46,032 bases of DNA from Nitrospirota bacterium (lineage in GTDB: Bacteria > JACPQY01), in NCBI GenBank assembly GCA_016190245.1, contig JACPQY010000001.1:1-46032 (forward strand), in the 5' to 3' direction. A model generated the notes under the pieces. That model was not told where the DNA came from. It did no database searches and worked only from the letters and a program-made list of their open reading frames with translations. Every line of letters begins with the position of its first letter. Within the stretch, counting starts at the first letter, position 1. Positions 1 through 46,032 of this stretch are shown here, piece by piece. The position numbers and the translations under genes are program-made.

Positions 1-43
1 ATCTCTTGTGCAGGTCCAAGCCTGCGATATAATCCCCTTGCAT
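1..43 (-). CDS. IS110-family transposase, N-terminal end only (runs off the window)
   Basis: Fourteen codons read leftwards from the ATG at 43 and leave the window. They contain YIAGLDLHKR, which resembles the opening of IS110-family DEDD transposases (Y-x-G-I/L-D-L-H-K); the Asp would be the first acidic residue of the RuvC-like site. A strong ribosome site, AAAGGAGG (49-56), sits 5 bases upstream. The family catalyses insertion sequence recombination guided, in studied members, by a structured RNA made from the element's non-coding end. Only the first 14 residues are visible, so the call rests on one short motif plus the ribosome site and the structured DNA upstream. It could be another protein with a similar start. 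Confidence 0.65.
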   Translation of the reverse strand, partial: MQGDYIAGLDLHKR

Positions 44-44
44 C

Positions 45-101
45 GCTGCCTCCTTTCAGTTGGGACAATCCTTTTTCCACGATCATCCCACGGGAGGCAG
101 C
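45..101 (-). promoter_or_regulatory. Inverted repeat that would hide the transposase ribosome-binding site
   Basis: GCTGCCTCC (45-53) and GGAGGCAGC (93-101) are perfect 9-base inverted repeats with a 39-base loop. On the minus-strand transcript the right-hand copy pairs with the Shine-Dalgarno of the transposase start at 43, so translation initiation would be blocked while the stem is formed. Sequestration of this kind is known from several insertion sequences, where it limits expression from read-through transcripts. The repeat is seen; the function is inferred. Confidence 0.55.
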
Positions 102-299
102 CGCTTTCATACAATTACGCGTAGGGGCTCGGCGTGCCCGCCCTAACTGGCACGGCGGGCTTGCCGACCCAAATTGTGAACCTTATTTGCGGACGATCCC
201 TTAACTCGCCGAAGTTGGGGCAGTGGCGGGGCAATTGGGGGGGGGGAGAAGGCCACCCGGTCGCGTGCGACGAGGAGCGGTTGGTCGTGCGGAGGACGG
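102..299 (-). other. Non-coding end of the IS110-like element, with nested stems
   Basis: No gene is seen between the transposase start and the 3' end of the hydrolase at 300. ACAATT (111-116) pairs with AATTGT (172-177), enclosing a perfect hairpin GCCCGCC (136-142)/GGCGGGC (154-160) with an 11-base loop. In the IS110 group the guide ('bridge') RNA is made from the non-coding stretch upstream of the transposase, which is this interval. A run of G lies near 238-246. The outer end of the element cannot be fixed because the other end is outside the window. Confidence 0.35.
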
Positions 300-2069
300 C
301 TACGGGCGAACTTCGAGTCTCAGCGCCGAGGAGTTTTCGCGATCGAGAAAAATCGTCTGCGCGGCCGCCCGGGGTTCGGCCGTTCGATTCCAGTCATGGT
401 CCACGTTGGGATGCGGGGCCACGGCGCGGAGGTTCGAGCTGGAGATTTCCAGCCGGAGCCGATCGCCCTGTCGGAGGGTCCAAAGGATCGGTGGCATGTC
501 GATGTGGAGGTCAACCCTCTCGCCTGGCTTGTATCGGGTCTGCATTCGATTGCCTTCGCGGTGGGAGAGCGTGGCATAGCCCTCGCGGAAGTAGAAGGCC
601 TGTCCATCAGGTTTGACGAGTGAGAGCCGGGCCACGAAGGCGGTGTCGGGCGCCGAACTGGCCACGGAGAGGGAAACGGAGATGGCGCCGTCGAGCGTGA
701 GATCTGTCGCGCGGCCTTCGGACTCGAACACAAGCACGTCCGTGCGGGAGCACAGATCTTTCTGTCGCTTCGCCCCCGCCCACTCGGCGGAAAGGAGCGC
801 GCCGCCCTCGCGGATGATCGGGTCGCGCGGGTCATAGACATACGTGAGGGCTCGCGTCTCCACGGAGGGCGTTGTCGAGAGGACGCCCTTTTCACCGCAG
901 GCCGCGGCGCCCCGATCCCCGCCCAGGTAGAGCAGGTGTTCGGGGCGATCTTTCGGCCACAGGGTTCGCCGCTCGATCCATTCGTCGAGCCCCGGATCGT
1001 ACAGCATCACCGGGCCCCAGGCAGACATCGGTGTGCCCTTCAGGTGGTGGCCGTACCATTCAAGGAGCTTGTCCTGAAAGGTGAGCAGGTTTCCACCGTG
1101 CTCGAAGACCAGATCGTGGGACTCCAGCACGCCCATGCTGTGCGTCCACGGTCCGACAATGATCCGTGATGCGCCGCTTCCCCCCTCCCTGGCCTGAACC
1201 CGCTCGAAATCCGCCAGTTGAGTCGCATTGAAAATGTCGAACCAACCCGAAATCATCAGGATAGGAGTGTCGATGCGATCGTAGACATCGCGGGGGAGGT
1301 AGCGGTCGTAGTATTCGGTGTCGAAAGGATGATCGAGCCACTCGTTGTACCAGGGAATGTCTCCCCCGAAGGCGTCGTCGGCCTCAACGAGCGGCCAATG
1401 CATCGCGGCCGCCTCAACGGTCTGGCCCGGCACTCGGGTCTGGGCGGTCGGCTCCCGTATCCCCAGCGACCAGCCGACGGTGATGTCGGACCTGACAAGT
1501 CCGTTGTGATAGAAGAGACTGTAGGCGCTGCTTGGGGTGATCATTGGGACGATCGTTCGCAGAGTGGCGGGTTGCTGGTGAGCCAGCGCGAGTTGAGTGA
1601 AGCCGAAGTACGAAGCACCGGCTGTGGCCAAGTTCCCGTCGAACCACGGTTGGGCCTCAATCCAGTGGACGGTGTCGATTCCGTCGGCCTGCTCGTGGAG
1701 GAGCGGTTCCCATTCGCCATCGCTGCGGAACCGGCCCCGCGTGTCCTGCACGGCGACGGCAAGGCCTGTGGTCAGGAAGAAAGTGGCCAGCACCGATGTG
1801 ACGTCAAGGGTGTCCCCGCTCGCGTCTTTGCCGTAGGGGAGACGGATGAGGACGAGGGGGTGGGGGCCGCTCGTGCCCGGGAGATAGACATTTGTGGCGA
1901 GTCGGATGCAATCCCTCATGGGGACCATGATCTCGGTCATGCCGCCTGCGGCGATATCGGGCGCGAACGCAGCGGGATCGCATGGGGAGGAGCCGTCTGA
2001 ACAGCCTTGGAGCAGCCAGAGCGAGAGCGTCACCCAAGCCAGACAATGGGACGTGAGCCGCTTCATCAT
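300..2069 (-). CDS. CocE/NonD-family (peptidase S15-like) hydrolase, lipoprotein
   Basis: 589 aa. An alpha/beta hydrolase of the X-Pro dipeptidyl-peptidase S15/CocE group, which cleaves esters or amides. The N-terminus is a lipoprotein signal with lipobox LLQGC (Cys23), so it is exported and membrane anchored. The nucleophile elbow GASYFG puts the catalytic Ser at 153, Asp278 lies in SGWFDIFN and His310 in VGPWTHS, completing the triad. The C-terminal third is the jelly-roll (PepX_C-like) domain. Length is normal for the family. Two adjacent ATGs (2069, 2066) can start it. It is followed by the insertion-sequence end at its 3' side and preceded, in the same direction, by the propeller lipoprotein at 2167-3813. 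Substrate is not predictable. Confidence 0.88.
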   Translation of the reverse strand: MMKRLTSHCLAWVTLSLWLLQGCSDGSSPCDPAAFAPDIAAGGMTEIMVPMRDCIRLATNVYLPGTSGPHPLVLIRLPYGKDASGDTLDVTSVLATFFLTTGLAVAVQDTRGRFRSDGEWEPLLHEQADGIDTVHWIEAQPWFDGNLATAGASYFGFTQLALAHQQPATLRTIVPMITPSSAYSLFYHNGLVRSDITVGWSLGIREPTAQTRVPGQTVEAAAMHWPLVEADDAFGGDIPWYNEWLDHPFDTEYYDRYLPRDVYDRIDTPILMISGWFDIFNATQLADFERVQAREGGSGASRIIVGPWTHSMGVLESHDLVFEHGGNLLTFQDKLLEWYGHHLKGTPMSAWGPVMLYDPGLDEWIERRTLWPKDRPEHLLYLGGDRGAAACGEKGVLSTTPSVETRALTYVYDPRDPIIREGGALLSAEWAGAKRQKDLCSRTDVLVFESEGRATDLTLDGAISVSLSVASSAPDTAFVARLSLVKPDGQAFYFREGYATLSHREGNRMQTRYKPGERVDLHIDMPPILWTLRQGDRLRLEISSSNLRAVAPHPNVDHDWNRTAEPRAAAQTIFLDRENSSALRLEVRP

Positions 2070-2166
2070 CTGGTGCTTGAAATCAGAAGCCGTGTATCGC
2101 GTGGCCGGCTCCCGGGGAAGCGGCCGCCTGCCGTGGGCTCACTGGTCTCATGTGCAACAGCCCGGA

Positions 2167-3813
2167 CTATCCACCCAACAGGAATGTCGTCAGCGGAAAA
2201 CGAATCTCCCGTCGCTCCGTGTTGCCGGGCCGCTCGGAGATGGTGTCCGCCTTGACGATGAGATCCTCGATTCGCCAGTCGTAGGTTACGCGCAGCCCAA
2301 GCCCCTCTGTATCGGTGTACCCGACCTCGCCGCCAAGTGTGAAGCGCAGCCGCGTCAGATCGTTCCCGATTTCATAGTCGCACTCGATCGATCCGTCCAG
2401 CGTGTAGTCGCCGTCCAGCGAGGGGCTGTTGTTGAAGTTCTCGAAGCGCACGGAAATCTGTCCTCTTGCCGTCTTGGCGTTGAGCTCGGCATCGCGGATG
2501 GAAAGAATCATCTTCCCCGCCTTGTGTCCCGGCAGCGTTGATTCGATCGAAGGATGAACGTCGTTGATATCGAACGGCACAATCTCGACGGGGTAGGTTT
2601 CCAGGGTGGCTCCATCGAGGAAGGCGGGTTTGCCGGCGGCCATGTGTGCGTTTGAAGACCGGCCTGAAAACTTGACCAGGCCATACCGGCGAAGAGCGTG
2701 GGAGGGGTCGGGACTGGACAGAAGTCCGGCCCGGATTTGATTGAAGGGCAGGGTTTCGTGATCGATCCACCCGCTCTGAAACGAAAACAGCCCCTCCGGA
2801 GAGCCGTCAACGAGCTTGGTCATGCCGGCTTCTCCCGTTGCGTCCATGTAGTAGAGGTCGTGGACCCACGGCACCGCGCCGCCCGTTTGGGCTAGTATCC
2901 CGCCGAGGAACACCATGATGTCGTCCATGAACGTGGGGAGGGGCAGCGGGAAGAATTGGCGCACTTGGTAGTAGTCCTGCCCGGATTGAACGGCCATCCC
3001 GAGGCCCGTGGGATCCCACGTGGCGGTTTCATTGTTCTCGGGATGAGACGTGAGGCGGCGGGCCTCGCGGGCCTCGATGGAGAGCGCGTAGGCGTCGATG
3101 TTCATGGTGGAGCCGAACGTGGCGAAAATGGACCACCAGTCGCCGATAGGGGAAGGATCCTTCCATTCCACGAGGGCGAGCGAGCGGGAAAGAGCGGTGA
3201 ACGGATCCCCATCTCGTCCCAGGAAGCGGACCTCCAGGACCTCCCCGAGCGAAAACTGCCCATCCTTCTCGATGAGGTCCGCGAATACCAAGTGCATGCG
3301 GCTGTCCGTCGTCACCTGAGTCCAGACAAGTCTGGAGCCGTCACGGCTCACACGGGGAACGCGGGCAATCCCATCGAAAAACGTCAGCCGCTGAGGATCG
3401 GATCCGTCGGTCTTCATGATGTAGATTTCACCGCCGCCCCTGATCAAGAATGGATTGGAACCCTCGGGGCGATCGCGATCGGATCGGAAAAGCAGATGTC
3501 GGCCGTCCGGCATGTAGTAGGGCTCGGCATTGAAGTTGAAGGGTGACTTGGAATGGTCGCAGGTGAGGCAGGTGTTGGTATCGGGAGCCTCAGTATTGGG
3601 AATGTAGACCACTTGGGACCCGCCGAAGGAGTCAGGCTGAAAGGTCACCCCTTGGAGGGGATTGGTCGGATCTATCTCCGAGACGAAGGCCCGGATATGG
3701 TCTGCAACGGTCTTGACCTGGAACGAATCCCAAGGCGGGCCGTAGGACGATTCCGACTCGCTGCAGGCAGGGGCAAGTAGAAGCAATCCCAGTATTGGGG
3801 TGAAGTGGCGCAT
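2167..3813 (-). CDS. Exported beta-propeller (PD40/TolB-like) lipoprotein of unknown function
   Basis: 548 aa from the ATG at 3813, chosen because it opens a signal peptide (MRHFTPILGLLLLAPAC, Cys17) where the longer reading has no signal. TolB-like propeller strands are recognisable: 'PYYMPDGRHLLFRSDRD', then 'EIYIMKTDGSDPQRLTFF' and 'PRVSRDGSRLVW'. CLTCDH at 82-87 is a CxxC pair but not a CxxCH haem site. The C-terminal third looks beta-rich and matches nothing I recognise. It lies 97 bases upstream of the CocE-like gene in the same direction, so the two may be co-transcribed, and it is divergent from the phosphoesterase gene at 3949. Role unknown; such propellers usually bind proteins or glycans. 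Confidence 0.72.
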   Translation of the reverse strand: MRHFTPILGLLLLAPACSESESSYGPPWDSFQVKTVADHIRAFVSEIDPTNPLQGVTFQPDSFGGSQVVYIPNTEAPDTNTCLTCDHSKSPFNFNAEPYYMPDGRHLLFRSDRDRPEGSNPFLIRGGGEIYIMKTDGSDPQRLTFFDGIARVPRVSRDGSRLVWTQVTTDSRMHLVFADLIEKDGQFSLGEVLEVRFLGRDGDPFTALSRSLALVEWKDPSPIGDWWSIFATFGSTMNIDAYALSIEAREARRLTSHPENNETATWDPTGLGMAVQSGQDYYQVRQFFPLPLPTFMDDIMVFLGGILAQTGGAVPWVHDLYYMDATGEAGMTKLVDGSPEGLFSFQSGWIDHETLPFNQIRAGLLSSPDPSHALRRYGLVKFSGRSSNAHMAAGKPAFLDGATLETYPVEIVPFDINDVHPSIESTLPGHKAGKMILSIRDAELNAKTARGQISVRFENFNNSPSLDGDYTLDGSIECDYEIGNDLTRLRFTLGGEVGYTDTEGLGLRVTYDWRIEDLIVKADTISERPGNTERREIRFPLTTFLLGG

Positions 3814-3948
3814 GAGAGTTCGGGTGTCCCGGCTGTACGTTTGAGTGATGATCGGTGGACACGTACCATCGCCCTCCCGTGGCGTCAAGCTGCTCGAGCG
3901 GACTCCGGATGGTTTTGAACGCGGGCGGGGGTGTGCTATGAGCCGGGG

Positions 3949-6552
3949 ATGAGTTCAATGCGCCAGAGATCCGGGAGTTGGCCGACGATCTGCTTGTTCG
4001 CCGGTGTCCTGACTCTCTCGGGGTGCGATGAAAAGAGCGCTGCCCAGAACGCAGGCCAGTGCGAGGTTTCCGTGCCGACAGCCGAGGCGCTCAGAAAAGC
4101 GGGCGAGTCGGAAGGGAGTTTTCTCCTCCCCGGCGGGCGGGCGCTGACTCCGACCGGTCAACACCTCGTCGTCGGTGGTTTCCCGGTGGACGTGCGGGTT
4201 CATCCCTCCCTCCCGTTCGCGTACGTGGCGAACACGGGCTACAGCCTTCGCGCCGTGCAGGTGATTGATCTCACCACGGGCGAGCTGGTCCAGGAGGTGA
4301 AACGCAAGGATGCCTTCTACGGTCTCGCCCTCTCGCCCGACGGGAAACGCCTCTACGCGGCCGGCGGCCATTCGTCTCTGATGGAGGTCTACGATATCGG
4401 TCCCGATGGGCGGCTCGCGGCCGCAGGCCAGGTCGAGATCGGCGGCTATCCGGCGGGGATCGCTGCATCCGCCGATGGCAAGAAGTTGTGGATCGGGCAG
4501 TTCATCGGTGGGAACGTCGTGGAGGTGGACGCGGCCGCGCTGACGGAGGCGCGGAAGATCCAGCTCGGCTTCGGGGCCTACTCGGTCGCGGAAGTGCCGC
4601 AGCGGGGAGAACTTTATGTGACGGGTTTCCGAGACGACAAGGTAGGCGTCGTGGATCTCTCAAGCGGGACCCTTGCAGCAACGTTGAGTGTGGGTGGCAG
4701 CCCGCAGGGTTTGGCGGTCTCCCCCGACGGCCGCATGGTGTATGTGACCGTCTCCGATGGCCACCAAGTGGTGGGGATCGAGACGGCCACGAGGAGCGTC
4801 TTGAAAACCGTCGCGGTGGGCGAGCCGGCGATTGCGGACGACGCGGGCCAGGTGCTGCCCGGGAGCAGTCCCACCGGCATCGCGCTGGATCCGGGGGAGG
4901 AGTGGTTGTACGTCGTTCGCGCCGGAGACAACGCGGTCGCGATCTACGAGGCCGAGACGTTCATGCCGGTCGCCGCGATCCCGGTGGGGTGGTATCCCAC
5001 GGCCGTTGCCTTCACCCACCTTGGCGGGTCGGCGGCCGGCGGCCGGCGATTGGTTGTGGCCAACGGCAAAGGGGTGGGCACCGGCCCGCTCCTCGGCTAC
5101 AAGAAAGGCGACGAGAGCGGCAAGCAAAAGATGACGGGCACGGTCTCGCTCGTGTCGCTTGAGGGTCTGGATCTTCCGGCCCTCACGGCCGAGGTGGAAA
5201 GGAACGTCAGGCGCCCGAGCGAGGTGTACCCATTCCGATGCGACCGAATGTTCCCCGTGCCCGCGCGGCCGGGGGGGGAGACGCCGATCAAGCACGTCGT
5301 CCTGATCGTCCGGGAGAACAAGACCTACGATTCAGAACTCGGCGACCTCGACCGTGGCGACCGCGACCCCTCCCTTGTCCTTTTTGGTGAAGACATCACA
5401 CCGAACCTCCATTCGCTCGCGCGGCGCTTCGCGCTCCACGACAACTTCTACAACGACTCCGAGACGAGCGTGCAGGGGCACCTGTGGCTCACCTCGTCCT
5501 TCGTAAACGACTACATGGAGCGAACGTGGTTCGAGGACTACCGCGGCGTGGGTGGGTTCTCGGAGGATGCGGCCCTTGATCGCGGGCAGCCGGATTTCGG
5601 GACCTTCTTCACCCACCTCCTCAAGCACAAGGTCTCGTTCACGAACTTCGGGGAAGTGGTGGGCACCTTGGGTCGCCATGCCGGAGAGTCCGTGCTCAGC
5701 CGGACCGATCTCGGGTTCCCCGGCGTTTTCTTCAACACGGACGTGAAGGACGAGGAGAAGGCCCGCTACGTGATTCGAACGCTGATCGAGGACGGCAAGT
5801 TACCGGCCTTCGTGTTTCTGCTGCTTCCCAACGATCACACGCACGGCACCTCGCCGGGCGCGCTCACGCCGGAGTCCATGGTCAACGACAACGATTACGC
5901 CACAGGTTTGATTGTGGATGCCATCAGCCGTTCGCCGTACTGGGAGAGCACCGCGATCTTCATCGTGGAGGACGATCCGCAGCAGGGCGCGGACCACGTG
6001 GAGTACCACCGGTCGTTTCTGGTGATCGCCAGCCCGTGGGCGAAGCGGGGCTACGTGAGCTCCGTTCACACGTCCTTCCCTTCCCTGTTCCGGACGTTCG
6101 AGTTGATCCTCGGCTTGCCGCCCATGAATCGGTTCGACCTGCTCGCGACGCCGCTCTGGGATGCGTTCACGTCCACGCCCGATCTCGAACCCTACTCGGC
6201 TCTCCCGCGTACGGTTCCGGACGCCGTGAATCCCCCGCGCGCGGTGGGGGCCGCCGTCTCCGCCAGGATGGATTTCAGGGGGCCAGACCGGAATCCGTTG
6301 CTCGGAGACTTGCTCTGGTGGTATCGGAAGGGAAGTCCGCCTGCCGGATCGCCGCTTCTGAAGGGACTGAGTCGCGATTCACACGAGGTCGAGTTGGAGG
6401 ATTGGTCCGCTGCGGCGGACGGGGACGACGATCTCGAGCGCGATATCTTCGATGCGGGCTGGCGCCACCTCGACGAGTACCTCAGGGCCCATCCCTCGGT
6501 GAAGGCCGACCTCCGGCCGCGGCCGACGATTCGCCGGGCTGAGCGTCGGTAG
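3949..6552 (+). CDS. YVTN beta-propeller fused to an alkaline-phosphatase-like phosphoesterase, lipoprotein
   Basis: 867 aa from the ATG at 3949, which opens a lipoprotein signal (LSGC, Cys26). Residues about 60-400 form a YVTN-type propeller with repeated 'LAVSPDGRMVYVT'-like blades. Residues about 440-760 are a phosphoesterase-family domain (the acid phosphatase/phospholipase C-like group of the alkaline phosphatase superfamily): VVLIVRENKTYDSELGD, FYNDSETSVQGHLW, LPNDHTHG and EDDPQQGADHVEYHR are its metal and substrate motifs. Fusions of this exact order are a recurrent exported protein type in bacteria. It probably removes phosphate from an extracellular ester. The GH5 gene starts 9 bases after its stop, so the two are very likely one operon. 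Confidence 0.87.
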   Translation: MSSMRQRSGSWPTICLFAGVLTLSGCDEKSAAQNAGQCEVSVPTAEALRKAGESEGSFLLPGGRALTPTGQHLVVGGFPVDVRVHPSLPFAYVANTGYSLRAVQVIDLTTGELVQEVKRKDAFYGLALSPDGKRLYAAGGHSSLMEVYDIGPDGRLAAAGQVEIGGYPAGIAASADGKKLWIGQFIGGNVVEVDAAALTEARKIQLGFGAYSVAEVPQRGELYVTGFRDDKVGVVDLSSGTLAATLSVGGSPQGLAVSPDGRMVYVTVSDGHQVVGIETATRSVLKTVAVGEPAIADDAGQVLPGSSPTGIALDPGEEWLYVVRAGDNAVAIYEAETFMPVAAIPVGWYPTAVAFTHLGGSAAGGRRLVVANGKGVGTGPLLGYKKGDESGKQKMTGTVSLVSLEGLDLPALTAEVERNVRRPSEVYPFRCDRMFPVPARPGGETPIKHVVLIVRENKTYDSELGDLDRGDRDPSLVLFGEDITPNLHSLARRFALHDNFYNDSETSVQGHLWLTSSFVNDYMERTWFEDYRGVGGFSEDAALDRGQPDFGTFFTHLLKHKVSFTNFGEVVGTLGRHAGESVLSRTDLGFPGVFFNTDVKDEEKARYVIRTLIEDGKLPAFVFLLLPNDHTHGTSPGALTPESMVNDNDYATGLIVDAISRSPYWESTAIFIVEDDPQQGADHVEYHRSFLVIASPWAKRGYVSSVHTSFPSLFRTFELILGLPPMNRFDLLATPLWDAFTSTPDLEPYSALPRTVPDAVNPPRAVGAAVSARMDFRGPDRNPLLGDLLWWYRKGSPPAGSPLLKGLSRDSHEVELEDWSAAADGDDDLERDIFDAGWRHLDEYLRAHPSVKADLRPRPTIRRAERR

Positions 6553-6561
6553 GGTGATCCC

Positions 6562-7959
6562 ATGAGGCGGCTTTTCCCAGTGGCCGCCGCGCTGGTCTGC
6601 GTCGCGTGCGCCGACGCCGGGGTGAGGGGCGGCCGCTTCGAAACGGATGGTCGCTGGATCCGGGACGCCCAGGGCCGCGTCGTCCTGCTTCGCGGGATCA
6701 ATCTGAGCGACGAGCACAAGAGGCCGAGCGCCTCGGGCTCGTTCGTGCCGGCGTGGATGGGACCGGACGTCTTCCAGGAGATTGCTTCATGGGGGCTCAA
6801 CTCGCTGCGGCTCGTGATCAGTTGGGAACCGATCGAGCCGGCGCCGGGCGTGTACGACCAGAGCTACCTCGACGTGGTGGTTCAGTGGGTCGAATGGGCG
6901 GAGCAGGCCGGCCTCTATGTCATTGTGGACATGCACCAGGATGTCTATGCCCGCCGGTTCGGGGGGAACGGGGCACCCGACTGGGCGGTGCGGGACGACG
7001 GGATCCCCTACGAGCCGAGCGGGGCATGGTTCGTCAACTACGCCCATCCCGCTGTCCAGCGTGCATTCGACCATTTCTGGCAGAATAGCGATGGCCTTCA
7101 GGATCGGTACGCCGCCGCGTGGCGCGAAGTGGTCCGGCGGGTGAAGGCCCGGCCCAACGTGGTCGGGTACGACATCATGAATGAGCCGTTCCCCGGGTCG
7201 CTGATGTTCGACGTGGACCGGTTCGACCGGGAGTATTTCGGTCCGTTCACGGAGAAGCTGGCGGGGGAGATCCGGGAAGAGGACCCCGACCGGATCGTAT
7301 TCTTCGAGCCCAGCGCGATGCGAACGAACGTGATGGCACCGGACGGGTTCCCGGATGCGTTTGGGCCGATCGAGCTGCCGAATCTTGGGTTCGCACCGCA
7401 TTTCTACGATCCCGTCGTGACCGCCGAGGTGGCCTACGACGGCCGCCGGGATCGGCTCGAGCGAGGCGTGAAGGCGATGCAGGCGGAGGCGGATCGGTTG
7501 GGGACGCCACTCTGGGTAGGCGAGTGGAGCGCCGTGTGGACAGCGGACTACGGCCCGGCGCGCGGGGAGGAGTTTCTGCTCGACGTGCTCGACCTTTTCG
7601 ATCAGTACGCCGCAGGCTGGGCGGTGTGGAACTACTCGCGATTGCCAGAGGACTACCTCTCGCTAGGCAAGGGCACGGCGGGTGCCTGGGCGCGGGGCGT
7701 CATCGAGCGGCCCTATCCGGTCACGGTCCCAGGCCCCATCGAGGAGATGTCATTCGACACGTCCACGCGAAGGCTTCGACTCGCCTGGTTGGACGATTCC
7801 GGCGCCGAGGGTGAGATCCGGGTGCCCGCCGGCTGGTCCGTCGGCGTGTTGGCTCACGGTGCTGACGCGGAGTGGGATTCCGTGGGACGTCGCGTTCGCT
7901 TTCGGGGCACGAAAGGGACACGGGCGGTCTTGGAGGTCGTTCGCGAGGATTCTCGCTGA
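6562..7959 (+). CDS. Glycoside hydrolase family 5, endoglycoceramidase-like, exported
   Basis: 465 aa. The N-terminus is a signal peptide with a probable lipidation Cys (CVAC, Cys16). The TIM-barrel of GH5 (clan A) runs from about 30 to 380: LLRGINLSDEHK, then IVDMHQDVY, acid/base Glu208 in YDIMNEPF, and nucleophile Glu321 in WVGEWSAVW. The 'GAPDWAV' and 'HQDVYARRFGGNG' segments resemble endoglycoceramidases and related subfamilies more than cellulases. A short beta-rich C-terminal domain (about 385-465) follows, as in those enzymes. It would release glycan from a glycolipid or beta-glucoside outside the cell. The start is 9 bases after the phosphoesterase stop. Convergent with vapC, only 9 bases apart. 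Confidence 0.86.
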   Translation: MRRLFPVAAALVCVACADAGVRGGRFETDGRWIRDAQGRVVLLRGINLSDEHKRPSASGSFVPAWMGPDVFQEIASWGLNSLRLVISWEPIEPAPGVYDQSYLDVVVQWVEWAEQAGLYVIVDMHQDVYARRFGGNGAPDWAVRDDGIPYEPSGAWFVNYAHPAVQRAFDHFWQNSDGLQDRYAAAWREVVRRVKARPNVVGYDIMNEPFPGSLMFDVDRFDREYFGPFTEKLAGEIREEDPDRIVFFEPSAMRTNVMAPDGFPDAFGPIELPNLGFAPHFYDPVVTAEVAYDGRRDRLERGVKAMQAEADRLGTPLWVGEWSAVWTADYGPARGEEFLLDVLDLFDQYAAGWAVWNYSRLPEDYLSLGKGTAGAWARGVIERPYPVTVPGPIEEMSFDTSTRRLRLAWLDDSGAEGEIRVPAGWSVGVLAHGADAEWDSVGRRVRFRGTKGTRAVLEVVREDSR

Positions 7960-7968
7960 GTCGCTGCG

Positions 7969-8349
7969 CTATGCGTGCCACCCTGTCGGTTCGGGTGCCA
8001 GAAGATTGAGCCTTCGTGCTGCGCGGCACACGGCCCTGTCCCGACTCCAGATCTGGGCCCGGCTCAGGCGTGCCGAAGCCATCAGATGGGCATCCACCGC
8101 ACCGATGCCTGTCCCCGGGAGATGCTCGTCAGAGATGAAGTCGAGCACCTCGCCGTGAGATGCGATCGATGCCGCCGGCAAAGCGTGAAGAAGATCCAGG
8201 AGTTCGGCCCTGCGCGAAAGATGACCGCAAGCCAACTCCTCGATGACGAGAGGGTGGGTGAGCACCATCCCTTCCGCGAGGAGATCGGTCAGGCCCGCTT
8301 CGCCTTTCCTGAGGTGGTCAACCCAGACGGATGTGTCAACCAGGATCAC
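7969..8349 (-). CDS. vapC: PIN-domain toxin, VapC type
   Basis: 126 aa, GTG start. VapC toxins are Mg-dependent RNases that cut tRNA or rRNA and are neutralised by VapB. The four acidic residues of the PIN site are all present: Asp5 (LVDTSVW), Glu37 (LVIEELA), Asp86 (GAVDAHLM) and Asp104 (WSRDRAV). Full length for the family. The GTG start overlaps the vapB stop in GTGA (8346-8349), so the toxin is translated only after the antitoxin. Confidence 0.9.
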   Translation of the reverse strand: MILVDTSVWVDHLRKGEAGLTDLLAEGMVLTHPLVIEELACGHLSRRAELLDLLHALPAASIASHGEVLDFISDEHLPGTGIGAVDAHLMASARLSRAQIWSRDRAVCRAARRLNLLAPEPTGWHA

Positions 8350-8531
8350 CGGCGCCGACGAATCCTTCGCAGTCGGGGCTCGGACCCGCCGAGCGCCGCC
8401 AGGCGCTCCCGGGCCTTCTTCTCGATGAGGGCCTCGAGACCGGCATGGACCAGGGCCGTCTTCTGTGTGATCCCGGTCAGCGCCGCGGCGCGGCCGACAA
8501 CGTCATCTCGGAGGATCAGCGTAGTTCTCAT
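8346..8531 (-). CDS. vapB: VapB-type antitoxin
   Basis: 61 aa. Short basic protein beginning MRTTLILRDDVVGRAAALTG, the pattern of VapB antitoxins with an Arc/MetJ-like DNA-binding N-terminus followed by a toxin-binding tail. It sits directly upstream of vapC with a 4-base overlap. It should hold VapC inactive and, with it, repress the pair from the inverted repeat beside its start. The tail ends in a run of Arg (RRIRRRR). Confidence 0.86.
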   Translation of the reverse strand: MRTTLILRDDVVGRAAALTGITQKTALVHAGLEALIEKKARERLAALGGSEPRLRRIRRRR

Positions 8532-8545
8532 GCATATTAGTATGC
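8532..8545. promoter_or_regulatory. Inverted repeat at the vapB start, candidate operator
   Basis: GCATA (8532-8536) and TATGC (8541-8545) form a perfect repeat around 4 bases, touching the vapB ATG (8529-8531). VapB-type antitoxins commonly bind short palindromes at this place. No clear -35/-10 pair was fixed; the 90 bases to the kinase stop are AT-rich and probably contain the promoter. Confidence 0.45.
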
Positions 8546-8622
8546 CTGATTCGTACGTATCTGCAAAGGGGGGCTCCTTGCCCGGTTCGCGTCACCGCGG
8601 CGAGCCGCATTCTACGGTCCCC

Positions 8623-11600
8623 TCAGAGGCGATCCAGGATGGGATTGAGGAGGGAGGAGGCCAGGTCGCTCAGCACGGTGAGGACGTTGTCCTCGAAGGG
8701 CCGGAGGGGCGTGTCGCGGGAAGCGCGGCTGATGCAGACGATGGCGCGGACGGTGTTGTCTGAGATCACCGGCAGGCAGACGGCGGCGGCGAGGCCGCGT
8801 GCGCGGACGTCGGCGGGTCTCCGCGGGGAAACGCGTGCGATCGCAGGCTTCCGGTCGCGCAGCGCTTCCTGGAGGGCGGCATCGAAAAAGGATCGCCCGG
8901 GTTCGGGTGTCGCAGGGCTTTGCCGTTCTCCCGTCCAGGGCGAAGAGACTCGCGGGCCCTCGCACAGTGCGAGGATCGCGCGCTCCGCGCCGAAGAACCG
9001 TTTCAGGGCCTCCAGGAATTCGGTCAGGGCCGTTGCCGGAGGGCGCTGCGGGGCCAGCAAGGCGCGAAGGGCGACGAGAAGGTGCAGGGTATCGGAGGTG
9101 GTTCGATCTCGCGGCTCATGTCCCACGCTCCGGCGGCGGACGGCGTGCGGGGGGGGGGCGTGTCCCTCGCCGAGGAGGGAGGTCCCCTCCGCGCCGGAGG
9201 TTTTCTGTTCGTCCCGCCGTGGGAAATGCCCCGCCGTGGAGCCGCCTCCGGGGAGCGGCGCGATGCCGGGCAGCGTGGGCGGTGATGGAACAGGTTCGGT
9301 GCGGGGGTGGCTGCGGGCCACCGCCATCTGAGACACGATTTTCTGACGGAGTTCCGGGTCGGAGGGACTCAGGTGATCGGCGCGCCCGAGCGCCTCGGTG
9401 AGAAGCAGTTCGGCGGCTTGCGGTTGTTGGGGCAGCACGGCGCGGGCCGTGAGATAGGCCAAGAGGGCCTCGGCTCGGGTGGAAGGGTGGCGCGCAACTT
9501 CGTCATTCGCGGTTTTCAGTTCCAGGCGGGCCTCCTCGTCCCGATGGAGATCGAGGAGAAGCTCGATGGCTTTCAGGCGCGTGCGCATGCGATCGGGGGC
9601 GAGGTCCAGGCGATCGAAGAGGCCTGCCGCCTTTTGAGCCTCGGAGAGGGCCCGATGGTGATCGCCCAGACGCTGAAAATTCTCCGAGCGACCCAGGCGG
9701 GCCAGGGCTTCGAGTTGGGGCATCCCGAGGTTCTGGGCCAGCCCGATGGATTCGGACAGGGCATTCTCGGCGCCTTGGAGATCGCCGAGGAGCGTGCGGA
9801 GGGCGCCCATGTTGTAGAGTGTTCGGGCCTCGTAGGCGCGATCGGCGATCCGGCGAAACAGAACGAGCGCCCGGCCGTACGACTTGGCAGAAGTCTCGAT
9901 GTCCCCTTGGCGGTGCGAACAGACGCCGAGGTTGACATCCGCCAGGGCCAGCCCCCGCAGATCACCGATCTCCTGACAGAGGGCGGCACAGGACTGGAAG
10001 AGCGGGGCGGCCTGGCGGATGTCGCCTGATGCGACGTAGGCGGATCCGAGCGAATTCAGGGCCAGCGCGCGTCTTGCCAGGTGCCCCGACCGTTCGCTGT
10101 CCGTGCAGTTCTCGCGGAAGAGGGCCAGCGCGGCGTCGATTTCACCTCGATAGAAATGGCACTTGGCGCGGACGTGACGAAAGGACATTGTCTGGTCCAT
10201 GGTGCAGGCCCGTTCTCCTGACAAGTAGAGAGCGCACATGTTTGTCGCCTCGGCGTAGCGGGCCTGTTCGAGGAGGATGTCGGCGAGGAGCGCGTCAACT
10301 TCCGGCAGGCGGGCATGGTTCTGGAGCCGATGGCGCAGGTCGGCGACCCGCTCCGTGGCGCCGGCGAGGTCGCCCCCGAATCGCAGGGAGCGCGCCAGGC
10401 CGAGCGTGAGGTCGATACGTTCGTCCGGGGCGGCGGCCTCATGGAGGAGCGTTGCGTATGTCCGGCCCGCCTCCGGAAAGCGCCCGGTGGCCAGCTGAGC
10501 CTCCGCAAGGAGGCGTGCCATGGCCTGGCGATAGGGCGCCTCGACGCGCGTGAGGTGCGGTTCCTGGTCCTCGAAGAAGCGGAGGACCCGCTCGGCCTGT
10601 TGGAGGCGCAGAAGGAGGGCCAGTTCCGGTCCGGCGATCTGAAAGCCCGTTTCGGGCCGGCCGCCAAGGATGAAGTGCCGGGCGCGCTGGAGTGATGATC
10701 CCAGCAAGTCGGATTCTCGGGCGATGGAAGACGGGCTCAGGCGATCCCATTTCTCGGCCAGTGTCAGGTGCATCCGCTGGGCCTCGGGAGGCGAAAGGCC
10801 TGCCAGCACGGCGGATCGGCGCAGATCGGTCGCCGGCCGCCATCCCCGCGCCCCTCTCTGAACCCAGCCGGTTTCCGCGAGACGGCGGAGGGCGGACAGC
10901 AGATCCGCACCGTCCTCCGCATGGAGGGTCAGAATATCGTGTTCGGTCAGTTCGACCGCGGTGACGCTCATCCAACGGAGAGCGGCGCGCTCCAATTCGG
11001 GGAGTTGCTGGAGCTCTTCTGCGTGCCACGAAGCCAGGCCGGCGACGCCTCTGTCCCGGGACATCTCGATGGCGTCCAGTTGGCCCTCGATATCCTCTCC
11101 GGGTCGGAGAAGGTTCGTTGCCGCGAGTCGGAGATACTCGACGGCGAGGCCGGCGACGCCCTCCGTCCGGTCCAGGAGAATTCGCACGAACCGTTCCGGA
11201 ACGGCGGGGATTCCGAGGAGGCGGCGGATGACGGAACGGGCTCGATCATGACCCCACGCCGTGAGATCGAGTCTGAGATCGGGGCTCAGCGCCGCGCCGC
11301 ACTCTCGCGATGAGACGGTCGCCAGGACAAAAAGTCGGGGGTTTGAAGGGCCTTGCGGGGCGGAGGATTCCTCCCTCAGGCGCTGCGCGAGGGAGGCGAG
11401 GAAGGCGCGAAGTCCGTCCCTGCGGTCCAGATCGTCAACGAGGAGGACCCGGTCGCGTTCGCCCCAGAGGTGAAGGAGGGCCTCCGCCCACTTCTCGAGG
11501 AGCTGGGCCTTCCTGAGGCCGGGGTCTGTGTCCAGCAAGGGTGCGTCGGGTGATGAAGCGAATCGTGCCGGCAGGAGTTCCTTGAGGAATGGGCCGTGGT

Positions 11601-12828
11601 GGTCGACGGCTGCGGCGTCGGAGGAATCCAGAAGGCGCTCGAACAGCGTGTGAAGGTCTTGACCGGGTTCGGTGAGGGCGATGGGGTCGAAATCGTGGGT
11701 TTCGGCGTGGCGCCGGAACTCGTCGAGGAGGGGGGATTTTCCGCTCAGGGGCGGTCCGGTGAGGAGGCCGATGAAGAGCGATCGGGGATGCCCCCGGAAG
11801 GTTTCGAAGGCGGAGACGAGCCGTTGGAGCTCCTCTTGGCGACCCGCGAGAACGGCCGTGGTCTTGTCCGGGAAGCGGAGCCGACCCGGTTCGATGGGGA
11901 AGGATCGGCCCGAGAGGGCGTTCAGGCGACGGATCACGTCGTTGGCCGACCAGAACCGGTCCCTCGGGTTGGGTTGCAGGAGGGTGACGATCACATCCCG
12001 GAAATGCGCCGGCGTGTCGGGCGGGAACTCTCCTGGCGATGGGGCGCTGCGGTTCTTCAATTCATTGACGATCTGTGCGACGTCCAGGGGAACGGGGCGG
12101 CGGCTGCGTTTCCCGCGTCGTTCGAGACCGCGGGCCGCCTGGTAGAAGGTCAGCGCGAGTGAATACAAGTCGGCGCGACCATCGATGGATCCGACCTGCG
12201 CGAGCTCAGGGGCGATGAAGGGGAAGGTTCCGGCAAGGAGTCGTTGCCTGCGCGAGGTGGCTGCGTCGCAGGCGATCCCGAAATCCAGGATCTTCGGGAT
12301 CGGTGGCGAATCGGGGGCCTTGTCGGGCACGAGGATATTCGCCGGCTTGATGTCCAGGTGCACGATTCCCTGCTGATGGAGGTACTCGAGCCCCTGGAGG
12401 AGGAGGACGAACAGACGCAGACGTTCATCCCAGTCGGCGCGCGCGAGGACTTCGTCGAGGCGATGCCCGATCACGAGATCCTCCGTCAGATAGCGGGTTC
12501 CGCTCTCGGGGTCGTAGAGCACGTCGTGCACTTGGGCCAGGCTGGGGTGCCGCAGGCGGGACAGGATCTCGAGTTCTCGCCGCGCGGACCCTGACCCCCG
12601 GCTGGTGTCACGGAGGAAGAACTCCTTGACCGCCACCTGCCGATGGAGGACGCGGTCGAAGGCCCGATAGACGCGTCCGAAGGCACCTTGCCCGAGGGGT
12701 TCCAGCAACTCCAGGCGGCTCAGGACGACATGCGGGTGGAAGGGCGGTCCGGACGGCGCTGCCCGCCCTTGCGCAGGGCGCCGGCGGCGGGACGGAACGC
12801 CGGATCGGCCCCGACCGCGCTGTATCAC
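8623..12828 (-). CDS. Ser/Thr protein kinase with STAND-like ATPase, TPR and GAF domains
   Basis: 1401 aa, GTG start. Kinase domain about 38-305: glycine loop GQGAFG (46-51), Lys68 (VAVKEF), Glu85, catalytic loop HLDIKPAN (157-164), DFG 182-184, APE 206-208, so it should be active. An ATPase follows: Walker A GPPLSGKS (358-365), Walker B VLLVDDLD (461-468). Residues about 700-1180 are helical repeats of TPR type, and the last 170 residues are a GAF-like sensor (LCEGPR, then AVCLPVISDNTVRAIVCIS). This architecture resembles the PknK-like kinases of myxobacteria and relatives. No membrane segment is evident, so it should be cytoplasmic. It starts 45 bases after the Ig-like lipoprotein stop in the same direction; the pair is a likely operon. 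Confidence 0.9.
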   Translation of the reverse strand: MIQRGRGRSGVPSRRRRPAQGRAAPSGPPFHPHVVLSRLELLEPLGQGAFGRVYRAFDRVLHRQVAVKEFFLRDTSRGSGSARRELEILSRLRHPSLAQVHDVLYDPESGTRYLTEDLVIGHRLDEVLARADWDERLRLFVLLLQGLEYLHQQGIVHLDIKPANILVPDKAPDSPPIPKILDFGIACDAATSRRQRLLAGTFPFIAPELAQVGSIDGRADLYSLALTFYQAARGLERRGKRSRRPVPLDVAQIVNELKNRSAPSPGEFPPDTPAHFRDVIVTLLQPNPRDRFWSANDVIRRLNALSGRSFPIEPGRLRFPDKTTAVLAGRQEELQRLVSAFETFRGHPRSLFIGLLTGPPLSGKSPLLDEFRRHAETHDFDPIALTEPGQDLHTLFERLLDSSDAAAVDHHGPFLKELLPARFASSPDAPLLDTDPGLRKAQLLEKWAEALLHLWGERDRVLLVDDLDRRDGLRAFLASLAQRLREESSAPQGPSNPRLFVLATVSSRECGAALSPDLRLDLTAWGHDRARSVIRRLLGIPAVPERFVRILLDRTEGVAGLAVEYLRLAATNLLRPGEDIEGQLDAIEMSRDRGVAGLASWHAEELQQLPELERAALRWMSVTAVELTEHDILTLHAEDGADLLSALRRLAETGWVQRGARGWRPATDLRRSAVLAGLSPPEAQRMHLTLAEKWDRLSPSSIARESDLLGSSLQRARHFILGGRPETGFQIAGPELALLLRLQQAERVLRFFEDQEPHLTRVEAPYRQAMARLLAEAQLATGRFPEAGRTYATLLHEAAAPDERIDLTLGLARSLRFGGDLAGATERVADLRHRLQNHARLPEVDALLADILLEQARYAEATNMCALYLSGERACTMDQTMSFRHVRAKCHFYRGEIDAALALFRENCTDSERSGHLARRALALNSLGSAYVASGDIRQAAPLFQSCAALCQEIGDLRGLALADVNLGVCSHRQGDIETSAKSYGRALVLFRRIADRAYEARTLYNMGALRTLLGDLQGAENALSESIGLAQNLGMPQLEALARLGRSENFQRLGDHHRALSEAQKAAGLFDRLDLAPDRMRTRLKAIELLLDLHRDEEARLELKTANDEVARHPSTRAEALLAYLTARAVLPQQPQAAELLLTEALGRADHLSPSDPELRQKIVSQMAVARSHPRTEPVPSPPTLPGIAPLPGGGSTAGHFPRRDEQKTSGAEGTSLLGEGHAPPPHAVRRRSVGHEPRDRTTSDTLHLLVALRALLAPQRPPATALTEFLEALKRFFGAERAILALCEGPRVSSPWTGERQSPATPEPGRSFFDAALQEALRDRKPAIARVSPRRPADVRARGLAAAVCLPVISDNTVRAIVCISRASRDTPLRPFEDNVLTVLSDLASSLLNPILDRL

Positions 12829-12873
12829 CTGGGCCTTCGGGGCCGATCGGCCCGGGTGAGTCGAACCCCGGGT

Positions 12874-15800
12874 TCAGTAGCGATCGAGCGAGAAATGGAA
12901 TGTCTCATAGTTCGAGCTCGCCACTGTGTCCGCGTGAATCTCGAAGTTCGAAGGTTGGGACCACCCCGTTCCGGTCCAGAGCTTGCAACGCATATCGTCG
13001 TCCGTCCCCCCGCCGGGGGCGGAGACGCCGCAGAGAATCATCAGGTTGTCATTGAGGCTGGACGCCAGTTTGATGGCTGTCACATTGTTCTGCCAGTTGT
13101 CGCCGCCCACGTCCGCGGCGTTGGCGGCGAGGTCTGTCGTGGACCAGGAGGCTTCGCCGCCACAGCAGGTGTACGTGGCGAATTTCACGGTTGTGGAACC
13201 CGCGTCCACGTAGGCGAAAAGGGCCTGCCCGTTGTCCCGGCCCCAGGCCACATCGATCGTGGAACTGGGGATGGTCGCGCTGGGCCGCGTGATCGAGGTG
13301 TCGCGAGCGGGTGGGGGAGGCGTGGTCTCGAAGGCGTTTCCGTTCCAGATTCCGTCGAAAAGCTCGCCCGCGGAATCGCGCACCGCCAGAGCGATCGCAT
13401 TTGAGGTGTTCCGGGGGTCCGAAGCCATGCGCAGGACCTCGGCGCAGCCGGTGGGGGTGTAGGGAGTGTTTGGGGCGAGGGGTGTCCAGGAACTGCCCGT
13501 TCCGGGGTAGGTCCAGCACTGCATGACGGGGGTCGCGGCATACGCGCCGGAGCATCCGAGCCCCTCCCCTGATTGGGTCTCCCAAGCAAAGCCGAAGCCT
13601 TCGAGATTTTGGCCGGCGGCGTTGGCGGGGTCTGAGGTGCAGCCGGTGTTCGTCAGCTCCGCGGCGGTTTCGAAGGTATTGGTCACCCCGTTCCAGCGGG
13701 CGGCGCCCACCTTCTGGGCACCTTGGTCTCCCACGTCCGTGGCGATGAGCAGGATGCTGTCGGAAGGTGCAGCTTTGGACACAAGCCTCACCCAGAGGGC
13801 CGTTGTGGCCGCGGAGAAGAAGGAGAAGGTCACGGGACCGCTCAGGGTTCGGGTCGAATCGTCCCACCGATGACTGCGAAGCAGAGTATCCGCGGCGACC
13901 TGGTTCTCATAGACGATCAGGGCGTCGCCGGATGCGGCCTCGAAGGCGATATCGAACCCCCTGTAGTCGTCGTTGGCCGGTGAGTTCACGCAGGTCGTGC
14001 AGGAGGCGGGAAACTGGCCGTTGCAGTTCGTGCCTCCCCCCGTGTTCCATCCGTTGGCATCGGCATCGTAGCACTGGAGCATGAATTCACCATTGGCCGC
14101 GAGGATGCCCAGGAGCTTCATGTTGCGGGTGGGTGACTGGCGGAGGACGATGAACTGCATGCCGGCCCCTGGAGCCGAGGGTAGATTATCGGCGGTGGAG
14201 CCGAACTCCACGCCACTCCACGTTTTGGACTTCGGGAGCCCAAAGCCTTCGATGGTGTAGACGATCTGGCCGGTGGCCCGGGTGGCATCGCGCTTTTCCT
14301 CGGTGTTCTGGTCCGTGTTGCCCAACGGGTCTCGCGAACGGGCTCGGAAGAAGTAACGTGTCCCCATGGTGAGGCTTGTCACGCCGTACGATGTCGCGCC
14401 AGCGGAGCTCGTGTACGTTGTTGTGAAGGTGGCGCAGGCGCCGGCCGTCGTGGCCTGGCAGATCTCGTACACGAGTTGACTGGAGGCGGAGACGGCGTCC
14501 GTGGCGGCCGGCCACGTCAGGCTGATCTGACTCGCCGAGGCGGCCGTGGCGGATCCGAGGCCGGCAAAGGTGGGGGCGTTCGCGTCAACCTGCCAGGTGT
14601 GGAGCGCAGGCGTGGAGTCGGCGTTGCCCGCGGCGTCCAGGGCGCGCACCTGGAAGGTGTGGAGGGTATCGGTGAGCGAAGTGTAATTCTTGGGGCTCGT
14701 ACATGAAGCAAAGGCCGAAGCGTCGAGGGTGCACTCGAAAAGTGGTGTGGCGTCGGAGGAGGAGAAAGAGAAGGTGGCGATCGAGGAGGGCGATGGGTTG
14801 TTGGGTGTCGAGGTCAGCGTGGTTTGGGGGGGTGTGGAATCGATGGTCCAGGAGCGGGAGGCCGTTGAGACGTTGCCGGCCGCGTCCGTGGCCATAGCCT
14901 GGAACGTGTGGACTCCGTCCACGAGCGCGGTGTACGCGGCGGGTGAGGTACACGCTTCGTAGAAGCCGGTGTCGAGCCGGCACTGGAGCATGGCCTGGCT
15001 GTCGTCGGCAGAGAACGAGAACGTGGCCGAGGTCACGCGCGAGGGATCGGCGGGCATGCTCTGGAAAGCTATGACGGGAGGCGTGGTGTCCAGAGTCCAG
15101 GAGTGCGTGGCGGGAGAGGGATCCACGTTGCCCGAGGGGTCCACCGCTCGCACGGAGAAAGTGTGGCTTCCGTCAGTGAGCAGAGAGACCGTGAACGGCG
15201 AACTGCACGAGGAGAAGTCCGAAGCGTCGAGAGAGCACTGGAAAACGGAGGATGCATCCGGGCTGGAGAAGCTGAGCGTTCGGTTGGTCTGACTGCTCAC
15301 GGTTGATTGCTCACTGCTCACGAGGGCGGTATCCGGCGGGGTTCGATCACAGTCGAGCGGGCAGGCGGTTTCGTCCTCGCCGAAGCTGCACGCGCCATCG
15401 CCACAAGTCGGGGCGGGCAGGACCGTGAGCGCGGCCGTCGCCGGGGTCGGATCCCGGTTGCCCCAGAGGTCCACCGCCGCGACGGAGAGGCTGTAGCTCC
15501 CGGACGCGCTGATTCGGACCGTCCATGGCGAGGTGCATTTCACCGCGGGACCGGAGCCCGAAGGACCTGACACTGCGCAGCGGAATTCGCAGGAGGGTTC
15601 GTTGCACGACAGGGAGAGGGCGAAGGGTTGTCCCGCGAGGATCTGGCCGTTCGGCGGGTCGATCGAGGTCTCTGGGGGAGTGATGTCCATTCCGAGATCG
15701 GCGACAACCTGATCGAGATCACCGACGATTTGCTCCGGCGCGATGTCGACTCCCGCAGCCTCTATCTCCTCGCCCAGGAGAGATACGAAGGCCGTTTTGA

Positions 15801-16608
15801 ACTCGGCGACCAGGATGGGTAGTGCAGCCTCGGCCTCGGCAGCGGATGGATAGACGTCGGGATCGAGAATAGCCTGTGCGGCCTCGGCGGGCTTCCCGAG
15901 CGCAATCAGGATGGCTGTTTCCACGAGGTTCGAACGGCCGTCCAGGTCGGAGTCCACTTGGTCCACCGAGTTTTCCTGAAGCCCGGTGAGCCGTGGCGGC
16001 TGGGGGGCGCCTGCGGGATCCTCGTACTCGAACGTGAGGGCCGCGGAAAGCGAAAGGAGAGGGAGGTCTGACGGCACGGATTCGGATGCGGCCACGGAGA
16101 GCGTCACACTGATCTCGTTCGCCCCCGGGCGGATGCTCTCCGCCGGCACCTGGGCGGTCAGCCGAAGGAAGATGCACTCATGCGGCGAGTCTCGGGCGCA
16201 CTCCGCGCCGTTTGTGTTGCGGCGAGGTGGGGCCCCGGGCAGCGCCTGGGGCTCGATCAGGCCCGTCTTGGCGTGCACCTCGACGGTCTGCCGGGACAGA
16301 TGTTCCGAATTCCATTCGATGTCGGCCCCGACCTGCGTCTTCTTTGATAGCACGCCGATCTGTGCGAGAGCGATCGCTTCCTGCGGCTCGAGTTGAACGG
16401 AGATGGCCAAGTGCGTCCGAGTGTCGTCCGGAGACGAGGAATCGGGTCCCAGCCGCTCGACAAGAAGTCTCCCGCCCTGGAGGGAGTCCACCACCGCCCC
16501 CTCAGGCGCAGCGGAGGCTCTCGATTTCCCCCGGTTGCAACCCCCAGCCAGGACTGCGACCACGGCACCACAACCGAGGGCGGACACCCAAGCAGCCCAC
16601 CGGATCAG
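12874..16608 (-). CDS. Large exported Ig-like/FN3 lipoprotein, apparent CTG start
   Basis: 1244 aa if started at the CTG at 16608. No ATG or GTG starts a sensible signal here, but AAGGAGGG lies 7-8 bases upstream of CTG, and the peptide then reads MIRWAAWVSALGCG...LAGGC, a good lipoprotein signal. A TTG at 16665 lacks a ribosome site. About residues 150-250 carry an unknown beta domain. CGDGACSFGEDETAC...C is a myxobacterial-type Cys module. Three or four Ig-like repeats with two Cys and 'HTFxVRAxDxxGN' follow, then an FN3-like module (LVYEICQATTAGAC), then about 400 residues of a propeller-like region with Cys pairs. Likely surface-anchored adhesion or sensing protein. Upstream of and co-oriented with the kinase. 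Confidence 0.78.
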   Translation of the reverse strand: MIRWAAWVSALGCGAVVAVLAGGCNRGKSRASAAPEGAVVDSLQGGRLLVERLGPDSSSPDDTRTHLAISVQLEPQEAIALAQIGVLSKKTQVGADIEWNSEHLSRQTVEVHAKTGLIEPQALPGAPPRRNTNGAECARDSPHECIFLRLTAQVPAESIRPGANEISVTLSVAASESVPSDLPLLSLSAALTFEYEDPAGAPQPPRLTGLQENSVDQVDSDLDGRSNLVETAILIALGKPAEAAQAILDPDVYPSAAEAEAALPILVAEFKTAFVSLLGEEIEAAGVDIAPEQIVGDLDQVVADLGMDITPPETSIDPPNGQILAGQPFALSLSCNEPSCEFRCAVSGPSGSGPAVKCTSPWTVRISASGSYSLSVAAVDLWGNRDPTPATAALTVLPAPTCGDGACSFGEDETACPLDCDRTPPDTALVSSEQSTVSSQTNRTLSFSSPDASSVFQCSLDASDFSSCSSPFTVSLLTDGSHTFSVRAVDPSGNVDPSPATHSWTLDTTPPVIAFQSMPADPSRVTSATFSFSADDSQAMLQCRLDTGFYEACTSPAAYTALVDGVHTFQAMATDAAGNVSTASRSWTIDSTPPQTTLTSTPNNPSPSSIATFSFSSSDATPLFECTLDASAFASCTSPKNYTSLTDTLHTFQVRALDAAGNADSTPALHTWQVDANAPTFAGLGSATAASASQISLTWPAATDAVSASSQLVYEICQATTAGACATFTTTYTSSAGATSYGVTSLTMGTRYFFRARSRDPLGNTDQNTEEKRDATRATGQIVYTIEGFGLPKSKTWSGVEFGSTADNLPSAPGAGMQFIVLRQSPTRNMKLLGILAANGEFMLQCYDADANGWNTGGGTNCNGQFPASCTTCVNSPANDDYRGFDIAFEAASGDALIVYENQVAADTLLRSHRWDDSTRTLSGPVTFSFFSAATTALWVRLVSKAAPSDSILLIATDVGDQGAQKVGAARWNGVTNTFETAAELTNTGCTSDPANAAGQNLEGFGFAWETQSGEGLGCSGAYAATPVMQCWTYPGTGSSWTPLAPNTPYTPTGCAEVLRMASDPRNTSNAIALAVRDSAGELFDGIWNGNAFETTPPPPARDTSITRPSATIPSSTIDVAWGRDNGQALFAYVDAGSTTVKFATYTCCGGEASWSTTDLAANAADVGGDNWQNNVTAIKLASSLNDNLMILCGVSAPGGGTDDDMRCKLWTGTGWSQPSNFEIHADTVASSNYETFHFSLDRY

Positions 16609-16630
16609 ACTCGGTCCCTCCTTACGAGAT

Positions 16631-16644
16631 CTACCGTACGGTAG
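16631..16644. promoter_or_regulatory. Perfect 14-base palindrome upstream of the Ig-like lipoprotein
   Basis: CTACCGTACGGTAG is a perfect palindrome, ending 10 bases before the AAGGAGGG ribosome site of the gene starting at 16608. It lies between that gene and the divergent antitoxin gene. Its place fits an operator or an early mRNA stem. No regulator can be named. Confidence 0.4.
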
Positions 16645-16696
16645 TCTAGGCTTGAGGGGATGCAAGGTCAAGGGTGGCACTCTCCCCGGAATTGCA

Positions 16697-16725
16697 TTGA
16701 CAGGGATAGGTATGTTGAGTAGCAT
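16697..16725 (+). promoter_or_regulatory. Probable sigma-70-like promoter of the MazEF-type pair
   Basis: TTGACA at 16697-16702, a 17-base spacer, and TAGCAT at 16720-16725 (4 of 6 matches to TATAAT). The antitoxin ATG is at 16762. The -35 is a full consensus match in an otherwise GC-rich sequence, and the surrounding 80 bases are AT-rich. Confidence 0.5.
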
Positions 16726-16727
16726 CA

Positions 16728-16745
16728 CTATGGTCATAGCTATGA
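16728..16745. promoter_or_regulatory. Overlapping palindromes, candidate antitoxin operator
   Basis: TCATAGCTATGA (16734-16745) is a perfect 12-base palindrome, and CTATGGTCATAG (16728-16739) overlaps it with only its central pair unmatched. Both sit between the -10 and the ribosome site of the antitoxin gene, the usual place for autorepression by a ribbon-helix-helix antitoxin. Confidence 0.45.
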
Positions 16746-16761
16746 TGAGAGGGGACGAGCG

Positions 16762-16995
16762 ATGAAGACGGTACAGATGACGTTGGATGAAGACTTGGTC
16801 TCTCAGGTGGATCGAGCGGCCGGCCGCTTGGGGACGACGCGCTCGGCCTTTGCGCGGAGGGCTCTGCGGGAAGCCTTGGAGAAACTTCGCTCCCTTGAGC
16901 TGGAGCGGAAGCACCGGGACGGATACGCCCGCAAACGCGCGCAAAGCGGCGAGTTCTCCGTTTGGGAGACGGAACAGGTCTGGGGCGACGAGTGA
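16762..16995 (+). CDS. Ribbon-helix-helix antitoxin of a MazEF-type pair
   Basis: 77 aa. MKTVQMTLDEDLVSQVDRAA is the beta strand and first helix of a CopG/MetJ-type ribbon-helix-helix DNA-binding domain, followed by LGTTRSAFARRALREAL, the second helix. The acidic tail (SVWETEQVWGDE) is the expected toxin-binding segment. It would neutralise the MazF-like toxin and repress the pair from the palindromes at 16728-16745. Stop overlaps the toxin start in GTGA (16992-16995). Confidence 0.87.
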   Translation: MKTVQMTLDEDLVSQVDRAAGRLGTTRSAFARRALREALEKLRSLELERKHRDGYARKRAQSGEFSVWETEQVWGDE

Positions 16996-17306
16996 GGCGA
17001 GGAGAAATCCGCTGGTACCGGTTTCGGCGACCCGACAAGATGCGTCCCGTCGTGATCCTCACGAGGGATTCGATTCTCGAGTATCTGGGTGAGGTCACCG
17101 TGGCCCCGATCACGAGCACGATTCGGGGGATTCCGTCGGAAGTACGGCTGACGTCTTCCGACGGCATGCCGAGGGAGTGCGCGGTGAACCTGGATCACGT
17201 TCAGACGGTTTCGAAGGGTAGATTGGGGGCGCTGATCGCAACGCTGAGTGCCCGCAAGATGCTGGAGCTTCGCTCCGCCTTCCTGTTCGCCCTGGTACCA
17301 TGTTGA
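16992..17306 (+). CDS. mazF: MazF/PemK-type endoribonuclease toxin
   Basis: 104 aa from the GTG at 16992, chosen because it overlaps the antitoxin stop in GTGA and gives the family's usual first motif, RRGEIRWYRF. MazF enzymes cut mRNA at short sequences. KMRPVVILTRD, then VAPITSTIRGIP and AVNLDHVQTVSKGRLG are the conserved Arg, Thr and strand motifs. Full length for the family. A perfect 11-base inverted repeat overlaps its stop codon. Confidence 0.87.
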   Translation: MRRGEIRWYRFRRPDKMRPVVILTRDSILEYLGEVTVAPITSTIRGIPSEVRLTSSDGMPRECAVNLDHVQTVSKGRLGALIATLSARKMLELRSAFLFALVPC

Positions 17307-17355
17307 CCAAGTCTTTGAGCGGTTCTGAAATCGGTTCGGTGTGGCAACATGGTAC
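17295..17355. repeat. 11-base inverted repeat over the toxin stop codon
   Basis: GTACCATGTTG (17295-17305) and CAACATGGTAC (17345-17355) are perfect inverted repeats separated by 39 bases. The left copy includes the last coding bases of the toxin gene. No T-run follows, so it is not a standard terminator. It might mark the edge of a transferred module or pair in the mRNA. Confidence 0.4.
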
Positions 17356-17490
17356 ATACGCCCCGCCCCTATTCGGACATAGAGTGTCGAGAGCGGGGCT
17401 ACCGTACCGCGAGCAGGCTGGAAACTGCTCAATGAGTTACTCAACGCGGTACTAGGGTTCTGATCGCGAACGAAAGTCAAACCCGAGACG

Positions 17491-18330
17491 ATGCGACGTC
17501 CATCCCTGCGTGCCGTCCTCCTCTTCGCCCTCGTCTGCGGTTGCGACGGCGAGGAGACGGAATTGAAGCCGGAGGATCTCCCGGGGTGGACGAGAAACCC
17601 CGGCTTGGAGAAGGACGTGGGCCTGTGGGAGGCGCGCACGTTCTGCTGGACCATCGGCGGGGACTGTCCGGACGACGTGAAATTCAGCAAGGCCGAATGG
17701 GTCGAAGACGGGAACATTTACCTTCGCGCGGAAGATGACAACACCGGTGACTTGGGGACCGACGTCGCCGCGCTGACCCAGGGCCTCGATTTCAACGGGA
17801 ACAACCGCGGCACGGCTCTGGACCCGATCCGGACGAGCGAGGTGGAGGGAGCCTACATCCTGTTCAACCGGTCTGACGCGGGGGCAACGGGTTGCTCCGG
17901 GATTGTCGGTTCGGGAAACATCATCAACTTCTGGCTCCAGAACCCGGACACGGGCGCCCGCTGGGTCACCGATTTCTATTTCGAGACGGTCGGCCTCAAC
18001 GCGGGGTTCGGCGAGCGGGCCGCGCCACATAACGAAATCGTAAACGAAAGGATTACGTTGGGGATCGACTGGTATGCCTACCAGATCGAAATCCCGAAGT
18101 TCCCGGAGTACTGGACCCGGACCGACGACGCCGACGGCGTTCAGCACTGGGTCATTGATCTGAAGGCCCTTCTCGACCGCGGCGCGGAGTTCTCAGGGAG
18201 GGACCTGAATGCCTATCGGTGGCAGTACGTCGAGGTCGTCTCCGAGAACGTCTGTACCGGGGGAAAGGTTGGCGAGAGCGCGTCGTGGCAGCGCATTCAC
18301 CGGTTCGAGATCAAGGTGAAACGCCGCTAG
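17491..18330 (+). CDS. Hypothetical lipoprotein
   Basis: 279 aa. Signal peptide with lipobox VCGC (Cys18), then a mixed beta-rich protein rich in Trp and acidic residues ('EDDNTGDLGTDVAALTQ', 'INFWLQNPDTGARWVTDFYF'). Family not recognised. The pattern suggests a beta-sandwich, perhaps a carbohydrate-binding or concanavalin-like fold, but there is no motif to prove it. The last 20 bases overlap the 3' end of the glucoamylase-like gene on the other strand. Preceded by 184 bases without a gene after the toxin. Confidence 0.65.
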   Translation: MRRPSLRAVLLFALVCGCDGEETELKPEDLPGWTRNPGLEKDVGLWEARTFCWTIGGDCPDDVKFSKAEWVEDGNIYLRAEDDNTGDLGTDVAALTQGLDFNGNNRGTALDPIRTSEVEGAYILFNRSDAGATGCSGIVGSGNIINFWLQNPDTGARWVTDFYFETVGLNAGFGERAAPHNEIVNERITLGIDWYAYQIEIPKFPEYWTRTDDADGVQHWVIDLKALLDRGAEFSGRDLNAYRWQYVEVVSENVCTGGKVGESASWQRIHRFEIKVKRR

Positions 18331-20407
18331 GCCGGGCCTTTCGCGGGGGGCGACGGGCAACGACGAAGAACGCAACGAGAAGGAAGAGGCCCGCGAGTGC
18401 GCCCCCCGCATCGAGAACGGGCGGGGCCCCGGACACCGCGCCGACGGCCCGGCAACTGCATCCGCCCGCGCACTCCGCCTGCGTGACGGGCTCATCAAGC
18501 GCGTCGAACCGTTCCGGGTTGTGAAAGGCCATCGCGGCGATGAAGACGTTCGTCGAAGAAAAGGCGTTGGGGGTGGAGGTGACGTTCAGGTACCGCCGCT
18601 CACCTCCGCCATCCGTGACGATGAGAAGGTCGTCTCCGAGGTGGAGTGTCCCCGGCGTCGGAGCTTCCACCGTGAAGACCCGAAGGGCACGATCGAGACG
18701 CTCCATCTTTTCGGGATCACCCCGCCAAGCCCTCGCCAGCGCCGTCAGGTGCCCACCCGAATAGAAGATGCCGGTGACGTCCGCCTCCTTGGCGATCCCC
18801 GGCTCCACCTTTCGCCACAGCACGTCCATCAACTTCTGCGCGGAAGAGTCGTCCGACGGCCGGACCCGGCTCGGCCAGCCCCACCACAACTCGCACTCCT
18901 CATCCCCCCGGTCCCCGCTTGACAGGATCGCCTCCTGAAGCTCCTCCGCCCTCTCCCGCCATCGGCCCAACACCGCTTCACCCTCGCCCATCAGCCGTCC
19001 CGCCTGAACGGCCGAGTCCAATGCCAGATGCACTCCCGCGGCGTCCCACAGGCTCTGCGAAGGCTCGAATGTCTCCGAACAACTGGCGGGACAGGGCAGG
19101 TTGTTGGACTCGTCCTTGCACGCGGCCAGCATCTCGGCGGCCGGTCGAATGGATAGATACACCCGTTGGAGGTACATCCGCCGGTCGCAGGAATCCTCGA
19201 TGAATTGCGCGTGCGTCCACCAGCTCCAGACCGTTCTGGACGTCCACGAGAGGATGAACGGGATGGGGGCGGCGAGAGTGCCGTCGGCGTAGTACGCCTC
19301 CGCGAGCGAGCCGGCGGGGAAGGGGCCAAAAGGCAGGCTCCCTTCCTCTTTCCGTTGGACCCGGGAAAGAAAGAGGTTTTCCTTTTCAGCCATGTCATGA
19401 TAGCCCGCGAGATCGAGCGCGAAGGCGTGGTCCCCCGCGTCGAGAGGCCACACCTGCCACGGCGGCTGGATGGAATCAACCGTCGCCCCGCTGTCCCGGT
19501 CCGAGTAGATCTTGAGCGTGATCAAGGCCCGCTTGCTGAAGGCTCTCAACGCGGGATCGTCCGAACGCGGGAGAATCGCGCGACCGATCCAATCCCCCCA
19601 CCAGCGATCCGTGATTTCCATGTGTTCCACCGCCGGAATCTTTCTCGTCTCCTGGAGAAGCGAGAAGGCTGCGTCCGCCGTGTTCGAGAAGGCCACGTAG
19701 ACGGACGCCTCGGCGCGCCCGTCCACGTCAAACTCCAAGGGAAACGCCAGCGCGGCATTCGCCTGGCAGGCGGCCACGGAAGAGCCGGAGAGGGAGCCGT
19801 CGAGGGCATCTGGAAAGGCGTCCTCCGGGCGGGGAAATCGTTCCGTCTTGCAGCGCGTCTGCGAGTCCGCCCCGCACTGATGCCCGGTTGAGTCCGTGTC
19901 TCCGCCGACGGCCGTGTAGATGCCGGATCCGAAGGTTTTGTCGATCTCCTCGATCCATGCGTCAACGACTTCCTGCGTCGGAAGAGCGCCCCCACTCACA
20001 AGCGGTTCAAGCGGTGTGTAGTCGGCCTGTTCCGGCAGGAAATGGATCAGGGCATCCCGCCGGGAATCGTATAGGACTGCGAAGTCGTTCTGTGCGTCGT
20101 TCGACCAGCAGCCCAAGGGGACCATCTCCTGTTTCTGAAGACAGGGGGCGAAATTCTCGTAGTAGATCAGGCTCAAGTTTTCAACCGGCGAGTCGGCCGT
20201 CCGCTCCAGCACGAAGCGGTGGACCAGGACGTCCTTCCCGGGGAGCACATGGGCGTACTGATGCACCGTGATCCCCAGCCCTGCATGTTCCGCGCGCGTC
20301 AGCAGGACGCCCGAATCCTCACTCACATACTTCTGCGTGAGCGCCCACGTGTAGGGGGACGTTGTTTCCCAGCTTGCATTGAGAAGGAACGGGGTTCTTG
20401 ATGGCAC
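18311..20407 (-). CDS. Glucoamylase-like (six-hairpin) glycosidase, N-terminus missing, MYXO-CTERM-like tail
   Basis: 698 aa from a GTG. The body resembles the alpha/alpha six-hairpin glycosidases (GH15-like): 'ITDRWWGDWIGRAILP', 'LAGYHDMAEKENLFLSR', 'WPLDAGDHAFALDL'. The C-terminus is CAGGCSCR, a Gly/Ala stretch, a membrane helix (LAGLFLLVAFFVV) and ARRPPRKAR: the Cys, helix and basic end of a MYXO-CTERM-like sorting signal. No signal peptide is present: the reading opens directly at 'FLLNASWETTSPYTW' inside the domain, next to unrelated coiled-coil sequence. The gene has probably lost its 5' part in the rearrangement at 20.4 kb, and the product could not be exported. A GGAGG lies upstream of the GTG, so some translation is possible. 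Confidence 0.68.
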   Translation of the reverse strand: MPSRTPFLLNASWETTSPYTWALTQKYVSEDSGVLLTRAEHAGLGITVHQYAHVLPGKDVLVHRFVLERTADSPVENLSLIYYENFAPCLQKQEMVPLGCWSNDAQNDFAVLYDSRRDALIHFLPEQADYTPLEPLVSGGALPTQEVVDAWIEEIDKTFGSGIYTAVGGDTDSTGHQCGADSQTRCKTERFPRPEDAFPDALDGSLSGSSVAACQANAALAFPLEFDVDGRAEASVYVAFSNTADAAFSLLQETRKIPAVEHMEITDRWWGDWIGRAILPRSDDPALRAFSKRALITLKIYSDRDSGATVDSIQPPWQVWPLDAGDHAFALDLAGYHDMAEKENLFLSRVQRKEEGSLPFGPFPAGSLAEAYYADGTLAAPIPFILSWTSRTVWSWWTHAQFIEDSCDRRMYLQRVYLSIRPAAEMLAACKDESNNLPCPASCSETFEPSQSLWDAAGVHLALDSAVQAGRLMGEGEAVLGRWRERAEELQEAILSSGDRGDEECELWWGWPSRVRPSDDSSAQKLMDVLWRKVEPGIAKEADVTGIFYSGGHLTALARAWRGDPEKMERLDRALRVFTVEAPTPGTLHLGDDLLIVTDGGGERRYLNVTSTPNAFSSTNVFIAAMAFHNPERFDALDEPVTQAECAGGCSCRAVGAVSGAPPVLDAGGALAGLFLLVAFFVVARRPPRKARPSGVSP

Positions 20408-20410
20408 CCC

Positions 20411-20845
20411 CCGCCAGACCCTCCTTCATCAAGCCCCGTATCTTTTCCTTGAGCTCGTCAATCTCGTCCCGAAGCTCTCCATGCCGCCGACCCGCCTCCG
20501 TCAAACGCCTCTCCAAATGATGGATATCCTGCCGAAGCCGGTCTTACGTCGCGTAGAGTTCCGGCACCATCTCCGCATAGCGAAGCGCAAAACAGGATGC
20601 GCAGCCAGGATCCGCACGCCGCGTCTTCACACCCTGCTCGATCAATCGGTTGTGGTAGCTGGAATCGTGCATCTCCTGGCTCTTGAATATCTCGAATTGA
20701 CCTGTCTTCGAAATGCGCCGCCGTTGCTGGGCATCGGCACGGGCTTTTTCTCGGACCTGCATGGCTTTCTTCTCGGCATCCTTGAACACATTGACGCCTT
20801 TTGCATTCCGGGTTGCATAGATGAGGTGATAGCGGGTTTGGTCTC
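20411..20845 (-). pseudogene. Fragment of a TcmP-like (three-Cys-motif partner) gene plus coiled-coil segment
   Basis: Reading leftwards from about 20840, RYHLIYATRNAKGVNVFKDA and 'RISKTGQFEIF' resemble the C-terminal part of three-Cys-motif partner (TcmP) proteins. It then passes CASCFALRYAEMVPELYAT and meets TAA (20544-20546). In the same frame after the stop, a coiled coil continues (DRLRQDIHHLERRL, then GELRDEIDELKEKI) to about 20420, where the glucoamylase-like frame takes over. The TAA could be a nonsense change of a Gln codon, joining both parts. There is no N-terminal half: the sequence upstream is antisense to rtcB. The TcmP name is moderate; that this is a remnant is firmer. Confidence 0.5.
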
Positions 20846-20861
20846 TCTGACTCTGGACAGC

Positions 20862-21196
20862 TCGGTCAGCCGGTGCTGATTCCGGGCGACATGGGGAGGT
20901 AATTGTACGTGCTGGTGGGCACTGATGGCGCGGTGGGGGAGGCTCTTGGGGCGACGTGCCACGGCGCGGGACGGCAAATGAGTCGGACAAGGGCGAAACA
21001 GGTGGCTCGGGGGCAGAACGTGGAACAGGAACTGGAGAAGAGGGGCGTCGCAGCGTACTCGGCCACGCGGGCGGGACTGGCGGAGGAAGCTCCGGAGGTC
21101 TACGAGGACGTGGCGGACGTGGTGGATGTCGTTCACACGGCGGGAATTTCAAGAAAGGTCGTCCGCCTCCGCCCCATGGGGGTCATCAAGGGCTGA
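20862..21196 (+). pseudogene. rtcB: 3' end of rtcB (RNA ligase), truncated and interrupted
   Basis: RtcB joins RNA 3'-phosphate to 5'-OH ends using GTP and Mn. From 20862 the plus strand reads GQPVLIPGDMGR, stop, LYVLVGTDGA, then CHGAGRQMSRTRAK, then EEAPEVYEDVADVVDVVHTA and the terminal RLRPMGVIKG: the last quarter of RtcB in order, including the GRxMSR loop. A TAA (20900-20902) stands where the family continues through. The first three quarters are absent, since sequence upstream of 20862 belongs to the oppositely oriented TcmP-like fragment. Not functional as RtcB. Confidence 0.85.
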
Positions 21197-21247
21197 CAGG
21201 GCGTGGCCCTACGCGCTGCGTGGCTGTTTTGTGTCTTCCGCTTTTTC

Positions 21248-21463
21248 CTACGAGGACTCCCGTCCAATGAACGCCTTTATCTGTTCCTCGTCTTGACCAC
21301 ATTGGCGAAGGACACTTTGTACGTAGGTTTCAGACAAGAGGTCGCTCTTCGGAACAAAAATCCGCTGGCTGCCTTTTCGCCACAGATAGCATCTCTTGGT
21401 CTGTGTCTTGAACGTGCAGCCGATTTCTCTGAGCTTATTGACGAGTTTCTCTCGCTTGATCAT
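21248..21463 (-). CDS. hicA: HicA-like toxin, lacking the usual catalytic His
   Basis: 71 aa from the ATG at 21463. HicA is a small double-stranded-RNA-binding-fold mRNA interferase. KREKLVNKLREIGCTFKT and SQRIFVPKSDLLSETYV follow the family, but the segment that normally holds the catalytic His reads QTKRCYLWRK, with no His. Either the protein belongs to a variant family or it is inactive. It overlaps the 3' end of hicB by 29 bases. Confidence 0.62.
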   Translation of the reverse strand: MIKREKLVNKLREIGCTFKTQTKRCYLWRKGSQRIFVPKSDLLSETYVQSVLRQCGQDEEQIKAFIGRESS

Positions 21464-21770
21464 CCAAGGACATCCGAGCAAGGTGAAAGGGAACGTCGAA
21501 CTGGACGTCCTGCCTTCGTGCCGCGGGCATCTTCCCGACCAGCTTCCATCCTCTGTCTTGGAGAAAGCGAGAGAGTTCGCGCTCGTCCATCAGGTCTCGA
21601 AAAAGCCCATTGAGCGCGTCCGCGATCGTTTCGGCCAATTCCGCCCACGTCTTCCCCTCAACGGTCAGGGCAAGCGCATCGCATACACCTACCCAGCGTC
21701 GACTCTTGCGATCTTGGAACCCACGCCACGATATTTTCGCGTCGATTGTGACAACCGTACGTTCCCGCAT
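21435..21770 (-). CDS. hicB: HicB-like antitoxin
   Basis: 111 aa from the ATG at 21770, which has AGGAAGG 6 bases upstream (an ATG at 21776 has none at usable distance). The N-terminus VVTIDAKISWRG...RWVGVCDALALTVEGKTWAE is the degraded RNase-H-like HicB fold, followed by LAETIADALNGLF. It would sequester the HicA-like protein. Antitoxin-first order with a partly overlapping toxin. The segment appears less GC-rich than its neighbours, as expected for an acquired module. Confidence 0.72.
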   Translation of the reverse strand: MRERTVVTIDAKISWRGFQDRKSRRWVGVCDALALTVEGKTWAELAETIADALNGLFRDLMDERELSRFLQDRGWKLVGKMPAARRQDVQFDVPFHLARMSLDDQARETRQ

Positions 21771-22030
21771 GAGCATCCTTCCTACTTCACTCCATTATGC
21801 CATCTCTATGGGAGATCGCAACTGATGGAAATCCGGTCCGGATATTCCTACGTCGAGAATGCCCGGCCCACCGCAACATCTCGTAGACTGGTAGGGGTCT
21901 GCCACAAGACCATTTTCATCGTTCATCAGGGTGCGCGATGGTCAAGGCACCGTCTCGCAGAAGCCGGCTGAGCCGGCGTTGTGCTTCCGCCAGTAGAATG
22001 TCCCCTCTTCACGGCGTAGCATGCCAAACC

Positions 22031-23059
22031 ATGGGTCGGGCTGCGGTCCTCTACTCAGATGTGTTTCTCCAACATGTGACGAGAGATCACCCGGAGAGGG
22101 CGGACCGCCTGCGGGCGATCATGTTCGGTCTTGATGAGTCGGGCCTGAGCGAGCGAATAACCAAAGTCCTGCCGCGCGAGGCCACGGAAGAAGAACTTGC
22201 CCTGGTGCACACCCCGGAGCACATCGAGGCGATCCGGAAGACGCGTGACTTCGAGCACGCGCAGCTCGACGCGGATACGCAGACCTCCGCAGGATCCTAC
22301 GATGCAGCTCTCCAGGCCGCGGGTGGACTCTGCAAGGCAGTGGACCTCGTGGTGAGCGGCGAGTTCGAGTCGGTGTTCGCGATGGTTCGACCCCCGGGCC
22401 ACCACGCCGAGAGGGATCGGGCGATGGGGTTTTGCCTCTTCAACAACATCGCCGTGGCGGCTCGCTACGCCATCGAGCGGCATCGGATGGAGAGGGTCCT
22501 CATCGTGGACTGGGATGTCCACCATGGCAACGGGACACAGAACGCGTTCTACGGGGATCCCCGCGTGCTCTACATGTCCACGCACCAGTATCCCTTCTAT
22601 CCGGGCACGGGTCACCACAAGGAGGTCGGCACGAAGGACGGGCACGGTTTCACGATCAATGTGCCGCTACCGGGCAGACAGGGCGACGAGGAGTTTCGTT
22701 CGGTTTTCGATGAGATCCTCATTCCCATTGCCGCGGAGTTTCGTCCGGCGCTCGTGATGGTGTCGGCCGGCTTCGACGCCCACGAGGATGACCCGCTGGG
22801 GGGCATGAGGGTGACGGGTACGGGGTTTGCCTACATGATGAAACGCCTGCTCGAAGTGTCGGCGTCGAGCGCGAGAGGGAAAGTGGTGCTGGCCCTCGAA
22901 GGGGGGTACTCCATGCGGGGTTTGCAGGAGAGTACACAGGCGGTTGTGCGGGAGCTGCTCGGGGATGGAGAGGGGGAGGTTCCCGAGCCGAGCGGGGCCA
23001 TCGGGTCGTATCTCGACACTCTGAGGGCGCATTTCCGCACCTACTGGAAGGGCCTCTGA
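22031..23059 (+). CDS. Class II HDAC-like/acetoin-utilisation-type deacetylase
   Basis: 342 aa from the ATG at 22031. Zn-dependent deacylase of the histone deacetylase superfamily; bacterial members act on acetyl-lysine, acetylpolyamines or related amides. Site residues are complete: His124-His125 (RPPGHHAE), Zn ligands Asp162 and His164 (WDVHHGNGT) and Asp249 (SAGFDAHEDDPLGG), plus GFCLFNNIAVAA and LEGGYSMRGL. Full length. Other in-frame ATGs (21998, 21938) give extensions without family similarity. Its stop overlaps the archease start, so the two are coupled. Confidence 0.92.
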   Translation: MGRAAVLYSDVFLQHVTRDHPERADRLRAIMFGLDESGLSERITKVLPREATEEELALVHTPEHIEAIRKTRDFEHAQLDADTQTSAGSYDAALQAAGGLCKAVDLVVSGEFESVFAMVRPPGHHAERDRAMGFCLFNNIAVAARYAIERHRMERVLIVDWDVHHGNGTQNAFYGDPRVLYMSTHQYPFYPGTGHHKEVGTKDGHGFTINVPLPGRQGDEEFRSVFDEILIPIAAEFRPALVMVSAGFDAHEDDPLGGMRVTGTGFAYMMKRLLEVSASSARGKVVLALEGGYSMRGLQESTQAVVRELLGDGEGEVPEPSGAIGSYLDTLRAHFRTYWKGL

Positions 23060-23499
23060 AGAGGGTTGTTTTTCGCCTTGCGGAGCACACGGCCGATCTG
23101 GCGGTGGAAGTGTTTGGGCGGACGTATCGGACACTTCTGGAGCACGCGGTCATCGCCTATTTCGAGCTCGTGACGGATCGTGCCCGAGTTCGTTCGGCAA
23201 GGATCCTCCGTTTCCGGGTGAGCGGCGGGACGCCGGAGGACGTGCTTTATCAACTGCTCCGGGAGGTGCACTACCGCCAATCGGCGGAGGGCTGGCTGGG
23301 GCGTTCCGCGCGGGTTCGCCGCGTCGGCTGGAGCCCGCTGGCGGTCGAAGTTGAGCTCAGAGGAGAGACCTACCGCGCGCGGCGTCACGAACTGAAGGAC
23401 GAAATCAAGGCCGTAACGCTCCATCGGCTGCGTGTGTGGCGGTCAAGCCGGTCTGCACCCCCGCGACAGTGGAGGGCGTTTGTGGTGTTCGACGTTTGA
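23056..23499 (+). CDS. Archease, partner of RtcB; apparent CTG start
   Basis: 147 aa. Archease speeds RtcB-driven RNA ligation by promoting guanylylation. The metal-binding N-terminal motif EHTADLAVEVFG is coded upstream of the first GTG (23104), so the start must be earlier. The only NTG in frame after the deacetylase is CTG at 23056, overlapping its stop as CTGA. GGAAGGG (23046-23052) lies 3 bases before, short spacing. The C-terminus keeps RHELKDEIKAVTLHRL and FVVFDV. A dead rtcB fragment lies 1.9 kb upstream; no intact rtcB is in the window. Confidence 0.82.
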   Translation: MKRVVFRLAEHTADLAVEVFGRTYRTLLEHAVIAYFELVTDRARVRSARILRFRVSGGTPEDVLYQLLREVHYRQSAEGWLGRSARVRRVGWSPLAVEVELRGETYRARRHELKDEIKAVTLHRLRVWRSSRSAPPRQWRAFVVFDV

Positions 23500-23566
23500 G
23501 CTGAAAGGCCAAAGGGGAAAGGAGGAAGGCAAAAGTGGGCTTTCGGATCGGTTTCCGGCTCGCGGC

Positions 23567-25798
23567 CTACGCGCGCGAGGCGCGCTTCGCGATCCAGACC
23601 TCTCCGACGGCGGCGACGAGGGCCCACAGGAGCGAGAAGGCGTAGGCCCGCTTGGTCGGTTTCTCTTTGAGCATCAGGTGGTACCAGGCGGAGATCGAGC
23701 ATTTGCCCTCGGTCTCTCCCCGGTGGCCGTCCCAGGTCATGAACGAGACTGGGATGTGGGCGCCGCCGGGGAAGGGGAGATCCTCCTCGTCCTCGACCAC
23801 GAGTCTCCGCGTGAAGAACGCCTTGTAGCGACCGTTCAGGTAGGAGACGCTTCCATTCACGTCCTGCTGTGATTGGGCCTTCCATGCCCCCACGCCGTTG
23901 GCATTGTGTTGCTGGATCGCCTTGGAATCGCTGTCCCAGGTCCAGAGGTTAACGGCCTTCAGCGGATCACCCATGACGAAATGTGGTTTTTCCATGCCCT
24001 TGAGCGGTTGTGCCGGAAACTGGACGGCGATCCGATCCGCGAAGGTTCCTTTCTCCGTATCGGTCACGCTTGAGCTGTTGTCATGCCACTCGACGAGGAG
24101 GGCCAGGGACTGACCATCGTGGAGGGTCTTGACGAATACGATATCGTTGGCCGGGGTGAAGTTCCGGGGGGGGATCACGATTTGACCCAGGAGAGGGAGG
24201 CGGGCATAGGCGATCTTGTCCCACTGCGGATCATCCACACCGGTTGGAAGGCTCTGCGAGAATTCGGCGAGGAGAAGGGTGGCCGGTTTGCTCTTTGGTT
24301 CCATGGAGAACCCGCGGATATAGTGGACGATGTCCCAGAGGTCGTCGGGTTTTTCGAGGGATTCGCCGAAGGCGGGCATGGGCGTGCCTTGGATGCCTGC
24401 GAAGAGAGCACGGAAGATCGCCTTGGGCTCAGTGCCTCGCCTGAAGTTCCACGGCTTGGACAGATTGCCGGGGAAGATCCTGTTTCCCCAGTCGTCCTTG
24501 AGCTCGTGGGCGGAGGGACCGTCCGCGAGGCCCTCCTGACCGTGGCACTTGAAGCACTCGACACCATCGAAGAACTCCTTGCCGCGTGCGCGACTCTCGG
24601 GGGTGTCCGGCGGCTCGGGGGGCTCGGGGATGCTCTTGGGCGGCTCCGGTCCGAATCGGGGCGAGAATGCCTTGACGTAGCCGACGAGGTCCCGGATCCG
24701 CGCGTCCGTGAGTTCGCCTTTCCAAGGGGGCATGGTCGTGCCCGGCAGCCCCAACGCAATGGCACGGTGGAGATCCTCGTCGGCCGGCACGGCACCTTCC
24801 ACGGTGCTTCGGATTTTGTAGATGCCGCGTGTGAAGTCCCGGGGTTTCGTGAACATGAAATCGTGTGCGGGCCCGTTGCCGTCGCCCTTTTCCCCGTGGC
24901 AGCCGGAACACTTTTCGAGATAGAGGCGTTCGGTGCCGGATCGGTCAGAATTCTTTGCAGGTTCGGCCGAGGCTTCCGCGTGGGCGGACGTCGTGGCGAG
25001 GAGCCGGCTGTACCGTGGGGCCGGCCCGGAAGGGGCCGTGGCGTGTTCCTCTCCCCACGTCCGAGGCTCGAACCCCGTGGCTTCGTAGATGTAGAGGATC
25101 ACCTTCCAGATCTCCTCTTCGGACAGGGTGTCTTCCCAGGCCGGCATGGCCGAGTTCCACGGCGTGGCGCCGTTCGGAAGGCCGCGCCAGCCGAGCGCCA
25201 CACGCCAGAAAACGAACGATTCCTGGAGCTGCGCGATCGTTCCCGGATCGCGGAAATTGGCCGGGATCGGATTCAGAGCCGGGGCAAAAGGCCCCTTGCC
25301 GTTGAGATTGTCGCCGTGACAGTAGTAGCAATTTTGGTAGTAGATCTTCATGCCTTCGGCGACGTGCTTTTCCCTGTTCCCCTTGTCGCTTCGGTAGGGA
25401 TTGGTGGCGCCCTGGACGTGGTATGGCCTTCCCTTGAACTGGATGTCCAGGGGAGGCTCGGGATGGACCGTGCGGGCCTCGGCCGGAGGCGTGTACTGCG
25501 GCGTCATCTTCTGGAACGCCAGGTATCCGACGCAGAGAGGGATCGCGACGAAGGCCGCCAAACGGACCACCTTGAGCGATCCGGTTCGTCCCGCCAACGT
25601 GTCGAGGATGGGTTTCGAGAATCGGCGGAAGCGGTCCTCGTCCGTGGACAGGTAAAGAAGGATGGCGATGAGCAGGAGGCCTGAGTACATCGCCATGACG
25701 AAGCTCGGAATGGGGGGATGGACGAGCTTGAGGGCACCGTAGATCGCGCCGAAGATGAGAACGGCGTGCAGAAGGGGGGAACGAAGAACGCCCATCAT
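23567..25798 (-). CDS. Triheme c-type cytochrome with ethylbenzene-dehydrogenase-like haem b domain, membrane-bound
   Basis: 743 aa from the ATG at 25798, overlapping the upstream stop as ATGA; longer readings have no signal. N-terminus has about three membrane segments. Three CxxCH sites follow: CYYCH 157-161, CSGCH 297-301, CFKCH 415-419, each in a separate cytochrome-c domain. Residues about 490-715 look like the EB_dh haem-binding domain (as in the gamma subunit of ethylbenzene dehydrogenase, which binds haem b by Met and Lys): HFVMGD, VNLWTWD, FFTRRL, FMTWDGHRGETEGK. A final membrane helix ends the protein. Outward-facing electron carrier, likely transferring from the bd-like subunit. 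Third gene of its operon. Confidence 0.84.
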   Translation of the reverse strand: MMGVLRSPLLHAVLIFGAIYGALKLVHPPIPSFVMAMYSGLLLIAILLYLSTDEDRFRRFSKPILDTLAGRTGSLKVVRLAAFVAIPLCVGYLAFQKMTPQYTPPAEARTVHPEPPLDIQFKGRPYHVQGATNPYRSDKGNREKHVAEGMKIYYQNCYYCHGDNLNGKGPFAPALNPIPANFRDPGTIAQLQESFVFWRVALGWRGLPNGATPWNSAMPAWEDTLSEEEIWKVILYIYEATGFEPRTWGEEHATAPSGPAPRYSRLLATTSAHAEASAEPAKNSDRSGTERLYLEKCSGCHGEKGDGNGPAHDFMFTKPRDFTRGIYKIRSTVEGAVPADEDLHRAIALGLPGTTMPPWKGELTDARIRDLVGYVKAFSPRFGPEPPKSIPEPPEPPDTPESRARGKEFFDGVECFKCHGQEGLADGPSAHELKDDWGNRIFPGNLSKPWNFRRGTEPKAIFRALFAGIQGTPMPAFGESLEKPDDLWDIVHYIRGFSMEPKSKPATLLLAEFSQSLPTGVDDPQWDKIAYARLPLLGQIVIPPRNFTPANDIVFVKTLHDGQSLALLVEWHDNSSSVTDTEKGTFADRIAVQFPAQPLKGMEKPHFVMGDPLKAVNLWTWDSDSKAIQQHNANGVGAWKAQSQQDVNGSVSYLNGRYKAFFTRRLVVEDEEDLPFPGGAHIPVSFMTWDGHRGETEGKCSISAWYHLMLKEKPTKRAYAFSLLWALVAAVGEVWIAKRASRA

Positions 25799-26598
25799 CT
25801 CAGTGAAGAGAGGTAGGCCACGACGTCGTTCAGTTCCTCGGGGGTCAGGAGGGACGCGAAAATGGGGGGCATCACGCCGGGCGGATAGCCCTCGGTCACG
25901 TCGGCATTGGGATCCAGGATGGACTTGCGGATGAAGTCCGCATCGCGTCTCGAACCGACCTTGCTGAGGTCCGGTCCCACGATGGCTTGGGGATTGGGGT
26001 TGTGGGGGGTGATGTGGCAGGCCATGCACGTCCCCTTGCCCAGGAAGATTTCCCTGCCGCGGTCAGCGGGACTGAGCGAGGCCATGTCCACGGCAGGTTT
26101 CGGGGCCTCTCGGGCCGCGGCGCGCAGGAGTTCTTTCAGGCGATCCAGTTCGCACGTCGGGGATCCGCCCAGACTTAGGAGATAGTCCACCACGGCCGAC
26201 ACCTCGAATTCGTTCAAGTCCGCCGGGGGCTTGTTGGCGGGAGGCATGATCGGGGGGTAGCCTTCGACCACGAAGGCCTGAGGCTGCGTCATCGACTGAT
26301 AGATGTACTCGGGGGCCGTCAGGCCCGGCCGGCGCTTGGCGGCGCGCGCGCCCACGCCTGAGAACGCGGGGCCGCGCGCTTTCGGATCCGGTTCGATGCT
26401 GTGGCAAACCAGGCACTGGCCCTTCGAGGTCAGCGTCTTCCTGCCGGCCTCGACGACTTGGGCGCACGTGAGCGTTTCGGGGTCCAGCTTGATCTCCTCC
26501 GGCGGGAGCGACTCGCTCTGGGGGATCTTGGTGACGAACCAGGCATAGAAGAAGGTCACCGCGGCAACAAAGAGGACCAATCGGCCGATGACCTGCAT
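25795..26598 (-). CDS. Membrane-anchored diheme cytochrome c
   Basis: 267 aa. One N-terminal anchor (VLFVAAVTFFYAWFV), then two class-I cytochrome-c domains: CLVCH at 62-66, with a distal Met likely in GYPPIMPPANK, and CMACH at 191-195, with GYPPGVMPPIF. The two halves are similar in plan, so it probably arose by duplication. Carries electrons in the periplasm between partners encoded on either side. Starts 6 bases after the bd-like gene stop and overlaps the next start as ATGA. Confidence 0.9.
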   Translation of the reverse strand: MQVIGRLVLFVAAVTFFYAWFVTKIPQSESLPPEEIKLDPETLTCAQVVEAGRKTLTSKGQCLVCHSIEPDPKARGPAFSGVGARAAKRRPGLTAPEYIYQSMTQPQAFVVEGYPPIMPPANKPPADLNEFEVSAVVDYLLSLGGSPTCELDRLKELLRAAAREAPKPAVDMASLSPADRGREIFLGKGTCMACHITPHNPNPQAIVGPDLSKVGSRRDADFIRKSILDPNADVTEGYPPGVMPPIFASLLTPEELNDVVAYLSSLR

Positions 26599-26604
26599 GG
26601 CAAC

Positions 26605-28386
26605 CTACAGCGAGATCTCGACCTTCTTTTCGATCTTCTGGCCCAGATAGAAGACGAGACAGATGAAAAGGAAAAAGATGAGAACGGCCGACGAGACGAT
26701 CATGCCCGAGACGCCGTGGGCCGGAAGGTAGGCGCCGCTCGATGTGTCCTTCACCACGCCGTAGACATGCCAGAATTGCCTGACGCCGGATCGGATATAG
26801 CCCATGAGGCCCATGAGCCAGATGAAAGACACCGCGAGGAAGAGGAGTGTGTACTGCGAACGGGCCGGCATGCGGCCCCAGCGGATGGGGCCGACCACTT
26901 TCGCCCCCCTGTAGAGCAGAACGTCGAGCAGCGTTCCGAAAATCAGGACGCACGCGACGGCGCCCACTTGGTACACGGAGTACCCGATCCTCACGATGGC
27001 GGGGACGAAATAGCCCTTCACGCCGAGGTAGATCACATACACCGCGGCGCCGGCGACCAGCGACCACAGGACGCCGTTGCCCACCGATTTCCACGAGGCG
27101 GTGCATTCCTTGTTGGCGCGGCGGTAGAACAGGAAGCTGAGGTAGGTGGTCAGGATCATCAGGTTCACGGCCGTGTTCTTCGCGGACATGACGCCGAGGA
27201 CGCCGAGCACCGGGTGGTGGGTGCCGCCGATGGCGCGGGCCTCCTCGAGCGAAGCCACAAGCGAGTGGGGGGTCAGCCAGACGGCGTAGCAGAGGATGAG
27301 AACCACAAGCAGGGGGGGAATGGCTTTCCGGTAGCGTTGTGCGCCCTCAATCTTCCCCATCGAGAGCCAGAGGTAGTAGTTGAGGCCCGTGAAGAGGGCC
27401 CCGATCAGTGCGGCCTGAACGATCCAGAGCCAGGAGAAAGCGCCTCCCATCATCGAAACTCCCATCTGCTCCGAGTAGGCGTAGATTTCACGGCCCAGGT
27501 AGTAGCCCATGAAGGGCAGGGGAATGAGCGCCGAGATCATGATGAAATTGCCGATGTAGCCCATCCAGTCGAAGTAGGCGCGCTCCTTGTCGGTCTTGGC
27601 GGAAAGAAAGCGGAAGGCCGCGTAGGCCGAGGCGACGGCGCCGCCGAACGCCACGTTGGCCACGAGCCTGTGTAAGTTGAGCGGCATCCAGGAATAGGTG
27701 TGGATCACCTTCCAGAGGCTCTCGCGGACGCCCGCGTCGCTCACACCCTGGGGCGTCATCATGAAAGCCGCCCACGCGTTCGTCAGAAAGACGATGCTCG
27801 TGCCGACCAGGTTGAGGAGCACGCCCATGAGGATGTGTGCCCCCTTTCGCCTGGCCATCCGGTCCCACATCAGGAAGTACACCTCTACGAGGATGACTTC
27901 GGCGAAGAGGAGGCCGACATAGAGATACCAGGTCGGCATGAAGATGCCTCGCATGTAGGAGAACAGCTTGGGATAGAAAACGGCGAAGACGATCAGCATG
28001 GCGCCGCCTGTGAGAGAGGTGATGGCGCCGGCCACGGCGACAAGCTTTGTGAAGTCCCAAGCGAGGAGGTCGTATTTCGCCTCCTTCGTGCGCCATCCGA
28101 TGACTTCCACGATCACGGCGAAGATCGGCGCGCCCAGCATGAAGGCGCCGAGCATGAGGTGGAGTTGGGCCACGAGCCAGATGACAATGCGCGCCCCGCC
28201 GCGGCCGAACTCCCGGTAGGTCGCATCGGGGAGGGTCTGGTTCAGAAGGTAGACGGCGAGCATGCTCACCGTGAGGATGGCGAGTGTCTTGAAGATTCCC
28301 TTGAACACACCCGCTCCCACGCCGTGAGGGGCGTGCGCTTCGGTGCGGTCTAGGGCCCGCAGGAGTCCTGATCCCGGGTAGCGCAT
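26605..28386 (-). CDS. Cytochrome bd-superfamily subunit I-like protein without the quinol loop
   Basis: 593 aa, about 14 predicted membrane segments. The N-terminal half matches CydA in plan: His76 (AQLHLMLGAFMLG) in the place of the haem ligand His19 and His239 (LNLHRLVANVAFGG) in that of His186; NAWAAFMMTPQGV (about 203-215) resembles the NSWMQxPxG segment. Three things depart from CydA. The Q-loop GRQPW is absent. The third helix reads TSLTGGAMLIVFAVF with no Glu where CydA has Glu99. About five extra membrane segments follow. There is no CydB in the window. This fits the branches of the bd superfamily tied to cytochromes c rather than quinol. First gene of an operon with the diheme and triheme cytochromes. 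Confidence 0.78.
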   Translation of the reverse strand: MRYPGSGLLRALDRTEAHAPHGVGAGVFKGIFKTLAILTVSMLAVYLLNQTLPDATYREFGRGGARIVIWLVAQLHLMLGAFMLGAPIFAVIVEVIGWRTKEAKYDLLAWDFTKLVAVAGAITSLTGGAMLIVFAVFYPKLFSYMRGIFMPTWYLYVGLLFAEVILVEVYFLMWDRMARRKGAHILMGVLLNLVGTSIVFLTNAWAAFMMTPQGVSDAGVRESLWKVIHTYSWMPLNLHRLVANVAFGGAVASAYAAFRFLSAKTDKERAYFDWMGYIGNFIMISALIPLPFMGYYLGREIYAYSEQMGVSMMGGAFSWLWIVQAALIGALFTGLNYYLWLSMGKIEGAQRYRKAIPPLLVVLILCYAVWLTPHSLVASLEEARAIGGTHHPVLGVLGVMSAKNTAVNLMILTTYLSFLFYRRANKECTASWKSVGNGVLWSLVAGAAVYVIYLGVKGYFVPAIVRIGYSVYQVGAVACVLIFGTLLDVLLYRGAKVVGPIRWGRMPARSQYTLLFLAVSFIWLMGLMGYIRSGVRQFWHVYGVVKDTSSGAYLPAHGVSGMIVSSAVLIFFLFICLVFYLGQKIEKKVEISL

Positions 28387-28476
28387 CGTGGATCATGCTA
28401 GTTAAACAACGTCCCAAGTCAAGCCGTTTTCTCGTAGGCTGTTGAACCGCTCCGATCGCCACGGTAGGATCGCCCA

Positions 28477-29127
28477 GTGCCCCGGTTAGATCGCGCCGCC
28501 GCCGTCGAGGCCGCAGCCCACCATCTGAGCCGCCGCCGGTTTCTACTCTCGGGTGCCGTCTTGGCCGCTGCGGGGGCGATCCCCTTGCGCTGTGCGAGGG
28601 CGCCGAAGGATCTTCGCGTGCCGGCAGGCTTCACCCTCAAGGTTCTTTCGGCGTGGGAGTACGCCCTTCTCATTGCGCTGGCGCGACGGATGCTCGGCCC
28701 CCGGGCGGCCCAACTCATTGATCGGCGGACGGTGGACCCCGCGGCGTATCTCGACGAGACGCTGTCGCTTGTTCACCCGGAGCTGCACAAGCCTCTCCAT
28801 CAGGCTTTCGCGATCCTCGAATTCTCGCCGTGGCCGATCCTGCCGAAGTGGGAGCGGTTCACGAGGAGTTCCACCCACGTGCAGGATCGTGTGATCCAGT
28901 CGCTGGAAGGCTCCCGGTCGGAGGCGAAAAACGCGATCTACGTGGCGTGCAAGCTCCTGACAGGCCCTTCGTTTTATGCTCAGCCCCCGTCCTGGGTACT
29001 GCCCGGCTACGAGGGACCGCCCTGGCAGGCGCCGGAGCTTCAACGACAGGCCACGATGTATCCCGACACGTGGCCGCCACCCAGGGAGCCGGTAGTCCAC
29101 CCCGGGACGGAGAGCCGAGAGCCGTGA
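28477..29127 (+). CDS. Tat-exported small subunit of a GMC-type dehydrogenase (gluconate 2-dehydrogenase subunit 3-like)
   Basis: 216 aa, GTG start. Twin-arginine signal SRRRFLLSG (18-26) and a hydrophobic run. The rest resembles gluconate 2-dehydrogenase subunit 3-type chaperone subunits: 'WEYALLIALARRMLG', then DPAAYLDETLSLVHPELH. In known enzymes this subunit carries the folded FAD subunit through the Tat path. The GMC gene overlaps its stop as GTGA, confirming the pairing. It is divergent from the cytochrome operon, 90 bases away, whose diheme cytochrome could act as the usual third subunit. Confidence 0.76.
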   Translation: MPRLDRAAAVEAAAHHLSRRRFLLSGAVLAAAGAIPLRCARAPKDLRVPAGFTLKVLSAWEYALLIALARRMLGPRAAQLIDRRTVDPAAYLDETLSLVHPELHKPLHQAFAILEFSPWPILPKWERFTRSSTHVQDRVIQSLEGSRSEAKNAIYVACKLLTGPSFYAQPPSWVLPGYEGPPWQAPELQRQATMYPDTWPPPREPVVHPGTESREP

Positions 29128-30656
29128 TCATCGAGGCGAAGGATCTCCACGGCGATCTGGATGTGACGGCGGACGCCGTTGTGGTGGGCACGGGTGCCGG
29201 CGGCGCGCCCGCGGCTGCGGTTCTGGCCGAGACGGGCATGAACGTGGTGGTCCTCGAAAAAGGCGGCTACTACCAGGCGGGCGAATTCACGGGAGACCAG
29301 ACGACGATGTTGCGGCGTCTCTGGGTGAATGGGGGATTCCTGGCGACGAAAGATGGGGCCATCACGCTGCTGCAGGGTCAATGCGTGGGGGGCTCCACCG
29401 TCATCAACATGTGCCTCTCGTGGAAGCCGCCTGCCGAAGCGTTCGATCGCTGGCGGGAGGAGACCGGTGTTGAGGGGCTCACGCAGGAGTCGCTCCGGCC
29501 CCACGTGGACGAGGTGTGGCGGACGGTGAACGCCGAACCGGCGCAGCGCACGCACATCAACCGGAACAACTACGTCTTCGAGATGGGGGCGAACGCGCTC
29601 GGTTGGGACGTGGTACCCATGGCGCGAAACGTACGCGAGTGCCAGAATCTCGGGCTCTGCCTCTTCGGCTGCCCGGTGAATGCGAAGCAAAGCATGCTTC
29701 TCACGTATGTGCCCCGGGCGGACCAAGCGGGGGCGAGGATCTATGCCGGCGCCACGGTGCGTCGCGTGCTCGTCGAGGGCGGCCGCGCGGTTGGCGTGGA
29801 AGGGGAGCTCGTGGGCCGCGATGGCCGAACCTCGCTCGGCAAGCTTCGCGTCCGTGCCCCCATCGTGTGTCTGGCGGCCGGCGTCCTCGAGACGCCCGGC
29901 ATCCTGCTGCGCAGCGGGCTCAGGGGTCGGGGCGAAACGGCCGGTCGGTTCTTCCAGATCCACACGCACACGTTCGCGTACGGTTTCATGCCGGAGCCCA
30001 TCTACATGGAATACGGCGCGCCGCAGAGCATCGCGATCATGCAATTCGCGGACGTGCTCGGTCGCAAGGGACCGGGCTTCATCATTGAGGGTCTGGGCGT
30101 GCACACCGTCAACTGGTCCATGCTCGTGCAGGGGTTCGGGCAGCCGTACGAGGCGCAGGTGGAGAAGTATCGGCACGCGGCGATGGCCGATGCCATTCTG
30201 CGCGATCGCTCGCGGGGTCATGTGGAGTTGACCGACGGCGGGCAGGCCGTGGCGGTGTACGACTACACGCCGGAGGATCGTGCCCTGATCAAGGAGTCCA
30301 TGCGGCGCATCGCGGAGTGTCTCCTCGCGGCGGGCGCGAAGGAAGTTGTCATCCCGGGCTCGCGGTTCGGGCCGATCTCGAAGCGAGAGGAACTCGATGC
30401 CGCGGCGGAGGGCATCCATCCCGCGAAGGCTCTCCAAGCGCTCGCCTCGGCCCACCTGTTCTCGTCCGCCCGGATGGCCGGGAGTCCCGAAAAGGGCTTC
30501 TGCGACTCCCGTGGGGAGGCGTGGGACACCAAGGGGCTCTATGTCGTGGACGCCTCCGCACTGCCGGGGAACCTCGGCGTGAACCCGCAGATCACGATCA
30601 TGGCCGTGGCGAGGAAGATCGCGAGCGGGATCGTCGCCGAGCGGAAGGGCGGGTAA
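29124..30656 (+). CDS. GMC-family FAD-dependent oxidoreductase
   Basis: 510 aa from the GTG at 29124 (GTGA overlap with the small subunit). FAD-binding Rossmann motif VVVGTGAGGAPAAAVLAE (20-37) and Glu45. 'GGSTVINMCLSWKPP' is the FAD-contacting loop, NVRECQNLGLCLFGCPVNAK a Cys cluster of the type seen in long-chain alcohol and sugar oxidases of this group. C-terminal SAHLFSSARMAGSP and LPGNLGVNPQITIMAVA hold the catalytic His/Asn pair. Oxidises an alcohol group on an unknown substrate. It has no signal itself and is likely exported with its Tat partner; electrons probably go to cytochrome c. Confidence 0.88.
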   Translation: MIIEAKDLHGDLDVTADAVVVGTGAGGAPAAAVLAETGMNVVVLEKGGYYQAGEFTGDQTTMLRRLWVNGGFLATKDGAITLLQGQCVGGSTVINMCLSWKPPAEAFDRWREETGVEGLTQESLRPHVDEVWRTVNAEPAQRTHINRNNYVFEMGANALGWDVVPMARNVRECQNLGLCLFGCPVNAKQSMLLTYVPRADQAGARIYAGATVRRVLVEGGRAVGVEGELVGRDGRTSLGKLRVRAPIVCLAAGVLETPGILLRSGLRGRGETAGRFFQIHTHTFAYGFMPEPIYMEYGAPQSIAIMQFADVLGRKGPGFIIEGLGVHTVNWSMLVQGFGQPYEAQVEKYRHAAMADAILRDRSRGHVELTDGGQAVAVYDYTPEDRALIKESMRRIAECLLAAGAKEVVIPGSRFGPISKREELDAAAEGIHPAKALQALASAHLFSSARMAGSPEKGFCDSRGEAWDTKGLYVVDASALPGNLGVNPQITIMAVARKIASGIVAERKGG

Positions 30657-30697
30657 CCGGACACGCGAGCCGCCCGCCCCGCGGCGGCAGGTCAGCA

Positions 30698-32482
30698 CTA
30701 CTTCTGAGGAATCTTGTCGTAGCTGAACACGGCGGCGAACAGTTCGTTCGCGGCCGGGTGATCCGGGAGGGAGGACACCCGTCCACCGGCGAGGTATTCG
30801 CTCGCGTAGGCGTCCGCCACCACGGCCTTCCGCAGGGAGGTGCTCGACCGGATCTCGTGTGCCGCTTCTTCGATGAAAAGGGCGCCCTGCAGCGAGCTGC
30901 CCAGGAGGAAGGCAACCTGTTTGGCCGAGCCAATCGCCTTCTGCATGGGACCTGACGCAAGGTCGGTGAGCAGCTTCCTGGCCACCTCCGTGGCCGCCGC
31001 CACATTGCGGCGTGCCGTCTCGAGGGAGGGGTGAGAGGTCTTCTTCACGATCGAATCGATCCTGTCGAGGAGGGCTTCATGGGCCCGGTACTTGGCCACG
31101 CCGCGGAGGGCGTCGAGCGCGAGGATGTTGTCGGTCCCTTCCCAGATCGTGTGGCACTGGGCGTCCCGAAACTGCCGCGCGAGGGGCCAATCCTCGATGT
31201 AGCCGTTCCCTGCGACCACCTCGAGCGCTCGTGAGGCGCACTGAAGTCCCTGGCGCGTGGCCGCCATCTTGGTGAGCGGGGAGAGGATCCGGAGGTATCG
31301 TGCGGCATCCTCATCGGCCCGGGCTCGAACCTGCTCCGCCGCGCGCGCGCACTCGAACACCATCGCCGTAGAGGCCTCGGACTCGATCTGAATGCGAAGG
31401 AGATCCTGCCGCATCATGGGCCAGTCGAGGAGCGGTCTCCCGAACGCCTCGCGCTTGGAGGCGTAGATGGCGGCCTCGAGGAACGTGCGGCGCGCGATGC
31501 CGGCACCCATCACTCCAACCCCAACGCGCGAGAAGTTCACCATTTCCATCATGCGGTTGATGCCGTGATCCGCGGGGTGGCGGGCGGTTCCCTGGAGCGC
31601 GAAGGCCTCCGCGTCCACGAAATCCACCTCGGCTGTGGGCACGGCCCGCGTTCCCAACTTGTCCTTGATACGTCGGATGTGGATTCCGTTGCGGGTTCCG
31701 TCCCGGCGGTATTTCGGCACGAGGAAGATCCCTATGCCCTTGATGCCCTCCGGGGCGCCGGTGGGCCGCGCCAGCGTGACGATTGCGCGCGCGTCCACGT
31801 TGGAGCAGAACCACTTGAGCCCGTTGAGGACCCAGTGGTCGCCTTTGCGGGTTGCAGTGGTGGTGAGCGCGCCCAAGTCCGAGCCGCCGGTCCGCTCGGT
31901 CAGGAACATCGCGCCGTCCCATCCCTCGTCGTGGCTCATCGCCCGCAGGTGAGGCAGGAACTCGGCCTTGACGCGGTCGTCGGCGTATTTCTCTACGAGA
32001 TCGGCCACGCCGCTTGTCATGCCCATCGCGCAGAGCATCCCGGTCTCGGCTTGGGACAGGAAATACGTGTACGCGGTCATGAGGAGGGCGGGAACGGGGC
32101 GACCCCGCTCGCGAGCGGCGTCGCTCCACGGAAGGCCGTTGAACCCGGTGTTCCAGAGGTCTTTCTTCGTTTCGGTTGCCGTGGGGTGGTGAACAACCTC
32201 GTCGATTTCGTTTCCCCAGCGATCGTATTTCACGAGGTGGGGAGGGTTCCTGTCCGTGACCTCGGCTCGCTCGGCCACGGCGCCACCGCAGAGCGCCCCC
32301 CAACGCCGCAGCCAATCTTCGCACCACGGCAGGTCGGCCGGATCCAGCAGCCGTCGCATGAGACCTTGGAGGTTGGGATCGCAATCGTACCAGTTGAGAC
32401 CGGCTGCGGACTCGAAGGCGGAGTAGTCCATCTTCACGGCGGCGGTTTCTGACGACAGTGCTGGCGTCGGCGTGTTCGTCAC
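30698..32482 (-). CDS. AidB-like acyl-CoA dehydrogenase
   Basis: 594 aa. FAD acyl-CoA dehydrogenase superfamily, AidB branch: N-terminal GLNWYDCDPNLQGLMRR, FLTERTGGSDLGALTTTA with HWVLNGLKWFCSNVDA (FAD and substrate site) and HTIWEGTDNILALDALRG near the C-terminus. AidB of E. coli is DNA-bound and induced by alkylation, though its substrate is unknown. Length is right for AidB (about 540-600), longer than typical acyl-CoA dehydrogenases. Convergent with the GMC gene (41 bases), and 90 bases from the next gene, so it may be transcribed alone. Confidence 0.88.
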   Translation of the reverse strand: MTNTPTPALSSETAAVKMDYSAFESAAGLNWYDCDPNLQGLMRRLLDPADLPWCEDWLRRWGALCGGAVAERAEVTDRNPPHLVKYDRWGNEIDEVVHHPTATETKKDLWNTGFNGLPWSDAARERGRPVPALLMTAYTYFLSQAETGMLCAMGMTSGVADLVEKYADDRVKAEFLPHLRAMSHDEGWDGAMFLTERTGGSDLGALTTTATRKGDHWVLNGLKWFCSNVDARAIVTLARPTGAPEGIKGIGIFLVPKYRRDGTRNGIHIRRIKDKLGTRAVPTAEVDFVDAEAFALQGTARHPADHGINRMMEMVNFSRVGVGVMGAGIARRTFLEAAIYASKREAFGRPLLDWPMMRQDLLRIQIESEASTAMVFECARAAEQVRARADEDAARYLRILSPLTKMAATRQGLQCASRALEVVAGNGYIEDWPLARQFRDAQCHTIWEGTDNILALDALRGVAKYRAHEALLDRIDSIVKKTSHPSLETARRNVAAATEVARKLLTDLASGPMQKAIGSAKQVAFLLGSSLQGALFIEEAAHEIRSSTSLRKAVVADAYASEYLAGGRVSSLPDHPAANELFAAVFSYDKIPQK

Positions 32483-32572
32483 GGGCAGATCGTAGCCGCC
32501 TCCCCGGAGCCGGTCAATACGGGTGTCCGATCGGGTTGCCGCGCAGGCGCGGGTGCCGAGCCGGGAGAACGT

Positions 32573-32986
32573 TCAGCTTGGCGGCGACCCGACCGGGCGT
32601 GAGCGGTTCCGCCAGGCGGAAAGGAGGAGGATGCCGACAACACCATTGAAGATGGGCGCGGTGGTGAGGGAGGCAGCCCCCAGCGTGGTGAGGGAATTGG
32701 CGGTGAAGAGGTACACGATATCTGCCGGCACGTCCATGATTCTCAGGAGGCCGACGGCGGCGACGAGTGAGGGCCACCGTTCCGCCCGGGCGAAGGCCGC
32801 GCCTTCGCAGAGAGAGAAGAATAGCCAGATCACGCCCGTCCTTTGAACCATGAAGAGGTCCGTCCCCGGACCGTCGCCGTGCATGAGTTGGAAGTAGAGA
32901 GTCGGCATGAGGGCGGCTGTGAGGCCGAGGCCGAGGTCGAAGAGGGCAAGGGGGCCGGTGATGAGGCGGGTGCGATGTATCGTCAG
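32573..32986 (-). CDS. Small four-helix membrane protein, apparent CTG start
   Basis: 137 aa from the CTG at 32986. The first ATG (32908) has no ribosome site and would cut off the first membrane helix (LITGPLALFDLGLGLTAAL); GGAG (32996-32999) is 9 bases before the CTG, with a stop just upstream. Helices follow at 'TGVIWLFFSLCEGAAF', 'SLVAAVGLLRIMDV' and 'IFNGVVGILLLSAW'. Family not recognised. Convergent neighbours: none; it is followed by the AidB-like gene and preceded by a palindromic repeat. Confidence 0.6.
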   Translation of the reverse strand: MTIHRTRLITGPLALFDLGLGLTAALMPTLYFQLMHGDGPGTDLFMVQRTGVIWLFFSLCEGAAFARAERWPSLVAAVGLLRIMDVPADIVYLFTANSLTTLGAASLTTAPIFNGVVGILLLSAWRNRSRPVGSPPS

Positions 32987-33029
32987 GGGTAGGGTCTCCG
33001 GCGTTTAGCGGTTCGGGGAGGCCATGACC

Positions 33030-33126
33030 GAGATTGCTTGGGTCCGTGCCATCGGGCACGTCCCTCGCCATGACACCATTTCCTCGTCATTGAGCCGAAG
33101 CTGCGAGCCGAAGGCGAAGCAATCTC
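33030..33126. repeat. Palindromic intergenic repeat, copy A (degenerate)
   Basis: 97 bases framed by GAGATTGCTT (33030-33039) and AAGCAATCTC (33117-33126). The inner segment shares CACGTCCCTCGC, ATGACACCATTTCCTCGTCA and GAGCCGAAGGCGAAGCAATC with copy B at 34166-34263, in the same orientation. The inner stem is imperfect here. It lies between the small membrane protein and the dehydrogenase. REP-like dispersed repeat; no gene. Confidence 0.85.
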
Positions 33127-33165
33127 ATGAGGGGACGTTCCAACGAAGACTTGTCCAACACACCC

Positions 33166-34122
33166 CTATGCGGTGGACAAGGGCCGTCGCCCTTCGAGGG
33201 CGGCCACCAGATTTCGCGCGGCTTCCATGGCCATCTGGCTGCGTGTCTCCACCGTGGCGCTCCCGATGTGCGGGAGGAGCACGGCGTTCGGGAGGTCGAG
33301 CAAGCCCTTATGGACGTCCGGCTCGAACTCATAGACGTCGAGTCCCGCCCCTGCGATCCACCCTTGGCGCAGGGCGCGGACGAGCGCGGCCTCATCCACG
33401 ACGGGGCCGCGACTCAGGTTGATGAGGAAGGCTTCTTTTTTCATGGCGCGGAATTCTTTCTCCGAGAATAGGTGGTGGGTGGCGGTGGTGAGGGGCGCAA
33501 GCAGGACGAGGTAGTCGCTCGTCCGAACGAGCGTTTCGAAGGGTACCCATCGGGCGTTGAGAGGGCGGTCCTGCCGGGGGTGGCCGCCGCTGCGATTGTG
33601 GTAGATCACCGGCATTTTGAACCCACGCGCGCGAGAAGCCACTTCGCGCCCGATGCGCCCCATCCCGAGTATCCCGAGCGTTTTCCCGTGTACGCCGCGC
33701 CCGAGGAGGTAGAGGGGCGCCCACCCCTTGAATCGCCCCCTGCGGACCTCTCGATCGGCCTCGGGGATTCGGCGCGCGCAGGCCAGGATCAGCGCCCACG
33801 CGAGGTCTGCCACGGCCTGCTTGAGCGCCTCAGGCGTGTTCGCCACCACCATGTTTCGGGTGCGGGCGTATTCGAGGTCCACGTTGTTGCTTCCGCCGGC
33901 GCAGAGTGAGATGACGCGGAGGTAGGGTGCGCTTTCGAGGGCTGCGCGATCGAGTCGGTCCGTGAGCATGGCCAGCACGCCGTGCTTGCCCCGAAGTCGG
34001 GTGCGCAGTTCCCCCGGTGTGAGGTTGCGGTCGCGGGCGTTGAGGTCCACGTGCGTGTGCTTCCGCAGATAGGCGAGAGCCGCCTCGGGGATCATCCGCG
34101 TGACGAGAACGTCATTCTTCAT
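33166..34122 (-). CDS. D-2-hydroxyacid dehydrogenase (glyoxylate/hydroxypyruvate reductase-like)
   Basis: 318 aa. NAD(P)-dependent oxidation of D-2-hydroxy acids or the reverse. Dinucleotide site LGILGMGRIGREV (149-161), catalytic Arg238 (NLSRGPVVDE), Glu in VYEFEP (about 265) and His285 (LLPHIGSAT), in normal order and length. ISLCAGGSNNVDLEYARTRN is the substrate-domain segment. Substrate cannot be fixed. Both neighbours are separated from it by the palindromic repeats A and B. Confidence 0.92.
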   Translation of the reverse strand: MKNDVLVTRMIPEAALAYLRKHTHVDLNARDRNLTPGELRTRLRGKHGVLAMLTDRLDRAALESAPYLRVISLCAGGSNNVDLEYARTRNMVVANTPEALKQAVADLAWALILACARRIPEADREVRRGRFKGWAPLYLLGRGVHGKTLGILGMGRIGREVASRARGFKMPVIYHNRSGGHPRQDRPLNARWVPFETLVRTSDYLVLLAPLTTATHHLFSEKEFRAMKKEAFLINLSRGPVVDEAALVRALRQGWIAGAGLDVYEFEPDVHKGLLDLPNAVLLPHIGSATVETRSQMAMEAARNLVAALEGRRPLSTA

Positions 34123-34165
34123 CGGGATGTGGCGGGGCTAGCGGTCCGTGGAACAACGGTGGACC

Positions 34166-34263
34166 GAGATTGCTTCGGTCCGGGCCTCTGGGCACGTCCC
34201 TCGCAATGACACCATTTCCTCGTCATTGCGAGCCGAAGGCGAAGCAGGCGGCGAAGCAATCTC
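34166..34263. repeat. Palindromic intergenic repeat, copy B (intact)
   Basis: Outer arms GAGATTGCTTCG (34166-34177) and CGAAGCAATCTC (34252-34263) are perfect over 12 bases. Inner arms CTCGCAATGAC (34200-34210) and GTCATTGCGAG (34222-34232) are perfect over 11 bases around an 11-base loop. GGACCGA (34161-34167)/TCGGTCC (34175-34181) gives an alternative local hairpin. The right arm overlaps the endonuclease III stop by two bases. The motif GATTGCTTCG...CGAAGCAATC recurs widely in bacterial intergenic regions as a palindromic element. Confidence 0.9.
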
Positions 34264-34948
34264 ATGGAGTGAATCCCGCCAAGGCGGGCTGGCAGGAGGG
34301 GCAGAACGAAGCGAGGTTGCATTCGCCGCACAGCGGTTTGCGCGCCTGGCAAACATGCCGACCGTGAAGGATCGTGGCGTGGCCGAAATAGGTCCAGTCC
34401 TTACGCTCGACGCGCTCCATCAGGTCGCGCTCCACCTTCACCGGATCCGCCTCACCGGAGAGTCCCCACCGCTGGACCAGCCGGTGGACGTGAGTGTCCA
34501 CGACGATCCCCTCGCTCTTCTTGAACCAGGTTCCGAGGAGCACGTTGGCGGTTTTGCGCGCCACGCCGGGAAGCCTGATCAACTCCTCCATCGTATCCGG
34601 GACGCGCCCACCGCACTCTTGAACGATCATTCTGCACGCGCCTTGGATGCTCCGGGCCTTGTTCCGGAAGAAGCCGCTCGATCGGATATCGTGTTCGATC
34701 GCGGCAAGATCGGCCCGGACCCACGCCTCGGCCGAAGGATACTTCTTGAACAGGACCGGTGTGAGGCGATTGACGCGCTCATCCGTGCACTGGGCCGATA
34801 GGATGGTCGCGATGAGGAGCTCGAGGGCGCTTGAGTGGTGGAGGGTGCATGACGCTTCCGGCCACCGTTCCCTCAGCCCCGTGAGGAGTTCCCCGACGGG
34901 CGCCGCCTTGGCCTTGGCGGGCGAGGGGGTGGATTTTCCGGTTCTCAC
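34262..34948 (-). CDS. nth: Endonuclease III, base-excision repair glycosylase/AP lyase
   Basis: 228 aa from the GTG at 34948. Removes oxidised pyrimidines and cuts the abasic site. Helix-hairpin-helix LPGVARKTANVLL with catalytic Lys132, catalytic Asp151 (VVDTHVHRL) and a [4Fe-4S] cluster Cys200, 207, 210, 216 (C-x6-C-x2-C-x5-C): all present. ILSAQCTDERVN opens the domain. A longer reading to 35098 overlaps the groEL terminator and adds nothing homologous. Its last codons run into repeat B. Confidence 0.95.
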   Translation of the reverse strand: MRTGKSTPSPAKAKAAPVGELLTGLRERWPEASCTLHHSSALELLIATILSAQCTDERVNRLTPVLFKKYPSAEAWVRADLAAIEHDIRSSGFFRNKARSIQGACRMIVQECGGRVPDTMEELIRLPGVARKTANVLLGTWFKKSEGIVVDTHVHRLVQRWGLSGEADPVKVERDLMERVERKDWTYFGHATILHGRHVCQARKPLCGECNLASFCPSCQPALAGFTP

Positions 34949-34979
34949 GCTCGGATCGTAGCACGCCGCCGTGCGGCTG

Positions 34980-35016
34980 AAAAAATAGGACGCCCCCGGG
35001 GGTTGTCCCGGGGGCG
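34980..35016 (-). terminator. Rho-independent terminator of groES-groEL
   Basis: CGCCCCCGGG (34991-35000) and CCCGGGGGCG (35007-35016) form a perfect 10-base stem with a 6-base loop. On the minus strand it is followed by TCCTA and a run of six T (34985-34980). It is 40 bases past the groEL stop. nth starts only 32 bases beyond, so it needs read-through or its own promoter. Confidence 0.9.
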
Positions 35017-35057
35017 CGTGCTTTCTGACTAGGCTTCCGTGAAAAGGGCCTCGGGCC

Positions 35058-36701
<1,644 letters not shown>

Positions 36702-36715
36702 CTACCTCCTTTGTG

Positions 36716-37006
36716 CTAATCCTCGACGATACCGAGGACGTCTTCCTCGCGCATGATGAGGTGCTCTTCGCCGCCGAGTTTCACTTCGGTTCCGGCGTAT
36801 TTGCTATAGATGATACGGTCGCCTTTCTTAACCGTCATGGCGATCCGCTTGCCGTCATCTGCCGTGCGGCCATCTCCCACCGCGACCACCCGGCCTTCAA
36901 CCGGCTTCTCTTTCGCGGTGTCGGGAATGATGATGCCACCCTTGGTCTTCGCGTCTTCTTCGAGTCTCTTGACCAACACGCGATCTCCGATCGGCTTGAT
37001 CTTCAT
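36716..37006 (-). CDS. groS: 10-kDa co-chaperonin GroES
   Basis: 96 aa. Lid of the GroEL chamber. [14 protein letters not shown], the mobile loop [20 protein letters not shown] and [20 protein letters not shown] are typical; standard length. AAGGAGG precedes the ATG. First gene of groES-groEL. I found no CIRCE inverted repeat (TTAGCACTC-N9-GAGTGCTAA) in the 420 bases upstream, so HrcA control is not evident. Confidence 0.97.
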
Positions 37007-37080
37007 ACGAGTTCCTCCTTTCTACACCTGTATGTCTGTTGTCTGCGTCCTGTGGAGAGCAAGCCCTTTGCCACATCGCG

Positions 37081-37104
37081 AAAAAAAAAGCAAGTTCTAT
37101 TGCT
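37081..37104 (-). terminator. Weak hairpin with a T-run upstream of groES
   Basis: On the minus strand AGCAA/TTGCT (arms 37089-37093 and 37100-37104) is followed by a run of T (complement of the nine A at 37081-37089). The stem has 5 bases and is AT-rich, so termination would be weak. It lies 75 bases before the groES start and may be a leader attenuator or chance. Confidence 0.25.
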
Positions 37105-37427
37105 CTATTACTTTGGGTGATCTTGCAACGGGGTGCCGGACACCCCCCCCACGATGCGTCAGGTTGACGCGCTTCGGACCCCGCCGTGCCAAGGTGGCAT
37201 TCTGTGGTGGACGGCGGTTTTCGGCTGTACCGGCGCCAATATTGTGGTATGAGTAAGCGGTTCGGCATGCTCGAACCTAGAGCCACCAACGGAATGACGC
37301 GGGCTCAAGCCCACGGCTACCCGGAACGAGTATTCGAGGTGGGCGCAGGCTTTCAGGCTGCGGGGCTCTCGAGCCAGACCTGCATTCTGTCTAGCGCCCG
37401 CAGGCTGTAGATAAGGAGGTACCCACG
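37105..37427. other. Gap between groES and a lipoprotein gene, with a multi-stem segment
   Basis: No gene is supported here. GGGGTG (37130-37135)/CACCCC (37141-37146) is a small hairpin. From 37301 the plus strand has adjacent stems: GGGCT/AGCCC (37301-37312), CGCAG/CTGCG (37344-37362), GGCTC/GAGCC (37364-37375), with GGGCGC (37341-37346) pairing GCGCCC (37394-37399). It ends just before the AAGGAGG (about 37413-37419) of the gene at 37428, so it would form its 5' leader. Looks like a REP-type element. Confidence 0.5.
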
Positions 37428-37850
37428 ATGCGCACCGAGACACCCAATGTCCGATGGACCCGCGCGGTCCCGATTGCCCTCTTCGTGCTGGTGACAGCCT
37501 CGATGATGGGCTGCATCGGGTTCGCCGTCCGTTCCGATTCAGCCGTGTACAAAGGGCTCAAGACCCAGAAGCTGGCCCCGCTGGTGGACCACACCATCAG
37601 CGAGAACCTCATCCTGGGGTTGCTCAGGTTTGGGACGCCGGTCTCCATCAATCAGGCGATCGAGGACATGGCGGCGGAGTACGGCTGCAAGTCGCTGCAG
37701 AACGTGGAGGCCGTCCAGACGAAGACTTCTTACGTGTTTCTCATGAACCGCAAGACTACGCTCTACGCGCGCTGCGTGGGCGGGAAGGCCAAGCCGAAAG
37801 AGGCGCCGGCCGCGGCTCCGCCCTCGGGTGGGGAGGAAGAGGAGTACTAG
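37428..37850 (+). CDS. Small hypothetical lipoprotein
   Basis: 140 aa. Signal peptide with lipobox SMMGC (Cys29), so it is anchored to a membrane. A short mature domain follows ('LVDHTISENLILGLLRFG', 'INQAIEDMAAEYGC') and an Ala/Pro-rich acidic tail ending EEEEY. Two Cys in the mature part. Family not recognised. AAGGAGGT lies 7 bases before the ATG. lipB is the next gene, on the same strand, about 80 bases from its stop. Confidence 0.7.
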   Translation: MRTETPNVRWTRAVPIALFVLVTASMMGCIGFAVRSDSAVYKGLKTQKLAPLVDHTISENLILGLLRFGTPVSINQAIEDMAAEYGCKSLQNVEAVQTKTSYVFLMNRKTTLYARCVGGKAKPKEAPAAAPPSGGEEEEY

Positions 37851-37929
37851 GCCACTCGGCCTGGCCTTCTTCCGGCCGTTCATCGAGAGCGCGATCTTGC
37901 CCCGCCCGTCCAGGGGCGCAGGGGGCACG

Positions 37930-38601
37930 GTGGGGCATGCCCACACGTGGGAGATCCGTCGCCTCGGCCTGCTGAGGTACGCCGAGGCGCTGGCGCTCCA
38001 AGAACATTGCCGCGAGGAGGTGGCGGCGGGCCACCCCGGTTTCTGGCTGATCGTGCGGCACCCACCTGTGGTCACGGCCGGCCGTCGCTCCAGCGCCCTG
38101 GGTGATCTCGATGTTTCTCCGGCGGAGTTGCAAGGCCGGGGCATCGACTTCGCGCAGACCACGCGCGGGGGCCTTCTGACGTATCATCACCCGGGGCAGG
38201 TGGTGGTCTACCCGATCCTCGACCTGCGACGGTTGCGCATGGCGGTGCGCGAGTACGTGGAGTACCTCGCCGGAATAGTCTGCGAGACCGTCGCGGGCAT
38301 GGGAATCGGGGGCCGCTACCGCCCCGAAGCTCCGGGGGTGTGGGTGTATAATCGCGGGGTGTCCCGAAAGATCGCCTCGATCGGCGTGAATGTGAACCGA
38401 GGCATCACGCTCCACGGCGTCGCCTTGAATGTTCGGCCGGATGCGCGCGTGGCGCCCTTCATGCGGTGCTGCGGCATGCCCGCTGAGGCGTTCGCCAGCA
38501 TCGAAGAGGAGTTGGGCCGCTCCGTCGAGCCGGAGGAAGTGGAGGGGCTCTTCGTCCCCGTGATCGAGTGCGTGGACCCCCGGCGGGTAGGGCGGTTGTG
38601 A
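37930..38601 (+). CDS. lipB: Octanoyltransferase (lipoyl-synthesis) LipB
   Basis: 223 aa from the GTG at 37930, preceded by AGGGGG. Transfers octanoyl from ACP to the lipoyl domains of 2-oxoacid dehydrogenases and GcvH. Family motifs: [19 protein letters not shown] (79-97), RKIASIGV with catalytic Lys147, and the acyl-thioester Cys181 in CCGM. The Gly after TYH in most LipB is His87 here. Longer start at 37828 overlaps the preceding gene without similarity. The mutase start overlaps the stop as GTGA. No lipA in the window. Confidence 0.94.
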
Positions 38602-40271
38602 ACAACCCGGATCGTTTCAAGGACCGGTACGCCGCCTGGCAAAAGGAGGTGTACGCGCCTGCCCTCGAACGGGCCCCGGAGCGGATGGCGCGGTTCAGCA
38701 CGATTTCAGATCTGGAGGTAGAGGGCCTGGGCACTCCTCTCAGCCTCGAAGAGAATGGCGCCGACGACGCGATCGGCCTCCCCGGCGAGTTTCCCTTCAC
38801 CCGTGGGATCCACCCCACGATGTACCGCAGCCGCCTCTGGACGATGCGGCAATTCGCAGGGTTCGGCCGGCCCGAGGAAACCAATCGGCGTTTCCGCTTC
38901 CTGCTCCAGAACGGGCAGACCGGCCTGAGCACGGCCTTCGACATGCCCACGCTCATGGGCTACGACTGCGACCACCCGCGGGCTCGCGGCGAGGTCGGAC
39001 GCGAGGGCGTGGCCGTCTCCTCCCTTCGGGACATGGAGATCCTTTTCAAAGACATCCCGCTCGATCGCGTGACGACCTCGATGACGATCAACTGCACCGC
39101 GCCCATCGCGATGGCCATGTATCTCGCCTTGGCCGAGAAGCGGGGCATCTCCTGGGACCAAGTGGGGGGGACGATTCAGAACGACATGCTCAAGGAGTTC
39201 ATCGCCCAGCGGGAGTGGATGCTTCCGCCTCGGCCGTCGTTGGATCACTGCGTGGACATCATCGAATTCTGCTCGCGCCACGTGCCCCGCTGGAATCCCA
39301 TCTCGATCTCGGGTTACCACATCCGGGAGGCGGGCTCGACGGCGACGCAGGAATTGGCCTTCACCCTCTTCGACGGGATCACCTACGTGGAGGAAACGCT
39401 TCGGCGGCGACTCGATGTGGACGAATTCGCGCCGCGCCTTTCGTTCTTCTTCAATCTCCATAGCGACTTCTTCGAGGAGGTGGCGAAACTGAGAGCCGCG
39501 CGGCGGATCTGGGCGCACGCGCTCCGGGATCGCTTCCACGCGAAGAACCCCCGCTCGTGGATGCTTCGCACCCATGCCCAGACAGCGGGGTGCTCGCTCA
39601 CGGCCCAGCAGCCGCTGATCAATGTGGCGCGCGTGGCGCTGCAGGCCCTCGCCGGGGTGATGAGCGGGGTCCAGTCGCTCCACGCGAACTCGCTCGATGA
39701 GACCCTGGCCCTGCCCACCGAGGAGGCCGCCCTAGTGGCGCTGCGCACGCAGCAGATCATCGCCGAGGAAACGGGCGTGGCCAACTTCGTGGATCCGCTG
39801 GGGGGGAGCTACACGGTGGAGGCGATGACGAACCGCTTGGAGGAAGGGGCGATCGAGTACTTCAGAAAGCTTGAGGAACTTGGGGGGATGGTCCGCGCCG
39901 TCGAGAGAGGCTACCCGCAGAAGGAAATAGCGGAGGCGGCCTACCGGTATCAGCGGCAGCTCGACGCGGGCGAGAAAGTCATGGTCGGCGTGAATCGCTA
40001 CCAGCTCGAGGAACGCGTCAGCGTTCCCCTGCTGAAGATTGACCCCGCCGTGGAGGAGCAGCAGATCGAGCGGCTGCGGCAGGTGCGCCGGGAGCGGGAC
40101 GGGCGTACGGTCTTGGAGAGGCTGGGCGACCTGCGCTCGGCGGCCCGGGCCGAACGTCGAAACGTCATGCCAGAGATTCTGGCGGCCGTGAAGGAATACG
40201 CCACGGTCGGCGAGATCTGTGAGGTGCTACGCGAGGTGCACGGGACCTACACGGACCCGGGGCACTACTGA
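38598..40271 (+). CDS. Acyl-CoA mutase large subunit (methylmalonyl-CoA mutase family; residues point to isobutyryl-CoA)
   Basis: 557 aa from the GTG at 38598 (GTGA overlap with lipB). Catalytic TIM barrel of adenosylcobalamin acyl-CoA mutases: '[18 protein letters not shown]', [18 protein letters not shown], then [14 protein letters not shown]. No B12-binding domain (DxHxxG) is attached, so a separate small subunit is needed and is not in the window. Methylmalonyl-CoA mutase has Tyr89 and Arg207 at the substrate; the aligned residues here are Phe86 (MRQFAGF) and Gln204 (FIAQREW). That is the Phe/Gln pair described for isobutyryl-CoA mutase. Substrate assignment is inference. Confidence 0.88.
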
Positions 40272-40277
40272 GCAGAA

Positions 40278-40324
40278 CCGGGGACAGTCTGCATGGCGCC
40301 GTGCGGCATGAAGACTGTCCCCGG
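40278..40324 (+). repeat. 13-base inverted repeat after the mutase, REP-like, possible terminator
   Basis: CCGGGGACAGTCT (40278-40290) and AGACTGTCCCCGG (40312-40324) pair perfectly around 21 bases that form their own hairpin (GCATGGCGCCGTGC). AGTTTTCGG follows, so it may also end the mutase transcript. GGGGACAGTCT repeats of this kind are familiar from genomes with REP-associated tyrosine transposases; none is encoded here. Confidence 0.75.
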
Positions 40325-40359
40325 AGTTTTCGGCTACGGAATCGGAGGGGTATGCCTGC

Positions 40360-40463
40360 GCCACGGAGGGCGCGGTACTGCGCAATGAGGCACTGACAGG
40401 CCATGTTACCTGCCGCGCCATCCTGAGCGCGGCGACACTGCATGGCCCCATGCCCTCCGTGGC
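40360..40463. repeat. Nested multi-stem palindromic element
   Basis: Outer arms GCCACGGAGGG (40360-40370)/CCCTCCGTGGC (40453-40463) are perfect over 11 bases. Inside lie GGCCATG (40399-40405)/CATGGCC (40441-40447) and GCCGCGC (40412-40418)/GCGCGGC (40427-40433), nested in order, plus a side hairpin GCGC...GCGC (40370-40383). The result is a branched cruciform or RNA fold of about 100 bases. No gene; function unknown. A structured RNA or a mobile REP/MITE relic are the options. Confidence 0.7.
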
Positions 40464-40472
40464 AAGGGGAGG

Positions 40473-40660
40473 TCAGGGCAATGGAACGCCGTAGACTTCG
40501 TTGGTGGCGAAGCCGGGTTGCCTCCCCCGATGACGTAGATTCTGCCGTTTGTGGCCGCGGCGGCCAGACCTGATCGCGCTGTGGTCATGGCCGTCTTGGT
40601 TACCCACTCATTGGCCACCGGGTCGCATTCTTCATTGGCAGCGATGCCGCTCATCCGAGA
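40473..40660 (-). pseudogene. Remnant of the 3' end of a Kelch gene, frameshifted
   Basis: Reads GIAANEECDPVANEWVTKTA, then TARSGLAAAATNGRIYVIGG, which is one Kelch blade very like those of the giant protein at 40878-46032. A one-base loss after GGGNP then shifts the frame; with the frame restored, it ends ATNEVYGVPLP and stops at 40473, matching the giant protein's ending ATNEVYAPPIP. It lies about 400 bases beyond that gene, same direction. Most likely the last blade of a deleted or duplicated paralogue. Confidence 0.8.
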
Positions 40661-40877
40661 GAGATGAACGAATGCAAGACCTGACACCACTTGCACAATG
40701 AGGCCCTGACACGAGTGGACATCCGACCCTTGCGTGTAGGGGAGCATGCTTGCATGCTCCCTTCCGTCGGGCGGGTCCACCCGTCCGCCGTGGCGGAAGG
40801 ACCCGCCGCTACGGAATGGGTGGGGTGCGGCCAAGAGGGCCTGTGCTGACTGCTGATCGCCGAAAGCCGACAGCCGC
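40661..40877. other. Gap with further hairpins beside the giant gene
   Basis: No gene. GGGAGCATGC (40740-40749)/GCATGCTCCC (40752-40761) is a perfect 10-base palindrome with a 2-base loop. GGCGGGTCC (40770-40778)/GGACCCGCC (40799-40807) is a 9-base stem. CAATGAGGC(A/C)CTGACA occurs near 40383 and again near 40696 as a direct repeat. These add to the palindromes at 40278-40463. Confidence 0.65.
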
Positions 40878-43800
40878 CTACGGGATGGGAGGGGCGTAGA
40901 CTTCGTTGGTGGCGAGGTCGCCGGATCCGCTGTTGCCGCCGATGACGAAGATCTTTCCGTACACTTCGGCGGCTCCCGCCATGTACCGCGCGGTAGGCCC
41001 GCTGGTCTTGGTCATCCAGGTGTTCGTGGATACGGTGTACTCTTGGGTGGTGGCTATGGTGCCCCCGTTCCAGCCCCCCACGAGGTAGACCCGTTCGTTC
41101 GAGACTGCGGTGCCGGGGAAGGTGGTCGCGGTCGGCATCGTCGCCCCGGGGTTCCAGGTGTCGAAGGGCGGGTCATAAATCTCAACGGAGGCCAAATACG
41201 AGCCGTTGTAGCCGCCGAAGACGAAGATCCTGCCATTGACGCCTGCCGCCACGTGGTCTCGTCTTAGAGTGCCCATCCCCGTCTTGGTCGCCCAAGTGTC
41301 CTGATACGGATTGTATTCCTCGACGGTGGTGAGCGTCGTGTCCGAGTTGTTGACGCCCCCGGTGACGTAGATCCGGCCGTTGATCGCGGCCGCGGCCACG
41401 CGATCCCGCGGGGTGGGCATGACGGCCTTGGTAGTCCATGTGTCGGTGGTGGGGGCGTATTCTTCGTTCACGTCGAGCCGCGGCGAACAGCCTCCGACAT
41501 TGCAGCCGCCGATGGAGTAGATCCTGCCGTTCACGTAGGCGGAGGCAAACTGCACGCGAGCGGTGGGCATCGGCGTCTTCGTGCTCCACGAGTTCGTCAC
41601 GGCGTCGTACTCCTCGTTCGTGCCCAGGAAGTTGCTGCCGTTCATTCCGCCGATGGCATAGAGCCTGCCGAAAGCCTCCGTCACCGTCACGCCGCTTCTG
41701 GCGGTGAGCATGTCGGTTTTGGAGGCCCAGGCGTCCACGGGGACGGCGGGGGGGGGTGGGGTGTATTCCTCGTTCGTCGCGAGGAAGCTCCCGTTGGCGC
41801 CCCCGATCGCGTAGATTTTCCCGTTCGTGGCCGCCACAGCCAAGCTTTGTCTCGCCGCGCTCATCGCCATCCTTGTGGACCACGTGTTCGCCGCCGGATC
41901 GTATTCCTCATTCGTTGCGAGGGCGCTCCCGTTGGATCCACCGATGACGCAAATCCTGCCGTTCACCCCCGCCGCGCCGAGGTACTCACGTGCCGTTGGC
42001 ATGGGAGCCTTGCTGGCCCACGAGTTTGCCACGGGGTTGTATTCCTCGTTCGTCTGGGCGTAGCTGCCGGACTCTCCGCCTACTGCGTAGACCCTGCCGT
42101 TCACGGCCGCCGCTGCGAGATAGCCCCTTGCCGTGAGCATGTCCGCCTTGGCTGTCCAGGTATTCGCCACGGGGTCGTATTCCTCGTTCGTGGCCAGGTA
42201 GCCCGGGTTCATTCCGCCGATGGCGTAGATCTTGCCGTTCACGGCCGCCGCTGCGAGCAGATCCCTTGCCGTGAGCATGTCCGCCTTGGCGGTCCAGGTA
42301 TTCGCCACGGGGTCGTATTCCTCGTTCGTGGCGAGCTTACTCCCGTTGAATCCCCCTATGGCGTGGATCTTCCCGTTGACGGCGGCTGCCGCGAGACGGT
42401 ACCTTGCCGTGAGCATGCCGGCTTTTGAGGCCCACGAATTCGTCACGGGGTCGTATTCCTCGTTCGTCGAAAGGGGGCTGCCGTTTGTTCCACCGATGGC
42501 ATAGACTCGACCATTCACGATGGCGGCCGCCAGGTTGGCCCTTGCCGTGGTCATCGCCGCCTTGGAGACCCACACGTTTCCGCCCGCCACGTCGGCCTTC
42601 TCGACGGTGTTGCCGTCCGTGAGCCCCGCCTGGTCCTGGGCGCGGACGACGAAGTAGTAGGTGGTGTTCTTGGTGAGTGGGGCGGTGGCGTAGCTCGTCA
42701 CACCGGCGCTTGTCGTGTACGTCGCCGTGAACGATCCCTGGCACGTCGCCGGGCTTGTGGCCTGGCAGATCTGATAGACGAGGTTGGAGGGGCTGGTCAC
42801 GTTGTCGGACCCCGCCGACCACGAGATCGTGATGGGCAGGCCACCCGCCTCGGCCTTCAATGCGCCGCCGAACGTGGGCGGGGTATTATCGAAGGTGAAG
42901 GAGGCATTCGCCGTCGGGCTCTGCCAGTTGCCCGCGTTGTCGGTGGCCTTGGACTCGATGAGGTAGCCCGCGCCGCTTGTCCACGTCACGGCGCTCGAGT
43001 CGTAGCTCCACGAAGTCGTCCCGGTCGCGAGCAGCCACGACATGCTGCCGGACCACGTGGAACCGGTCCAGTAGAAGAAATCCGCGTTCCTCTTGATCGA
43101 GACCTCGACCTTCTGGAGCCCGCTGCCCGCGTCCGCCCCCGTGCCGCCGATCGAAGTGAGCGAGGTCAGGTAGGCCCCGTTGCTCGGGACGGAGATGTTC
43201 GATGCCGGCATGTCCGTGTCCACGGTGACCCCGTCTGTGTAGGCGAAGTTGGAGGTGTTGCCTGCGTTGTCAATCGCCCGAGCGCAGTTGTAGTAGGTGT
43301 TCCCGGAGCTGAGCGAGAGGCCAAAGCTGTTCTTGCCCGTGGTGAGCCCCACGTTCACCGTGGCCACGATGTCGCCCGTGCAGGAGGTGTTCGAACTCAG
43401 GTTGTAGTCGTAGGACGCGATGCCGCTGCCGCCGCCATCACCGAATCCGCTCCAGTTGGCGTCCATCGTCGAGGAGGAATTCCAGTAGTCCACGTCCGCC
43501 CCCGTGCCGTCGTTGATCGTCCCGAGCGAGGGCGGCGAGGCGTCGTAGATGTAGTTGAGGCCGGAGGAAGGATTGGACAGGTTCTGGGCGGCGTCCCGCG
43601 CCTTGGCCGTGAGGACGTTCAGGCTGTCCGCCGTCACGGAGGTGGTCACGGCGAAGCTCCAGTTGCCGCCACCGTCGGCCGGTCCCGATCCGATGGGGGA
43701 GCCGTCATCGTAGGCGAGGACCGTGGAGTTCGGCTCAGCCGTGCCCGACACGGTAGGCAGGCCGTTGTTGGCCGGGCTGGTCGGGATGGTGGAAATGATG

Positions 43801-46032
43801 CTGGGGGGCGAGGGGGGGGTGATGTCGTTGGTCTTGATCGTGGGTGAGCTCTGGTTGCCCGCGGCGTCGGTGGCCGTGATGTAGATCTGGTTCGATCCGT
43901 CGGCCTGGTTGTCGCCGATGTTGAAGACCGGGAAGCTGCCATCGCCCATCGCCGAGGTCTGGCCGACGAGGTTGGTGAGGAGGCCGTCGGAGTAGACTTT
44001 CACGGTGGCGCTGGGCTCGACGGCGCCGGATGCGCCGGTGAGCTGGTCCGGAGTGCCCGGCGCGTTCATCGTGACGGTCAGGAAGGAGGGGTTGGGCTGA
44101 GAGGGGGGGGAGTTGTCGAACAGGAAGGAGACGTTGGACGATGGACTCTGCTCATTGGAGGCGGTGTCGGTCGCCCGCGCGGAGATCGTGTAGTTGTTGC
44201 CGGAGGTCCAGGAGACGCCCGAGGAGTTGTAGGACCACGAGGAGGTTCCCGTGGCGTTGAGCCAGGTTTGGGTGGCCACCCAGGTGTAACCGACGTCTTC
44301 CCAGTAGTAGAGATCGGCGACACGCTGGATTGTGATCCTCACGAGGCTGAGGCCGCTGCCGGAGGCGTCCGAGGCGGAGCCCCAGATCGAGGTGAGGGAT
44401 GAGAGGGTCGCGCCGTTGCTCGGGCTCGATATCGCGCTGTTCGGGAGTTGCTTGTCGATCCGGACGGGGTCGGAGCAGGTGACGGCCTCTGAGTTGCCGG
44501 CGACGTCGGTGGACTTGTAGCAGACGGCTTTCTGGCAGACGCTGAAGCTCGGGCAGGTGACGTTGGCGAGGGCGCCGGGGGTGGCCGGGGTGCAGGATCC
44601 GAATATCTTGCGAACGCGGTGGTTGTTTCCCTCACCATAGTAGATGGCGCCGTCCGGAGCGATGCCGATACTATTGCCGTCTGAGCTGTCGTTGGAAGTG
44701 TGGTTGATTTGGGCGCTTGTGGCCGGCCCACCGTCACCGGAGAAGCCGTACGCGCCGGTACCGGCCAGCGTGGTGATCGTCCCGCCTGGCGTCACATTCC
44801 AGACTCTTGCATTGGCGGTGACGATGACGTTGTCCGCACCGTTCACGGCCACACCGTTTGTGGTGGACAAGTTCTGGCTGGTGGCTGCGCATGGAACGGT
44901 ACACCCCGCGCCTCCACCCGCGAAGGTCGTGATCGTGCCTGCAGTGTCGAGCTTTCGCACGCGGGCATTCGCTCGATCCGCGATGTACACGTTGCCCAGC
45001 GAATCCACGGTAACTCCCGTCGGTGTGTACAGACTTGCACTGGTGCCCGCGCCGCCATCGCCCGCGAAGGTGCCCGTTCCGTTGCCGGCGATCGTGTAGA
45101 TATTTCCGATTGTCATCGCTTGCCCGTAGAAGGTGCCGCTCGCGCCGGCGACCATGCGAATGCGGTGGTGCTCGCCTTGGGCGATGTAGATATGGTTCGA
45201 AGAATCCACCCAGAGACCGCCCGAAAACCCGATCCCCGCCGCGGTGGCGGCTCCCCCGTCGCCCGAAAAACCGCCTGTGCTCCCGGCCTCGTTCGTAATG
45301 ATACCCCCGGTGACTTTCTTCACGCGGCTCACGCCGGCGTAGTTAACCAGGATGTAGAAATCCCCGCTCGGTTTGGCGTACACCCCTTGAATTTGGCCCA
45401 GAGTGGCGCTGGTGGCGGGGCCGCCGTCGCCCGCATTACCCGAACTGCCGTTGCCGGCTACGGTGGTGATGATCCCGTTCGTGTCGATTTTCCGGACCCG
45501 ATAGTTGTACTTATCAGCCACGTACACATTGCCCGCAGCATCCACGCTTGCGCCATTCACGTAGTTGACTTGAGCACTAAGCGCAGGTCCGCCGTCGCCC
45601 GTGCCGCCCGCCGTACCTGTCCCGGCGGCAGTCGCGATGTACCCCGGCTGGCCGTCCTGAACGCAGTAGTTGGTGGTCGAGACGCCCGATCCGGAGCCGT
45701 CGGTGGGCGTGAGGTTCACGTTCGTGTCGGCATTCAACCAGGTGCTGGGCCCGTCGTCGGTCGTTGTCGGGGGCTGCTTGTCAATCCGGACGAGGCCGGA
45801 CTGGACGGATTGGACGTTGCCCACGTTGTCGGTGGATTGGTAGCGGACGTATTGGTTGCAGACCGTGCCCGGGGAGCAGGTCACGCTGATGAGCGAGCTG
45901 TAGGGCGTGAGCGGTGAGCAGGTGTCGGAAGTGTCCACGCAATAGTTCGTGCTTGCGATGCCGGAGCCGGCGTCGGACTCGGTGAGGGCTACGCTCACGT
46001 TGTTCGCCTGCCACGAGGGGGGCGCATCGTCC
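40878..46032 (-). CDS. Giant secreted Ig-like/NHL/FN3/Kelch protein, 5' end outside the window
   Basis: At least 1717 residues; the frame is still open at 46032 and reads DDAPPSWQANN...ALTESDAGSG, matching an internal repeat, so the gene continues. In order from the window edge: Cys-rich Ig-like repeats (TNYCV...C...VCxxxxxYxSTDxxGN...RIDKQ), an NHL propeller of six blades (nt about 45640-44600) inside one such repeat, further Ig-like repeats ('SPSNGATLSSLTSIWG', 'FDNTPP'), an FN3-like module (LVYQICQATSPATC) and twelve Kelch repeats ('ATNEEYDPVANTW'), probably two six-bladed propellers, to the end. No anchor is visible at the C-terminus. Likely extracellular, surface or adhesion role; not proven. 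Confidence 0.88.
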   Translation of the reverse strand, partial: DDAPPSWQANNVSVALTESDAGSGIASTNYCVDTSDTCSPLTPYSSLISVTCSPGTVCNQYVRYQSTDNVGNVQSVQSGLVRIDKQPPTTTDDGPSTWLNADTNVNLTPTDGSGSGVSTTNYCVQDGQPGYIATAAGTGTAGGTGDGGPALSAQVNYVNGASVDAAGNVYVADKYNYRVRKIDTNGIITTVAGNGSSGNAGDGGPATSATLGQIQGVYAKPSGDFYILVNYAGVSRVKKVTGGIITNEAGSTGGFSGDGGAATAAGIGFSGGLWVDSSNHIYIAQGEHHRIRMVAGASGTFYGQAMTIGNIYTIAGNGTGTFAGDGGAGTSASLYTPTGVTVDSLGNVYIADRANARVRKLDTAGTITTFAGGGAGCTVPCAATSQNLSTTNGVAVNGADNVIVTANARVWNVTPGGTITTLAGTGAYGFSGDGGPATSAQINHTSNDSSDGNSIGIAPDGAIYYGEGNNHRVRKIFGSCTPATPGALANVTCPSFSVCQKAVCYKSTDVAGNSEAVTCSDPVRIDKQLPNSAISSPSNGATLSSLTSIWGSASDASGSGLSLVRITIQRVADLYYWEDVGYTWVATQTWLNATGTSSWSYNSSGVSWTSGNNYTISARATDTASNEQSPSSNVSFLFDNSPPSQPNPSFLTVTMNAPGTPDQLTGASGAVEPSATVKVYSDGLLTNLVGQTSAMGDGSFPVFNIGDNQADGSNQIYITATDAAGNQSSPTIKTNDITPPSPPSIISTIPTSPANNGLPTVSGTAEPNSTVLAYDDGSPIGSGPADGGGNWSFAVTTSVTADSLNVLTAKARDAAQNLSNPSSGLNYIYDASPPSLGTINDGTGADVDYWNSSSTMDANWSGFGDGGGSGIASYDYNLSSNTSCTGDIVATVNVGLTTGKNSFGLSLSSGNTYYNCARAIDNAGNTSNFAYTDGVTVDTDMPASNISVPSNGAYLTSLTSIGGTGADAGSGLQKVEVSIKRNADFFYWTGSTWSGSMSWLLATGTTSWSYDSSAVTWTSGAGYLIESKATDNAGNWQSPTANASFTFDNTPPTFGGALKAEAGGLPITISWSAGSDNVTSPSNLVYQICQATSPATCQGSFTATYTTSAGVTSYATAPLTKNTTYYFVVRAQDQAGLTDGNTVEKADVAGGNVWVSKAAMTTARANLAAAIVNGRVYAIGGTNGSPLSTNEEYDPVTNSWASKAGMLTARYRLAAAAVNGKIHAIGGFNGSKLATNEEYDPVANTWTAKADMLTARDLLAAAAVNGKIYAIGGMNPGYLATNEEYDPVANTWTAKADMLTARGYLAAAAVNGRVYAVGGESGSYAQTNEEYNPVANSWASKAPMPTAREYLGAAGVNGRICVIGGSNGSALATNEEYDPAANTWSTRMAMSAARQSLAVAATNGKIYAIGGANGSFLATNEEYTPPPPAVPVDAWASKTDMLTARSGVTVTEAFGRLYAIGGMNGSNFLGTNEEYDAVTNSWSTKTPMPTARVQFASAYVNGRIYSIGGCNVGGCSPRLDVNEEYAPTTDTWTTKAVMPTPRDRVAAAAINGRIYVTGGVNNSDTTLTTVEEYNPYQDTWATKTGMGTLRRDHVAAGVNGRIFVFGGYNGSYLASVEIYDPPFDTWNPGATMPTATTFPGTAVSNERVYLVGGWNGGTIATTQEYTVSTNTWMTKTSGPTARYMAGAAEVYGKIFVIGGNSGSGDLATNEVYAPPIP
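42095..42370 (-). repeat. Two nearly identical 138-base Kelch units
   Basis: Units 42095-42232 and 42233-42370 are spaced exactly 138 bases (46 codons). Over their first 100 or so bases they differ at only a handful of positions, far less than other Kelch units in the gene, so a recent tandem duplication is likely. They code for repeats 3 and 4 of twelve. Confidence 0.8.

Follow-up and report, generated by a model that had tools for sequence, protein, structure and literature searches.

A predicted OR-N-type CydA-like protein without a quinol site, encoded in a widespread operon with c-type and EB_dh cytochromes and accompanied by PCP_red genes

The locus described here raises the question of what a CydA-like membrane protein does when it lacks a quinol site and its gene is followed by genes for c-type cytochromes. 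It lies in the window, the whole stretch of 46,032 nucleotides of Nitrospirota DNA that was analyzed, where the CydA-like gene (26605..28386, minus strand) encodes 593 aa with about 14 predicted membrane helices. A sequence-only reading of this DNA had proposed a bd-superfamily protein with extra membrane helices and no CydB partner, and all three points were borne out. PF01654 (Cyt_bd_oxida_I) covered residues 65-588 with an E-value of 4.3e-15 and 55.7 bits, compared with a curated cut-off of 26.2. Ten solved CydA chains in the PDB matched the AF2 model at Z 28-31, placing the protein within the bd fold, and the next-nearest fold was that of ActC (Z ~20); the AF2 models used were of moderate confidence (mean pLDDT 75 and 78). 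CydB (PF02322) was not found in the genome that contains the window (G000, 85% complete) or in its sister genome (G001, 97%), and the search of a plasmid collection for relatives returned canonical CydA fragments only.

A c haem inside the CydA-like chain is a trait of the OR-C type that the OR-N type lacks, and a motif scan detected no CXXCH within the 593-aa chain. Judged from its sequence, the protein is a bd-superfamily member without a quinol site and of the OR-N type. The OR-N family of the cytochrome bd superfamily is attributed to Murali et al. 2021 in passages of PMC10839748, PMC12342949 and PMC13189123 that cite this work. According to such passages in PMC10839748 and PMC13189123, OR-N oxidases have no quinol site, and cytochrome c is thought to be the donor.

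Residue mapping to E. coli CydA indicated which parts of the canonical site were retained. His76 and His239, previously noted as resembling haem ligands, aligned with His19 and His186 of E. coli and were invariant in 96/96 relatives. The Glu reported missing from the Glu99-like place was indeed replaced by Tyr156, and the position of the haem b595 ligand Glu445 was occupied by Leu527, each in 96/96 relatives, while Glu107 was kept as Glu163. The claim that the protein has no "GRQPW Q-loop" stood only in its second half. The Q-loop residues Lys252 and Glu257 were replaced by Gly309 and Gly314, and the mapping together with alignments of this region ruled out a canonical CydA with a hidden Q-loop; GRQPW, however, is a separate C-terminal motif distinct from the Q-loop, and a remnant of it (R536-Q-F-W539) is present in the window protein. 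His540, directly after this remnant, is a new invariant residue. Met400 was also invariant among the 96 sequences and aligned with the b558 ligand Met393 in one alignment and not in two others, so that this match is tentative, since the alignment is unreliable around the Q-loop. The Glu445 loss and the invariance of Met400 and His540 go beyond the sequence-only reading, as does a cassette of PCP_red genes located outside the region which that reading covered.

Separated from the CydA-like gene by 6 nt is the gene for a diheme cytochrome c (C2; 25795..26598, minus strand), a protein of 267 aa with one N-terminal membrane anchor, two CXXCH motifs and a PF00034 match (E 1e-17). It overlaps by 4 nt with the gene for a membrane triheme cytochrome c (23567..25798, minus strand), which carries three CXXCH motifs, N- and C-terminal membrane helices and an EB_dh domain (PF09459, 56 bits). 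These gaps (+6 and -4 nt) fit a single operon, with five c-type haems in total by motif count in addition to the EB_dh domain. Both cytochromes had been recognized from the sequence alone. Because the ATGA of the triheme gene overlaps the stop of the diheme c gene, the ATG at 25798 is its probable start, giving 743 aa, and the 820-aa reading of this frame was dropped.

Alignment with unfused proteins identified the triheme protein as a fusion of a membrane monoheme c (MC1) and a diheme c-EB_dh protein (EBC). Its N-terminal part (approximately 25064..25798, minus strand), with membrane helices and one c haem, shared 41-49% identity with free MC1 proteins of loci L035, L037, L043, L044 and others. 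The middle part (approximately 24300..24945, minus strand), with two c haems, was homologous to Kustc0457 (6h5l_B, profile E 1.2e-78, Foldseek E 1.5e-15). The EB_dh domain of the NxrC/EbdC type (23702..24229, minus strand), followed by the C-terminal membrane helix, matched 7b04_C and 2ivf_C both by profile (E 3e-22 and 8e-15) and by Foldseek (E 6.5e-14 and 1.6e-13). The Met of FVMGD and a Lys, candidate axial ligands of haem b, occurred in the window protein and not in all of its relatives.

The proposal that the CydA-like gene forms an operon with c-type and EB_dh cytochromes was confirmed by the neighbourhood survey, in which homologues kept these cytochrome neighbours. Amongst the 72 loci with over 6.5 kb downstream, MC1 and EBC were present at 72/72 and C2 at 68/72, and the order cydA, C2, MC1, EBC was found at 68. 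Order and content this fixed (68-72 of 72 loci) ruled out a chance or misassembled operon. Additionally, MC1 and EBC were fused in the window and at four other loci (5 of ~100), and the CydA-like protein was fused to the diheme c in Scalindua L110 and L053; such fusions count for a joint complex. The operon occurred in at least 15 phyla (15 named phyla, from the locus survey and the CydA tree).

The suggestion that the EB_dh domain joined to three c domains represents a new assembly did not hold. A cluster of bd-like_3, alt_NxrC_2 and two cytochromes c is known from Nitrospira, Nitrospina and anammox bacteria (PMC6606698, PMC3578206), and the triheme protein corresponds to two separate genes in most genomes. 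The window operon is a further copy of this known gene set, and the assembly is not new.

What is new in the present work is the near-constant company of PCP_red genes with the CydA-like operon. In a profile test that excluded radical SAM and Usp domains alone, which are common domains, PCP_red was detected in 14 of the 16 genomes with the CydA-like protein and in 6 of 176 others (p=7e-15). Within the 40 EB_dh-positive genomes, the counts were 13/15 with the CydA-like protein versus 1/25 without it (p=1e-7), which ruled out EB_dh as the driver of the link; the one exception among the 25 (G033) carries a shortened copy of the operon. The cassette encodes a Usp-PCP_red protein (laid out as Usp-Usp-PCP_red-rubredoxin-like-PCP_red), a NirJ/AhbD-like radical SAM-PCP_red protein, a small PCP_red protein and Mrp, and the Usp-PCP_red gene was on the strand of the operon in 53/53 neighbourhoods. 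The literature searched contained no report connecting PCP_red proteins with bd-like oxidases.

This co-occurrence is suggestive of a step dedicated to maturing a tetrapyrrole or cofactor. More specifically, the association across genomes with NirJ/AhbD-like radical SAM and PCP_red proteins points to tetrapyrrole handling in which one of the haems would be matured. A more tentative idea, which we hold to be rather unlikely as a whole, is that this bd-like family contains a special haem or tetrapyrrole made or inserted by the four cassette proteins and sitting in the active site without Glu99 and Glu445 and with His540. Competing with the maturation step, and with that step only, is the possibility that the cassette has another task, such as maturing molybdoenzymes or Fe-S centres, and appears alongside the operon owing to a shared lifestyle, an explanation that we regard as plausible while giving it clearly less than even weight. 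The presence of the Mrp-type Fe-S carrier in the cassette, and of type II DMSO-reductase genes in many host genomes (including operons in G000), would agree with it, whereas the dependence of PCP_red on the CydA-like protein within EB_dh-positive genomes, the shortened operon of the exception and the constant strand of the Usp-PCP_red gene argue against it.

Altogether, these observations led us to favor, by a modest preference, a cytochrome c-linked respiratory complex of the bd superfamily (OR-N type) that would reduce O2 with electrons from cytochrome c. The link to cytochromes c anticipated by the sequence-only reading appears probable. Electrons from the periplasm would enter at the diheme c/EB_dh part and travel through the monoheme and diheme c proteins, both anchored in the membrane, until they reach a low-spin haem b in the CydA-like subunit, presumably held by His239 and perhaps Met400. 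Next would come a catalytic haem with His76 as its ligand, the site at which O2 would be reduced to water. With Glu445 replaced by Leu, Glu99 by Tyr and His540 newly present, the second catalytic haem must have another mode of binding, for which His540 may supply the ligand, and one of the haems may be the one matured by the dedicated tetrapyrrole-handling step. The genomic setting counts for this reading: a haem-copper oxidase gene was present in 14/16 genomes with the CydA-like protein versus 71/176 others. Neither COX1 nor CydB was detected in G006 and G154, two near-complete genomes placed with Nitrospinota by the CydA tree; this leaves the OR-N proteins as their only recognized oxidase candidates. 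The residue pattern and the link to PCP_red and radical SAM proteins provide testable predictions on haem binding and on cytochrome c-driven O2 reduction.

Several observations count against an oxidase. In canonical cytochrome bd, Glu99 and Glu445 lie at the site of O2 reduction, and a protein that has lost both may not reduce O2. Most host genomes also encode another oxidase. In addition, a relative is found in the anammox genus Scalindua (L110), which is considered strictly anaerobic. No purified complex of this operon type was found in the literature examined. The same residue losses, in 96/96 relatives, would suit a membrane conduit that is no oxidase and joins the quinone pool to the cytochrome c or molybdoenzyme side in the periplasm, working in reverse, from nitrite to quinone, or as a complex III-like quinol:cytochrome c module. 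The EB_dh half does resemble NXR-C by profile and Foldseek, caa3-type oxidase genes adjoin many loci (a COX1-type gene at 27), a position often taken by ACIII, and in Acidobacteriota the CydA-like gene directly follows ActA-ActB-ActE with no NrfD subunit (ActC) nearby; this setting, with ActC as the next-nearest fold, would fit a quinone-side role. The transfer of nitrite-derived electrons to quinone via the bd-like cluster has already been proposed for nitrite oxidizers and anammox bacteria (PMC3578206, PMC6606698). Against such a conduit, the known quinol-site residues are gone and no NXR or ActAB genes adjoin in most loci. Moreover, at least 12 (12-13) of the 16 host genomes have their own complex III-type cytochrome b and would need no replacement, which weakens that role. 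We regard the conduit as the main rival, possible and somewhat doubtful.

It seems highly improbable that the complex is a detoxifying oxidase or that it terminally reduces a different small molecule such as NO or peroxide. The anammox member might hint at such a role, and so might the fact that the EB_dh protein is close, in its diheme half, to Kustc0457, which pairs with HAO-like Kustc0458, but no NO or peroxide genes were recognized amongst the identified recurrent neighbours of the loci, and genes for aerobic respiration are present in most host genomes. The cytochrome c-driven oxidase remains our preferred reading.

Compared with known systems, the window protein shares with E. coli CydAB (cytochrome bd-I) its fold and the positions of His19, His186, Glu107, Arg448 and Trp451, and differs from it in having extra helices and in lacking the quinol site, Glu99, Glu445 and CydB. 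With the OR-N family, as portrayed in the passages cited above, it shares the CydA-like core without quinol site or CydB and the proposed cytochrome c donor. The EB_dh domain has the haem-b domain fold of NXR-C (7b04_C) and of the ethylbenzene dehydrogenase gamma subunit (2ivf_C); unlike these, it is fused behind c-type haem domains and membrane anchored, in an operon without a molybdoenzyme partner. Likewise, Kuenenia Kustc0457 (6h5l_B) resembles the window protein in having both c-haem domains (profile E 1e-78) and is a stand-alone diheme protein, whereas its counterpart in the window is fused to EB_dh. The terminal oxidase clusters of Ca. Manganitrophus, TO_1 to TO_4 (PMC9040806), are similar by description, as bd-like proteins with cytochrome partners, TO_1 with a periplasmic cytochrome b. 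In gene content the window operon resembles the bd-like_3/alt_NxrC_2 cluster, with its bd-like protein lacking the Q-loop and having extra helices, its two c-type cytochromes and its alternative NxrC, which carries a membrane helix and two c haems. The window operon departs from this cluster in the fusion of the monoheme c and c-EB_dh genes, in a sparsely sampled host phylum and in the lack of adjoining NXR genes, which are present near some described members; no NXR genes were found among the Pfam-scanned window proteins. The broad occurrence beyond nitrifiers emerged from the present survey. With at least 15 phyla represented, what had been a curiosity of nitrite oxidizers becomes a general respiratory module, and a role bound to nitrite oxidation is therefore improbable.

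The three minus-strand genes described in the sequence-only reading were confirmed in position. The first (26605-28386) encodes a 593-aa CydA-like protein with the Pfam domain Cyt_bd_oxida_I, and a diheme c gene (25795-26598) lies 6 nt downstream of it. The stop codon of the latter overlaps in an ATGA with the third gene, also on the minus strand, so that this triheme c/EB_dh gene probably starts at 25798 and encodes 743 aa; an 820-aa open reading frame was set aside in favour of this start. Its product consists of an N-terminal part of membrane helices with one c haem, a middle part with two c haems and an EB_dh domain followed by a membrane helix. Elsewhere in the window, in a host genome that is 85% complete, two very long putative surface proteins are encoded, one matching the bacterial Ig-like domain Big_13 (12874-16944) and one running past the contig end (40878-46031).

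Cyt_bd_oxida_I spans residues 65-588 of the CydA-like protein (E 4.3e-15), and its AlphaFold2 model (mean pLDDT 75) matched ten solved CydA chains with Z of 28-31 and rmsd of 3.5-3.9 A over ~350 residues. The second-nearest fold group was ActC of alternative complex III, at Z ~20.

In E. coli cytochrome bd-I, the haems are bound by His19, Glu445 and His186/Met393. Comparison with E. coli CydA and other canonical CydA proteins showed that His19, Glu37, Glu107, His126, His186, Arg448 and Trp451 are retained as His76, Glu94, Glu163, His184, His239, Arg536 and Trp539, which bears out the earlier assignment of His76 and His239 as haem-ligand-like. The Glu99 position is occupied by Tyr156, the Glu445 position by Leu527 inside an invariant MGLMG, and the Q-loop Lys252 and Glu257 positions by glycines. 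All of these hold with no or almost no exception in 96 relatives (one has Asp in place of Glu163), and the same is true of His391, Met400, Lys403, Arg532, His540 and Asp547; Met400 pairs with the b558 ligand Met393 in one alignment only, and His540 directly follows a remnant RQxW motif. The sequence-only reading was thus right about the missing Glu99 and quinol site, but overlooked the loss of the b595 ligand and the His540 after RQxW.

The diheme half of the EB_dh protein has a close profile match in Kuenenia Kustc0457 (6h5l_B, E 1e-78), and its EB_dh half has such matches in NXR-C (7b04_C, E 3e-22) and in ethylbenzene dehydrogenase gamma (2ivf_C, E 8e-15); fold searches agreed for both halves. 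The Met and Lys expected for haem b binding are kept in the window protein and missing from some relatives, so that its EB_dh domain, judged by these residues, likely binds haem b. Divergent from the operon are genes for a small protein with a TAT signal and for a GMC-type FAD oxidoreductase (28477-30656, plus strand; 12308-13840 at L031, a related locus), both kept in the sister genome. Together they resemble a periplasmic sugar/alcohol dehydrogenase that lacks a cytochrome subunit of its own, and they may donate electrons to the c haems. On contigs C47 (L241) and C28 (L242) of the window's genome, two type II DMSO-reductase-like operons (alpha, beta, EB_dh gamma) are further possible sources of periplasmic electrons.

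The window's phylum was represented by two genomes in the searchable set, and the sister genome (G001) carries the same operon with an 80%-identical CydA-like protein. Across bacteria, this protein or a near relative was found in 16 of 192 genomes, although in G064, one of these, the only such protein is a shorter relative and the EB_dh gene is missing; screening 85,000 species genomes gave at least 574 relatives, and the named loci cover at least 15 phyla. Among 72 neighbourhoods with >6.5 kb downstream, with genes called by simple ORF rules and loci not being independent samples, all 72 had the membrane monoheme c and diheme c-EB_dh genes after the CydA-like gene, and 68 also had the diheme c gene, in fixed order. 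The monoheme c and EB_dh genes are fused only in the window, L031, L039, L063 and L081, and the CydA-like and diheme c genes in Scalindua (L110, 844 aa) and Rhodocyclales (L053, 915 aa); such fusions support a single complex. One 1.8 Mb genome (G171) has three operon copies (L045, L046, L037), of which L045 has a 16-haem cytochrome and a beta/gamma/chaperone set of the type II DMSO-reductase kind as neighbours.

A 650-aa protein of Usp-Usp-PCP_red-rubredoxin-like-PCP_red architecture (Pfam) neighbours the operon at 53 loci, always on its strand. It is joined by a 420-470-aa radical SAM/SPASM protein with C-terminal PCP_red (32 loci), similar to AhbD and NirJ but scoring under the curated cut-offs for both, by an Mrp-type ATPase (22 loci) and by a small PCP_red protein (8 loci). 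In the sister genome the operon is closely followed downstream by the Usp-PCP_red and radical SAM genes; in the window's genome these two are adjacent on a separate contig (C10), and C39 carries the Mrp gene together with the small PCP_red gene. In Fisher tests without correction for shared ancestry (the 16 host genomes represent 14 families), strong matches to the Usp-PCP_red C-terminal half occurred in 11/16 host genomes versus 0/176 others (p=1.8e-14) and PCP_red above cut-off in 14/16 versus 6/176 (p=6.7e-15), and the link to the CydA-like protein held among EB_dh-positive genomes (p=1e-7). The sole exception, G033, has an incomplete copy at a contig end: C326 (L239) begins inside the operon and holds diheme c, monoheme c, EB_dh and radical SAM-PCP_red genes, and the CydA-like gene would fall past its end. 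Otherwise PCP_red forms the C-terminal end of subunit B in protochlorophyllide reductase, from which a tetrapyrrole-handling role may fairly be inferred. A literature search found no connection of PCP_red with bd-like oxidases, and the association is new in the present survey. Other recurrent neighbours are an exported protein with a C-terminal carboxypeptidase-regulatory-like domain (28 loci; L116 13039-13785, L142 8202-9002) and a possible cupredoxin-like part lacking a Pfam match, and proteins of 264 aa (11 loci; L093 14230-15024) and 118 aa (12 loci; L056 16805-17161) without Pfam or NCBIfam matches.

Altogether, we somewhat favour a putative cytochrome-c-driven oxygen reductase as the best-supported reading of the complex, with every functional step inferred. 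Haem-copper oxidase genes, present in 14 of the 16 host genomes, mark aerobic life without singling out this complex. Two near-complete genomes grouping with Nitrospinota lack both COX1 and CydB, which leaves OR-N proteins as their only recognised oxidase candidates, although two OR-N-like types are present in them. The losses of Glu99 and Glu445, an anammox member of the family and the arrangement in Acidobacteriota oppose oxygen reduction, and a role on the quinone side, though rather unlikely, is kept in play by that arrangement together with the ActC-like fold match. In Acidobacteriota, the OR-N operon comes after ActA-type (5 haems), ActB-type and ActE-type (1 haem) genes (L072, L083, L090, L099, L105) and the upstream sequence examined contains no NrfD-type ActC, as if the CydA-like protein stood in its place. 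Complex-III-type cytochrome b is present in 12-13 of the 16 host genomes, which argues against a general replacement of complex III.

The oxygen-reductase reading agrees with the published division of the bd superfamily into qOR, OR-C and OR-N, in which cytochrome c is thought to be the electron source of OR-N enzymes (PMC10839748, PMC13189123). The EB_dh domain joined to three c domains had been considered a possibly new assembly, but the cluster type was already published: Nitrospira moscoviensis and Nitrospina gracilis share with anammox bacteria a conserved cluster in which a bd-like oxidase lacking the Q-loop is encoded alongside two c-type cytochromes and an alternative NxrC, the cluster's function being given as unknown (PMC3578206, PMC6606698). 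Related terminal oxidase clusters occur in Ca. Manganitrophus (PMC9040806), and OR-N5 genes lie behind ACIII genes in Nitrospirales (PMC12342949). The window operon is thus a further example of a described type.
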